Part shown: positions 1 to 43,531 of the stretch, one piece after another
How positions within the stretch are numbered: the stretch's first letter is position 1
Layout of the letters: every line of letters begins with the position of its first letter
From: a virus
IMG/VR virus record: IMGVR_UViG_3300033143_001731
Span: 1-43,531 of that record
DNA: 43,531 bases
Direction: 5' to 3' (one strand)
Notes under the pieces: model-generated
The model's input: only the letters and a program-made list of their open reading frames with translations
What the model was told of the DNA's origin: nothing
Database searches by the model: none
Translations under genes and position numbers: made by a program

Positions 1-21
1 TGAAACTGTTCTAAAAATATT

Positions 22-270
22 ATGAAACAAACACGATTGATTTCTTTTATTGAAGCCGTTGCAAATGTTATTATCGGATATTGTGTGGCTTTATGTTCGC
101 AGTTGATTATTTTTCCATTCGTCGGAATAAATGTTTCACTGAATACAAATTTCATAATCGGATTCTGGTTCACACTTGTCAGCTTAATCCGCAGTTATAT
201 CATCCGGCGTTGGTTTGAAACAAGACTGCATGTAATTGCTTTAAGAATAACAAGAAAAAGGAACATATGA
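22..270 (+). CDS. DUF7220-like small membrane protein
   Basis: An 82-residue protein with two hydrophobic segments (about residues 11-34 and 42-61) and a basic C-terminal tail, so probably an inner-membrane protein with two spans. The order of an FIEA..ANV..GY start, a central FPF turn and a SLIRSYIIRR end is the layout I know for the DUF7220 family of small phage and prophage membrane proteins. The function of that family is unknown. The start is the first ATG after an AT-rich 21-nt leader. Its stop overlaps the next gene by 4 nt (ATGA), implying translational coupling. Confidence 0.75.
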   Translation: MKQTRLISFIEAVANVIIGYCVALCSQLIIFPFVGINVSLNTNFIIGFWFTLVSLIRSYIIRRWFETRLHVIALRITRKRNI

Positions 271-1109
271 CAGACACTAAAAAACCAAAAGGAAAAGCCC
301 CGTCAATGCAATTTTACTTGATGGACTGGATGCGTGATCTGTTAGAACATCCTCTTGAAATTGAAGGGGCGTGGGTGCGCATAATCTGCAAAATGTGGTG
401 GTCTGAACCCCTGCGGGGAATCCTTGAAAAAACGCCGGAACAATGGTGCAAAATCATCGGCGTTTCCGAAGATGATGTCATCAGAATTTTGACATATATT
501 AAAGACGAGAAAATAGGGGACGTCACAAATTTGTCACAAAATTGTCACGGCGATGTCACAGACTGTCACAAAAAAATCACGGTCATTAATCGGCGCATGT
601 ATAGAGAATCAAAAGCCAAAGAAAACGACAGGTTGCGTCAACAACGACAACGGGACAAAAGCAAACGTCACGGTGATAATCACACCGAAGTCACGACCCC
701 TTCTTCTTCTTCTTCTTCTTCTTCACCTTCAAAGAAGTTAAAAGAATCAGGAAAAACAAAAAGTTTTTCCGCCTTTTTTCAGGATCAATTCGATTCAATA
801 ATCGAACGATGTCAAACCATAAAATCACTTGAAAAGAAAAAAGATAAATTCAATCCCTTCCAATGGGTTCAATTTCATATCAAAGAAAACGCACATCCCC
901 GTGCAATAATGGAAACACTTGATGGACTGATTGATCACTGGGATTTGATTGATTCTGTCTGGTCATATGGCAACAATATAATTGACACAAAATCACAGAA
1001 CTATCATGAAGAAGATCACATCACGCAAAGTGCTGAATTTAAAAAGGATTTCACATCAAAGGAAATGACATCGTTAATGAAGAAAATGTTCGATAAGTTC
1101 GGAAAATAA
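267..1109 (+). CDS. Replication-organiser-like protein (DUF1376-type N-terminus)
   Basis: A 280-residue protein. Residues 12-90 (FYLMDWMRD, then EIEGAWVRII, then a helical stretch) look like the winged-helix N-terminus of DUF1376/phage replisome-organiser proteins, which bind the phage origin and help load helicase. The middle is basic and low-complexity (RLRQQRQRDKSKR, then a nine-Ser tract), followed by a helical C-terminal domain (about 165-280). The family assignment rests on overall pattern, not on catalytic residues. No other initiator is visible, so it is the best candidate for starting replication. The helicase lies 3.9 kb downstream. Confidence 0.55.
   Translation: MTDTKKPKGKAPSMQFYLMDWMRDLLEHPLEIEGAWVRIICKMWWSEPLRGILEKTPEQWCKIIGVSEDDVIRILTYIKDEKIGDVTNLSQNCHGDVTDCHKKITVINRRMYRESKAKENDRLRQQRQRDKSKRHGDNHTEVTTPSSSSSSSSPSKKLKESGKTKSFSAFFQDQFDSIIERCQTIKSLEKKKDKFNPFQWVQFHIKENAHPRAIMETLDGLIDHWDLIDSVWSYGNNIIDTKSQNYHEEDHITQSAEFKKDFTSKEMTSLMKKMFDKFGK
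701..724 (+). repeat. (TTC)8 microsatellite encoding poly-Ser
   Basis: Eight perfect tandem TTC triplets, read in the TCT frame as most of a nine-serine linker between the N- and C-terminal domains of the replication-organiser-like protein. Gain or loss of a unit would change linker length without a frameshift. Confidence 0.9.
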
Positions 1110-1151
1110 AGTGTGACAAAGTTTGAAATTAAATCAAAGGGGGCAAAGGCA

Positions 1152-1427
1152 ATGGAAGAAAAAAAACGAATCGGGAAATTTGAAGTCAGTCGGCAGATGG
1201 TTTTTGAAGAACCCGACAATGTCGCAAAAGTTTTTACGGAAATAAAATGTGTTCCAGTGCGGGCGGAATGTATGTTTGCACGGGATGTCATTGAATATAT
1301 CGCAATCAGTGAAAAGTTCGATAAAATCGGGACAGGTCAAGTTCCCCCAGAATATGCATTGACGATTCATCAGGATGACAAAGGGAACATCACGGGCGTT
1401 GATGCAACCAGACAGGAAGGGACTTGA
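1152..1427 (+). CDS. Hypothetical protein
   Basis: A 91-residue soluble protein beginning MEEKKRIGKFEVSR. I chose the ATG at 1152 because AAAGGGGG lies about 9 nt upstream; an in-frame GTG at 1113 would add 13 residues but lacks such a site. No motif recognised. The DNA does not predict membrane segments or Cys pairs. It sits in a run of short overlapping early genes, and its stop overlaps an alternative TTG start of the next gene. Confidence 0.75.
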   Translation: MEEKKRIGKFEVSRQMVFEEPDNVAKVFTEIKCVPVRAECMFARDVIEYIAISEKFDKIGTGQVPPEYALTIHQDDKGNITGVDATRQEGT

Positions 1428-1429
1428 AG

Positions 1430-1654
1430 ATGTCAGATGACAAAAAGAAAGTTTTTCAAATGGTCAGGGGTGGTGAAAGTCCTGATGAATTTAAAGACGC
1501 ATTGCAGGGAATGCGGGATCAGTTCACTGACATGGTTGAATTTTTTAAAATCGATGCGCAGTATAAGAAGGCGAAATATGATGCATTTGTCGAAGAAGGA
1601 TTCACACCAGAACAGGCGTTGTTCCTGACAAAAGGCGCATTGATTGAACAATAA
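1430..1654 (+). CDS. Hypothetical protein
   Basis: A 74-residue, mostly helical and charged protein (MSDDKKKVFQMV...) ending FVEEGFTPEQALFLTKGALIEQ-like, a pattern (DAFV.EGFT.EQAL.L) that recurs in many small phage proteins of unknown function. The ATG at 1430 follows an AGGAAGGG ribosome site; an in-frame TTG at 1424 is the alternative. It shares the opening MSDDKKK with the 258-residue protein at 3446, which may be chance. Confidence 0.7.
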   Translation: MSDDKKKVFQMVRGGESPDEFKDALQGMRDQFTDMVEFFKIDAQYKKAKYDAFVEEGFTPEQALFLTKGALIEQ

Positions 1655-1669
1655 AAAAGGACTGAAACA

Positions 1670-1837
1670 ATGTCAAAGACTACACGGGCAGGAAAAGCAG
1701 GGAAACAACTGGGCGAATCAATCGTTGAAATGATCAACTTGATGTATCAGGACAACACTGCATTGCATTTTCTTGAAGCACTGGTGTGCGTCATAACAGA
1801 TGAAGCAGACAGGCGTCAGGAATTAAAAAAGGATTGA
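1670..1837 (+). CDS. Hypothetical small protein
   Basis: A 55-residue protein (MSKTTRAGKAGKQLGES...) with a basic N-terminus and a predicted helix around ALHFLEALVCVI. AAAAAAGG lies a few bases upstream, and the gene fits the gap between neighbours exactly. No family recognised. Confidence 0.6.
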   Translation: MSKTTRAGKAGKQLGESIVEMINLMYQDNTALHFLEALVCVITDEADRRQELKKD

Positions 1838-1840
1838 ACA

Positions 1841-1996
1841 ATGCCGACATGCGTTGTTTGTTTAGAATTATACGGGGCAGATGAAGACCTGTCACACTGT
1901 TGTGATGTGTGTGGACGATGTGGTTTTTGTGAACATTGTTCAAAACCGGAAAACCATGATTGTGAAAAGGAAATAAAAAATGGCATGGAAAATTGA
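1841..1996 (+). CDS. Cys-rich zinc-knuckle-like small protein
   Basis: A 51-residue protein with CVVC, CCDVC, CGFC and HC..C-type pairs (eight or more Cys plus two His), arranged like a small RING- or ZZ-type zinc site. Zinc binding is inferred from spacing only. It begins 3 nt after the previous stop and overlaps the next gene by 17 nt in another frame. Role unknown. Confidence 0.6.
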   Translation: MPTCVVCLELYGADEDLSHCCDVCGRCGFCEHCSKPENHDCEKEIKNGMEN

Positions 1997-2150
1997 AGGC
2001 ATTTCAGACGATTGCGAATTTGCACTGGATGAATGTGATGATCCCAGATGCAACCATCCTTCTGTCGTTATAAAGACACGGACTGAACAGTGGATATTCC
2101 CGACGTGTTCAGAAGAAATCTGTCCGATCAAGGTGGAAAAAAATGAGTAG
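1980..2150 (+). CDS. Small Cys-containing hypothetical protein
   Basis: A 56-residue protein with a cluster of Cys (C..ALDEC, DPRCNHP, PTCSEEICPI) that could bind a metal. The ribosome site AAAAGGAAAT lies inside the upstream gene, whose end it overlaps by 17 nt. No family recognised. Confidence 0.55.
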   Translation: MAWKIEGISDDCEFALDECDDPRCNHPSVVIKTRTEQWIFPTCSEEICPIKVEKNE

Positions 2151-2217
2151 TTCACAAATTTTCGTGTTTCTTATTTTAGCGGGATATGCTTGTTTTTTCA
2201 TTTGGGCTTTTAATTAA
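2143..2217 (+). CDS. Tiny single-span membrane peptide
   Basis: A 24-residue peptide that is nearly all hydrophobic (IFVFLILAGYACFFIWAF), so a single transmembrane helix. It overlaps the upstream gene by 8 nt and has AAGGTGG about 9 nt before the ATG. Being so short it could be a chance reading frame, but hydrophobicity and ribosome site argue for a real peptide. Confidence 0.4.
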   Translation: MSSSQIFVFLILAGYACFFIWAFN

Positions 2218-2218
2218 T

Positions 2219-2458
2219 ATGGACGCAACTGAAAAAAAGACTTGCAGTCTGTGTTATTATATGCGCATACTATTCCCCGTTGTTTGCAGTCATCCCGACG
2301 GGGATCACATCATCACCGATGTGAAGACTGAAACGTGTTCGGTTTTTGTTGAACGGTTTGAAAAAGAACCGTTCGGAAAAGTATCAAAGCGGACACCACG
2401 GATTCCACTGGAAGTTCAGATCAAGAAATGGAAAAGCAATGCACGAATCGCAAATTGA
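2219..2458 (+). CDS. Hypothetical protein with Cys pairs
   Basis: A 79-residue protein beginning MDATEKKTCSLCYYMR. Four Cys (CSLC, VCSH, TCS) suggest metal binding. The ATG at 2219 is the first after the membrane peptide; an upstream in-frame ATG at 2186 would start inside that gene and add a hydrophobic stretch. Neither has a strong ribosome site, so the start is uncertain. No family recognised. Confidence 0.55.
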   Translation: MDATEKKTCSLCYYMRILFPVVCSHPDGDHIITDVKTETCSVFVERFEKEPFGKVSKRTPRIPLEVQIKKWKSNARIAN

Positions 2459-2606
2459 ACAGGAAGAACTTGCAGATGAAATGTTGAAAGACGGTCACGT
2501 CCCTGAATGCATCAACCGTGTTGCGACATGGGGCGGGGATTGTTATTGTGAATATTTTGGTTTTAAAAAACCAGAAGGGGTCAAACGACATGCCGATGAA
2601 CTATGA
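2439..2606 (+). CDS. Hypothetical small protein
   Basis: A 55-residue acidic protein (MHESQIEQEELADEML...) with a CYCEYFGFKKP-like C-terminal half. It overlaps the previous gene by 20 nt and the next by 17 nt, in keeping with the tight packing here. The start is the ATG at 2439; longer versions would run through the neighbouring gene. No family recognised. Confidence 0.5.
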   Translation: MHESQIEQEELADEMLKDGHVPECINRVATWGGDCYCEYFGFKKPEGVKRHADEL

Positions 2607-2910
2607 ACTATATCCCGACAACTGGGAAGCTATTGCACGGGCAGTCAAAGAAGAAGCAGACTGGATGTGTGAATGTTGCGGGAAGCAGTGCAGAAGACCA
2701 GACGAAGCATTCGACACGCACAAACGAACCCTGACCGTGTCGCACAAAAATCATGTTGAATCTGACTGCCGTCCCGAAAATCTGACTGCAAGTTGTGCAC
2801 CGTGTCATTTGAAATATGACGCACAGCATCACGCCCGCAGTCGTGCAAAAAAGAAAACAGAACTGGAAAACAAGGATCAATTAATGTTATTTGATAAAAA
2901 AGGGAATTGA
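2590..2910 (+). CDS. HNH endonuclease-family protein
   Basis: A 106-residue protein with CECCGKQC in the N-terminal half, LTVSHKNHVESDCRPENL in the middle and CAPCHLKYD near the end. This is the HNH/beta-beta-alpha-metal layout: two Cys pairs hold a structural zinc and the His/Asn residues form the metal-dependent nuclease site. The ATG at 2590 follows AGAAGGGG. Such proteins nick or cut DNA during packaging or act as homing-type nucleases; here it lies among early genes rather than beside terminase, so its role is open. Confidence 0.75.
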   Translation: MPMNYELYPDNWEAIARAVKEEADWMCECCGKQCRRPDEAFDTHKRTLTVSHKNHVESDCRPENLTASCAPCHLKYDAQHHARSRAKKKTELENKDQLMLFDKKGN

Positions 2911-2912
2911 AA

Positions 2913-3449
2913 ATGACAGCATGGAAAAAACCAGAACCGTTTTTGAATAAAGAAGATATTAAAAAATATTATAGTGGCGACCGAATTCAATGTCTGGTGT
3001 GTGGAAAATGGTTCAAGTCTTTGGGTGTGCACCTGAACAAAACACACAACATGTCTATTGACGATTACAAAAAAATGTTCGGGTTGCCGTGGTCGATTGG
3101 ACTTTGCAGTTCAGAAACTGCGAAAAAATTTCAAAGAAATGCAAAGATGTTGCGGGAAAAGGGTTTTCTTTTGACAGGGATCATTTCGGAAGAACACGAA
3201 AAAAAAGTTCATAAAAAAGGTTCACGGCGAATCACACCCGCACACAGCAAAGACAGAAGTGATTTTTTTAAAAAACTTGGACTACAATGCAGATGCAAAC
3301 ATTTAGATTTGAAAGTGTGCAAACAATTAGAATCGGAAGGTTTGATTCATAAAGAAATAGGAAAATATTTCGGTGTCAGTCAGGGCACGATTTCCCGTTT
3401 TATGCGTGGCGGAAATAAATATCAACAACAGGAAGGGGGCACGGAATGA
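2913..3449 (+). CDS. Ros/MucR-type zinc-finger regulator with C-terminal HTH
   Basis: A 178-residue likely DNA-binding protein. CLVCGKWFKSLGVHLNKTH gives C-x2-C-x9-H-x4-H, followed by an SIDDYKKMFGLPW stretch, the signature of Ros/MucR transcription regulators. The C-terminus (HKEIGKYFGVSQGTISRFM) is a second helix-turn-helix of the Sigma70-region-4/Xre style. It is the only clear transcription factor in the window, so a candidate switch for early or late genes. The ATG at 2913 follows AAAAAAGGG; TTG at 2907 is an alternative. The stop overlaps the next start (ATGA). Confidence 0.75.
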   Translation: MTAWKKPEPFLNKEDIKKYYSGDRIQCLVCGKWFKSLGVHLNKTHNMSIDDYKKMFGLPWSIGLCSSETAKKFQRNAKMLREKGFLLTGIISEEHEKKVHKKGSRRITPAHSKDRSDFFKKLGLQCRCKHLDLKVCKQLESEGLIHKEIGKYFGVSQGTISRFMRGGNKYQQQEGGTE

Positions 3450-4222
3450 GTGATGACAAAAAGAAATTTTATTGCAAACGGGTCGATCTTGCAAAGCAGG
3501 AAAACTGCATCGATCTTCTGGACGACTGCGAATGTGTGTTTCAGGAAATGTGCGTTCACAAATCTGACAAACCCGTGGAACAGCCCGTGATCAAATCAAA
3601 GCCGAAGGAATATGACGTCGACATGGGTGATGCAGACATCACAACACGGGGTGTGAAAATTGTGATCACCGACCCCGAAGCATTGAAGGAAATCATCAGG
3701 GGAATCAGTGAAAAACAATCACTGACGATTGATCTTCCGTTTGCGGATTCGCCTGATGAAGTAGTCACGGCAGAACCAGACGATGAATTTTCACTTCTGG
3801 ATGTTGCAGCCGTCTTGAATCGGAAAAAATCAAACGTCATGGTCTTTGATGAAGAAAAAACCGTCTATGGACTTGACGTCGCACGCTATGCGGTGAACGA
3901 CGACGGTCTTCTGGTCTATATTTCAAAATGTATGAAAGCCGAAATCGATGCGGATGGTGGTTTCATTATTGATGACGGTGACTATTTCACCGACGGGAAA
4001 TTCGATAAGGCAAAATTCATCGACAGATATCCCAGTGCGGAAAAGTCTGGTGCGTGCATGAAGTTGTTTGAAGTTATCGAAGAACCGGACATGACCCTGT
4101 ATGCGGAAATCAAAGAACTGTTGGAACGTGACGGGTTTTTGTTGGATGTAGAACTTGAATTCGTAAAAAGAATGCTTCCTAAAATCAAAAAACTTTTCAT
4201 CAAGGTAAATCATGACGGATGA
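3446..4222 (+). CDS. Hypothetical acidic protein with N-terminal Cys cluster
   Basis: A 258-residue acidic protein that I do not recognise. Residues 10-37 contain five Cys (C, C, CEC, C) that could hold a zinc or iron site. The remainder alternates predicted strand and helix with no membrane segment. It begins with AAGGGGGCAC as its ribosome site and overlaps the MucR-like gene by 4 nt and the next gene by 11 nt. Function cannot be assigned. Confidence 0.75.
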   Translation: MSDDKKKFYCKRVDLAKQENCIDLLDDCECVFQEMCVHKSDKPVEQPVIKSKPKEYDVDMGDADITTRGVKIVITDPEALKEIIRGISEKQSLTIDLPFADSPDEVVTAEPDDEFSLLDVAAVLNRKKSNVMVFDEEKTVYGLDVARYAVNDDGLLVYISKCMKAEIDADGGFIIDDGDYFTDGKFDKAKFIDRYPSAEKSGACMKLFEVIEEPDMTLYAEIKELLERDGFLLDVELEFVKRMLPKIKKLFIKVNHDG

Positions 4223-4415
4223 CACAGTTGATATTGACGTGAAGGTATTTGCAAAGACAAATGATGCGTTGTTCGTGTCTGATACTGGGAACAAGGCAGA
4301 CGCAGAATGGATTCCCAGATCACAGATCGAAGACTGTCCCGCCGTCGTTTTTATTGGGGAAGAAATCGAAATCACAATCCCCGTCTGGATCGCAATGGAA
4401 AAAGGATTTGTATGA
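4212..4415 (+). CDS. Conserved small phage protein (unknown function)
   Basis: A 67-residue, probably all-beta protein. The order VKVFAKTNDALFV, EWIPRSQIED and ITIPVWIAMEKGFV is one I know from a widespread group of small phage proteins often found near recombination or single-strand-annealing genes; no biochemical role is established. It overlaps the upstream gene by 11 nt and ends in the next start region. Confidence 0.7.
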   Translation: MTDDTVDIDVKVFAKTNDALFVSDTGNKADAEWIPRSQIEDCPAVVFIGEEIEITIPVWIAMEKGFV

Positions 4416-4663
4416 TGAATACACGACGACAACGGGCGCAGACGCTGAATCACAAAGAACGAGTGACGATAATTCTGCAACGACACGTCAGGGATGAACT
4501 GTCAGGGTTTAAGGGGCGCAGGGTTGACGATAGGTTGAAAAACGACATTTATGACACACTGTGCAGAATATGTGACGAATATATTGACATGGTCATTCCC
4601 GACTTTGAAACCATTGTGACGGTGCGGGGATCACATGTGCACGTTCAGGTTGTCGAACGATGA
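4415..4663 (+). CDS. Hypothetical basic protein
   Basis: An 82-residue basic protein (MNTRRQRAQTLNHKER...), helical at the N-terminus and ending in a probable beta hairpin (TVRGSHVHVQVV). Two adjacent ATG codons (4412 and 4415) are both possible; AAAAAGGA lies just upstream. Its stop overlaps the next start by 4 nt. No family recognised. Confidence 0.65.
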   Translation: MNTRRQRAQTLNHKERVTIILQRHVRDELSGFKGRRVDDRLKNDIYDTLCRICDEYIDMVIPDFETIVTVRGSHVHVQVVER

Positions 4664-4818
4664 ATATTTCCAAAATAAGATATATTTGCACCTGTCCTTT
4701 TTGCAAACATGAAATATTGACAGATAGCGTTCGAATTGTATTCTTAAAAAAAGATAATTATTTTTGTGATCAGTGCGGATGCATAAAATTTAATGATTTT
4801 GAAATAATTGGAATATGA
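4660..4818 (+). CDS. Zinc-ribbon small protein
   Basis: A 52-residue protein with CTCPFC and CDQCGC separated by about 20 residues, the spacing of a zinc ribbon. It is more AT-rich than its neighbours. ATGA overlap with the upstream gene. Likely a protein- or nucleic-acid-binding accessory factor; the role is unknown. Confidence 0.6.
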   Translation: MNISKIRYICTCPFCKHEILTDSVRIVFLKKDNYFCDQCGCIKFNDFEIIGI

Positions 4819-4828
4819 AGGGGGCACA

Positions 4829-4972
4829 ATGACACAACCAGAATGTCCGAACGGATTCAAGTTTGCGGAAGACTTTGACGAAGACGAAAAATGCAATGAA
4901 TGCGCAAATGAAAATGAACCATTATATGCACAATGCGGTGACGCATGGGAAGACCTGAACCGAACTGAATGA
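4829..4972 (+). CDS. Acidic Cys-containing small protein
   Basis: A 47-residue, highly acidic protein with four Cys (PEC, CNEC, QCGD). It has the phage's characteristic ribosome site AAGGGGGCAC 1 nt before the ATG and overlaps the helicase start by 4 nt, so it is translated with it. Acidic net charge could suggest a DNA-mimic or an adaptor, but that is only inference. Confidence 0.6.
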   Translation: MTQPECPNGFKFAEDFDEDEKCNECANENEPLYAQCGDAWEDLNRTE

Positions 4973-6633
4973 AAAGAAAACTGCAAATAGATTTTGAAGA
5001 AGTGATCGACGGCATCATTGCGGGATCATCCGTTCGAAAGATCATCATCAAGGGAACTGCGGGTGCAGGAAAATCCGCAATCCCGATTATCGCAGGAAAA
5101 CTGAAAACCGCAGGAATCGTCGATGCATTATTGTGGACTGTTCCCAGACGATCATTGCAGTCGCAGGGCGAATCAAATTTTCAAGACCCGTTCTTCCGTG
5201 AAATGTTCAATCATCAGTTGCAGATCAGATCATCCACGAATGAACCTGATCCCTGTCGTGGACTGGACGGATTCATCACAACACATCAGGCAATCGGAAT
5301 CGACAAAGCGGGTCTGACACTTTCGGAAATCAAGTCAAAAAAATATGCGCTTGTCATTGATGAATTTCATCACTTCGAATTCATGGGGACATGGTTTGAA
5401 GCATTCAAAGATATAATCGAGCACGCACACGTCCTGATCCTGATGACGGGCACACTGGAACGTGGTGACGGAAAACAAATTGCGTGGTGTCCATATCGTG
5501 CAATCGGAAAACAGCTTGAACCCGATCTGACCCAGACCGACGACACGGTCGTGATCGAATACACACGACAAGATGCACTGCGTGATCATGCAATTCTGCC
5601 GTTGAAATTTCGATTTCATGATGGTTCTGCGACGTGGTTGAACGATATGGGGAAGAAAATTTCAGTCAGTAAACTGTCAAGGGCGAACCCGAAGAACGCA
5701 AGTCCCGCAATCTGGACGGCATTGTCGACCGAATTTGCGATTGAACTGATCGACATGACGATGGATCACTGGCAGAAATACAAACGGTTCAACAGGCGTT
5801 CGAAAATTCTGTTCGTGACGGCAGGGATTAAGCACGCAAAACGTGCACTGGCATATCTGAACCGAATGAACTGCGGTGCGGAACTGGCAACGTCCCATGA
5901 ATCCGCCGAAGCAGTCGACGCAATCAATCGTTTCAAATACGGGGACACTGACATTCTGGTGACGATTGCAATGGCATATGAAGGACTTGACGTGCCCTGC
6001 GCAACGCACATCGGATGTCTGACACACATCAGATCGAATCCGTGGATCGAACAGATGGTCGCCCGTGTTGTTCGAATTGATTATGGCAGTCCGTTACAGT
6101 ATGAACAGCAGTTCGGATATATCTTTGCACCTGATGATCCCAGAATGCGCATGATCGTCGAACGCATCAAGTCCGAACAACTTGCAGTCGCAAAGGAATA
6201 TCGACCGCCGGAACAAACGGAAATGTTCGGGGAACAGAAGGATGACGATGATCAGGAATTCGACAATCCGTTCAGCATCGTTCCACTGCAATCATCCTTG
6301 ACAGGGAACAGGCGTGAAACACTTGCGCACGGAAGCGGACATCAGGGAATTTTGACACCGTCTGCAACCCGCATCAAGACGCCTTCGGAAATCGAAAAGG
6401 GAATCAGGGATCAGGTTGATCATCATGTGAAGTTGTTCTGTTTTAAGAACCGACATCGACATCAACGTATCAATGCGGAAATCAAATCATATTTCGGGAA
6501 GGCACGTTCGGACATGACCGTGTCTGAACTGGGGCGTTGCCTTGCGCACGTTCAAAGAAATTATCGGATCGATCGGATCAGGGGCACAGGTCGTCCACGG
6601 GTATCAACGAAGGTGACAGAATTCAGGGGGTGA
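4969..6633 (+). CDS. DEAD/DEAH-type superfamily 2 helicase
   Basis: A 554-residue ATP-dependent helicase. Motifs run in order: Walker A GTAGAGKS (29-36), motif II DEFH (131-134), motif III MTGT (159-162), motif IV/V region GDTDILVTIAMAYEGLD (about 325-341) and an arginine-finger motif QMVARVVR (362-369). Phage SF2 helicases of this kind remodel branched DNA or assist replication. The C-terminal 150 residues after motif VI are charged and unassigned. The neighbours (MT-A70 methyltransferase, RusA-like resolvase) fit a DNA-metabolism operon. Its ATG overlaps the upstream gene by 4 nt. Confidence 0.9.
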   Translation: MKRKLQIDFEEVIDGIIAGSSVRKIIIKGTAGAGKSAIPIIAGKLKTAGIVDALLWTVPRRSLQSQGESNFQDPFFREMFNHQLQIRSSTNEPDPCRGLDGFITTHQAIGIDKAGLTLSEIKSKKYALVIDEFHHFEFMGTWFEAFKDIIEHAHVLILMTGTLERGDGKQIAWCPYRAIGKQLEPDLTQTDDTVVIEYTRQDALRDHAILPLKFRFHDGSATWLNDMGKKISVSKLSRANPKNASPAIWTALSTEFAIELIDMTMDHWQKYKRFNRRSKILFVTAGIKHAKRALAYLNRMNCGAELATSHESAEAVDAINRFKYGDTDILVTIAMAYEGLDVPCATHIGCLTHIRSNPWIEQMVARVVRIDYGSPLQYEQQFGYIFAPDDPRMRMIVERIKSEQLAVAKEYRPPEQTEMFGEQKDDDDQEFDNPFSIVPLQSSLTGNRRETLAHGSGHQGILTPSATRIKTPSEIEKGIRDQVDHHVKLFCFKNRHRHQRINAEIKSYFGKARSDMTVSELGRCLAHVQRNYRIDRIRGTGRPRVSTKVTEFRG

Positions 6634-6638
6634 AAAAA

Positions 6639-7196
6639 ATGGAAGTGTTTTCAAATAAAAAATATCATATTATTTATGCAGACCCGCCGTGGAAGTTTGG
6701 TTCAAAATCATATCAAGATGGAAATAGAAAAATGCTTGATCTTAAAAAAACACAATACAACACAATGGGGGTGTCTGAATTGAAAAAACTTCCTGTTGAT
6801 AAAATTACACACAAAGACTGTATCTGTTTTATGTGGGTGACAGATAGTCACTTGAAAGAAGGAATCGAAGTTCTGGAATCATGGGGTTTCAAATATAAAA
6901 CAATAGGATTCAACTGGATTAAAAAATACAAAACTGGAAGTTTTTGTGTTAATTTTGCACCGTGGACATTGAAGTCATGGGAAATTTGTCTGATTGGAAT
7001 TAGGGGAACAATGGGAAAATATAAAATATCAAATAGTGTTAAGGGACTTTTGATTGAATTGCGAACAACACACAGCAAAAAACCAGACGAAACAAGAAAA
7101 AGAATCGAAAAATTATTCGGTGATTTGCCAAAAATAGAATTGTTCGCAAGACAAACAGCAGACGGATGGGATTCATGGGGGGATGAAATAAGGTGA
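6639..7196 (+). CDS. MT-A70-family DNA adenine-N6 methyltransferase
   Basis: A 185-residue methyltransferase. DPPW at residues 15-18 is the catalytic motif of MT-A70 enzymes, which transfer methyl from S-adenosylmethionine to N6 of adenine; KSWEICLIGIRG and a C-terminal SKKPDE...IELFAR...GWDSWG are also typical of the phage DNA form. The ATG at 6639 has AGGGGG 5-8 nt upstream; a GTG at 6630 is less likely. It probably marks the phage DNA, perhaps against host restriction. The target sequence cannot be read from the gene. Its base use is more AT-rich than the helicase. Confidence 0.88.
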   Translation: MEVFSNKKYHIIYADPPWKFGSKSYQDGNRKMLDLKKTQYNTMGVSELKKLPVDKITHKDCICFMWVTDSHLKEGIEVLESWGFKYKTIGFNWIKKYKTGSFCVNFAPWTLKSWEICLIGIRGTMGKYKISNSVKGLLIELRTTHSKKPDETRKRIEKLFGDLPKIELFARQTADGWDSWGDEIR

Positions 7197-7276
7197 ACCC
7201 GATGGAAGTCAGTGAAACATATTTTGAAACGAAACTGGGAAAAATGAACAACTGAAATCGTGTTGAAGGAATCAAA

Positions 7277-7738
7277 ATGAAACATGAATTTTTCATCAAC
7301 GGCAAACTGCCCGACCTGAACGACATCATTGAAGCGTCGAAGGTGTTGTTCGGGAAGGGGAAGAAACGCCCGTCGACATATTCAAAAATGAAAAAAGAAT
7401 GGACGACTGCGGTTGTGCGGATCATCCGTGAACACAATCTTCCGAAGATGGAACGGATCAGTGTGTCGTTCGTTTTTATTGAACCGAACATGAAACGTGA
7501 CTTTGACAATATCGATGCGGGAAAAAAATTCATACTTGATGCACTGGTTGCATCTGGGGTGATCAAAGACGACAACTGGAAACACATCGTCCCGCCGTTC
7601 GTGATTGATTTTGCAGTCAGTAAAGATCACGAAGGGGTGTGCGTGATCATCGACGACGAACCAGACTTGCAAAAACTAGTCGGACGGTGTATGCTGTGCG
7701 ACAACAAATCAAAACGGGGGCACGAATCAAATGAGTGA
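7277..7738 (+). CDS. rusA: RusA-like Holliday-junction resolvase
   Basis: A 153-residue protein. The motif FIEPNMKRDFDNID (68-80) with K83/K84 and D98/D99 matches RusA, in which two Asp in D-x-D-N, a Lys and a later Asp form the metal-dependent active site that cuts four-way junctions. PSTYSKMKKEW near the N-terminus is also characteristic. It would resolve recombination or replication intermediates before packaging. Ribosome site GAAGGAA lies before the ATG. It overlaps the next gene by 8 nt. Confidence 0.85.
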   Translation: MKHEFFINGKLPDLNDIIEASKVLFGKGKKRPSTYSKMKKEWTTAVVRIIREHNLPKMERISVSFVFIEPNMKRDFDNIDAGKKFILDALVASGVIKDDNWKHIVPPFVIDFAVSKDHEGVCVIIDDEPDLQKLVGRCMLCDNKSKRGHESNE

Positions 7739-8210
7739 ATCAAAATTCAAAACAATGCGTCACATCGAAACCGTCAGGAATTATCTGAACACAGTCATCC
7801 GACACTTGATGACACGTCAGACAAATCACGATCAGACAAAACTTGAATCACCAGAAGTCGAAATCTTCGAAAAGTTCACACCACTGTTGCGGGGCGTCAC
7901 ATATGGTTCAGATGAATACCGTGACATGATGAAGGAAATGAAACCCGCAATCGATCATCACAATGCACACAATCCGCATCATCCCGAACATTTTGCGTTC
8001 GGAATCAAAGACATGACACTGATCGATCTGATCGAAATGGTTTGCGACTGGAAGTCTGCATCACTGCGACATGATGACGGGGACGTCTTGAAGTCAATCG
8101 AAATCAATCAGGATCGGTTCGGATATACGCACGAATTAAAAGAAATTTTGAAAAACACCGCACGACTACTGAACGCAACAAGCACATTCCACAAAGCGGG
8201 TGAATCGTGA
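7731..8210 (+). CDS. DUF5662 family protein
   Basis: A 159-residue helical protein rich in His and Asp: HIETVRNYLN near the start, NHDQTKLESPEVE, IDHHNAHNPHHPEHF and DWKSASLRHDDGD. This matches DUF5662, a family common in phages with a histidine-rich HD-like arrangement that may bind metal. No activity is established to my knowledge. It has GGGGGCAC as ribosome site and overlaps both neighbours. Confidence 0.85.
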   Translation: MSESKFKTMRHIETVRNYLNTVIRHLMTRQTNHDQTKLESPEVEIFEKFTPLLRGVTYGSDEYRDMMKEMKPAIDHHNAHNPHHPEHFAFGIKDMTLIDLIEMVCDWKSASLRHDDGDVLKSIEINQDRFGYTHELKEILKNTARLLNATSTFHKAGES

Positions 8211-8353
8211 AGCAGAAACAAAAAGCACACAAATCCATTTCATATCTTTTTTTGTATATGAAAATTAAATATGATTTTATTTCTGCATACTGGACAGACC
8301 TGTTCATCAACGGCACGGGTGAAAAAGAATGCAGGGGGGTCATTAAATTATGA
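8207..8353 (+). CDS. Hypothetical small protein (GTG start)
   Basis: A 48-residue frame (MKQKQKAHKSISYLFLYMKIK...) that joins its neighbours exactly: GTGA overlap with the stop of the DUF5662 gene and ATGA overlap with the DUF5675 gene. AAGCGGGTG lies before the GTG. Basic N-terminus and a short hydrophobic stretch. No family recognised; the exact overlaps are the main support. Confidence 0.5.
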   Translation: MKQKQKAHKSISYLFLYMKIKYDFISAYWTDLFINGTGEKECRGVIKL

Positions 8354-8781
8354 AGCACATGAAACACGCAGTCATTATCAGGAAACCCAGTCAGGACTAT
8401 GGAACAGAAGGTGTGTTCGTCTGCGAATTGTTCAAGTGTTATTCCCTTGAACTTCCCGATCGCAACAACAGATCGAACATGTCGTGCATTCCTGCGGGGA
8501 CATATATTGTCAAGATCAGAAAGTCCCCCAGATACGGCGAAGTGTTTCACGTCAAGGAAGTGAAAAAACGCACGTTCATTCTCATGCATTCGGGGAACTA
8601 TGCGGGCGACATTGAAAAGGGATTGAAGACACACGTCAAGGGATGCATTGAATTCGGAAGATACCGTGGAATGTTGCACAATCAAAAAGCGGTTCTGTGT
8701 AGCAAACCGACGGTGCGTGCGTTGATGTCATACATGGAAAAAAACGACTTTAAATTAACTATTCACGACGGGGGGAAGTAA
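8350..8781 (+). CDS. DUF5675 family protein, candidate lysis enzyme
   Basis: A 143-residue protein with CIPAGTYIVKIRKSPRYG (46-63), FILMHSGNYAGD (77-87) and VKGCIEFG (96-103), the core of DUF5675. The His80...Gly-Cys99 arrangement is reminiscent of the H...GC active site of L,D-transpeptidase folds, but this link is my inference. It lies directly before a multi-span holin-like gene and no other endolysin candidate is visible, so a peptidoglycan role is possible. Starts by ATGA overlap. Confidence 0.75.
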   Translation: MKHMKHAVIIRKPSQDYGTEGVFVCELFKCYSLELPDRNNRSNMSCIPAGTYIVKIRKSPRYGEVFHVKEVKKRTFILMHSGNYAGDIEKGLKTHVKGCIEFGRYRGMLHNQKAVLCSKPTVRALMSYMEKNDFKLTIHDGGK

Positions 8782-8782
8782 A

Positions 8783-9397
8783 ATGATTGAATCAATCATC
8801 GGAAGTCTGGTCGGGATCGGCGGGGGGTTAGTGACTGCGGTTGCAGGGCACTTCACGCAGAAAATGAAAAACAAACACGACGTCGCAATGGGTGATCTGG
8901 AATTGCAGAAGATGGACAAGGATCATCTGCACATGGTTGCGGAAGCAGACGCAACCTTGAAGATCACGGAATCCATCAACGACGGGAAACTGGATGTTCT
9001 TGATGCGGAAATTGCAAAATCGTCAATCGAAAATCAGGGAAAAGATTCACTGTCAGAAGAAGTTCTGTCGAAGCTGTTGACATCGACGTCCCGTTTCGCA
9101 AGATGTGCGGGCGTTGTCCTGTCTGTTCTTCTGGGGTTTTCTGATTTCCTGAAAAAACTGATCCGACCATGTCTGACAATTTATTTCGTCGGCGTCACGA
9201 CATGGATCACGGTTCTGTCATGGGATATCATGCAAGCACATCAGACAACGATCACAGATGATCAAGCAGTGCAGTTGTTCAATCGTGTGATCGACATTTC
9301 AATTCATCTGACCGTCACATGTGTGACGTGGTGGTTCGCTGATCGGCGCATGGCGAAACATCTGATGCGGATGAACGACGGCAACATCAAAAAATAA
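8783..9397 (+). CDS. Holin-like multi-span membrane protein
   Basis: A 204-residue protein with an N-terminal Gly-rich hydrophobic segment (4-22), a charged helical middle, then hydrophobic segments at about 108-120, 129-149 and 169-186 and a basic tail (ADRRMAKHLMR). This resembles the 3-TM holins of gene-transfer-agent and phage type that perforate the inner membrane at lysis. It begins 1 nt after the DUF5675 gene and is the last gene before a long hairpin, so it ends a transcription unit. Function inferred. Confidence 0.65.
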   Translation: MIESIIGSLVGIGGGLVTAVAGHFTQKMKNKHDVAMGDLELQKMDKDHLHMVAEADATLKITESINDGKLDVLDAEIAKSSIENQGKDSLSEEVLSKLLTSTSRFARCAGVVLSVLLGFSDFLKKLIRPCLTIYFVGVTTWITVLSWDIMQAHQTTITDDQAVQLFNRVIDISIHLTVTCVTWWFADRRMAKHLMRMNDGNIKK

Positions 9398-9405
9398 AAC
9401 GGTCT

Positions 9406-9438
9406 GGTTGTGACTGAAAACGGTTTTCGGTCACAACC
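9406..9438 (+). terminator. Long hairpin after holin-like gene
   Basis: A near-perfect inverted repeat: 16-nt arms (9406-9421 and 9423-9438) differing by one G-U pair, with the effective loop at AACGGTT. It starts 9 nt after the stop of the holin-like gene. There is no downstream T-run, so it may be an RNA-stability or attenuator hairpin rather than a classic intrinsic terminator. Confidence 0.55.
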
Positions 9439-9503
9439 GTCCCATTTCAACCCATTTCGTCCCTGTAAAATATCCTATAAAAACAACGCCTTGATTCATC
9501 CCT

Positions 9504-9534
9504 GAAAAAAAGATGCATTTTTCTGCATTATTTT
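9504..9534 (+). terminator. Weak A/T-flanked hairpin, possible terminator
   Basis: A run of seven A, then ATGCA pairing with TGCAT across a TTTTTC loop, then TATTTT. It would form a short hairpin with A- and T-tracts on the two sides, typical of a weak bidirectional terminator. It lies just upstream of the 9546 promoter and would insulate it. Confidence 0.35.
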
Positions 9535-9545
9535 CCCGAATTCCC

Positions 9546-9573
9546 TTGACATCCTTGTCGTGTGTTATATAAT
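9546..9573 (+). promoter_or_regulatory. Sigma70-type promoter
   Basis: Consensus TTGACA (9546-9551), 16-nt spacer, consensus TATAAT (9568-9573), about 45 nt before the ATG at 9619. It is the best promoter match I found and follows two hairpins, so it probably starts a new transcript for the 9.6-11 kb accessory genes. The spacer end TGTGTGTTAT is shared with the promoter at 11046. Confidence 0.75.
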
Positions 9574-9618
9574 AACACCATGAAACAAACACACAACCCC
9601 AAACAAGGAGAGCACACA

Positions 9619-9951
9619 ATGAAAAAATCAAGCAAAAAATACGACATCAAATGTGATGACTGCAAATGTGTAATCGGTGAAACGGATGACATGACTGCAA
9701 GTCTTGCGGGCGGTCTGTGCGACGAATGCAAGCGGAAGAAGGACACCCGCACCAGTGGTGATGATCTTCTGAATTCGGAACTGACAAAATCATTAAAAGG
9801 GTTAGAGCTTACAATAAAAAGTTTGCAGGAAGCATTAAAGATTTGCAGTAGTGTTGAGGGAATTATAATTCTTGATCTGATTCGGAAATCAAGAGAATTT
9901 GAAATCGCAACAAACGGTCTTCTGTATGCACACAAAAATGATAATGCATAA
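9619..9951 (+). CDS. Zinc-knuckle hypothetical protein
   Basis: A 110-residue protein with CDDCKC and CDECKR spaced about 30 residues apart near the N-terminus (zinc ribbon), followed by a long amphipathic helix region (TKSLKGLELTIKSLQEAL). The ATG at 9619 has a strong AAGGAGAG ribosome site; an ATG at 9580 would add 13 residues. Unusually for this window, the ribosome site and the second half contain GAG triplets, hinting that this part came from elsewhere. First gene after the promoter. Confidence 0.7.
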   Translation: MKKSSKKYDIKCDDCKCVIGETDDMTASLAGGLCDECKRKKDTRTSGDDLLNSELTKSLKGLELTIKSLQEALKICSSVEGIIILDLIRKSREFEIATNGLLYAHKNDNA

Positions 9952-9980
9952 AACTGTCAGGATCAACAGGAAGGGATATC

Positions 9981-10391
9981 ATGAAAATAAAAATCGAATG
10001 TGAAAAGGCATTCAAGAAATCACAACGGGCGCACGATGAATTGAAGCAGTATGCGAAGGAAGCAAAACGGATCATTCTGTGGTTGTCGAAACAGTTTGAT
10101 TTTGATGCGCCCGCAGTTTTGAACATGCGTCCACTATACAATCACGACGGCGTTGATGGATACGGGGGACGGGCGTTTCGAAGCAATACCATCGCATTAA
10201 ATCTGCCGAAGATTAGACAGAATCGGGAACGGAGTGGTGATGACAACTGGACAGGCGGACTGATCTTTCATGAATGTTGTCACATTGCAGAATTTAATAT
10301 GTTCGGGAAGGCGGGTCACGGGAAACCGTTCAGGATGCTGAACGAATCAATTGCACATTATAATTCAGAGTATATAAAACTTGACTGTTAA
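9981..10391 (+). CDS. SprT-like zinc metallopeptidase
   Basis: A 136-residue protein with HECCH at residues 97-101 (the HExxH zinc-protease motif) and a later His in GHGKPF (113), the layout of SprT/WSS1-like peptidases, which cut proteins crosslinked to or bound on DNA. The motif is intact (two His ligands, catalytic Glu, third His). The helical N-terminus is charged. A phage version could remove host DNA-binding proteins, but that is inference. Ribosome site GGAAGGG. Confidence 0.7.
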   Translation: MKIKIECEKAFKKSQRAHDELKQYAKEAKRIILWLSKQFDFDAPAVLNMRPLYNHDGVDGYGGRAFRSNTIALNLPKIRQNRERSGDDNWTGGLIFHECCHIAEFNMFGKAGHGKPFRMLNESIAHYNSEYIKLDC

Positions 10392-10401
10392 AGGGGGCAC
10401 A

Positions 10402-10680
10402 ATGAACAAGCACTGGAAGCAATTCATATCAGTCACAAGGGCGTTTATGTTGTCAGATCCGCCACCGACAAGATCACTGACACGGGAAGATGTTAAAAGA
10501 TGGTTTGCGATGGAATTCCCTGAAATAAAATATGAACTTGTCGAAGATTTCACAAACCATGTTTTGAACATATACATCACGCCGTTTGAAAATCATCAGG
10601 CGGTCTATGATTTTTTTATCAATCGCATTCCTGCTATTTTCGGATTGCAAATAATCAAGGGGGTCGAAAATGAAAATTGA
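10402..10680 (+). CDS. Hypothetical protein
   Basis: A 92-residue protein with a mixed alpha/beta pattern (YELVEDFTNHVLNIYI). It has an exact AAGGGGGCAC ribosome site 1 nt before the ATG. No motif recognised. It overlaps the next gene by 11 nt. Confidence 0.65.
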   Translation: MNKHWKQFISVTRAFMLSDPPPTRSLTREDVKRWFAMEFPEIKYELVEDFTNHVLNIYITPFENHQAVYDFFINRIPAIFGLQIIKGVENEN

Positions 10681-11038
10681 AAAAGAACCGACAATCACGA
10701 TCAACGGGTTCACTCTTAACGAAGCGCAAGCAATGACAGTTCGTGTTGCGATTGAACACTTTGCAGTTGATTTGGAATCTGATGGTCTGGGTGATGATGA
10801 CGTGGGAAAAAGAATCACCGACGGATATTTGAAATCGATTGAATCAATTCGTGAAATTATTTTCCTGCGTTTGATCAGTAAAAAAATGATCGGATGTGTG
10901 GGTGCAAAGATTGAAATGTGCCTTGCGTGCGGATGGGACGGTGTTGATCTGGTGACGTGGGCTGATCCTGACCATGAAAACGACGGGGGAATCTGCCGTC
11001 ATGACCGGATGAATACATGTCAGAATAAAAAGAAATAA
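10670..11038 (+). CDS. Conserved phage protein with C-terminal Cys cluster
   Basis: A 122-residue protein. The first two-thirds (FTLNEAQAMTVRVAIEHFA, then SDGLGDDDVGK..TDGYLKSI) follow a pattern I have seen in small phage proteins of unknown function. The last third has CVGAKIEMCLACGW...C...C, a likely metal site. Its stop codon lies inside the left arm of the following terminator hairpin, so it ends a transcription unit. Confidence 0.65.
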   Translation: MKIEKEPTITINGFTLNEAQAMTVRVAIEHFAVDLESDGLGDDDVGKRITDGYLKSIESIREIIFLRLISKKMIGCVGAKIEMCLACGWDGVDLVTWADPDHENDGGICRHDRMNTCQNKKK

Positions 11039-11061
11039 AAAAGACTTGCAATTGTCTTTTT
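11038..11061 (+). terminator. Intrinsic terminator
   Basis: AAAAAGAC (11038-11045) pairs with GTCTTTTT (11054-11061) across an 8-nt loop TTGCAATT, ending in a T-run. It begins at the stop codon of the upstream gene. The loop also supplies the -35 box of the next promoter, so termination and initiation are superimposed. Confidence 0.65.
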
Positions 11062-11073
11062 GTGTGTTATTAT
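11046..11073 (+). promoter_or_regulatory. Sigma70-type promoter overlapping a terminator
   Basis: TTGCAA (11046-11051), 16-nt spacer, TATTAT (11068-11073), about 28 nt before the ATG at 11102. The spacer ends in TGTGTGTTAT, as in the promoter at 9546, suggesting a shared extended element for the accessory operons. Confidence 0.65.
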
Positions 11074-11101
11074 ACAACAATTAAAAAACACGGGGTGAAC
11101 A

Positions 11102-11299
11102 ATGGAATGGACAGGACTTGAATTCATGAACGATATTGTCAAGCAATATGCGGGTGTTCCGCAGACAGAAAAACGACGGGAAGTCCTTGAACCAGATGTT
11201 TTCTGCGCAAAGTGCGGTGATTTTCTGGGAATGACCTGTGATCCTTTTATCACTGACTGCAAAAAGTGTTTCCCAGACACGGAAGGGGGCACGGCGTGA
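11102..11299 (+). CDS. Zinc-knuckle small protein
   Basis: A 65-residue protein with CAKCGDFL and CDP...CKKCFP, four to five Cys in zinc-ribbon spacing at the C-terminal half. First gene after the 11046 promoter, with CGGGGTG as ribosome site. Function unknown; it may bind host proteins or nucleic acid. Confidence 0.65.
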   Translation: MEWTGLEFMNDIVKQYAGVPQTEKRREVLEPDVFCAKCGDFLGMTCDPFITDCKKCFPDTEGGTA

Positions 11300-11493
11300 A
11301 GGAAAAGATATTCACGTGGATACTTTGTTTAATCGCTTTCGTAATTGTTGTGATGATTATTGGCGGAATAAATATCGCCATTAAAGAAGAAAAAGAATTG
11401 AAAATAAATTGTTCCCCGACCGATTTCTATGTGGTTGGTAACAAAGGTCATGTGACAAGGGTGTATGATTGCGGGAAGAAGGTGACAGAATGA
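11296..11493 (+). CDS. Single-span membrane protein (GTG start)
   Basis: A 65-residue protein with one hydrophobic segment (about residues 4-27) and a hydrophilic C-terminal domain with two Cys (NCSP, DCGK) that may lie in the periplasm and form a disulfide. GTG at 11296 is preceded by AAGGGGGCAC and overlaps the previous stop (GTGA). No family recognised. Confidence 0.65.
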   Translation: MKEKIFTWILCLIAFVIVVMIIGGINIAIKEEKELKINCSPTDFYVVGNKGHVTRVYDCGKKVTE

Positions 11494-11672
11494 AACTGAC
11501 GAACATTCGATTTGTGGAACGATATGTCAACCCCGAAACAAACACGGAAGTCAATGTCTACAAAGCAATGGAAGTCGAACACGGCGTCACTGTGCGATTC
11601 TGGTTGCAGGGATCAAAACGGAACATCATCAGTGACGCAGATTTTTTCAATAACTGGAAGGAAGCAGAATGA
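11490..11672 (+). CDS. Hypothetical small protein
   Basis: A 60-residue protein, probably all beta (IRFVERYVNPET...VYKAMEVEHGVTVRFWLQ). ATGA overlaps on both sides; AAGAAGGTG precedes the start. No family recognised. Confidence 0.65.
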   Translation: MKLTNIRFVERYVNPETNTEVNVYKAMEVEHGVTVRFWLQGSKRNIISDADFFNNWKEAE

Positions 11673-12019
11673 AAAAACACTTTTTTGAATCAGTTTATTT
11701 TTTTAAAATGGCGGGACAGTTTCTAAAAAGTAAAAAAAAGAAACGCATCAGGAAACGTGCGCCCGTGGTCAAGGTTCATCCGGCTGGAACGGTCGGGTTC
11801 GTTGGATGTTGTCAGGACTGCGGATTCAATATCGTTTTTCAGACAGAAGAAAATCCGACCAGAAATGATGTAAGGACGGCAGTGCGCAAGCACGTCGCAG
11901 AAACAGGGCACACGGTGAAAATCAGGTCAACAAAGAACACGACATATTGTCCCGCAGGATCACCAGAACCAGAAACAGGAAGGGCGCACAATGAAGAAAC
12001 AGACAATCCCGCAGGATAA
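11669..12019 (+). CDS. Zinc-finger-like hypothetical protein
   Basis: A 116-residue protein with a very basic N-terminal part (KSKKKKRIRKR) and a CCQDC...KHVAETGH motif (about 47-81), that is Cys pair plus two His in zinc-finger order. The C-terminus is hydrophilic and disordered. A nucleic-acid-binding role is plausible from the charge. It overlaps the next gene by 29 nt. Confidence 0.65.
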   Translation: MKKHFFESVYFFKMAGQFLKSKKKKRIRKRAPVVKVHPAGTVGFVGCCQDCGFNIVFQTEENPTRNDVRTAVRKHVAETGHTVKIRSTKNTTYCPAGSPEPETGRAHNEETDNPAG

Positions 12020-12185
12020 AAAAACGCACATCACGACCAGACTTGAAAACACACTGATCAAAGACATTGAAAAACAAGCATCGCACGAAGGTGTCGGGGA
12101 CAGGACGACCATGATTGTGATGTTATTGAAACGGGCACTGACTGCGGAAAAGCGGAAAAAAAATCACTGGTCACAGGGGGGTTGA
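11991..12185 (+). CDS. Ribbon-helix-helix-like small protein
   Basis: A 64-residue basic protein. THITTRLENTLIKDIEKQA followed by a glycine turn and TTMIVMLLKRALTAEK resembles the beta-alpha-alpha fold of Arc/CopG-type DNA-binding proteins. Such small proteins commonly repress their own operon or regulate phage transcription. Ribosome site GAAGGGCGCAC. No operator could be identified. Confidence 0.55.
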   Translation: MKKQTIPQDKKTHITTRLENTLIKDIEKQASHEGVGDRTTMIVMLLKRALTAEKRKKNHWSQGG

Positions 12186-12187
12186 TT

Positions 12188-12457
12188 ATGTCTGCTTATA
12201 TTCCGCCGATGTCGGAAATTCCAGTGCATCCCGACGATCTGGATTTGTCAAATGTCCAGTCAATGCAAAACATGTTCAGACAATGCAAGTCATTCAATGC
12301 ACCGATTGATCTTGATCTGTCGAAGTGCGAACAGTTTGACGTCAAGGAAGTGATTGAATTTCTGTCAACAGATACAATCAAAAGACTGGGTCTTCTGGTG
12401 AAGACAATTCCCGAACAGGTGCGGGAAATACCGAAGGGAACACGGGTGAAATTATGA
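12188..12457 (+). CDS. Mini BspA/DUF285-repeat protein
   Basis: An 89-residue protein carrying one clear DUF285 (BspA-type leucine-rich) repeat: LDLSNVQSMQNMFRQCKSFN and the following LDLS. The large cassette at 17.2-20.5 kb uses the same repeat. The C-terminus (IPEQVREIPKGTRV) is unlike it. It may be a remnant or a stand-alone adaptor. ATG at 12188 follows CAGGGGGG; TTG at 12182 is an alternative. Confidence 0.6.
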   Translation: MSAYIPPMSEIPVHPDDLDLSNVQSMQNMFRQCKSFNAPIDLDLSKCEQFDVKEVIEFLSTDTIKRLGLLVKTIPEQVREIPKGTRVKL

Positions 12458-12813
12458 AAATTTATGTGTTGTTGCAATGTTTTTATGACGGCGACGACAA
12501 TTTCATCGACGATTCATTTTGCGGGGCGTCATGCGATGTCGAAGAACTTGTCAGTCGGGCACGGGAAATCGACCCGAATGCAGAAGTGTTTCTGCAAGAC
12601 CAGACCGTTCCGCACAACGGATCGACCAGAAAACGATTCAGGATCATTGAAACAGGGTTGATCATGAACGGCAGTCCCGCACGGGAAGTGGAAATGGTCA
12701 GGGGATATCGGAACGGCGCAAAATATTGTCAATGTCCAGAATGTTTTTCATTTGATATCTTCCCAGAAGATGAACTGTGTGATGCTTGCGGAATAAGATT
12801 TTCAAAAACATAA
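12454..12813 (+). CDS. Hypothetical protein with C-terminal zinc ribbon
   Basis: A 119-residue protein. Residues 1-85 look alpha/beta (MKIYVLLQCFYDGDDN start). The C-terminus has CQCPEC and CDACGI about 20 residues apart, a zinc ribbon. ATGA overlap with the preceding gene suggests coupling. Role unknown. Confidence 0.65.
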   Translation: MKIYVLLQCFYDGDDNFIDDSFCGASCDVEELVSRAREIDPNAEVFLQDQTVPHNGSTRKRFRIIETGLIMNGSPAREVEMVRGYRNGAKYCQCPECFSFDIFPEDELCDACGIRFSKT

Positions 12814-12836
12814 TCAATCACGGGGGCACGGCGACA

Positions 12837-13184
12837 ATGACAGACAAAGAAAAACATTTCATAGCGGTCAGGGATGACATGCACGGCGGAATCGTGGACA
12901 GGGACGCCCCGATCACAATCATGTGTTCGAAGTGCAAGACAGAACTATACACATCAAAACTTTCATTGAATGATCTTGAAGGAAAAACAATTCAACCCGA
13001 CGCATTTGATGCGATAGGGGATCAAACATGTTGTGAATCTGGGAAGTCGCCCCCGTCCTGTCACGTCTGCGGGTCGGTCTGGTTGGGCGTTGTTCATGGA
13101 TACGGCAAACTTGTAATTAGCACGACACAGGGTCTTTTCACATATGGTCATTTAAAAGACGGAAGGGGGCACGAAATAAAATGA
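12837..13184 (+). CDS. Zinc-ribbon hypothetical protein
   Basis: A 115-residue protein with CSKCKTEL (about 32-39) and CCE...CHVCGS (about 70-85), a split zinc ribbon. The start at 12837 is set by a GGGGGCAC-type ribosome site; a longer frame from 12786 lies inside the previous gene. The stop overlaps the deformylase start by 4 nt, so the two are co-translated. Confidence 0.65.
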   Translation: MTDKEKHFIAVRDDMHGGIVDRDAPITIMCSKCKTELYTSKLSLNDLEGKTIQPDAFDAIGDQTCCESGKSPPSCHVCGSVWLGVVHGYGKLVISTTQGLFTYGHLKDGRGHEIK

Positions 13185-13681
13185 CAGATAAAATCATAAC
13201 CGATCAAGATGCACTGCGGGTTGTATCAAAACCGACAACGATTCAGGAAGTCAAAAAACTTGATCTTCTGAACAGACTGCGGGAAGCAATGCGGGGATCA
13301 TGGACGCACGGGTGCGGACTGGTAGCAATCCAGATCGGGATTCCCCTGCGGTTCGGGTTCTATGTCTTTGAACAAAAAGAATACATTCTTTTCAATCCTG
13401 AAATCGTTTGCACGCAGGGATCATTCAAGGCGAAGCAGGAAGGATGTTTATCAATCCCGAACAACTATGTCCGAAAAAAAAGATGGTATAAAGTGAAGTA
13501 CACAATGGACGGTTATGGCATGACAAGACAGTATGTTGCGAAAAATTTCAAAGGGCGAATCGTTCAACATGAAGTCGATCACATGAACGGGATTCTGAAC
13601 ATCGACGAAGTTAATCAGGTCAAGATCGTTGGTATAAAAAATAAAAAGCTGAAACGATCACGGGGAAATTGCAAAGGATGA
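13181..13681 (+). CDS. def: Peptide deformylase
   Basis: A 166-residue enzyme removing the N-formyl group from nascent proteins. All three family motifs are present: GCGLVAIQIG (44-53, for GxGLAAxQ), EGCLS (87-91) and QHEVDH (129-134); metal ligands are Cys89, His130 and His134, with catalytic Glu131. It should be active. Phage deformylases are known from marine cyanophages and vibriophages and may supplement the host enzyme during massive virion synthesis. AAGGGGGCAC precedes the start. The C-terminus is short and basic. Confidence 0.92.
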   Translation: MTDKIITDQDALRVVSKPTTIQEVKKLDLLNRLREAMRGSWTHGCGLVAIQIGIPLRFGFYVFEQKEYILFNPEIVCTQGSFKAKQEGCLSIPNNYVRKKRWYKVKYTMDGYGMTRQYVAKNFKGRIVQHEVDHMNGILNIDEVNQVKIVGIKNKKLKRSRGNCKG

Positions 13682-13944
13682 CGGATCAGATCGAACTTAA
13701 TCCAGAACAGGAAAAAATTGCACTGCGGGGACTGCGGGGTGACTTCGAACAGTTCCTTGCACAGTTGAGTCCTGATCTTGATTTTGAAACCCTTCTGAAA
13801 CAGTCCGTCGTCGAAAATTATTCCAGTCAGTTGACGACGGCGTGGTTCAGAATATATTTGCGGGGGTTTAATTTTGCGGTTGAACTGGTATCCGATGACG
13901 ATCGTGAACGGATCATCAACGATCTGGTGAAGCGTGTGGAATGA
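13678..13944 (+). CDS. Hypothetical protein
   Basis: An 88-residue acidic helical protein (MTDQIELNPEQEKIALRG...). It overlaps the deformylase end by 4 nt (ATGA). A TTG at 13669 is an in-frame alternative. No family recognised. It ends the run of phage-like composition before the GAG-containing island. Confidence 0.65.
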   Translation: MTDQIELNPEQEKIALRGLRGDFEQFLAQLSPDLDFETLLKQSVVENYSSQLTTAWFRIYLRGFNFAVELVSDDDRERIINDLVKRVE

Positions 13945-13978
13945 CGCCGTATTATGTTTTTTAGGGAGGAGGAAAGTT

Positions 13979-14152
13979 ATGATTATAATTAAAAGTAAAT
14001 TTGGTTATAAAATGGATATCAGCAGACAAGATGCGCTGATATGGGCAAGGCGAAAAATGCATCAAATGACTATGGGAAGCAAGGAAAAACGACTTGTTCA
14101 GATAAATAAGTTTTTAACAGGGATACAGTTTGCCATTGAGGATTTAAAATGA
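13979..14152 (+). CDS. Hypothetical protein in atypical-composition island
   Basis: A 57-residue basic protein (MIIIKSKFGYKMDISRQ...) with a very strong AGGGAGGAGG ribosome site, unlike the AAGGGGG sites used elsewhere. Its DNA contains GAG triplets at normal frequency while flanking genes lack them. This suggests recent acquisition, with the next gene, which it overlaps by 4 nt. No family recognised. Confidence 0.65.
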   Translation: MIIIKSKFGYKMDISRQDALIWARRKMHQMTMGSKEKRLVQINKFLTGIQFAIEDLK

Positions 14153-14370
14153 GTGCCCCGGTGCTTATAGGGAATGATGCTCCGAGAAAGCTTAACGAAC
14201 TTGCAAGGGAGCAGATGAAAACAAGGTTGTTGGCTGATATTCTTATGGATATGGAAATTTGCAAACTTGAAGGGTGGAGCGTAACTGAGTATTTGACTGA
14301 CATAGTCAATCTTTTAAAAAAACACATACCGCCATCCAATGAAATCAAACATAACAGTGTTAATACATGA
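14149..14370 (+). CDS. Hypothetical protein in atypical-composition island
   Basis: A 73-residue helical protein (MSAPVLIGNDAPRKLNELAREQ...). Codon use differs from the phage average: GAG for Glu, AGC for Ser and CTC-containing DNA. It is coupled to the upstream gene by an ATGA overlap, so the pair probably arrived together. Possible toxin/antitoxin-like or moron pair by size and layout only; no sequence match supports that. Confidence 0.6.
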   Translation: MSAPVLIGNDAPRKLNELAREQMKTRLLADILMDMEICKLEGWSVTEYLTDIVNLLKKHIPPSNEIKHNSVNT

Positions 14371-14411
14371 AAAATATTGATTTCGACATCTGTTTGTGAT
14401 AGGGGGAAGTC

Positions 14412-14825
14412 ATGAAAAGACTTTTTATATTTTTTGATATAGTTCTTTATTTGTTTTTTACCACAACCGTGCACGCAGAAACATTCGATGGGTTCATTGC
14501 GTGGATAACAGACCCGCAGAACAAAACCGAAGTCAGGTTTCTGCAAAAAGCGACCATCATCGCAAACACCCGTGATCAATTAATCACCGCATACAATGCC
14601 GTGATTGCACGGGGCGGATCATATAACAAATACATGATTGAACGATTCGAAGGATGCACGGTGTTGCAGGGTTGGTCATATGCACGGATCATTGAAACGA
14701 AGACTGACAGCAACGTCGTGAAGGTCATGTTCAAACATCCGTTCAGGGATTTGATTCTGGAAAAATATGTTCACATTAATCAGTCACCCCGTCTGGTCGA
14801 CATTCAAAAAAGGGTTGCGCAGTAA
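14412..14825 (+). CDS. Secreted/periplasmic protein of unknown function
   Basis: A 137-residue protein with a classic signal peptide: basic MKR, hydrophobic core (about 4-19), and a VHA-E cleavage site after residue 22. The mature part (about 115 residues) is alpha/beta with a single Cys and no recognised enzyme motif. Ribosome site AGGGGGAAG. It overlaps the terminase small-subunit start by 1 nt. A secreted product beside terminase could be a superinfection-exclusion factor or a spanin/lysis accessory, but nothing in the sequence decides this. Confidence 0.7.
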   Translation: MKRLFIFFDIVLYLFFTTTVHAETFDGFIAWITDPQNKTEVRFLQKATIIANTRDQLITAYNAVIARGGSYNKYMIERFEGCTVLQGWSYARIIETKTDSNVVKVMFKHPFRDLILEKYVHINQSPRLVDIQKRVAQ

Positions 14826-15529
14826 TGGCACAAAAAAAGAAATCCGTCAAAAAAGCATTGAAGAAAACGCCTTCCAAAAAGACCGCAAAAAAAAAGGTGC
14901 AGAAGAAGACTACGTCAAAGAAGAAACCGCAGAAGAAAAAACCAAAAAAGAAACCGAAGATTCTGAACGCACGGGAAAAGAAGTTCGTCAGCGAAGTCGT
15001 CAAAGATGATAATGCATATCAAGCGGGAATCCGTGCGGGATATACTGAACGAACCGCACACGGCAGATGTTCGAACTGGGTTGCAAAGGATCGGAAGTCG
15101 TGCCCGAAAAACAAATTGCATGTCTGGGACGCCGTGCAGAAGAAGCGTGAAAAACTACTGGAAAAAACGGACATGGATTCAGTGGAAGTCCTGAAACTGA
15201 TTGCAACGGTCGCACGGTTCGACATCAGAAAACTTTTCAACGAAGATGACACAATGAAGAAAATCACGGAACTGGATGATGAAACTGCATTCGCATTGTC
15301 TTCCGTTGAAATCGTGCAGAATGTTCTTGCGGGTAACAAAAAGAAAATGAACATTTCAGAGTTCGTGAAGAAGGTCAAAACAAATTGCAAAATGAAAGCA
15401 CTTGAACTGATGGGAAAGCATCACAAATTGTTCGTGGACGTTCAGGAAATCGTTCCGGCGAAGGGCGGGAAAATGCTTCAAGTCACATATGTTGATGCAG
15501 AAAATGGAAAACCGAAAAAGGATGCATGA
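14825..15529 (+). CDS. terS: Terminase small subunit
   Basis: A 234-residue packaging protein. After a Lys/Ala-rich N-terminal extension (residues 1-47, almost half Lys), the domain starting LNAREKKFVSEVVKD..AYQAGIRAGYT matches the Terminase_2 small-subunit family, with the helix-turn-helix that recognises the pac/cos site, followed by helical oligomerisation segments. It precedes the large subunit with a 4-nt overlap, the normal order. The basic extension is unusual in length and may add non-specific DNA binding. Confidence 0.85.
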   Translation: MAQKKKSVKKALKKTPSKKTAKKKVQKKTTSKKKPQKKKPKKKPKILNAREKKFVSEVVKDDNAYQAGIRAGYTERTAHGRCSNWVAKDRKSCPKNKLHVWDAVQKKREKLLEKTDMDSVEVLKLIATVARFDIRKLFNEDDTMKKITELDDETAFALSSVEIVQNVLAGNKKKMNISEFVKKVKTNCKMKALELMGKHHKLFVDVQEIVPAKGGKMLQVTYVDAENGKPKKDA

Positions 15530-16722
15530 CCAGTCCAGAACCCCAGATCATTCCCTGTTCGATCCCTTCAAAATTCAGATTCCTGTCCGAGCCTATGCGT
15601 TACAAAGGCGCATATGGCGGACGGGGATCAGCAAAGTCAAGATCGTTCGCCCGTGAACTTCTGATTCAGGGCAGTCAACGTTCTCTGAAAATTCTTTGCA
15701 CACGGGAATTCCAAAAAAGCACAAAAGAATCTGTCAAGGCATTACTTGAAAACGACATCGAACGTCTGAACATTGGGTCTGAATTTCAAGTTCTTGGAAA
15801 TGAAATCCGTGGATACAACGGAACGCAGTTTCTTTTTGCGGGACTGCGACATCATCCGCAAGCAATCAAATCGATGGAAGGAATTGACATTGCGTGGATG
15901 GAAGAAGCAAACACCGCAAGTCAGACATCACTTGATTTTTTAATCCCGACCGTCCGTGAAGAAAATTCAGAAATCTGGTTCACATATAATCCGCACCTGA
16001 TCACCGATCCGATTCACAACATGTTCGTTGTGAACAAACGTCCTGATTCATATATTCAGCAAGTCAACTACATGGACAACCCGTTCTTCCCCGAAGTCCT
16101 TCGCAAAGAAATGGAATGGTGCAAGGAACATGATTTTGAAAAATATCTTCATGTGTGGATGGGTGAAATTGTCAAACTTGCGAAGTCGATCGTCTTTTCG
16201 GGACGGTGGCGCACGGCAAATTTCGAAGCACCCGAAGGGACGGTGTTCTATTATGGCGCAGACTGGGGGTTTGCGAACGATCCGACCATCCTTGTCAGAA
16301 TGTTTGTTGACAATTATAAAAGAATCATATATGTGGATTATGAAGCATATGGGATCGGCGTTGAAATCGACGACACGCCCGATCTTTTTGACAAAGTGCC
16401 CGCATCCCGCAAGTGGAAAATCACTGCGGATTCGGCACGACCCGAAACGATTTCATATATGAATCGGCACGGGTTCAAGTGCAAGGGTGCGAAGAAGGGT
16501 GCGGGAAGTGTTCTTGAAGGCGTCGAGTTTTTAAAGTCATACGACATTGTCGTTCATCAAAGATGCAAACATGTCATTGACGAATTAAAAACATATTCAT
16601 GGAAGGTCGATCCATTGACAAACGAAATCCTGCCGATTCTGGTTGACAAGAAAAATCACATAATTGACGGTATGAGATACGCACTTGAAAATGTGCGAAA
16701 ATCTTCAAAGGTCTTGACATAG
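15526..16722 (+). CDS. terL: Terminase large subunit (PBSX type)
   Basis: A 398-residue packaging motor and nuclease. Walker A GGRGSAKS (31-38), Walker B IDIAWMEE (120-127) and the coupling region LIPTVREENSEIWFTYNP (139-156) form the ATPase. The RNase H-like nuclease has acidic residues in YYGADWGF (D246), TADSARPE (D302) and HIIDGMRYAL (D381). Length and motif order fit the PBSX/Terminase_3 family, most of whose members package headful, though this cannot be read from the protein alone. It ends just before the structured RNA element at 16767. Confidence 0.95.
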   Translation: MTSPEPQIIPCSIPSKFRFLSEPMRYKGAYGGRGSAKSRSFARELLIQGSQRSLKILCTREFQKSTKESVKALLENDIERLNIGSEFQVLGNEIRGYNGTQFLFAGLRHHPQAIKSMEGIDIAWMEEANTASQTSLDFLIPTVREENSEIWFTYNPHLITDPIHNMFVVNKRPDSYIQQVNYMDNPFFPEVLRKEMEWCKEHDFEKYLHVWMGEIVKLAKSIVFSGRWRTANFEAPEGTVFYYGADWGFANDPTILVRMFVDNYKRIIYVDYEAYGIGVEIDDTPDLFDKVPASRKWKITADSARPETISYMNRHGFKCKGAKKGAGSVLEGVEFLKSYDIVVHQRCKHVIDELKTYSWKVDPLTNEILPILVDKKNHIIDGMRYALENVRKSSKVLT

Positions 16723-16766
16723 CGTGGTGAAAAATGAAATCATAAAACAATATAAAAAATAAAAAT

Positions 16767-16845
16767 CTTGCAGACGCCGACGGGCACTGCAAATTTAATG
16801 AATTAAAAAAGGGATTCGGGTGCATCTGCACGGAGTCCCTTTTTT
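16767..16845 (+). ncRNA. Structured RNA element, copy A (hairpin plus terminator)
   Basis: First of two related elements. TTGCA (16768-16772) pairs with TGCAA (16788-16792) around a loop containing CCGACGGG. After a short spacer, A6-GGGATTC (16805-16817) pairs with GAGTCCC-T6 (16833-16845), enclosing an inner GTGCA/TGCAC hairpin. The second half has intrinsic-terminator form. The copy at 23017 keeps the loop and fold while the stem bases differ. It lies between terL and the next gene, whose ribosome site follows directly. Confidence 0.65.
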
Positions 16846-16865
16846 CTTTGACGAAGGGGGAAAAA

Positions 16866-17186
16866 ATGAAATCAGGCAACCCGCCCGAACGAGTCACAAA
16901 CACAGTCAGTTCAGTAGCATTCGGAACAAACTATTTCAAAGCGTCAGGGGATTTTGATCTTCTGTTTTATGGTGCAGGACTGGGAACTGTATCGATTGAA
17001 AAATCGATCATTGATCCCGCAGGATCACCCGAATGGAAGGAAATTCAGGAATACACCGCAGACGGAACACCGCAGGACTATCCCGCATACGAACCCGCAC
17101 TTGCGTGGTATCGCATCGGGTTCAGTGCGCACACGTCTGGGGAAACAGTGTTTGTGTTCAGTAAAATTTCACGGGGTATTTCATAA
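16866..17186 (+). CDS. Hypothetical, possible virion-associated protein
   Basis: A 106-residue, probably all-beta protein. VSSVAFGTNYFKASGDFDLLFYGAGLGTVSIEKS-type strands and a W..IQEYTADG turn resemble short beta-sandwich proteins often encoded near phage fibre or head genes. Ribosome site GAAGGGGG. It sits directly after RNA element A and before the BspA-repeat proteins. Function unknown. Confidence 0.7.
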   Translation: MKSGNPPERVTNTVSSVAFGTNYFKASGDFDLLFYGAGLGTVSIEKSIIDPAGSPEWKEIQEYTADGTPQDYPAYEPALAWYRIGFSAHTSGETVFVFSKISRGIS

Positions 17187-17198
17187 CAGGGGGACGAT

Positions 17199-19379
17199 GT
17201 GGGCAAGCTAAGTCCTATTTTCAGGGGTGGAATATTTAAAGACCTCGGACGATCCCGTCATGAAGGAATTTTCCGTGACGGTCTTTTTCGGGGTGGAATT
17301 TTTCTTGACAATTTTGCGGGTGCTGAATTCATCTTCACAGTCACCACGGCAGGGGCGGACACATTCACACTTCCGCTTGAAGCCGTCGGGGATTATGATT
17401 TTGAAGTTGACTGGGGTGATGACAGTTCCGATGTGATCACAGTCTGGAATCAGGCGGAAGCAACACACAGCTATTCAGGCGCAGGAACATTCACCGTCAC
17501 AATTCAGGGTGTCATCAAGGGTTTCAGGTTCAATGATTCAGGCGACAAAACCCTGATCGACGAAATTCAGAACTGGGGTTCTTTACAATTCAACGACACA
17601 AACGGTTTTTTCTTCGGGTGTTCAAATTTGACCATCACTGCAACAGATTCGATCCCGCTTGCAGGACTGACAACATTGTTGAATGTATTTCAGGACTGCG
17701 CATCCATTGTTTCAATTCCGAATCTTAATGTGCTCAACACATCTTCCGTGATAATATTGGAAGGGGTGTTTCAGGGTTGCACATTATTCAATCAGAACAT
17801 CGGCGCATGGGATGTTTCAAATGTTACGAATATGGCGTTGATGTTTTCCAGTGCGCCCGCATTCAATCAGGACATCAGTGGATGGAACACAGGAAATGTT
17901 TCTTCATTCAGAAACATGTTTGTCAGTGCAACATCATTCAATCAGGATATTAGTGGGTGGAATACTGAAAGTGCGCAGTTGATGCAATTCATGTTCTGGG
18001 GTGCAACTGCATTTGATCAGAACATCGGCGCATGGGATATCGGTGTTTGTACCAATATGTCAAATATGTTTTTCGGTGTCACACTTTCAACCGCAAATTA
18101 TGATTCAATTCTTCGTGGTTGGGAAGGTCAACCGCATAATGGACTTGTTTTTCATGGTGGTAATTCAAAATATACAAAGGGTTCTTTATCTCATACGGCA
18201 CGAATTAATTTGACGACAGCCCCCGACACATGGACGATCACGGACGGCGGAATGGCGGGTGATCTGGCATTCAAATTTGAAGTGACTGTGGCGGGTGCGG
18301 GTGATGATTTAAAATTCACACTTCCACTTGAATCAAGCGGAACATATGATTTCAATGTTGACTGGGGTGACAGTTCCGATGATGACATCACAGTCTGGAA
18401 TCAAGCAGAAACGACGCACGCATTTGCGGGTGCGGGAACATATGATGTCGTGATCACGGGACAGTGTGAAGGATGGAACTTCGACACGAACAATCAATTC
18501 GGCAGTGATGACAAACTTGAAGACATCAGCAACTGGGGAACATTGTTGATTGATGACACGCAATATAATTTCTTCGACTGTGACAATATGACTGTTTCTG
18601 CAACAGACTATTTGATTCTGCAATATCAGACAGACATGACAGGCATCTTTGAATCGTGTGATTCTTTGACAGGTATTCCCGCAATGAGCAGTCCCCCTGA
18701 CAATCGATGGGACTGGTCGTCAATTTTAGACACGACGGGGATGTTTGATAGTTGCGTCCTGTTCAATCAGGAAGTCGATTTGAACACCGAAAATTGTCTT
18801 GATTTCACATGGATGTTTTTCGGGAATACTGCATTGAACTCGGTGATCACACTTGATCTGACCAGTGCGACCAGTATTGAATCAATGTTCGAAGATTCAA
18901 CCAGTTTCAATCAGGCGTTCGGTAGCAGTTCACCCGATCTGATTGACGCAAGATATGTTTTTTACAATTGCAGTGCGTTCAACAGTGATGTGAATCTTAC
19001 ATGGGAATCAATTCTGTCTATTCGTCAAATGTTTTTTGCAACAAGTTTCGACAGGGCGATTGATTTTGATTTAAGGACGACAGGTGTTGCGAACATTGAC
19101 GCACGGGGCGTCTTTCAGAACACACCCTTGAACAGTGCCGTCACAATTACTGTTCACAGGGTCACGCAAATGGATGATTTTTTCACGGGATGTGTCAGTC
19201 AGTCTGTTGCGAATTGGAGTAATTTCTTGATTGATTGTGCAGGTCAAATTCCATCAATTCAAAGCGGGGTTCAGCTTGATGCAGAAGCACAGCACAATTC
19301 AGGCGGAACGACTGCGATTGCATCGCTTTCGATTCCCCCGTACAATTGGATCATAACAGATGGGGGGCTGTCACCATAA
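17199..19379 (+). CDS. Large BspA/DUF285 leucine-rich repeat protein
   Basis: A 726-residue protein with GTG start after CAGGGGG. It has two related halves (about 43-350 and 354-726). Each half starts with a beta-sandwich, PKD-like domain (F.LPLE..G.YDF.VDWGD, then VWNQAE.TH....G.G), continues with DUF285 repeats of the type FNQDISGWNT...NMF, and ends in a W.ITDGG motif. DUF285/BspA repeats mediate adhesion and ligand binding in bacteria. No signal peptide, so it is probably carried in the particle or acts in the cell. Location between terminase and portal is unusual. Confidence 0.85.
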   Translation: MGKLSPIFRGGIFKDLGRSRHEGIFRDGLFRGGIFLDNFAGAEFIFTVTTAGADTFTLPLEAVGDYDFEVDWGDDSSDVITVWNQAEATHSYSGAGTFTVTIQGVIKGFRFNDSGDKTLIDEIQNWGSLQFNDTNGFFFGCSNLTITATDSIPLAGLTTLLNVFQDCASIVSIPNLNVLNTSSVIILEGVFQGCTLFNQNIGAWDVSNVTNMALMFSSAPAFNQDISGWNTGNVSSFRNMFVSATSFNQDISGWNTESAQLMQFMFWGATAFDQNIGAWDIGVCTNMSNMFFGVTLSTANYDSILRGWEGQPHNGLVFHGGNSKYTKGSLSHTARINLTTAPDTWTITDGGMAGDLAFKFEVTVAGAGDDLKFTLPLESSGTYDFNVDWGDSSDDDITVWNQAETTHAFAGAGTYDVVITGQCEGWNFDTNNQFGSDDKLEDISNWGTLLIDDTQYNFFDCDNMTVSATDYLILQYQTDMTGIFESCDSLTGIPAMSSPPDNRWDWSSILDTTGMFDSCVLFNQEVDLNTENCLDFTWMFFGNTALNSVITLDLTSATSIESMFEDSTSFNQAFGSSSPDLIDARYVFYNCSAFNSDVNLTWESILSIRQMFFATSFDRAIDFDLRTTGVANIDARGVFQNTPLNSAVTITVHRVTQMDDFFTGCVSQSVANWSNFLIDCAGQIPSIQSGVQLDAEAQHNSGGTTAIASLSIPPYNWIITDGGLSP

Positions 19380-20488
19380 TGGCAATTACTATCCTTGAAA
19401 AAGAATATGCAGGGGAAACTTATTATGAAATGGCATCAGATGCGCTTTGTTATCGGTTCACATATTCGGGGGGTGTCGTCAAGTCATTTTGGGAATCAAA
19501 CGGAATCACCACGTCTGGATTCAATTTATATGCGGGCACACTGGCGGAATGTCTTGCGGAAATGTCAAGCAAAGGACTGACCCCGATCACACCGACCCGA
19601 TTGTCGTTCGAATGTATTGTTGATTCTGGTGCGGGAAAAAGTTTTCAACTTCCCCTTGAATCCGGTGGAACATATGATTTTGATGTCTGGACAAAAAAAA
19701 CCACAGACAAGGAATTTCTGGGTGATCCTGTTAGTATTGACACATGGAATCAGGCGGAAACCGATCTGTCGTTTGATGAAGACGCATCCTATAATATCAA
19801 GATTGAAGGCACAATCAAAGGTTTCAGATTCAACAATGGTGGTGACAAAAGCAAGTTGTTAAATATTCAAAGTTGGGGTTCTTTAAATCTTGGAAATAAT
19901 AACGGGTATTTTTACGGATGCAACAATCTGATTGTCACAGCTTTTGACAAACTTGATCTGACCGACACTACAACATTTTATCGGGCGTTCAGGGATTGCG
20001 CCAGTCTGACCAGTTTCATTGATGGATGGAATTGCATGGACACATCAAGCATCACAAACATGTATCAGGCATTCAGGGGTTGCACGAATTTCAATGCCGA
20101 CATCAGTGGATGGGATGTTTCAAGTGTTACAGATTTCACAAACATGTTTTCACTGTGTTCCGCATTCAATGTCGACATCAGTGGATGGGACACATCGAGT
20201 GCGACGACATTCATGGGGATGTTCAATGCGTGTGTTGCTTTTGATCAGGATATCAGTGGATGGAATGTCGAAAGCGTCACGGACATGGCGTTGATGTTTA
20301 ACGGTGCGACATTGTCGACAGCAAATTATAATCCGCTTTTGATCGCATGGTCGGCGCAATCAGTTCAGTCGGGTGTGACTTTTTCTGCGGGTTCAAGCAA
20401 ATATGATTCAGGTGATCCCACAACTGCACGGGCGGTTCTGGTCGGTGCACCGAACAACTGGACAATCACAGACGGGGGACAAGTGTGA
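19379..20488 (+). CDS. BspA/DUF285 leucine-rich repeat protein
   Basis: A 369-residue protein with three parts: an N-terminal domain (1-70, with CYRFTYSGGVVKSFWESNG and AECLAEM), a beta-sandwich unit (about 75-160, F.LPLESGGTYDF.V) and DUF285 repeats (FNADISGWDVSSVTDFTNMF and relatives), ending NNWTITDGG. It is the third copy of the unit found twice in the preceding gene. The N-terminal domain recurs alone in the next gene. Start at 19379 overlaps the previous stop by 1 nt. Confidence 0.85.
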   Translation: MAITILEKEYAGETYYEMASDALCYRFTYSGGVVKSFWESNGITTSGFNLYAGTLAECLAEMSSKGLTPITPTRLSFECIVDSGAGKSFQLPLESGGTYDFDVWTKKTTDKEFLGDPVSIDTWNQAETDLSFDEDASYNIKIEGTIKGFRFNNGGDKSKLLNIQSWGSLNLGNNNGYFYGCNNLIVTAFDKLDLTDTTTFYRAFRDCASLTSFIDGWNCMDTSSITNMYQAFRGCTNFNADISGWDVSSVTDFTNMFSLCSAFNVDISGWDTSSATTFMGMFNACVAFDQDISGWNVESVTDMALMFNGATLSTANYNPLLIAWSAQSVQSGVTFSAGSSKYDSGDPTTARAVLVGAPNNWTITDGGQV

Positions 20489-20730
20489 TGACAATAGCAG
20501 ACAGAGTTGAAATCAAAACAACGGCAGACATACAATTCAATGAAACGAAAAAATCCGACAAGTGTTTTCGATTAGTTCTTGACGGGAAAAAGATCGTTGC
20601 TTTTTTTGAATCGGATGGGTTCACGGCAACAGGTCATGATTTGATTGTCGGTTCAAAACCGGAATGTCTTGCGGAATTAAAAACCCGTGGAATCAAAGCA
20701 GTCGAACCAACAAAAGCGGACATCTTATGA
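20488..20730 (+). CDS. Stand-alone paralogue of the BspA-protein N-terminal domain
   Basis: An 80-residue protein. CFRLVLDGKKIVAFFESDG, then a glycine turn and PECLAELKTRGI, align with residues about 20-65 of the preceding protein (CYRFTYSGGVVKSFWESNG ... AECLAEMSSKGL). So the pair share a domain of unknown function, perhaps a docking module. GTG at 20485 is an alternative start. It overlaps portal by 4 nt. Confidence 0.75.
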   Translation: MTIADRVEIKTTADIQFNETKKSDKCFRLVLDGKKIVAFFESDGFTATGHDLIVGSKPECLAELKTRGIKAVEPTKADIL

Positions 20731-22109
20731 AAATAAAAGTTCCCTTTATAAAAAAACATTTGCACATCGGGGTGGGTGGTCAGAAAGCATTCACGGGATC
20801 GATCCCATTGCAACAGGGAAGTTTTATGGAATGGGTGTTCGCAGGAAACGGACGTGTGACACCATTGCAAGCAATGCAATTTTATCGCACGAATGCATCC
20901 GTGGCGACTGCCGTTGATAAAATCGCAGACGCAATGTCACAGATCAGACCTGTTCTTGCAACAAAGGTCAAAACAAGCAAGGGGACTGAAATAGTTTTTG
21001 ATCCCGATCATGATATCATCAAAACACTGATGAATCCGAATCCATTTGAAACATATGATGAATTCATCGGAAAATTAATCAGGCATTATCTTTTGACACA
21101 CACAGGATATTTTCAAATGTTAGGGGTCGAAACCCGCCCCCCGCATGAACTATATGCGCCGAAACCGCAGAACATGTCGGTGATGCAGGGTGACGACAAC
21201 TTCCCGCAATCATTTTTGATGACGGGTCAGGAAATGGGGGCGGGGAATTATCTGCGTGTTTTTGACAAACGGAAGGGGATCGTCAAATATCTGGACGGCG
21301 GACTAAAAGAAATATATCAGATCATGGGGTTTTCATCCCGTTCCGATGACATGCAAGCAGATTCACCACTGGAAGCAATTGCGCAGGACATCAGGCAACA
21401 GGTGTACGGCAAAACACACAATCTGTCCATGCTAAAAAACGGCGGGCGTCTGTCACTTGTTTTTTCATTCAAGGACGATCACCCGAATGATGATGAACAC
21501 AAAGCCCGCAAAAAAAGAATCAATGAAGATTTTGCGGGATCACTGAATGCGGGAAAAATCGGTGTCATCACTGCCCCTGATGTGAAGGTCGAAGAATTCG
21601 GAACATCGAACAAGGACATGGATTATGTGAATCTGGATGCGACTGCATCGAAATCGATTTTCCAAAGATATGATATTCCGTTGCCGTTGGTCACGACTGA
21701 TGCAAGTACATACAACAACGTGACAGAAGCTGTTTTTTATCTTGTCGAAAATCCAGTTCTGATGAATTATAAAACCATATTTTCAGGAATTTCAAAACCA
21801 CTTCTTCCACGATTCGGACTTGACCCCGCAGTGAATGTTCTGACGTATGATCCAGAATCAATTCCAGTTCTAATCAGACAAAAACTGAAAGAAATTGAAC
21901 AACGTAAAAAAATCAATATCGAAACACCTGATGAATTGCGTGCATTGATACCGAACAGGGGTGATCTTCCTGACGGAGTCGGAAAAGTAGTTTATCAAAA
22001 CAGTTCACTTGTCCCGATGGGAACTGATCTTGATGACAACGGGGATTTTGAAACGGATGAAGAACTTGCGGAACGAATCAGACGTGAACAGGAAAATGAA
22101 AACAATTAA
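20727..22109 (+). CDS. Portal protein (HK97 family)
   Basis: A 460-residue protein forming the dodecameric ring at the capsid vertex through which DNA passes. Typical HK97-portal features: RTNASVATAVDKIADAMSQI near residue 52, HDIIKTLMNPNPFETYDEF (about 93-112), SPLEAIAQDIRQQV (about 212-226) and a tail SEEV-like acidic C-terminus. Start at 20727 overlaps the previous gene by 4 nt. Followed 2 nt later by the MuF protein, the normal order. Confidence 0.9.
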   Translation: MKIKVPFIKKHLHIGVGGQKAFTGSIPLQQGSFMEWVFAGNGRVTPLQAMQFYRTNASVATAVDKIADAMSQIRPVLATKVKTSKGTEIVFDPDHDIIKTLMNPNPFETYDEFIGKLIRHYLLTHTGYFQMLGVETRPPHELYAPKPQNMSVMQGDDNFPQSFLMTGQEMGAGNYLRVFDKRKGIVKYLDGGLKEIYQIMGFSSRSDDMQADSPLEAIAQDIRQQVYGKTHNLSMLKNGGRLSLVFSFKDDHPNDDEHKARKKRINEDFAGSLNAGKIGVITAPDVKVEEFGTSNKDMDYVNLDATASKSIFQRYDIPLPLVTTDASTYNNVTEAVFYLVENPVLMNYKTIFSGISKPLLPRFGLDPAVNVLTYDPESIPVLIRQKLKEIEQRKKINIETPDELRALIPNRGDLPDGVGKVVYQNSSLVPMGTDLDDNGDFETDEELAERIRREQENENN

Positions 22110-22111
22110 AA

Positions 22112-22906
22112 ATGCTTTCAGTATCGCAACAACTACAACTGAAATTCAAACTGGAACGATCTTTCAAACCTGACATCCGTTCCGTGTTCAATTCTATGTT
22201 GCAGGATTTTCGAATCGCAGTGTCGAAATTTGGTCAACCACTGGCGTCCGACACATATTCATCGTCATGGGAAGCAATTCTTGATAAGCACTATCGCAAA
22301 GTGCAAAAAGCGTTCACCGATGTCGGCATTCAAAAATCACTGATCAAACAACCAGAAGACGAAGACGACATCGACGAAGAACTGTTCATCCTTGCGTTGA
22401 TGACATATCGTGATCAGATGGTCAAGAAACAGACCCAGTTCATCGTCAACACGAACATCAATCAGATGCGGGACGCCGTCAGAATCGCACGTCTGGAAGC
22501 AGTGCGGGAAGGAATCACACTGACTGACACAGAACTTGCACGCAACGCAACTGCAATTCTGAAACGAAAGTTCAAACCCCGTGTCAACAGCATTGCAATG
22601 CAGGAAACTGAAACCCCTGCGGAAGCAACAAAATTTATCGACGCCGAATCACAATCCGGTCTGCGCCCGTCGGTTGTCGGGGGTGGTGGTGTTGCAACCC
22701 AGACGCAAAAAAGTTGGCGAAACGCAGGGGACAGTCGTGTCAGAACGGGACAATTCGATCACGTCACACCCGAAGGACAGACGGTCAATCTGCTTGATCC
22801 CTTCATTGTCAGCGGCGAACAGTTGATGTTTCCGAAGGACACGTCACTGGGTGCAAGTCAAGGGAATGTGCAGGGGTGTCGATGTATTTCAATTTATGTG
22901 TTGTAA
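22112..22906 (+). CDS. Minor head protein, MuF/SPP1 gp7-like
   Basis: A 264-residue head-morphogenesis protein. The C-terminus (KSWRNAGDSRVRTGQFDHV, then LLDPFIVSGEQLMFPKD, then NVQGCRCIS) is the MuF C-terminal signature: an arginine-rich W-R loop and a final CRC. Such proteins are packaged in the head near the portal and influence DNA exit. The N-terminal 150 residues are helical. It is followed by an AT-rich intergenic region holding RNA element B. Confidence 0.85.
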   Translation: MLSVSQQLQLKFKLERSFKPDIRSVFNSMLQDFRIAVSKFGQPLASDTYSSSWEAILDKHYRKVQKAFTDVGIQKSLIKQPEDEDDIDEELFILALMTYRDQMVKKQTQFIVNTNINQMRDAVRIARLEAVREGITLTDTELARNATAILKRKFKPRVNSIAMQETETPAEATKFIDAESQSGLRPSVVGGGGVATQTQKSWRNAGDSRVRTGQFDHVTPEGQTVNLLDPFIVSGEQLMFPKDTSLGASQGNVQGCRCISIYVL

Positions 22907-23016
22907 TTTTTAAAACAATGATATATAGAGTATTTTATAAGATTGAAAGCACAACATGCAGGGGTCGGAAAAATGTGAAATTATAAGATAAAATAATAAC
23001 ATACAAATAAAAGTGT

Positions 23017-23099
23017 CTTGCATTGACCGACGGGGATTTGCAAGTTCAACGAATTGAAAAAGGGGACATCGGGTGCACCCGCAACGATGTCCCCTTTTT
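23017..23099 (+). ncRNA. Structured RNA element, copy B (hairpin plus terminator)
   Basis: Second copy. CTTGCA (23017-23022) pairs with TGCAAG (23039-23044) around a loop with the same CCGACGGG seen in copy A. A5-GGGGACATCG (23057-23071) pairs perfectly with CGATGTCCCC-T5 (23085-23099) around a TGC/GCA inner hairpin. The outer stem bases differ from copy A yet pair, which supports a selected RNA fold. It precedes the prohead protease gene. Confidence 0.65.
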
Positions 23100-23122
23100 C
23101 TTTTGCACGAAGGATGATTCCC

Positions 23123-24205
23123 ATGACAAGCACACATCAGAAAATCGAAAAAATGCAATATAAAACAATCCCGATCACGGACATGAAGATCATTGATGAT
23201 AAAGAAAACGGGAAGTTTTATATCACGGGATATGCGAACAATAAAAATCAACCCGATTCATATGGTGATATTCCGACGAGCTTCGAAAATAAACCCGTTT
23301 ACATCCTTGACCGGATGAATAAAAATCCCGTTGCATTTGTCGATCACAGATCATCAGCGTCAAACATTGCGGGAAACTTTGTTGAATTGAAGGAAGACGA
23401 AAAAGGTCTGTTCTTCAAATTGCTATTGCGCCCGCTTGATGAAATTCACAATCCCCTGACAAAAGATGCAGTGTCTGCGTTCATGACTGGATTCGGGCGT
23501 GCATTTTCAATCGGCGGGGAATGGTTTTTCGAAGATCATGACAACCCGAACAATCTGACAAAGGCATTCATCTATGAAATCTCACTGGTCGGGATCGGTT
23601 CGGACGCCGACGCACTGGGTGACACACCCCGTCCGAAACACCTGAAACATCTTCCCCCTGCTTTTTCTGACCTTCCCATTGCAAGCAAAGACACACCGTG
23701 GAGTCCGTCAGACGCCCTGAAACGGGTTCAGACATGGATCGACGGTGAATCACACCAGAACGCAGAAACAATCGAAGGGAAGTCACGTCAGGCGTTTTTC
23801 CTGAAAGATGCAGAATCAACATCAAAACTTCTGTTCACAGACATCATTGACGGCAACTTGACCGCAGTTCCACGGGGAATTTTTTCTGCGGGCGCAGTTG
23901 TTGCAAGTGGAAAAATCAAAATGACCGATGAAGAACGTGTGTGCGTTGTTGTGCACCTTGAAAAATATTACAAGAAAATGAACCTTGAATCCCCGTTCAA
24001 ATCTGGCGGGGCGTTCAGGGTCGAAAATATTGCAGACCTTGACGCACGAACACTTGAACGTGTGATGCGGAACGGTGTCAGTGTGGACAAGGCGACTGCG
24101 GTGAAAATCGTTTCACTTGTCAAATCGTTGTTGCAGGGTGATCCTGCACAGAACGATCAGGGTGATCCTGATGGTGACGACTGGAACAAATTCTGGAAAA
24201 AATAA
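23123..24205 (+). CDS. Prohead protease (HK97/U35 type) with C-terminal scaffold-like region
   Basis: A 360-residue maturation protease. GYANNKNQPDSYGD (36-49), catalytic His75 in AFVDHRSS, catalytic Ser129 in AFSIGG and E152 in YEISLVGIG match the herpes/HK97-type protease fold. Residues about 190-330 (KLLFTDIIDGNLTAVPRGIF, then HLEKYYKKMNLESPF) form a second region found in other phage protease/scaffold fusions. It would cleave the capsid protein delta domain and itself. Start at 23123 follows GAAGGA. RNA element B lies just upstream. Confidence 0.88.
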   Translation: MTSTHQKIEKMQYKTIPITDMKIIDDKENGKFYITGYANNKNQPDSYGDIPTSFENKPVYILDRMNKNPVAFVDHRSSASNIAGNFVELKEDEKGLFFKLLLRPLDEIHNPLTKDAVSAFMTGFGRAFSIGGEWFFEDHDNPNNLTKAFIYEISLVGIGSDADALGDTPRPKHLKHLPPAFSDLPIASKDTPWSPSDALKRVQTWIDGESHQNAETIEGKSRQAFFLKDAESTSKLLFTDIIDGNLTAVPRGIFSAGAVVASGKIKMTDEERVCVVVHLEKYYKKMNLESPFKSGGAFRVENIADLDARTLERVMRNGVSVDKATAVKIVSLVKSLLQGDPAQNDQGDPDGDDWNKFWKK

Positions 24206-24236
24206 CAGCAACCAAAAATTGAAAAGGAACAAAAAA

Positions 24237-25460
24237 ATGACTGAACTTATTATTGAAGGCAAAGACGGCAAGAAATACACGCCGAACGAACTGGTTCTTG
24301 CAGTTGAAACATTGCAGGGTGACTTGAAGGAAATGCGGGAAGATTCGCATGACCGCAAGGAACTGGAAATCAAGTTGAACGCCGCACTGGATGCGCAGGA
24401 AGAACACAACACTGATCTGGTGAAACAGATTGAAACCGAACGCAAAGCAAACGAAGACCTGACAGAAACTGTGAAAGCAGTTGAACTTGAAATCGCACGC
24501 AAGGTCAACACCGTCGGCACAGGATACAAAGACACTGCCGAATATAAAGCCTTACAGAAATGGTTTCAGGGCGGATTGAAAAAAATGGACGCAGATGAAG
24601 TCAAAGCACTGCGGACGGATGACGACACTGCGGGCGGGTATCTGACGACCACAGAGTTCGACACCGAACTTCTGAAAAACCTGACCGAAATTTCCGCAAT
24701 GCGTTCCGTGGCACGGATCAAGATCATCGGTGAAAAATCATTGACCATTGCAAAGCGGTTGACGATTCCGACCGTGTATCATGAAGGCGAAACCGAAGAC
24801 ACCGTAGTTTCACAGTCTTCCTATGCATCAGAACAGTTGATTCCGTTCCGTCTGTCATGTGCAATCCCTTACACGCATGACGAATTGCAGACATCTGTTT
24901 TCAATCTTGAAAATGAAATCAGGGGTGACGCAAATGAAGCATTCGGGAAACAGATGGGTGAAGATTATGTGAAGGGGACGGGCGTGAAAATGTCCGAAGG
25001 TTTCACAGTCAATGCGGATGTGCTCACTGCAAAAACCACTTCCGAAGCGTCTGGGGCTATTTCCGCAAAGGACTTGACCCTGATGACTGGCGAACTGAAA
25101 GCGGGATATAACCCGATGTATGGATTCAACCGCAGAAGTCTTGCACTGTTCAGAACTCTTGAAGACGGTGCAGGTCGTCCGATCTGGCAAATGAATTTAG
25201 GCGGAAGCGCCCCGAACCAGATCAACGGCGAACCATATATAATCCTTCCTGACATGGCAGACATTGCAGGAAATTCACTGTCTGTTGTGTATGCCGATTT
25301 CATGCGGGGATACAGGATCGTGGATCGTGCGGGTCTGGTCATCATCCGTGACGAAGTCACACTTGCAGGACAGGCAATGATCAAAATGTATTTTCACAGA
25401 TGGACATATGGTCAAGTAGTTTTGGCAGAAGCGATTCATATTATGGCAACAAAGGCATAG
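24237..25460 (+). CDS. Major capsid protein (HK97 fold)
   Basis: A 407-residue capsid subunit. Residues 1-100 are helical and charged, the delta/scaffold domain removed by the protease. The rest is HK97 fold: AGGYLTTTEFDTELL, FRLSCAIPYTHDEL, then YGFNRRSLALFRTLEDGAGR...W and GEPYIILPDM (P/A-domain strands), ending in a VLAEAIHIMATKA tail. AAAAGGAAC precedes the start. A strong hairpin at 25511 follows the gene, suiting high expression of this unit. Confidence 0.92.
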   Translation: MTELIIEGKDGKKYTPNELVLAVETLQGDLKEMREDSHDRKELEIKLNAALDAQEEHNTDLVKQIETERKANEDLTETVKAVELEIARKVNTVGTGYKDTAEYKALQKWFQGGLKKMDADEVKALRTDDDTAGGYLTTTEFDTELLKNLTEISAMRSVARIKIIGEKSLTIAKRLTIPTVYHEGETEDTVVSQSSYASEQLIPFRLSCAIPYTHDELQTSVFNLENEIRGDANEAFGKQMGEDYVKGTGVKMSEGFTVNADVLTAKTTSEASGAISAKDLTLMTGELKAGYNPMYGFNRRSLALFRTLEDGAGRPIWQMNLGGSAPNQINGEPYIILPDMADIAGNSLSVVYADFMRGYRIVDRAGLVIIRDEVTLAGQAMIKMYFHRWTYGQVVLAEAIHIMATKA

Positions 25461-25510
25461 AAAACCAGATCGACCGTTGTGAAACGGGTGATGATTTTAA
25501 AAATTAACTT

Positions 25511-25534
25511 CGCCCCGCATTGATTTGCGGGGCG
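25511..25534 (+). terminator. Strong GC hairpin after capsid gene
   Basis: CGCCCCGCA (25511-25519) pairs with TGCGGGGCG (25526-25534) across a 6-nt loop. Only a short T-poor tail follows, so it may act as a partial terminator or an mRNA-stabilising hairpin between the capsid and decoration genes. Confidence 0.65.
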
Positions 25535-25582
25535 TCATTACTACAAAAAACATAAAACATAAAACATGGAAGGAATAAAAAA

Positions 25583-25987
25583 ATGGCTTCAAAAGATTTG
25601 CACCACAATGTGAAACAGGTTGTTGCACTTGAACCGATTACAATCAACGCCGACGAAACGAATTACGGCGAAGATATCGACATGACGGGTTTTGAATCAC
25701 TGGAAATTGTTCTTCTGTCAGGTGTGATCACTGACGGCGCATATGCAGTTTCACTGGTTCATGGTGATTCAGCAACCCCGACAACCGCAGTTCCTGCGGA
25801 CGAACAACTGGGTGACGCAGACTTTGCACTTGCAGATGATAACGAAGCGCATCGCATCGGGTACATCGGCAAAGAAAAAATCGTTCGCGTGAAAATCGTT
25901 TCCACAGCAAACGCCGGAACAGGTGGTATTTTTGGCGGGGGTGTTGGCGTTCAAGGACATCCGCATCACGCCCCAGTTCCTGATTGA
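25583..25987 (+). CDS. Probable head decoration protein
   Basis: A 134-residue protein, mostly beta, with a glycine-rich C-terminus (GGIFGGGVGVQGHPHH). LHHNVKQVVALEPITI, then a D-M-T-G-FESLEIVLLSGVITDG stretch resembles small capsid-decoration or head-stabilising proteins encoded directly after major capsid genes. Assignment rests on position and fold-like pattern. GGAAGGAA precedes the start; a UUCG hairpin follows. Confidence 0.6.
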   Translation: MASKDLHHNVKQVVALEPITINADETNYGEDIDMTGFESLEIVLLSGVITDGAYAVSLVHGDSATPTTAVPADEQLGDADFALADDNEAHRIGYIGKEKIVRVKIVSTANAGTGGIFGGGVGVQGHPHHAPVPD

Positions 25988-26022
25988 TAAAAGCGTGCCC
26001 GCCGTTATTGATTGACGACGGA

Positions 26023-26062
26023 ATTGTCCCCGACGGATGTTCGCATCCGTCGGTGTGACAAT
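26023..26062 (+). terminator. UUCG-capped hairpin after decoration gene
   Basis: CCGACGGATG (26030-26039) and CATCCGTCGG (26044-26053) form a 10-bp stem closed by a TTCG tetraloop, the most stable natural RNA loop. ATTGTC (26023-26028) pairs with GACAAT (26057-26062) to extend it past a small internal loop. No T-run; probably a transcript-end or processing barrier. Confidence 0.65.
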
Positions 26063-26097
26063 AACAAAACACCTATATGAAACGGAAGGAAACGAAC

Positions 26098-26703
26098 ATG
26101 ACACAGATAATGAAACGCATCAAATGTATGCGTGCGGGAAAATATGCAGTCATCCCGTCAGATGGTGATTCCATCATTGATGTTAAAAAAGGGGACATCG
26201 ATTCATATCCGATCGAATTTGCGGAAGCTGTTCTGAACACTGGTTCATTCGTTGCCGTTGAAAAAAACGGAAAACCATCGATTGATCCCGCCGATCTGAA
26301 CAGAACTTTGATCGTTCTGGAAAAACGGGAAGCAACATTGCAGAAAGCGAAGGAAGCATTCGCAAAGGAAAAAGCAGACTTCGAAAAAGCAAAGGAATTA
26401 TTCGCAAAAAAGATTGAAGACTTTGCAGATGACATCGATCCCGATGATGACGACATTGATCCAGACGACATTGATCCAGATGCAGAGATTGATCCTGACA
26501 ACGATGAAGACCCTGCGGAAAAATCTGTTGCGGAACTTTGCGATGAAATCGTGAAGAACTCAAAGAATGAAGAAGACGCAAAAACAAAGCTGATTGAATT
26601 TGCGGACGCCCGTGTCGGTCTTGAACTGAACATGCGGTATTCTTCAAAAACTATGACCGAACGGATCATTGAAGCAGACGAATCCGAAACTGATGGTGAA
26701 TAA
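26098..26703 (+). CDS. Hypothetical acidic head-region protein
   Basis: A 201-residue protein in three parts: a small beta domain (residues 1-75), a charged coiled-coil (about 80-118, EKREATLQKAKEAFAKEK), a very acidic repeat (DIDPDDIDPDAEIDPDNDEDP-type, DPD repeats) and a helical C-terminus. The acidic stretch could bind Ca or mimic DNA. ATG at 26098 follows GGAAGGAA; ATG at 26077 is an alternative. Located between decoration and connector genes. Function unknown. Confidence 0.7.
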   Translation: MTQIMKRIKCMRAGKYAVIPSDGDSIIDVKKGDIDSYPIEFAEAVLNTGSFVAVEKNGKPSIDPADLNRTLIVLEKREATLQKAKEAFAKEKADFEKAKELFAKKIEDFADDIDPDDDDIDPDDIDPDAEIDPDNDEDPAEKSVAELCDEIVKNSKNEEDAKTKLIEFADARVGLELNMRYSSKTMTERIIEADESETDGE

Positions 26704-27312
26704 ATGTCCGATGACTATTATGTTGTGACTGTTGATCCCGACCCCGTGTCTTCTGTGACACTTGACGAAGCACGGGACTGGGTCAAGATGGACGATGACA
26801 TCACGGAAGACGATGCGATTCTGACGGCGTTGATTGAAGCGTGCACGCAGGAAGGCGAAAACTTCACGAATCGTGTGTTCATGGAACGAACGATTGAAGG
26901 TTTTTTCGCAGGTTATCAGGTGTCAAACTGTGAAATCCATCCGTTCATCCAGATCAGGCGTGCACCGTTGATTGCGATTGCGTCTGTCAAGTTGTCAGTC
27001 GCCGGATCATTTGTTGATGTGGATTCCGATGGATATGAATTGAAACAGTCATCTGCGTTCGCACGCATAGTCTTCACTGACATTTCAGTGTTGTCGGGTG
27101 GTGATGACATTCCGTTTCCGTTGAAAGTTACATTCACGGCGGGATATGGTGACGAAACAGAAGTCCCCGAAGGGATCAACACCGCAATCATGGAATATAT
27201 ATTTTTCAGATATGCGAACAGGGGCGACACTGCACCAGAAGAAAAAACGGGAATGCCGAAGATGATTGAAACACTGTTCAAGCGTTTCAGGATTTTAAAC
27301 ACTTTGGGTTGA
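26704..27312 (+). CDS. Head-tail connector (HK97 gp6 / phiE125 gp8-like)
   Basis: A 202-residue adaptor. SVTLDEARDWVKMDDDITEDDAILTALIEACTQEGENFTNR is the typical helical start of HK97 gp6-type connectors, followed by a beta region and a helical C-terminus (VPEGINTAIMEYIFFRYANRG). It forms the ring between portal and head-closure protein. Starts immediately after the upstream stop. Confidence 0.8.
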   Translation: MSDDYYVVTVDPDPVSSVTLDEARDWVKMDDDITEDDAILTALIEACTQEGENFTNRVFMERTIEGFFAGYQVSNCEIHPFIQIRRAPLIAIASVKLSVAGSFVDVDSDGYELKQSSAFARIVFTDISVLSGGDDIPFPLKVTFTAGYGDETEVPEGINTAIMEYIFFRYANRGDTAPEEKTGMPKMIETLFKRFRILNTLG

Positions 27313-27316
27313 CATT

Positions 27317-27715
27317 ATGTCCAGACGAAAAGTCGCACACAGACCGTTGAAACAATATGCGGGCGGGGACATGAACAAAAGAATCAAGATTCATGTCCGT
27401 TCACTGAAAGCACCAGACTATGATTCCCCGTCAATGAAACAGAACTATGACGCAGGACTTTCAGTGTGGGCGTCTGTGTTCACACTTGGTTTTCAGGGTG
27501 CGGGACAAAAGTTGTTTGACGACGTGGATGTCGGGGATCAACCGACGAACAAATTTGTGATCAGATACAGACCGAACATCACGAAGGAAAACGTGGTTTC
27601 GTGGCGTGGTAATTATTATAAACTTGTAAAATGCATTGACCCAGAAGAACGAAACGAATGGTGGGAACTGTTCGGGAAGTTGTTGGGCGACAAAACAAAG
27701 AAGGCGAACACATGA
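27317..27715 (+). CDS. Head-closure protein (SPP1 gp16 / HK97 gp7-like)
   Basis: A 132-residue beta-barrel-type protein: YAGGDMNKRIKIHV start, VWASVFTLGFQGAGQK and WRGNYYKLVKCIDPEERNEWWEL. These match phage head-closure proteins that plug the connector. An internal ATG at 27371 has a GGGCGGGG site, but the family's N-terminal AG.L..R+ motif lies before it, so the earlier start is preferred. Overlaps the next gene by 4 nt. Confidence 0.75.
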   Translation: MSRRKVAHRPLKQYAGGDMNKRIKIHVRSLKAPDYDSPSMKQNYDAGLSVWASVFTLGFQGAGQKLFDDVDVGDQPTNKFVIRYRPNITKENVVSWRGNYYKLVKCIDPEERNEWWELFGKLLGDKTKKANT

Positions 27716-28170
27716 TCATTTCAGTGACGACATCAAAGCGTGTCAAACAGACGATGCGGAACATCTATCACGGAAACATCAAGGGTGTCCAGATAGGAAT
27801 TCGTCATGGTCTGTTTGAAATGGGTCGTGAAAACGTCAAGCATGTTCGCAAATTGATTCGTGACAAAAACAAGAACGGTCGAATCTATATGTTCAGGGGA
27901 AGACCGCATCAAGCGTCTGCGCCGGATGAAGCGCCCGCAAACATGACGGGGAATCTTGCGAAGTCTTCTGACTATGATGTCAGGGGTCACGTTGAAATGA
28001 CATTCGGTGAACGTGCTTTTTATGCTGATTTTTTAGACAAGGGAACAACAAAGATGAAACCCCGTCCGCATCTGAAACGAACGGTTGATGAACGGGGCGA
28101 ACAGAATGCATCGATCTTGATGGAATCGGTGAACACATCAATTCATAAACGTGCGGGGAAAAGTCTGTGA
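27712..28170 (+). CDS. Tail completion / HK97 gp10-like protein
   Basis: A 152-residue protein: GIRHGLFEMGRENVKHVRKLIRDKNKNGRIYMFRGRPHQASAP, NMTGNLAKSSDYDV, then YADFLDKGTTKMKPRPHL. The TG.L..S and FL..GT.KM..RP motifs are the hallmark of HK97 gp10-type neck/tail-completion proteins. ATGA overlap with the head-closure gene. The order gp6, gp7, gp10 is canonical. Confidence 0.8.
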   Translation: MIISVTTSKRVKQTMRNIYHGNIKGVQIGIRHGLFEMGRENVKHVRKLIRDKNKNGRIYMFRGRPHQASAPDEAPANMTGNLAKSSDYDVRGHVEMTFGERAFYADFLDKGTTKMKPRPHLKRTVDERGEQNASILMESVNTSIHKRAGKSL

Positions 28171-29252
28171 GATTAAAAGACATCGTCAATCAACTGGGTC
28201 TGATCCTGCCGAAATACACGGACAGGTTCAGCACGTTGATATCAATTACAAGTATCAATGCGTCTGGTGGTGTTGCAACCATCGTCACAGATGATGTGCA
28301 CGGACTGGTGACAGGGAATGCAGTGACGTTGTCAAATGTCAACACCCGCACACCGATTGATGCCGTTTCACAGGATGGATTGATGTTCACGTTCGAAACG
28401 TCTTCTGATCATGATCTGACATTCGGATGGTTCGATCAGGTCACTGTCGCACTTGAAGGATTCACAGACGGCGACTGGAACGATTCGTTCACCCTTCTGG
28501 ATGTCCAGAATCGTGAAACATTCAAGGTCAGGTCGACGAATTCACTTCCGTCACTGAACGGCAACGAAAAACTTCTGGAAAACAGGATCGACGGTGTGAA
28601 CGGCAGATATTCCGTCACTGTAATTGACACAACCACGTTCACGATCACGGGCACATTCAATGATGGTGTCTACACTGGCGGAACGGTCAGTGGAAACGTC
28701 AGGGTTGCGGGCACGGTTGACGTCGAACGTGCGATTCAGGAATATACAAAGCAGGAAACAAATGATCTGTGGATGTTTGTCGGGATGCACGATGTTGAAA
28801 CATCAAAAAATCGGGAAGCATTGTCGGACGCAATTGCGACACCGACAACAGGCGAAGACATCAGGTTGCGCCTGATCGACGGGTTCACCCTGTTCATTTG
28901 TGTGAATGTATCAGATGAAATTGCGGGTGCAGTAGCAGTCGACGTCGTGCGTGACGAATTGTTGTCCCCTATATTGAACAGCGTTTTCGGGGTTAAGTTC
29001 AACAACAATCTGTCGGCAAGTCCTGATTTCCGATCTGTCCCGAAGGGACACGGGTTGATTTCTTATGATCGGGCGGTTCTGGTTTATGCATATGAATTTG
29101 AAGTTTCAATGGACATTGTCGAAGCGGATGCAGTTGCACCACTTGACACCCGTGCATTTCGTGATGTGGACTACACGCACGAACTGGGAACGGATGACAC
29201 TGACGATGCAGAAGTCACGATTCCACTTGATGATGAAATCATTGTGACGTGA
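28167..29252 (+). CDS. Probable tail terminator with inserted beta modules
   Basis: A 361-residue protein (GTG start overlapping the previous stop). Residues about 24-190 contain two beta modules of the HGLVTGNAVTL...TFTIT kind; the C-terminal part (about 195-361, ending HGLISYDRAVLVYAYEFEVSMDI) looks like the Mu gp37-type tail terminator. This gene lies where tail terminators are expected, between gp10-like and sheath. The beta modules are an insertion not seen in ordinary terminators and resemble the one in the baseplate J protein at 37568. Confidence 0.55.
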   Translation: MRLKDIVNQLGLILPKYTDRFSTLISITSINASGGVATIVTDDVHGLVTGNAVTLSNVNTRTPIDAVSQDGLMFTFETSSDHDLTFGWFDQVTVALEGFTDGDWNDSFTLLDVQNRETFKVRSTNSLPSLNGNEKLLENRIDGVNGRYSVTVIDTTTFTITGTFNDGVYTGGTVSGNVRVAGTVDVERAIQEYTKQETNDLWMFVGMHDVETSKNREALSDAIATPTTGEDIRLRLIDGFTLFICVNVSDEIAGAVAVDVVRDELLSPILNSVFGVKFNNNLSASPDFRSVPKGHGLISYDRAVLVYAYEFEVSMDIVEADAVAPLDTRAFRDVDYTHELGTDDTDDAEVTIPLDDEIIVT

Positions 29253-29275
29253 ATTTATAAAAAAGGAAAAATAAA

Positions 29276-29491
29276 ATGATGAAAAATTACAAAAACAAAC
29301 AGTTGCAAATTGATGTTGATGGTGTTCTGGGGCACAAAGCAGGAATAGTCATCAATATCAAAACAGACAAAAAAGGAATCCCATTGAACGCAGATGTGCG
29401 AAGACATTTGCGGGATGCGAAGTTTGACAATGGTTGTCAAATCATGAAAGCAGGGAAGAAAAAAACCACAACGGACAAGGGGGAAAAATAA
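29276..29491 (+). CDS. Small protein before tail sheath, DUF2635-like
   Basis: A 71-residue basic protein with GIPLNADVRRHLRDAKFDNGCQI, which resembles the W-R-R-L-R-D-G core of DUF2635, a short protein encoded just before the sheath gene in Mu-like phages. Two ATG codons (29276, 29279) are equivalent. Stops directly before the sheath start. Moderate certainty; position is the stronger argument. Confidence 0.55.
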   Translation: MMKNYKNKQLQIDVDGVLGHKAGIVINIKTDKKGIPLNADVRRHLRDAKFDNGCQIMKAGKKKTTTDKGEK

Positions 29492-31033
29492 ATGACTGCT
29501 ATTTTAAAACCGAAACAGCAATGGTCAATCATCCCTGCTTCACTTCTTGCAGGGGTAGCAGGACAGAACGTGTTGATCGTGGGACAGATGTTGCCCGCAG
29601 GAACAGCAACCGCAGATGCGCTGTTGACTGAATTGACAAACGACACATCAGTGAACAATGCGTTGTTCGGAAGAACATCACACATTGCGGGAATGGTCAG
29701 AAATTTCAAACGTGAAAACGGAATCAGTCGCCTTGATGCGATTCCGCTTGCCGATGATGGTGGTGCGACGCAGGGAACTGCGGTCATTGCTTTTGTCGGG
29801 GGCGGGGGTGCGGGTGAAGCAGGAACACTGACCGTTGCAATCGGGTCTGAAAATGATCATCAGTATGAAATCGATGTGGAAGACGCCGACACCATCACGG
29901 AAATCGGTGACAAACTGGTTGCCTTGACTGATGCAGACCTTGACGCACCGTTCACGGGTGTCAATGCGGCAGGGACGGTCACATATACGGCGGAAAACGG
30001 CGGGACACTGTGCAACGACTGGGACATTCGTGTGTCAGGAAGCGTTTCAGGGATCACGATCACACTGACAGGATGGACAGGTGGTGCAACCGATCCGTCA
30101 CTGACCGGCATTCTGGATGTGATTGGAAATATCAGATATCAAACAATCATATGGGCGTCTGCGTATTCACTTGCAACAGTTCAAACCCTGCTTGATGCAC
30201 GCTTCAATGCAGACAATCAGATTCTGGACGGCGTTGCAATCCAGTTGAAAAAAGGAACATCCACGGAAGTCAAAGCATATGCGGATCAGAACAGTCAGTC
30301 CGTTGTCGTGGTTGCGAACAAAACCATTTCTGAAACCGACCGCAAAGGAACTGCCGTTCCTGAAATGCCCGACACACTTGCATCACAGATCGGTGCAATC
30401 AGGGCACTGCGCAGGACAGAAGGTGCAAGTTTGACGCAGTATCTGACGACCGTTGCACCGAAGGATCAGTTCGGCGGAATCGCACAGGCATCACTTCCTT
30501 ATTTCAACACCGCACTTCCGAATTGTGCGCCCGCACTTGAACAGGACATGTTCACGGAAACGGAACAGAATTCAATGGAAGCAAGCGGGGTGTCAATGAT
30601 CGGTTCAAACCGTGCGTTCAATGCCTGTATATTCGGCGCATTCGTGACAACTTATCTGACCGACACTGCGGGGAATCCTGATCTGTCATATAAGTATTTG
30701 AACACGGTTGACACAATATCTGTGATCCGTGAATTCTTTTATGAAAATTTCCGTTCGAATTATGCGCAGACCAGATTGACCGACGGTGATCTGGTTCAGA
30801 GTTATGACATGGCGAACGCAGGAAGCATTCGTGCGTTTTCGAATGAACTGTATGATGAACTTGCGGATGATGTTCTGGTTCAGAAGGGACGTGTTGCGAA
30901 ACAGGATTTCAATGACAACATGTCTGTGGAAACTGAAATCAGCACAGGGACGGCACTTGTCGACATCGCACCACTTCTGGTGACGCAGTTGCGTGTTGTA
31001 CTGGGAACGATTCAGGTCAATTTCAGTTCATGA
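29492..31033 (+). CDS. Contractile tail sheath protein
   Basis: A 513-residue sheath subunit. N-terminus binds the tube; the middle (about 95-230) is an inserted beta domain (AGTLTVAIGSENDHQYEI and TLCNDWDIRVSGSVSGITIT), common in Mu-type sheaths; C-terminal SYKYLNTVDTISVIREFFYENFRSNYAQTRLTDGD and MSVETEISTGTALVDI are typical. It contracts to drive the tube through the host envelope. AAGGGGG precedes the start. Confidence 0.9.
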   Translation: MTAILKPKQQWSIIPASLLAGVAGQNVLIVGQMLPAGTATADALLTELTNDTSVNNALFGRTSHIAGMVRNFKRENGISRLDAIPLADDGGATQGTAVIAFVGGGGAGEAGTLTVAIGSENDHQYEIDVEDADTITEIGDKLVALTDADLDAPFTGVNAAGTVTYTAENGGTLCNDWDIRVSGSVSGITITLTGWTGGATDPSLTGILDVIGNIRYQTIIWASAYSLATVQTLLDARFNADNQILDGVAIQLKKGTSTEVKAYADQNSQSVVVVANKTISETDRKGTAVPEMPDTLASQIGAIRALRRTEGASLTQYLTTVAPKDQFGGIAQASLPYFNTALPNCAPALEQDMFTETEQNSMEASGVSMIGSNRAFNACIFGAFVTTYLTDTAGNPDLSYKYLNTVDTISVIREFFYENFRSNYAQTRLTDGDLVQSYDMANAGSIRAFSNELYDELADDVLVQKGRVAKQDFNDNMSVETEISTGTALVDIAPLLVTQLRVVLGTIQVNFSS

Positions 31034-31090
31034 TCTGACTTGATAAAAGAAACTATATTTTTTTAAAAATAAAAATGAAGGGGGAAGATC

Positions 31091-31471
31091 ATGTCTGATC
31101 AATTAGGTGCACCGACCATTCAAATCAACAACGTGACAGTTGCGGTCAAACCGAACAGTGTTTCATATACGAAGGGATACGGCGACAAGAATTTTCGTTC
31201 TGAATCGACGGGTGGTGATGAAGTTGATGTCATCATGACGGAAGACGCCGAAACAAAGAAGTCAATGTTCAAAGCAACATTCATCATGAAAAAATCACTG
31301 GATGCAACCCTTGACGCATGGCAGGACAACGGAAATGCAAATTCAATCCTGATGTCACAGGGTGACTTTTCAATCCCGTTTCGCAAAATGGGTGTTGTCG
31401 GTGATCCCGAACGTAACACTGGCGCAGACGGTGAAGTCGAAGTCGAATTCTGCGGACTACCTGTCAGATAG
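31091..31471 (+). CDS. Tail tube protein
   Basis: A 126-residue protein, mostly beta: VAVKPNSVSYTKGYGDKNFRSESTGGDEVDVI start, MFKATFIMKKSLDATLDAW, FRKMGVVGDPERNTGADGEVEVEF end. This is the small tube subunit of Mu-type contractile tails, stacked in rings inside the sheath. AAGGGGGAAG precedes the start. A terminator-like hairpin follows, consistent with high tube expression. Confidence 0.85.
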   Translation: MSDQLGAPTIQINNVTVAVKPNSVSYTKGYGDKNFRSESTGGDEVDVIMTEDAETKKSMFKATFIMKKSLDATLDAWQDNGNANSILMSQGDFSIPFRKMGVVGDPERNTGADGEVEVEFCGLPVR

Positions 31472-31492
31472 CAACTGACGTTTCGGACAATT

Positions 31493-31523
31493 CGGGCGGG
31501 CGGGTGTTCCCGTCTGCCCGTTT
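31493..31523 (+). terminator. Intrinsic terminator-like hairpin after tail tube
   Basis: CGGGCGGGCGGG (31493-31504) pairs with CCCGTCTGCCCG (31509-31520) with two G-U pairs across a TGTT loop, then TTTAATAATAA. A GC-rich stem and short T-run make it a likely partial terminator between tube and chaperone genes. Confidence 0.7.
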
Positions 31524-31573
31524 AATAATAACGGCACGAAAAAAAAGGGCACGAACCCGAAGGAAAACACGTC

Positions 31574-32035
31574 ATGAAAGAACCGATGGTTTTTAAATTA
31601 TCAAAGAACTTGTCATATGGAAAAGAAGGCGACTTCGAAGAAACAGGGGAAGTCACGATCGATGCGCCGTCAATGAAATGTTTCGCACAATTGAATCGAC
31701 TGTCGCAACTGGCAATGCACGCAATTTCAGACAACAATCATCGAAGTGCAAAAATGCGTGCAGAACTGGGACTCAAAGAACTTCCCGAAGTTGATGAATC
31801 TGATGACGCCGAAGACGACATGAAACCGGATGTTGCGAAGATCATTTTGATGTCTTCCACAACAGTTGATTTCAATGACGTTGTTGCAGAGTTCAAAAAC
31901 ATTTTGAAGGTTTCTGGATGGGTCGGTGAAAAAACAAAATTCCCGATTGATCTTTTTAATCAGCTTGAAATTGAAGACATTCAGGACATGGTCAGTGGGT
32001 ACATTTCAAATTTTATTTATCCGTCAATCTTGTAG
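31574..32035 (+). CDS. Tail assembly chaperone, short form
   Basis: A 153-residue protein (MKEPMVFKLSKNLSYGKEGDF-type N-terminus, helical C-terminus) at the position of the tail-assembly chaperone between tube and tape measure. Like lambda G and P2 E it ends just where a second open frame begins, one base back. It coats the tape measure during tube assembly. A slippery AAATTTT lies 8 codons before the stop. Confidence 0.8.
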   Translation: MKEPMVFKLSKNLSYGKEGDFEETGEVTIDAPSMKCFAQLNRLSQLAMHAISDNNHRSAKMRAELGLKELPEVDESDDAEDDMKPDVAKIILMSSTTVDFNDVVAEFKNILKVSGWVGEKTKFPIDLFNQLEIEDIQDMVSGYISNFIYPSIL

Positions 32036-32223
32036 GTTCAGGAGATTTGACGGAAGAACAACTGTTCAAAAAAATCGTTCAGGTCTGTGCATGGATGAAC
32101 GGTTCTGTGCAGTATGAACTTGCAAAGGAATATCCGATCGAAGAAATTTTCGATCTGTTGATTGAAGCAAACACGATCAACACGGAAATCAAAAACGCAA
32201 CCGCAACAGGGGCGGAAAAATAA
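31574..32223 (+). CDS. Tail assembly chaperone, -1 frameshift extended form
   Basis: The -1 frame is open from at least 31981 to a TAA at 32221-32223 with no start codon of its own near 32036. Its product (LTEEQLFKKIVQVCAWMNG then AKEYPIEEIFDLLIE) is typical of the lambda T/P2 E' extension. Slipping from the short form at AAATTTT (32008-32014) joins both parts, giving a protein of about 216 residues. Ratio of short to long form is usually conserved. Stop overlaps the tape-measure ATG (TAATG). Confidence 0.75.
32008..32014 (+). promoter_or_regulatory. Probable -1 frameshift slippery site
   Basis: AAATTTT read A-AAT-TTT in the zero frame, fitting the X-XXY-YYZ rule for -1 slippage: the tRNAs re-pair on AAA-TTT. 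It lies 21 nt before the short-form stop, and the new frame is open from there. No obvious downstream pseudoknot was identified. Confidence 0.6.
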
Positions 32224-34016
32224 TGTCATATAAAATTTCATATGTTTATAGCATTATCGACAAATATTCCGTCCCGCTTGCACGCATAGCACGCAAGACA
32301 AAAGCGTTCGAACGGCAGATGCAAGTGACGAACGCATCACTGCGGATGTTCGCAACCACGACAAAAGTTTCAAAAAAATCCCTTGACAAATATTCAAAAG
32401 GACTGACGACTGCCGCCGCAAAAAAATTCACTTATGGTCAAGCAGTCGATGCGACGAATCGAAAAATCACAGAGTCCGCAAACAAATTCGGCAAACTGAA
32501 ACGGAAGGTTGACAGCACTTCCCGATCATACGAAAAGTTCAACAATAAAGTAAAAGCGGCGGCGGCATCCCTGACAAGACGACTTGCAATGTCCATGACT
32601 GCAATCGGCATCGCATCCTTGAAAATGTCAATGGACATGAACAAAGGAATGGCAAATGTCGCAACCCTGATCCCGAAGGCAACTGAACGGATTGTCTCAT
32701 TGAAAACCGAAGTTCAAAAAATGGCAATTGAAACAGGGACGTCAACAACTGTCATGTCTGGTGGATTGTATCAGGTCATTTCTGCATTCGGTGATACCGC
32801 AGATACAACAAAAATTCTGGAAATAAATGCAAAGGCGGCAAAGGCGGGTATCGCATCAGTTACAGATTCCGTGAATTTAACATCCGCCGTAATGAAGGGA
32901 TACAACGTCGTTAATGCGGAAGGTGCGCAAAAAGCGTCTGACCTTGCATTTCAAACGGTCAAACTGGGACAGACGACATTCCCTGAACTTGCGTCATCAA
33001 TGGGTCGTGTGATTCCACTTGCAGGACAACTGGGAATGACACAGGAAGAACTATTCGCAAGTTTTGCAACCCTGACAGGTGTGACAGGTAATGCGGCGGA
33101 AGTCAGCACGCAAATGGCGGGTGCGTTGCGTGCGATGATGAAACCGACCGACAACATGAAAAAAGCAATCAAATATCTGGGATATGATTCTGCGAAGGCG
33201 TTAGTTTCTGAAAAAGGTCTGATCCCGACAATGCAAGCACTGGTCGACATCACGGGCGGAAGTGAAGAAAAACTGACATCAATGTTCGGACGCATGGAAC
33301 CGTTGGTCGCATTGTTTTCCCTGACAGGATCACAGGCGGACACGTTCACGCAGAAAATGAAGAAGATGGGTGAAGCCGCAGGGGCGACAGATGAAGCATT
33401 CAAAGTCCAGACACAGGGAATCAACAGGGCGGGATTCAAATGGGATCAGTTCAAAATAAAACTGATGGTCGGTGCACAACAAATCGGTGACAGACTGATC
33501 CCGACATTTGAGCGAATCCTGGGATCTGCGGAAGACACTGCACTTTCAATCGAAGGAATCGCAGATTCAATTGAAATAATGTTGAAACCGTTGGAAGGGA
33601 TCATCTGGATTGCAAAAAAATCGCAGGACTTTGGGGAGAGTCAAGCGAAACTTCATGAAAAAAATATACAAAAATTTAGAATTGAATCATCACAATATTA
33701 TAAAAGATATTCAGTTATGAAAGACGTCGAAGGTGTTGCGGGTATGGGTGCAAAACCGTTGCCGGACTTCATGATGGGTCGGGGATTAAAAGAATTGCCC
33801 GATTTCTTGAAGGATCGGGGATCAAAACCGTTGCCCGATTCCATGATGGACAGGGGTGCAACTGAAAATCCGATGGTCGGTCGTCAACAAACACTTGCAG
33901 GAATTATCAGTGGAGAAATTAAAGTCGGTGCGGAATTTCCCGCAACCGTTGAAAGTGCAGAAATGGAAACAAGCGGGTTCGACGGGAATCTGGGTTTGAA
34001 TATGGGGTCATTGTAA
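32223..34016 (+). CDS. Tail tape measure protein
   Basis: A 597-residue tape measure. The core (about 130-400: MNKGMANVATLIPKATERI, MSGGLYQVISAFGDTADT, LGQTTFPELASSMGRVIPLAGQLG, MFGRMEPLVALFSLTG) matches the phage TMP domain. An N-terminal helix-rich, Lys-rich region precedes it and a hydrophobic stretch lies near 119-132. Its length dictates tail length. Near the C-terminus are three 12-residue repeats. Codon composition toward the end shows several GAG triplets, unlike the rest. Confidence 0.9.
   Translation: MSYKISYVYSIIDKYSVPLARIARKTKAFERQMQVTNASLRMFATTTKVSKKSLDKYSKGLTTAAAKKFTYGQAVDATNRKITESANKFGKLKRKVDSTSRSYEKFNNKVKAAAASLTRRLAMSMTAIGIASLKMSMDMNKGMANVATLIPKATERIVSLKTEVQKMAIETGTSTTVMSGGLYQVISAFGDTADTTKILEINAKAAKAGIASVTDSVNLTSAVMKGYNVVNAEGAQKASDLAFQTVKLGQTTFPELASSMGRVIPLAGQLGMTQEELFASFATLTGVTGNAAEVSTQMAGALRAMMKPTDNMKKAIKYLGYDSAKALVSEKGLIPTMQALVDITGGSEEKLTSMFGRMEPLVALFSLTGSQADTFTQKMKKMGEAAGATDEAFKVQTQGINRAGFKWDQFKIKLMVGAQQIGDRLIPTFERILGSAEDTALSIEGIADSIEIMLKPLEGIIWIAKKSQDFGESQAKLHEKNIQKFRIESSQYYKRYSVMKDVEGVAGMGAKPLPDFMMGRGLKELPDFLKDRGSKPLPDSMMDRGATENPMVGRQQTLAGIISGEIKVGAEFPATVESAEMETSGFDGNLGLNMGSL
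33753..33860 (+). repeat. Three 36-nt tandem repeats in tape measure gene
   Basis: Three in-frame repeats of 12 codons: KPLPDFMMGRGL, KELPDFLKDRGS, KPLPDSMMDRGA. They are diverged in DNA but keep the LPD....RG core. Copy-number change would alter the protein in 12-residue steps. Confidence 0.85.
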
Positions 34017-35332
34017 TGACAAGCGTTTTCACAGAAATGCAGTCTGCGTCGTTTCGGGGCGTGCCGTTTTTGATGGAAAAAGAATCAAAGACAGGCGGGG
34101 CACGGGGCGTCGTTCACGAATATCCAGACAGCACAAAACGGGATGTTGAAAGCATCGGTGAAATCCCCCCGACTTTTCAGATGGACTGTGTCATTCATGG
34201 TGACAATGCAATCGACGATCGCATTGCGTTTGAAACAGCACTGAACGATCAGACGATCGGGACACTGGTGCATCCGATATATGGTGAAGTCGATGTCAAG
34301 GTTCTTGCACCGTACACCGTCGCATCAAATCCGACTGCAATCGGCGAATTCAGATTCAATGTCAAGTTTGCAACAACACGCAAAAAACGAACGTCCGCAG
34401 ACACTGCGGTTGATGCGGGTCAAGTTTCTGCGGATGCAAACATGGCAACATCGGCAGTGAATGACGCACTGGAAGATTCATACAAAGACCCGTCGTTCGC
34501 AGATTCACTGACGGCGGCGGCAGACAAAATCACGTCCGTCACACAGGCGGTCAACAAACAGATCGTGAAGGTGGTTGAACCCATCCAGAAGAACGTCGCA
34601 TCGTTCAACAGGGTAGTTAATGCAATTGATTCGGGCGCATTGACTATCATGTCACAGGCATTCACTGTCAAACAGACGGTCGAAGATTTGTTCGATGGGT
34701 TTCGAAATCTGACGGAACTTCCACAGGATTTGACCGAATCGTGGAAGTCATTGACTGATTTTAATTTGTTCAGGGATGCACCGTCGACAAACACCACAAA
34801 ACAGGCAGAGATTGCGAACAACACCCGCAATCTGGACACGACCGCACGACTGAACGCACTTGCGTTTGCGTTTGAGTCGTTCGCATATACAGATTTTGAA
34901 ACAGATGTTGAAATAAATGACGCACGCAAATTTCTTGATGAAAAATTTTCTGATCTGATATCACGGACGGGTCAGGATGTCAGGGAAGGATCAGTCATCG
35001 ATCCTGAAACGGGCGACACGGTGACGGGGACGATTCCAATTCCTGCACTAGAAACGACATCGGCGTCAACATATGTCGACGTGAAGGACATTGCGGGTGA
35101 TTCAAATGTTCGATCAGCATTTGCGACACTGCGTGTGAATACGTTCAGCGTTCTGGACACGAAGGAACAGAATGTGTTCAGGATCAAAGACGTCAATGTC
35201 TACAAGTCGTCAATGCCTTTGTTGACATATCAATATTTTGGAGACATGGAAAATCTGACAGCACTGGAAAACCTGAACCCTTCAAAGAATCATGCGTGCG
35301 TGAAGGGTGAAACGAAGATGGTGACAGAATGA
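34016..35332 (+). CDS. DNA-circularisation N-terminal domain tail protein (Mu gp43-like)
   Basis: A 438-residue baseplate-hub-associated protein. SASFRGVPFLMEKESKTGGARGVVHEYPDSTKRDVESIGEIPPTF and TLVHPIYGEVDVKVL are the signature of the Mu gp43 family (DNA circulation N-terminal domain), placed between tape measure and gp44-like genes as here. The C-terminal 300 residues are mostly helical and less conserved. Starts by TAATG overlap. Confidence 0.8.
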   Translation: MTSVFTEMQSASFRGVPFLMEKESKTGGARGVVHEYPDSTKRDVESIGEIPPTFQMDCVIHGDNAIDDRIAFETALNDQTIGTLVHPIYGEVDVKVLAPYTVASNPTAIGEFRFNVKFATTRKKRTSADTAVDAGQVSADANMATSAVNDALEDSYKDPSFADSLTAAADKITSVTQAVNKQIVKVVEPIQKNVASFNRVVNAIDSGALTIMSQAFTVKQTVEDLFDGFRNLTELPQDLTESWKSLTDFNLFRDAPSTNTTKQAEIANNTRNLDTTARLNALAFAFESFAYTDFETDVEINDARKFLDEKFSDLISRTGQDVREGSVIDPETGDTVTGTIPIPALETTSASTYVDVKDIAGDSNVRSAFATLRVNTFSVLDTKEQNVFRIKDVNVYKSSMPLLTYQYFGDMENLTALENLNPSKNHACVKGETKMVTE

Positions 35333-36459
35333 GTTTATCAATAAGAGTCAACGGAAAACCGTTCACACATTTTCAAAACGCAACCGTGATGCGTTCCATT
35401 GAAAGTCTGTGCGGTCGTTTCACGTTGACATCATCGGCGGACGACAACGAACTGTTTCCAGTCCTTGCCGGTGATGCAGTCGAAATCCTTGCGGATGACG
35501 TGACGATCCTGACAGGATTTGTTGACAAGTCGGGGGGATCATATGATGACAAATCACATCAGATCACCGTCAACGGACGTGACAGACTTTCAGACCTTGT
35601 CGACAGCACGGTTGCGAGGGCAGTTGAATTTTCCCCGAACATCGGACTGGAATCAATCGTCAAACACGTTCTGCGTGATCTGGGAATTGATGTCGAAGTC
35701 ATAAACAATGCAGGAAAGATTGAAAATTTCACCGAAACAGAAATTCAATCCGAAGGGATCGGGCAAAATGCATTTCAGTTCCTTGAATCGCTTGCACGAA
35801 AACGTCAGGTTCTACTGACATCTGATTTCAAAAGTAACATTGTCTTGATCCGTGGCAATACAGGAAAAATCAAAACGCCCCTGAAACATATCAAAGGCGG
35901 ACAACGCACTGGACAACGTGGAAGACTGACGACAAGTGGTGACGACAACAACATCAAGTCCGCACAATGGGACTATGATCTGTCAAACCGTTTCAACAAA
36001 TACACTGTTCAGGCGCAACTTGTCACGACTTTTTTGGGTGCGGGAACAACGCCGGAAGACGCTGTGACGCAATCGGGATCGGCAACTGATGACCAGATCA
36101 GAAAAACCCGTGTTCTGGAAATCAATTCCGAAGAAAATGCGGACGCATCAACTGCGGGTCTGCGTGCAATCTGGGAAGCAAACATTCGCAGAGCACGTTC
36201 TTTTTCATATTTCTGCACCGTGCAGGGTCATTCGGTTGACGGCGCACCGTGGGATTTCAACAAACTGGTTCACGTTTCAGATGTCTTCGCCGATTTAAGT
36301 TCAGAATTTTTAATAAAACAGGTTGATTTTTCATATAATAAAACGAAGGGAAGTTCTTCAAAAATAGGTATCACATATAAAGATGCATTCACATTGCAAG
36401 CGGAACAGGATGCACGGGAATCATCACAGGGTGATCAAGGGGATAGTTTTTTCGTATGA
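35329..36459 (+). CDS. Baseplate hub protein (Mu gp44 / gpP-like)
   Basis: A 376-residue protein: SIRVNGKPFTHFQNATVMRSIESLCGRFTLTSS, VNGRDRLSDLVDST, LESIVKHVLRDLGI, KRQVLLTSDFKSNIVLIRG. These are the beta-barrel hub features of Mu gp44, the trimer that links the tube to the spike. The repeated A..RA motif near the end and an acidic C-terminus are typical. ATGA overlap upstream, GTATGAA junction downstream. Confidence 0.8.
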   Translation: MSLSIRVNGKPFTHFQNATVMRSIESLCGRFTLTSSADDNELFPVLAGDAVEILADDVTILTGFVDKSGGSYDDKSHQITVNGRDRLSDLVDSTVARAVEFSPNIGLESIVKHVLRDLGIDVEVINNAGKIENFTETEIQSEGIGQNAFQFLESLARKRQVLLTSDFKSNIVLIRGNTGKIKTPLKHIKGGQRTGQRGRLTTSGDDNNIKSAQWDYDLSNRFNKYTVQAQLVTTFLGAGTTPEDAVTQSGSATDDQIRKTRVLEINSEENADASTAGLRAIWEANIRRARSFSYFCTVQGHSVDGAPWDFNKLVHVSDVFADLSSEFLIKQVDFSYNKTKGSSSKIGITYKDAFTLQAEQDARESSQGDQGDSFFV

Positions 36460-37118
36460 ACCAGACTTTCAACATAATTGCGACAATTAAAAAATGCACA
36501 CAGATGATCAAACAGGCGTTTGTTTCAAAGGTGTCTGATGATTCGTCTGCATATCCGCAAGTGCAAGTCACGCACAACGGGAAGACTGGTGATGCAATAC
36601 GGTTTTCACCATATGGTCTTTTTTCAAATGCGCCTGATGGAAGTTTTGTTTTATTATTAAATATTAACGGACAGGAATCAGTCAAGTTCGCAATCCCTGC
36701 ATCGACAATAAATCGATATAAGAATGCGAAGAAAGGTGAATGCGGACTGTATAATGAATTGACGAAAAGTTTTGTCTTGATGCATGAAGATGGTTCGATT
36801 CATGTTGATTCAAAAAAAGATTTGAACATCGATGTGGTCGGGAATGTGAATGCGAACATCGGCGGAAATCTGGATGCAAAGATCGAAGGGACTGCAACTG
36901 TTGAGTCGGTCGGGGTCATGACGCTGAAAGCTCCGACCATCAAACTTGAAGGTGCGATTCAGCTTCTGGGATCAGTCATAGGAAATGCAACTGGAAATTC
37001 AATCAATGCACCAGACGGATTGAAAACTGGATCACTTGACTGGGAAACACATTATCACGCACAGGGAAATGATGACGACGGCGATGTCGAACAGGACACA
37101 GGACAACCACAATCATGA
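36456..37118 (+). CDS. Baseplate spike protein (gpV / Mu gp45-like)
   Basis: A 220-residue protein. A short OB-like region, then repeated strands (DLNIDVVGNVNANIGGNLDAKIEGTATVESVG) forming a beta-helical needle, and a tail with HYHAQG, the H-x-H apex motif that holds iron in gpV-type spikes. It pierces the outer membrane. Order after gp44-like and before gp46-like genes is canonical for Mu tails. Confidence 0.8.
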   Translation: MNQTFNIIATIKKCTQMIKQAFVSKVSDDSSAYPQVQVTHNGKTGDAIRFSPYGLFSNAPDGSFVLLLNINGQESVKFAIPASTINRYKNAKKGECGLYNELTKSFVLMHEDGSIHVDSKKDLNIDVVGNVNANIGGNLDAKIEGTATVESVGVMTLKAPTIKLEGAIQLLGSVIGNATGNSINAPDGLKTGSLDWETHYHAQGNDDDGDVEQDTGQPQS

Positions 37119-37564
37119 TTGATGTAAAATTAATAATTGATAGTGAAGGACGATTCGACATTTCGTTCACAGAAGGCGACTTCACACTGGAAGATGGTTT
37201 TGACACTGCGCTGTATGTTTCTTTATTTACAGACGCCCGTGCGCCCGCAAACCTTGTCCCAGTTCCTGAACATCGACGGGGATGGATGGGTGACATCGTC
37301 AGTCCCGTGGAAGGTCGTTCACTGGGGGGTCTGTTGTGGTTAGTTGATCAAAGACGACTGACGCAGGACACGTTGAATGATTCGGTTTCCTATGCACGCA
37401 AATCAGTGAAATGGTTTGTGGAAGATAAATGGTTGAACGGAATCGACGTCAGTGGTATAATTGTTCCACGTTCGGGGATTCGATTGTTCGTTGTTCCGAC
37501 AGCACTGAACGGGCAGGTTGAAACAACAAGAACGCTCGATCTGTGGAAATTAACAGGGAATTAA
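37115..37564 (+). CDS. Baseplate wedge protein (Mu gp46 / gp25-like)
   Basis: A 149-residue protein of the GP46/gpW-like family: HRRGWMGDIVSPVEGRSLGGLLWLVDQRRLTQDTLNDSVSYARKSVKWFVED is the family core (RRGWWGD...GS+LWLL...T..TL..A..YA..AL.W...D). It forms the sheath-starter part of the baseplate. 4-nt overlap with the spike gene. Confidence 0.85.
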   Translation: MIDVKLIIDSEGRFDISFTEGDFTLEDGFDTALYVSLFTDARAPANLVPVPEHRRGWMGDIVSPVEGRSLGGLLWLVDQRRLTQDTLNDSVSYARKSVKWFVEDKWLNGIDVSGIIVPRSGIRLFVVPTALNGQVETTRTLDLWKLTGN

Positions 37565-37567
37565 AAA

Positions 37568-38887
37568 ATGACTTTACCGTATAAGACACAGCAACAGATC
37601 ACTGATCGGGTTCGGGGCGACATCGGTGCAATTGACGGTCTTGACCCGACATTGTTTGCAACATTCATCAGACCCCTTGCGGAATCAGGCGGAAACAGAA
37701 GTTTTGATCTTCAAGAACTTATCAGGCTACTTGAAAAAATGTCGTTCCCCCAGACTGCGATTGATACATATCTTGATCTGTGGTTGTCATATGAAGGACT
37801 GACGGGTGATCCCGCAACTGGAAGTGAAGGTGCAATCACACTTGAAGGAACGATCGGGAAGACACTTGATGCAGATGACGAACTGAATTCGGAAGACAGT
37901 GTGGTCTATGCATTGACGGCGGGCGTCACGTTTGCAAATCAATTGATCAATGTCACCAGTCTGACCAGATCAGGAACGACGGTCACGGCAACAACACCGT
38001 CGGCGCATAGCCTTGCGACAGGAATTGATATCGACATTCTGGGTGCAGTTGAAACCGACTATAATGGAACATATGAAATCATCGTGTTGTCTGCAACGAC
38101 ATTCACATATGAAATCACAACAACACCGACAACCCCTGCAACTGGAACAATCACGGCAGATTTTGACGGGGCGTTCGGGGAAGTTGTTTCGACGGTCGTG
38201 AATGATTCTAAAAATGATGTCAATGTCAATCTGGATAGTGGTGCAAAACTGACACTGTCAATTCCCGTGATCGGCATTGAATCAACTGCACGGGTTCAGT
38301 TCACAGGGATCACAGGCGGTGCGGACGCTGAATCAAATGAATCGAAGTTCAGTCGATTGATGCAGTCACGCACGAATCCTGTTGCGAATTTCAATCCCAC
38401 TGCAATCACAAAAGAATGTTTGAAGGTTTCAGGCGTCACACGGGTGAAGGTGAAAAGAATCACACCATATGTCGGCGCAGTCACGATCCTGTTTGTCAGA
38501 GACAATGACAGCAACATCATTCCCGACGGCGGGGAAGTGCAGGACGTCAGGGATGTTCTTCTGGAAATTCTGCCCGCACAATCGTCAGAAGACGATCTAT
38601 TTGTCACTGCGCCGACACCAGTTTCAACGAATTATGATTTCGCATCCATCAGTCCAGACACGCCGACAATGCGGGAAGCAGTTGACGCAAGTCTTGATGC
38701 ATTTTACAGGGACAGTGTGACATTCGAACAGGACATCACGGAAGACAAATATCGCAGTGCAATCATTGACACGGTTGATCCTGAAACGGGTGAAATTTTA
38801 CAATCGTTCACACTTAATTTACCATCTGGGGACATTCCCGTCACAACAAATGAAATCGGAATCAAAGGGACGGTGACATTCGCATGA
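37568..38887 (+). CDS. Baseplate J-like protein (Mu gp47) with inserted beta module
   Basis: A 439-residue protein. N-terminal DRVRGDIGAIDGLDPT, central IVTV-like baseplate J pattern (SRLMQSRTNPVANFNPTAITKECLKVSGVTRVKV) and the C-terminal half match Mu gp47/gpJ. Residues about 128-205 hold an inserted beta module (HSLATGIDIDILGAVETDYNGTYEI, then ATTFTYEITT) that recurs in the tail-terminator gene at 28167. Wedge component controlling sheath triggering. Confidence 0.85.
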   Translation: MTLPYKTQQQITDRVRGDIGAIDGLDPTLFATFIRPLAESGGNRSFDLQELIRLLEKMSFPQTAIDTYLDLWLSYEGLTGDPATGSEGAITLEGTIGKTLDADDELNSEDSVVYALTAGVTFANQLINVTSLTRSGTTVTATTPSAHSLATGIDIDILGAVETDYNGTYEIIVLSATTFTYEITTTPTTPATGTITADFDGAFGEVVSTVVNDSKNDVNVNLDSGAKLTLSIPVIGIESTARVQFTGITGGADAESNESKFSRLMQSRTNPVANFNPTAITKECLKVSGVTRVKVKRITPYVGAVTILFVRDNDSNIIPDGGEVQDVRDVLLEILPAQSSEDDLFVTAPTPVSTNYDFASISPDTPTMREAVDASLDAFYRDSVTFEQDITEDKYRSAIIDTVDPETGEILQSFTLNLPSGDIPVTTNEIGIKGTVTFA

Positions 38888-39501
38888 TGAATCGGTTTGA
38901 CATATCAAAAGAAGACAGTGCATTTTTGCTTGCGTCCCATCTTCCGAAGGGCAGAGTCTGGGAAGGCGGGTTTGATTCGTCAAAGAACTTCGGAATGTTG
39001 GTCGGCGCAATGGCTGTTGAATATTATCGGTTGACGGTTCTGTGCGAAACCCTGTCGAACGAACTGAACATTCGAAAAACAACCGATCTTCTTCCCGAAT
39101 GGGAAAAGTCGGTCGCAATTCCGAACGACTACTTTTCAAACACAGAATCGATTGAACGACGCCGTGCACAGATTGAACAACTGTTTTCAAACTTCGGGGG
39201 CGTTCAAACGGCGGATGATCTGGTTCGGGTTGCATTGTTCTTCGGTTTTGATATAACAGTGACTGCGGGAAGTGATTTTGATGAAACACCAGAAGTTTTC
39301 CCGCTGACGTTTCCACTGCCTTTTTCAAAAAGCAGAAGGGAAACCGGACACACAATATATGTTCATATAATCGGTCAGGTTTTGGAAGGGACAGTCTTTC
39401 CACTTCCTTTTCCGATTCCATTTGAAACACAGGCTGAACATTTTTTGCGGTTGATATTTGAAATTTTAATTCCCGCAAATGTTCAATTGATTTTTTATTA
39501 A
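38884..39501 (+). CDS. Tail protein, Mu gp48/DUF2313-like
   Basis: A 205-residue protein: LASHLPKGRVWEGGF start, TTDLLPEWEKSVAIPNDYF, ERRRAQIEQLFSNFGGVQTADDLVRVALFFGFDITV match DUF2313 (YmfQ/Mu gp48), the protein linking baseplate to fibre. It overlaps the gp47-like gene by 4 nt. The C-terminus is unusually rich in aromatic and Pro residues (FPLTFPLPF, FPLPFPIPF). Confidence 0.8.
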   Translation: MMNRFDISKEDSAFLLASHLPKGRVWEGGFDSSKNFGMLVGAMAVEYYRLTVLCETLSNELNIRKTTDLLPEWEKSVAIPNDYFSNTESIERRRAQIEQLFSNFGGVQTADDLVRVALFFGFDITVTAGSDFDETPEVFPLTFPLPFSKSRRETGHTIYVHIIGQVLEGTVFPLPFPIPFETQAEHFLRLIFEILIPANVQLIFY

Positions 39502-39510
39502 GGGGGAAAT

Positions 39511-40746
39511 ATGCGAGATATACAAACAAAAACTGACGGCGTGTCAACGCTTCCTGCGAGTCAGTACAATGCAAACCTTTTGAACGAACTTCAAAACGCA
39601 GTTGAATCCGTGGGAATCACACTTGATCCCGAAGGGGGCGCAGACACGAATCTGTTCATGTTAGCACAAACCCTTGCGACTTATGCGTTAGACGGTGGAT
39701 TTTATCAGGATTCAGGGACTGCGAACACATACGTTCTGTCAAAAATCATTGCAACATTCAAATCACCAGAAGACTATTTCAACGGAATGTCTGTGTCGTT
39801 CGTTGTGGGAAACACAAACACAGGTGTGTCCACGATCAATGTCGCTGGACTGGGTGCTAAATCTTTAAAAAGTGCGGGCAGTCTTGCGCTGAAACTGGGT
39901 GATCTGCCGAAGGGCGCAGTCGTATCCGCAAGATACAATGGAACGGACTTCATCATTGAAAGCGTTGCAAGACCACAGACATCGGGTGACAATCTGTTGC
40001 TGAATTCAAAATTCAATATCAATCAACGTGAAGTTTCGGGGGCGGTTGTTTTGGGTGCGGGCGTTTATGGTCACGATCGATGGAAGGGTGGTTCGGGTGG
40101 TTGTTCATATACGTTTGCGCAAGCACTGGGGGTCACTACTATCACAATATCGGCGGGAACACTTGTTCAAGAGGTTGACGGGGACAATGTTATTTCAGGT
40201 GATCACGTTTTGAGTTGGACAGGAACAGCACAGGCGCAAGTTGACGGGGGTGGTTATGGCGACACGGGCGAAGTCGTTGAAACGCTTGTCGGCGGAACAA
40301 ACGCAGTCATTGAATTCGGGACTGGAACTGTTTTAAAAACACAGCTTGAATTCGGGACAATTCCATCATCATTTAAAAATTTATCGGGCGAAATCGATCT
40401 TGATAAATGTCAGGATTATTTCGAAAGAATCAAGGCCGATGTTAATCAAATTTCATTTGGTGTGGGACAGACAAGAATTTCAACCATCGGTGACGTTAAC
40501 ATCAGTTATAGTGAAAAGCGAATCATACCATCTGTGTCATTGTCAAGCACTGCATCGGAATTTGCTATTTTTCACAGGCAGACACACACAGCATGCACGA
40601 ATACAAGCGTCGTCGGAGGTTCAGTTGGGCGCAAGTCTTGTCGGGTTACTGGCACAACTGCGAGTGTATTGACTGCGGGTGAGGGTGTGCAACTTACTGC
40701 AAATACTACAACAAATCCATATATCGACATTGATGCAGAAATTTAA
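39511..40746 (+). CDS. Tail fibre protein
   Basis: A 411-residue fibre protein. The N-terminal 160 residues are baseplate-binding type (TKTDGVSTLPASQYNANLLNELQNAVESVG, typical of phage tail-fibre N-termini); the region NLLLNSKFNINQREVSG onward is a carbohydrate-binding-module-like jelly roll seen in receptor-binding proteins. The C-terminal DNA (from about 40160) has several GAG triplets, consistent with horizontal exchange of the receptor-binding end. AAGGGGGAAA precedes the start. Confidence 0.8.
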   Translation: MRDIQTKTDGVSTLPASQYNANLLNELQNAVESVGITLDPEGGADTNLFMLAQTLATYALDGGFYQDSGTANTYVLSKIIATFKSPEDYFNGMSVSFVVGNTNTGVSTINVAGLGAKSLKSAGSLALKLGDLPKGAVVSARYNGTDFIIESVARPQTSGDNLLLNSKFNINQREVSGAVVLGAGVYGHDRWKGGSGGCSYTFAQALGVTTITISAGTLVQEVDGDNVISGDHVLSWTGTAQAQVDGGGYGDTGEVVETLVGGTNAVIEFGTGTVLKTQLEFGTIPSSFKNLSGEIDLDKCQDYFERIKADVNQISFGVGQTRISTIGDVNISYSEKRIIPSVSLSSTASEFAIFHRQTHTACTNTSVVGGSVGRKSCRVTGTTASVLTAGEGVQLTANTTTNPYIDIDAEI

Positions 40747-40763
40747 GGGGGGGGGATTTTATA

Positions 40764-41081
40764 ATGGTAAAAAAATATAAAAAAATGCCTGACGGCATGA
40801 TCAAAGACATTGAAACAAATACGTTTTTTTCAGAAGGCAACAATAATATTGCGTCGAAGCAATATGAAAAATGGAAGGCAGACGGAAACACGCCGTCGCC
40901 CGCACAGACAGCAACTGAAAAGACGAAGGAAAAAAACACAAACATTCTGAACATTCAGTTTGAAATTGTCGAATGTGTTCTTCGGAAAAACTGTGCGAAG
41001 GATGAAGGGTTCACCGATGTTGAAACAAACTTTGACAACAGGATCACTGCACTGCGGGAAAAACTGGCGGACTTGGTATGA
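40764..41081 (+). CDS. Tail fibre-associated / chaperone-like protein
   Basis: A 105-residue protein. MIKDIETNTFFSEGNNNIASKQYEKWKADGNTPSPAQTATE resembles the short tail-fibre chaperones and fibre-associated proteins whose sequence Y..W...GNTP.PA follows fibre genes. The C-terminus is helical. A run of eight or more G precedes its start. It overlaps the next gene by 4 nt. Confidence 0.55.
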   Translation: MVKKYKKMPDGMIKDIETNTFFSEGNNNIASKQYEKWKADGNTPSPAQTATEKTKEKNTNILNIQFEIVECVLRKNCAKDEGFTDVETNFDNRITALREKLADLV

Positions 41082-41677
41082 TAGCAGAATTCTTTCTTTG
41101 CGCATTTGTGTTCGCCCTGTTGAATCGTGTCAGGGGTTCGGAACTGAAAGTCTGGTTCATCAGACTTGATCCCGTTGCGACGTGGTTGATTGCGGGAATT
41201 ATATCGTTGATGATTTACATCCCGACACACAACAACTGGTACATCATCGGCGGTCTGCTTTATGTTGTCGGCGAACGTCCTGCATGGGGGAAGTGGATCG
41301 GGACATGCATTGACGGCGTCTGTCGGTTCAGTCAAAAAGGGGGAATCATCGGTGCGATTGCGAACATGATCGTTTCTGAAAAACAAAACTGTGTTTTGCA
41401 CAGCAAAGTCGCACTGACTATTCGGGGCGCATACTGGTTCGCACCGTGTCTTCTGTTCGCATATCACATCATGATTCTGGACATTCTGACTGTGTTGTCT
41501 GGGATCGCAGTGATTGCGATTTGTTTTCCGATCAGCGTTGCACTGGGGAAGGTTCTTCCCGTGCCCGCAATGTGGGTGACAAAGCCTGTGACATGGACAA
41601 CAGTGGTCTGGTCGAAATCTGAATTGATATATGGTTTTATACAGGGCGCAGTCCTGTGGACTTTACTTTTGAAATAA
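41078..41677 (+). CDS. Multi-span membrane protein
   Basis: A 199-residue protein with about five hydrophobic segments (1-16, 36-50, 52-66, 119-158 as two, 182-199). It is a conserved-looking phage inner-membrane protein of unknown function, placed after fibre genes and before a coiled-coil membrane protein. It could be a second holin or a superinfection factor. No motif recognised. Confidence 0.65.
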   Translation: MIAEFFLCAFVFALLNRVRGSELKVWFIRLDPVATWLIAGIISLMIYIPTHNNWYIIGGLLYVVGERPAWGKWIGTCIDGVCRFSQKGGIIGAIANMIVSEKQNCVLHSKVALTIRGAYWFAPCLLFAYHIMILDILTVLSGIAVIAICFPISVALGKVLPVPAMWVTKPVTWTTVVWSKSELIYGFIQGAVLWTLLLK

Positions 41678-41712
41678 TCTGAATCTGAATCTGATCTGAA
41701 CGGGGGTTGAAC

Positions 41713-42171
41713 ATGAAGTCAAAAGAGGTCATCGGCAAACTTGAATATCGGGATGTGATTCGTGCAATCGCAATCGGGTTGTTGTGTTGGTTAGCAGTCA
41801 CCGTCCACAACAGGGATCGGGACACGGCGGTGTCCATTGAAAGACTGACGGGAACATTGAACACAATTGATGGTCGTCATGAACGCACGCAACAGGATGT
41901 CGGGTCGGCGTTGATTCGAATCGGTCAACATTCTGCACAGATCGGAAAACTGGACACACGGGTTTCAAGACTTGAAATCAAAACCGATATGTTGTCACCG
42001 AATTTTTCATCACTGTTGTTGCCGAATTTTTCATCAATGATCGGTGAAGTCATAACAATCGACGATGATGAAATCTACAATCCCGATGATGACATCATCA
42101 AACCCAGTGATCTTGAAACGGTCTTCCCGATAGTGGGAAGAAACGAAGACGACACATCTGGTTCGGGATAA
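41713..42171 (+). CDS. Membrane-anchored coiled-coil protein, spanin/antiholin-like
   Basis: A 152-residue protein: one hydrophobic segment (about 14-32), then a charged helical coiled-coil (SIERLTGTLNTIDGRHERTQQDV, KLDTRVSRLEIKTDML) and an acidic C-terminus. Topology resembles inner-membrane spanins or coiled-coil hemolysin-XhlA-type holin partners. The ATG at 41713 follows CGGGGG; TTG at 41707 is an alternative. Short repeated TCTGAA units (41679-41700) lie just before it. Last + strand gene. Confidence 0.6.
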   Translation: MKSKEVIGKLEYRDVIRAIAIGLLCWLAVTVHNRDRDTAVSIERLTGTLNTIDGRHERTQQDVGSALIRIGQHSAQIGKLDTRVSRLEIKTDMLSPNFSSLLLPNFSSMIGEVITIDDDEIYNPDDDIIKPSDLETVFPIVGRNEDDTSGSG

Positions 42172-42196
42172 AATTTTCCGTTAAAATCCCATAAAA

Positions 42197-42233
42197 AAAA
42201 CGCCCGATCTTTTCGACTTTGATCAGGCGTTTT
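42197..42233. terminator. Bidirectional intrinsic terminator
   Basis: AAAACGCCCGATC (42197-42209) pairs with GATCAGGCGTTTT (42221-42233) with one mismatch around an 11-nt loop, giving an A-tract on one side and a T-tract on the other. It sits between the end of the late + operon and the convergent - strand operon and can stop transcription from both. Confidence 0.75.
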
Positions 42234-42240
42234 CTGCTTT

Positions 42241-42366
42241 TGGGTCTTAATATATTTTAACATTTTATATCACACTGTCATTCCCCCTTTTTCTTTGTGG
42301 TTAATAACATTTTTTAAATCATTCTATAAAAGTATAATACAATAATATAATCGACCCGCACAAAAG
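42241..42366. other. AT-rich intergenic region between convergent operons
   Basis: About 125 nt of AT-rich DNA with two TATAAT-like hexamers (in TATAATACAATAATATAAT) on the + strand, but no convincing -35 box or reading frame. I see no gene, repeat array or further hairpin here. A short unannotated RNA or an origin-like AT-rich segment cannot be excluded. Confidence 0.5.
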
Positions 42367-42666
42367 TCAAGATTCATTCGTTGACCTGATCAATTTCAGG
42401 ACGTCCGTGATCTTGATCGACTTGCAATCATACTGGACAATCTTTTTCTGATCATATATTCCCATGTGTTCAAGTGCGCATAATCGTTGCACGGCATCCC
42501 CTGATTTGCGTTCTGTGCCGTCTTCGTCGATTTCGTGCACAAACCCTTGTCGCAGGACGTAATATCGCACAGAAGACAAGATGCGGTCGTGTAGTTGCAT
42601 AAAATAGACGAACCGGAACAGGTGGTTTTCGTATTTTTCCATGAACTTTGTGAGCCATGTTGACAT
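42367..42666 (-). CDS. Hypothetical protein
   Basis: A 99-residue, mostly helical protein (MSTWLTKFMEKYENHLFRFVYFMQLHDRILSSVRYYVLR...) with a C-terminal VLKLI motif. On the - strand AAAAGGG precedes its ATG. It is last in the three-gene - strand operon. The pattern DAVQRLCALEHMGIYDQKKI suggests a winged-helix-like end, but no family is recognised. Confidence 0.65.
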   Translation of the reverse strand: MSTWLTKFMEKYENHLFRFVYFMQLHDRILSSVRYYVLRQGFVHEIDEDGTERKSGDAVQRLCALEHMGIYDQKKIVQYDCKSIKITDVLKLIRSTNES

Positions 42667-42703
42667 GTTTCAACCCTTTTTTGTTTGCATGTTCCTGTTT
42701 TTG

Positions 42704-42964
42704 TTATCGAATCCCCTTCATCAGACACGGTTGATCGACGAAGACAATCGGCAGACCGAACATTGTCGTCGTTCCAGATTCGTATTCCTTGAAAATATGA
42801 CGTCCATTACTATCCGCAAGATGTATGATTGTGTCATACAGAATCCGATCCATGATCCAACAGTTTCCCGTTGTATGCATGTGCAGTTGTTTAAGCTCCA
42901 CAGATGTGATCGGATATTCTGCGACATAACCCTTGATTGTGATTTCTTTTTCACTGATGGTCAT
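42704..42964 (-). CDS. Orphan HK97-capsid-like fragment protein
   Basis: An 86-residue protein with WIMDRILYDTIIHLADSNGR then FGLPIVFVDQP. This matches the P/A-domain stretch common in HK97-fold capsid proteins (W.M......I..L.DSNG+.I, then T..G.PV...D). This phage's own capsid protein shows the same layout (YGFNRRSLALFRTLEDGAGR then NGEPYIILPDM). Only about 50 residues of the fold are present, and it lies on the opposite strand far from the head genes. ATGA overlap with the DUF1643 gene and AAAGGA ribosome site support a real gene. Confidence 0.6.
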   Translation of the reverse strand: MTISEKEITIKGYVAEYPITSVELKQLHMHTTGNCWIMDRILYDTIIHLADSNGRHIFKEYESGTTTMFGLPIVFVDQPCLMKGIR

Positions 42965-43491
42965 TTTCTTTTTCCTTTATAGCTGAAACGATGTTGAACC
43001 GACGCCCGTGTCCAGACCTTCGGACGCAGAGACTTGTCTTGACCGATCACATTGACAGGAAATCCCTTGTCGGTCAGTTTCAGAACGTGCAGATTCGGGA
43101 TCATTTTGATGACGTGAACATCCCGTTGCAGATTCTTCCCGAACCGTCCCCAGACCGCAACGATCAGTCGTGCCCTGCTTGCGACGTTCCTGATTGCAAT
43201 GTCGTTCAGTTCGCCGACGGAATCATCGACATCGAACAGATTCGCAGGACGGGCGCATCGATATGCGAACAGATTCGTCAGGATCATCGAATGATATCCC
43301 CATGCGTCCGCATATTCGGCGCAACATCTGACTTCTGGGTCGTCCGTGTTTTCATCTGCCCGCACACTGGGTTTCAATCCGATGAACATGCACATCAGTT
43401 CTGGACGTGTCCCCCATGTGCGGGTCAGTGAATATCTGAATTTCCTGTCACCTGAAAAGTCTGCATTCATATCAGAACGGGTTTTCATCAT
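42961..43491 (-). CDS. DUF1643 family protein
   Basis: A protein of about 176 residues. FRYSLTRTWGTRPELMCMFIGLKPS, then DPEVRCCAEYADAWGY, LTNLFAYRCARPANLF, VGELNDIAI and VAVWGRFG are the DUF1643 signature. The family occurs in phages and bacteria; its biochemical role is not settled. Start uncertain: ATG at 43491 or 43488, or GTG at 43515; the frame stays open to the window edge, so the true 5' end could lie outside. First gene of the - strand operon. Confidence 0.8.
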   Translation of the reverse strand: MMKTRSDMNADFSGDRKFRYSLTRTWGTRPELMCMFIGLKPSVRADENTDDPEVRCCAEYADAWGYHSMILTNLFAYRCARPANLFDVDDSVGELNDIAIRNVASRARLIVAVWGRFGKNLQRDVHVIKMIPNLHVLKLTDKGFPVNVIGQDKSLRPKVWTRASVQHRFSYKGKRK

Positions 43492-43531
43492 CCTGTGGTT
43501 GACTGTTCGGTTCACTTGACGTGTTGGGTGC

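Follow-up and report, generated by a model that had tools for sequence, protein, structure and literature searches.

Two paralogous copies of a hairpin-terminator leader, a probable attenuator, in the late operon of a myovirus

Genomic setting of the two copies

Why would a phage carry the same short structured element twice in its late operon, each time directly ahead of a ribosome site? The window analyzed here is a 43.5-kb IMG/VR virus record whose gene content indicates a myovirus with Mu-like baseplate/tail genes. An earlier note had placed hairpins of one design at 16767-16845 (copy A) and 23017-23099 (copy B), and both the letters and the coordinates are confirmed here. The surrounding genes are arranged as follows.

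from 14825: terS
15526-16722: terL
16866-20488, + strand: block behind copy A, a 106-aa ORF and two DUF285 proteins, between terL and portal
17199-20488: the two DUF285 proteins
from 20664: portal gene, beyond the DUF285 block
22112-22906: MuF-like head morphogenesis gene, upstream of copy B
23123-24205, + strand: prohead protease gene, behind copy B
24237-25460, + strand: major capsid protein gene, behind copy B

Copy A precedes the 106-aa ORF, the two DUF285 proteins, the portal and the MuF-like gene, and copy B precedes the prohead protease and the major capsid protein, which broadly agrees with the earlier suggestion that the element coordinates two head-gene blocks. The 106-aa ORF (ATG at 16866) has no family match, and the first DUF285 protein has an additional weak PKD match. 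Since terL and portal are adjacent in MW202613 and in the Xanthomonas phage PBR31, the block behind copy A looks like an insertion between these two genes. Duplication of B may have placed copy A ahead of the inserted block, an order of events that we infer. The phage also encodes a peptide deformylase (13181-13681), and an A-/T-tract hairpin at 42199-42233, where the rightward late genes end, is probably a bidirectional terminator.

Architecture of the leader

Both copies comprise an AT-rich upstream stretch, a first hairpin (H1), a linker, a terminator-like hairpin (H3) and a ribosome site.

16714-16766, + strand: AT-rich stretch of copy A, beginning over the terL stop and similar to the upstream stretch of copy B
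16767-16792, + strand: H1 of copy A, TTGCA/TGCAA hairpin with a CCGACGGG loop
16794-16807, + strand: linker of copy A, TTTAATGAATTAAA, with a possible weak hairpin TTYAA-YGAA-TTRAA that overlaps the A-tract
16805-16845, + strand: H3 of copy A, putative intrinsic terminator hairpin AAAAAAGGGATTC..GAGTCCCTTTTTT with apical TGCATCTGCA
16854-16868, + strand: Shine-Dalgarno AAGGGGG, 8 nt past the U-run, and the ATG (16866) that starts the 106-aa gene
22956-23016, + strand: AT-rich stretch of copy B, aligning with that of copy A
23017-23044, + strand: H1 of copy B, CTTGCA/TGCAAG hairpin with a CCGACGGG loop
23045-23058, + strand: linker of copy B, TTCAACGAATTGAA
23057-23099, + strand: H3 of copy B, putative intrinsic terminator AAAAAGGGGACATCG..CGATGTCCCCTTTTT with apical TGCACCCGCA
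23110-23125, + strand: Shine-Dalgarno AAGG, 10 nt past the U-run, and the ATG (23123) that starts the prohead protease gene

H1 is a short stable hairpin of 26 to 28 nt, with folding z-scores of -3.7 and -3.8 in the two copies, and the linker on its own has a folding energy of 0 kcal/mol in A and -0.4 kcal/mol in B, with one compensated pair between the copies. H3 folds far more strongly (z of -6.4 in A and -6.5 in B), and in both copies it consists of paired A-/U-tracts and a GC-rich stem based on GGG/CCC, capped by a common apical hairpin, TGCAYCYGCA, and followed directly by runs of U6 and U5. By its anatomy, H3 is an intrinsic terminator; that it stops the polymerase is what we infer from this anatomy. 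The end of the U-run lies 20 to 23 nt from the start codon in the two copies. A kissing loop between CCGA of H1 and UCGG of H3 was considered and rejected: UCGG sits inside the H3 stem, and the two copies share no pairing between loops. Inspection of the folds likewise showed no alternative antiterminator pairing common to A and B.

The upstream flanks are unstructured (folding z of about 0). They carry a three-codon frame, ATGAAATCATAA in A (16734-16745) and GTGAAATTATAA in B (22975-22986), which may encode a very short leader peptide, belong to a promoter or have arisen by chance in such AT-rich sequence. In another part of the window, a small T-run hairpin containing CTTGCAA (AAAAGACTTGCAATTGTCTTTTT, 11039-11061) lies upstream of the gene at 11102.

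The copies as one duplicated unit

The strings CTTGCA..CCGACGGG and TCGGGTGCA are each present at exactly two places in the window, on its + strand. Local alignment of A with B scores 168, against 81±6.5 in dinucleotide shuffles, and the next-best part of the window reaches at most 107.5 in the same comparison, which bears out the proposal that the element is duplicated. The similarity is spread over the parts, with scores of 32 for H1 (16.2±2.7 in shuffles), 51 for H3 (21.8±3.8), 55 for the AT-rich upstream stretch (41.6±3.2, equaled by 1 to 8 of 2,000 shuffles) and 26 for the segment from U-tract to start codon (15.1±2.6). The linker is less similar, 46 of 2,000 shuffles being equally good. 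By this comparison, A and B are paralogues, and because H1, H3, the upstream stretch and the U-run-to-start segment each exceed their shuffles, we take the duplicated unit to be about 145 nt long, running from the AT-rich stretch through H1, linker and H3 to the ribosome site at its end.

Within this unit, neither the stem and loop of H1 nor the greater part of the H3 apex differs between the copies, and neighboring bases have diverged. This pattern argues in favor of selection; with only two copies compared, a fairly recent duplication could likewise account for it.

Covariation and homologues

The stems had been described as covarying, and this compensation had been read as the mark of a selected RNA of no named class. 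Compensation is literally present: in the MAFFT alignment of A and B, both partners differ in 2 of the 28 pairs (column pairs 32-41, U-A/C-G, and 53-73, U-A/A-U). No pair changed in H1, however, and the level of covariation is reproduced in 129 of 500 shuffles. Standard pairs fill 98.1% of pair cells in the two-sequence alignment, compared with 38 to 57% when the partner is slid. When H3 is aligned slightly differently by hand, the copies differ by an A-T/G-C swap, a U-G/C-G change and an inserted pair. Stem pairing is required of any intrinsic terminator, so compensation in H3 is no argument for a special RNA. A new covarying RNA class is therefore not supported by these stems, and the two copies are better described as leader terminators, probably functional.

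No independent homologue was found in IMG/VR scans for the element pattern and for TerL or in genome scans, which covered exact patterns or sampled genomes. A single further copy in IMG/VR lies on a 5.2-kb contig that is 100% identical to the window; the other pattern matches that were inspected fell in coding sequence, arose by chance at high GC or belonged to unrelated structures, and the element-pattern genome scan gave no homologue among the matches listed. BLASTN of both copies against phages, and of B against plasmids, returned short fragments or nothing. Rfam gave no gathering-score match anywhere in the window, and at 16700-16900 the sub-threshold matches are to unrelated families only.

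A covariance model built from A and B, the kind of search that the earlier note had proposed, was run on 41 related viral records and on sampled genomes of two phyla (395 and 398), and found only generic or chance terminators. Matches at 24.7 and 15.2 bits are two generic phage terminators, and an antisense terminator in the window itself reaches 27.8 bits. The match at 36.4 bits is a bacterial terminator in which a UGCAUCUGCA apex occurs by chance; the part of this match that corresponds to H1 overlaps the end of an ORF whose sequence resembles an RNA-binding protein.

In relatives with TerL 39 to 56% identical, the element is absent after terL and other sequence continues there; in the sampled genomes, where the best TerL is 56% identical, another open frame lies closely 3' of terL and the element is lacking. 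The opposite possibility that had been raised, unrelated terminators with neither homologues nor conserved loops in relatives, thus holds for the terminase relatives, which lack the element, but not for the two copies, which are related to each other. Distant or unsampled relatives may exist. A short search of open papers yielded no direct precedent. The element is made of parts of a known kind (a hairpin, an intrinsic terminator, a leader), and as a pair it has no relative in the searches run.

Attenuation and its alternatives

The 8 to 10 nt between the U-run and the Shine-Dalgarno sequence are too short for a promoter, so the genes behind the copies would need read-through, and we therefore favor an attenuator as the likeliest reading. 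The leader/attenuator option had been raised before, and we arrive at it from a full terminator placed just 5' of the ribosome site. We consider it probable that A and B represent a single leader cassette in duplicate and that each acts as an attenuator between cistrons of the late (head) operon. Polymerase would arrive from upstream (the terL side for A, the MuF side for B) or from a weak local promoter, transcribe H1 and then meet H3 as a strong terminator. A fraction of polymerases would halt there and the remainder would read into the next block, reaching the 106-aa, DUF285 and portal genes behind A and the protease and capsid genes behind B; by position, the capsid gene too would be reached through the terminator. 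H3 would in this way lower, or conditionally release, expression of the next block, and H1, copied together with the terminator, would probably tune H3 via pausing, protein contact or RNA stability.

The A-tract, GC-rich stem and U-run of H3 in both copies favor attenuation, as do the GC-rich hairpins in three other late intergenic gaps. So does the reach of the similarity, which takes in the entire leader up to and including the segment with the ribosome site, as it would if a control cassette had been copied. On the other side, portal, protease and capsid genes lie close together, about 40 nt apart or less, in six annotated phages sampled by capsid similarity, so leaders of this kind are no general rule; a phage-modified polymerase might also ignore terminators entirely. 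If the attenuator reading is true, the window holds a natural two-copy experiment, with the same leader ahead of two blocks, and the phage brings an added block, that of the DUF285 proteins, under late control through a copied leader. The pair is most likely a stop-or-go brake that sets head-gene output. Its parts are ordinary. H1 could serve as a recognition site contacted by a phage protein, a host protein or the polymerase itself, in a lineage-specific antitermination or attenuation system whose regulated leader was copied before a second block for the same control; this more specific idea we regard as unlikely.

A fairly unlikely explanation is that the hairpins are passive, duplicated stem-loops that guard or process mRNA ends with no regulatory function, H1 merely hitchhiking. 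The three late-gap hairpins (25511-25534, 26030-26053 and 31493-31520) are strong and have no U-run, as passive stem-loops might, and no homologue supports maintenance of H1 by selection. Full A-tract/U-tract terminators, in contrast, are limited to A and B, and the constancy of the H1 loop and stem beside diverged bases is not what hitchhiking predicts. The hairpin at 26030-26053 contains CCGACGG, like the H1 loop.

That same constancy of H1, set against a changing H3 stem, would also suit an antitermination target, with H1 (together with the linker) serving as a nascent-RNA site like HK022 put or nut through which polymerase passes the adjacent and perhaps later terminators. The presence of two related copies per phage is also shared with HK022, which has two similar put RNAs (PMC9378689). 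We nevertheless think this quite unlikely: H1 is short, followed immediately by a terminator and located in a late operon, while put is longer and sits behind early promoters; there is no Rfam match at gathering score, and no antiterminator gene was recognized among the ORFs scanned.

Two paralogous small RNAs of about 80 nt, transcribed from a promoter in the AT-rich stretch and ending at H3, would account for the size, the terminal U-run, the conserved loops and the conserved upstream stretch. The upstream stretch of copy A, however, offers only a weak sigma-70-like site (TTGACA-N18-AATCAT, 10/12) and that of copy B none, promoter matches in the region are at chance density (28 found, 28.4 expected), a consensus promoter is present elsewhere in the same phage (9546-9573), and the ribosome site is part of the unit, which fits a leader better; small RNAs are very improbable. 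The consensus promoter, TTGACA-N16-TATAAT, follows a strong hairpin at 9406-9438 and precedes the gene at 9619. Hardly probable at all is a riboswitch or autogenous protein-binding leader with H1 as sensor and H3 as expression platform: the aptamer-then-terminator layout directly 5' of a ribosome site is there, but H1 is small, neither homologues nor a gathering-score Rfam match were found, and inspection of the folds showed no consistent alternative pairing of H1 with the terminator arms that both copies share.

Comparison with known systems

Three known systems bear on the attenuator reading. In HK022, the put RNA is about 70 nt long, with two long stem-loops, lies behind early promoters and acts on distant terminators (PMC9378689). 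The likeness is that one phage carries two similar structured RNAs with a bearing on termination; in the window, by contrast, a single short hairpin of 26 to 28 nt stands next to its own terminator in a late operon, with a linker that barely folds alone, so the element does not belong with put. T7-like phages such as LUZ100 have a strong terminator right behind the major capsid gene, which is controlled by a local phage promoter (PMC10134795). There, too, a late-region terminator bears on capsid gene expression, but it lies behind the capsid gene, and in the window it sits ahead of the genes, within their leader.

The closest layout is that of PBR31, whose TerL is 49% identical to that of the window and which carries ordinary terminators 25 to 28 nt before its scaffold gene, its major capsid gene and the following gene. 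In both phages, the terminator ends shortly before a late-gene start codon (20 to 28 nt overall) and read-through is needed. The PBR31 terminators look unrelated to one another and to A and B, and they have no H1-like hairpin bearing the same loop, whereas the window repeats one leader. Terminators before late genes would thus be an arrangement that recurs without sequence homology, which speaks for attenuation, and by its sequence PBR31 provides a precedent for a layout that is not unique to the window.
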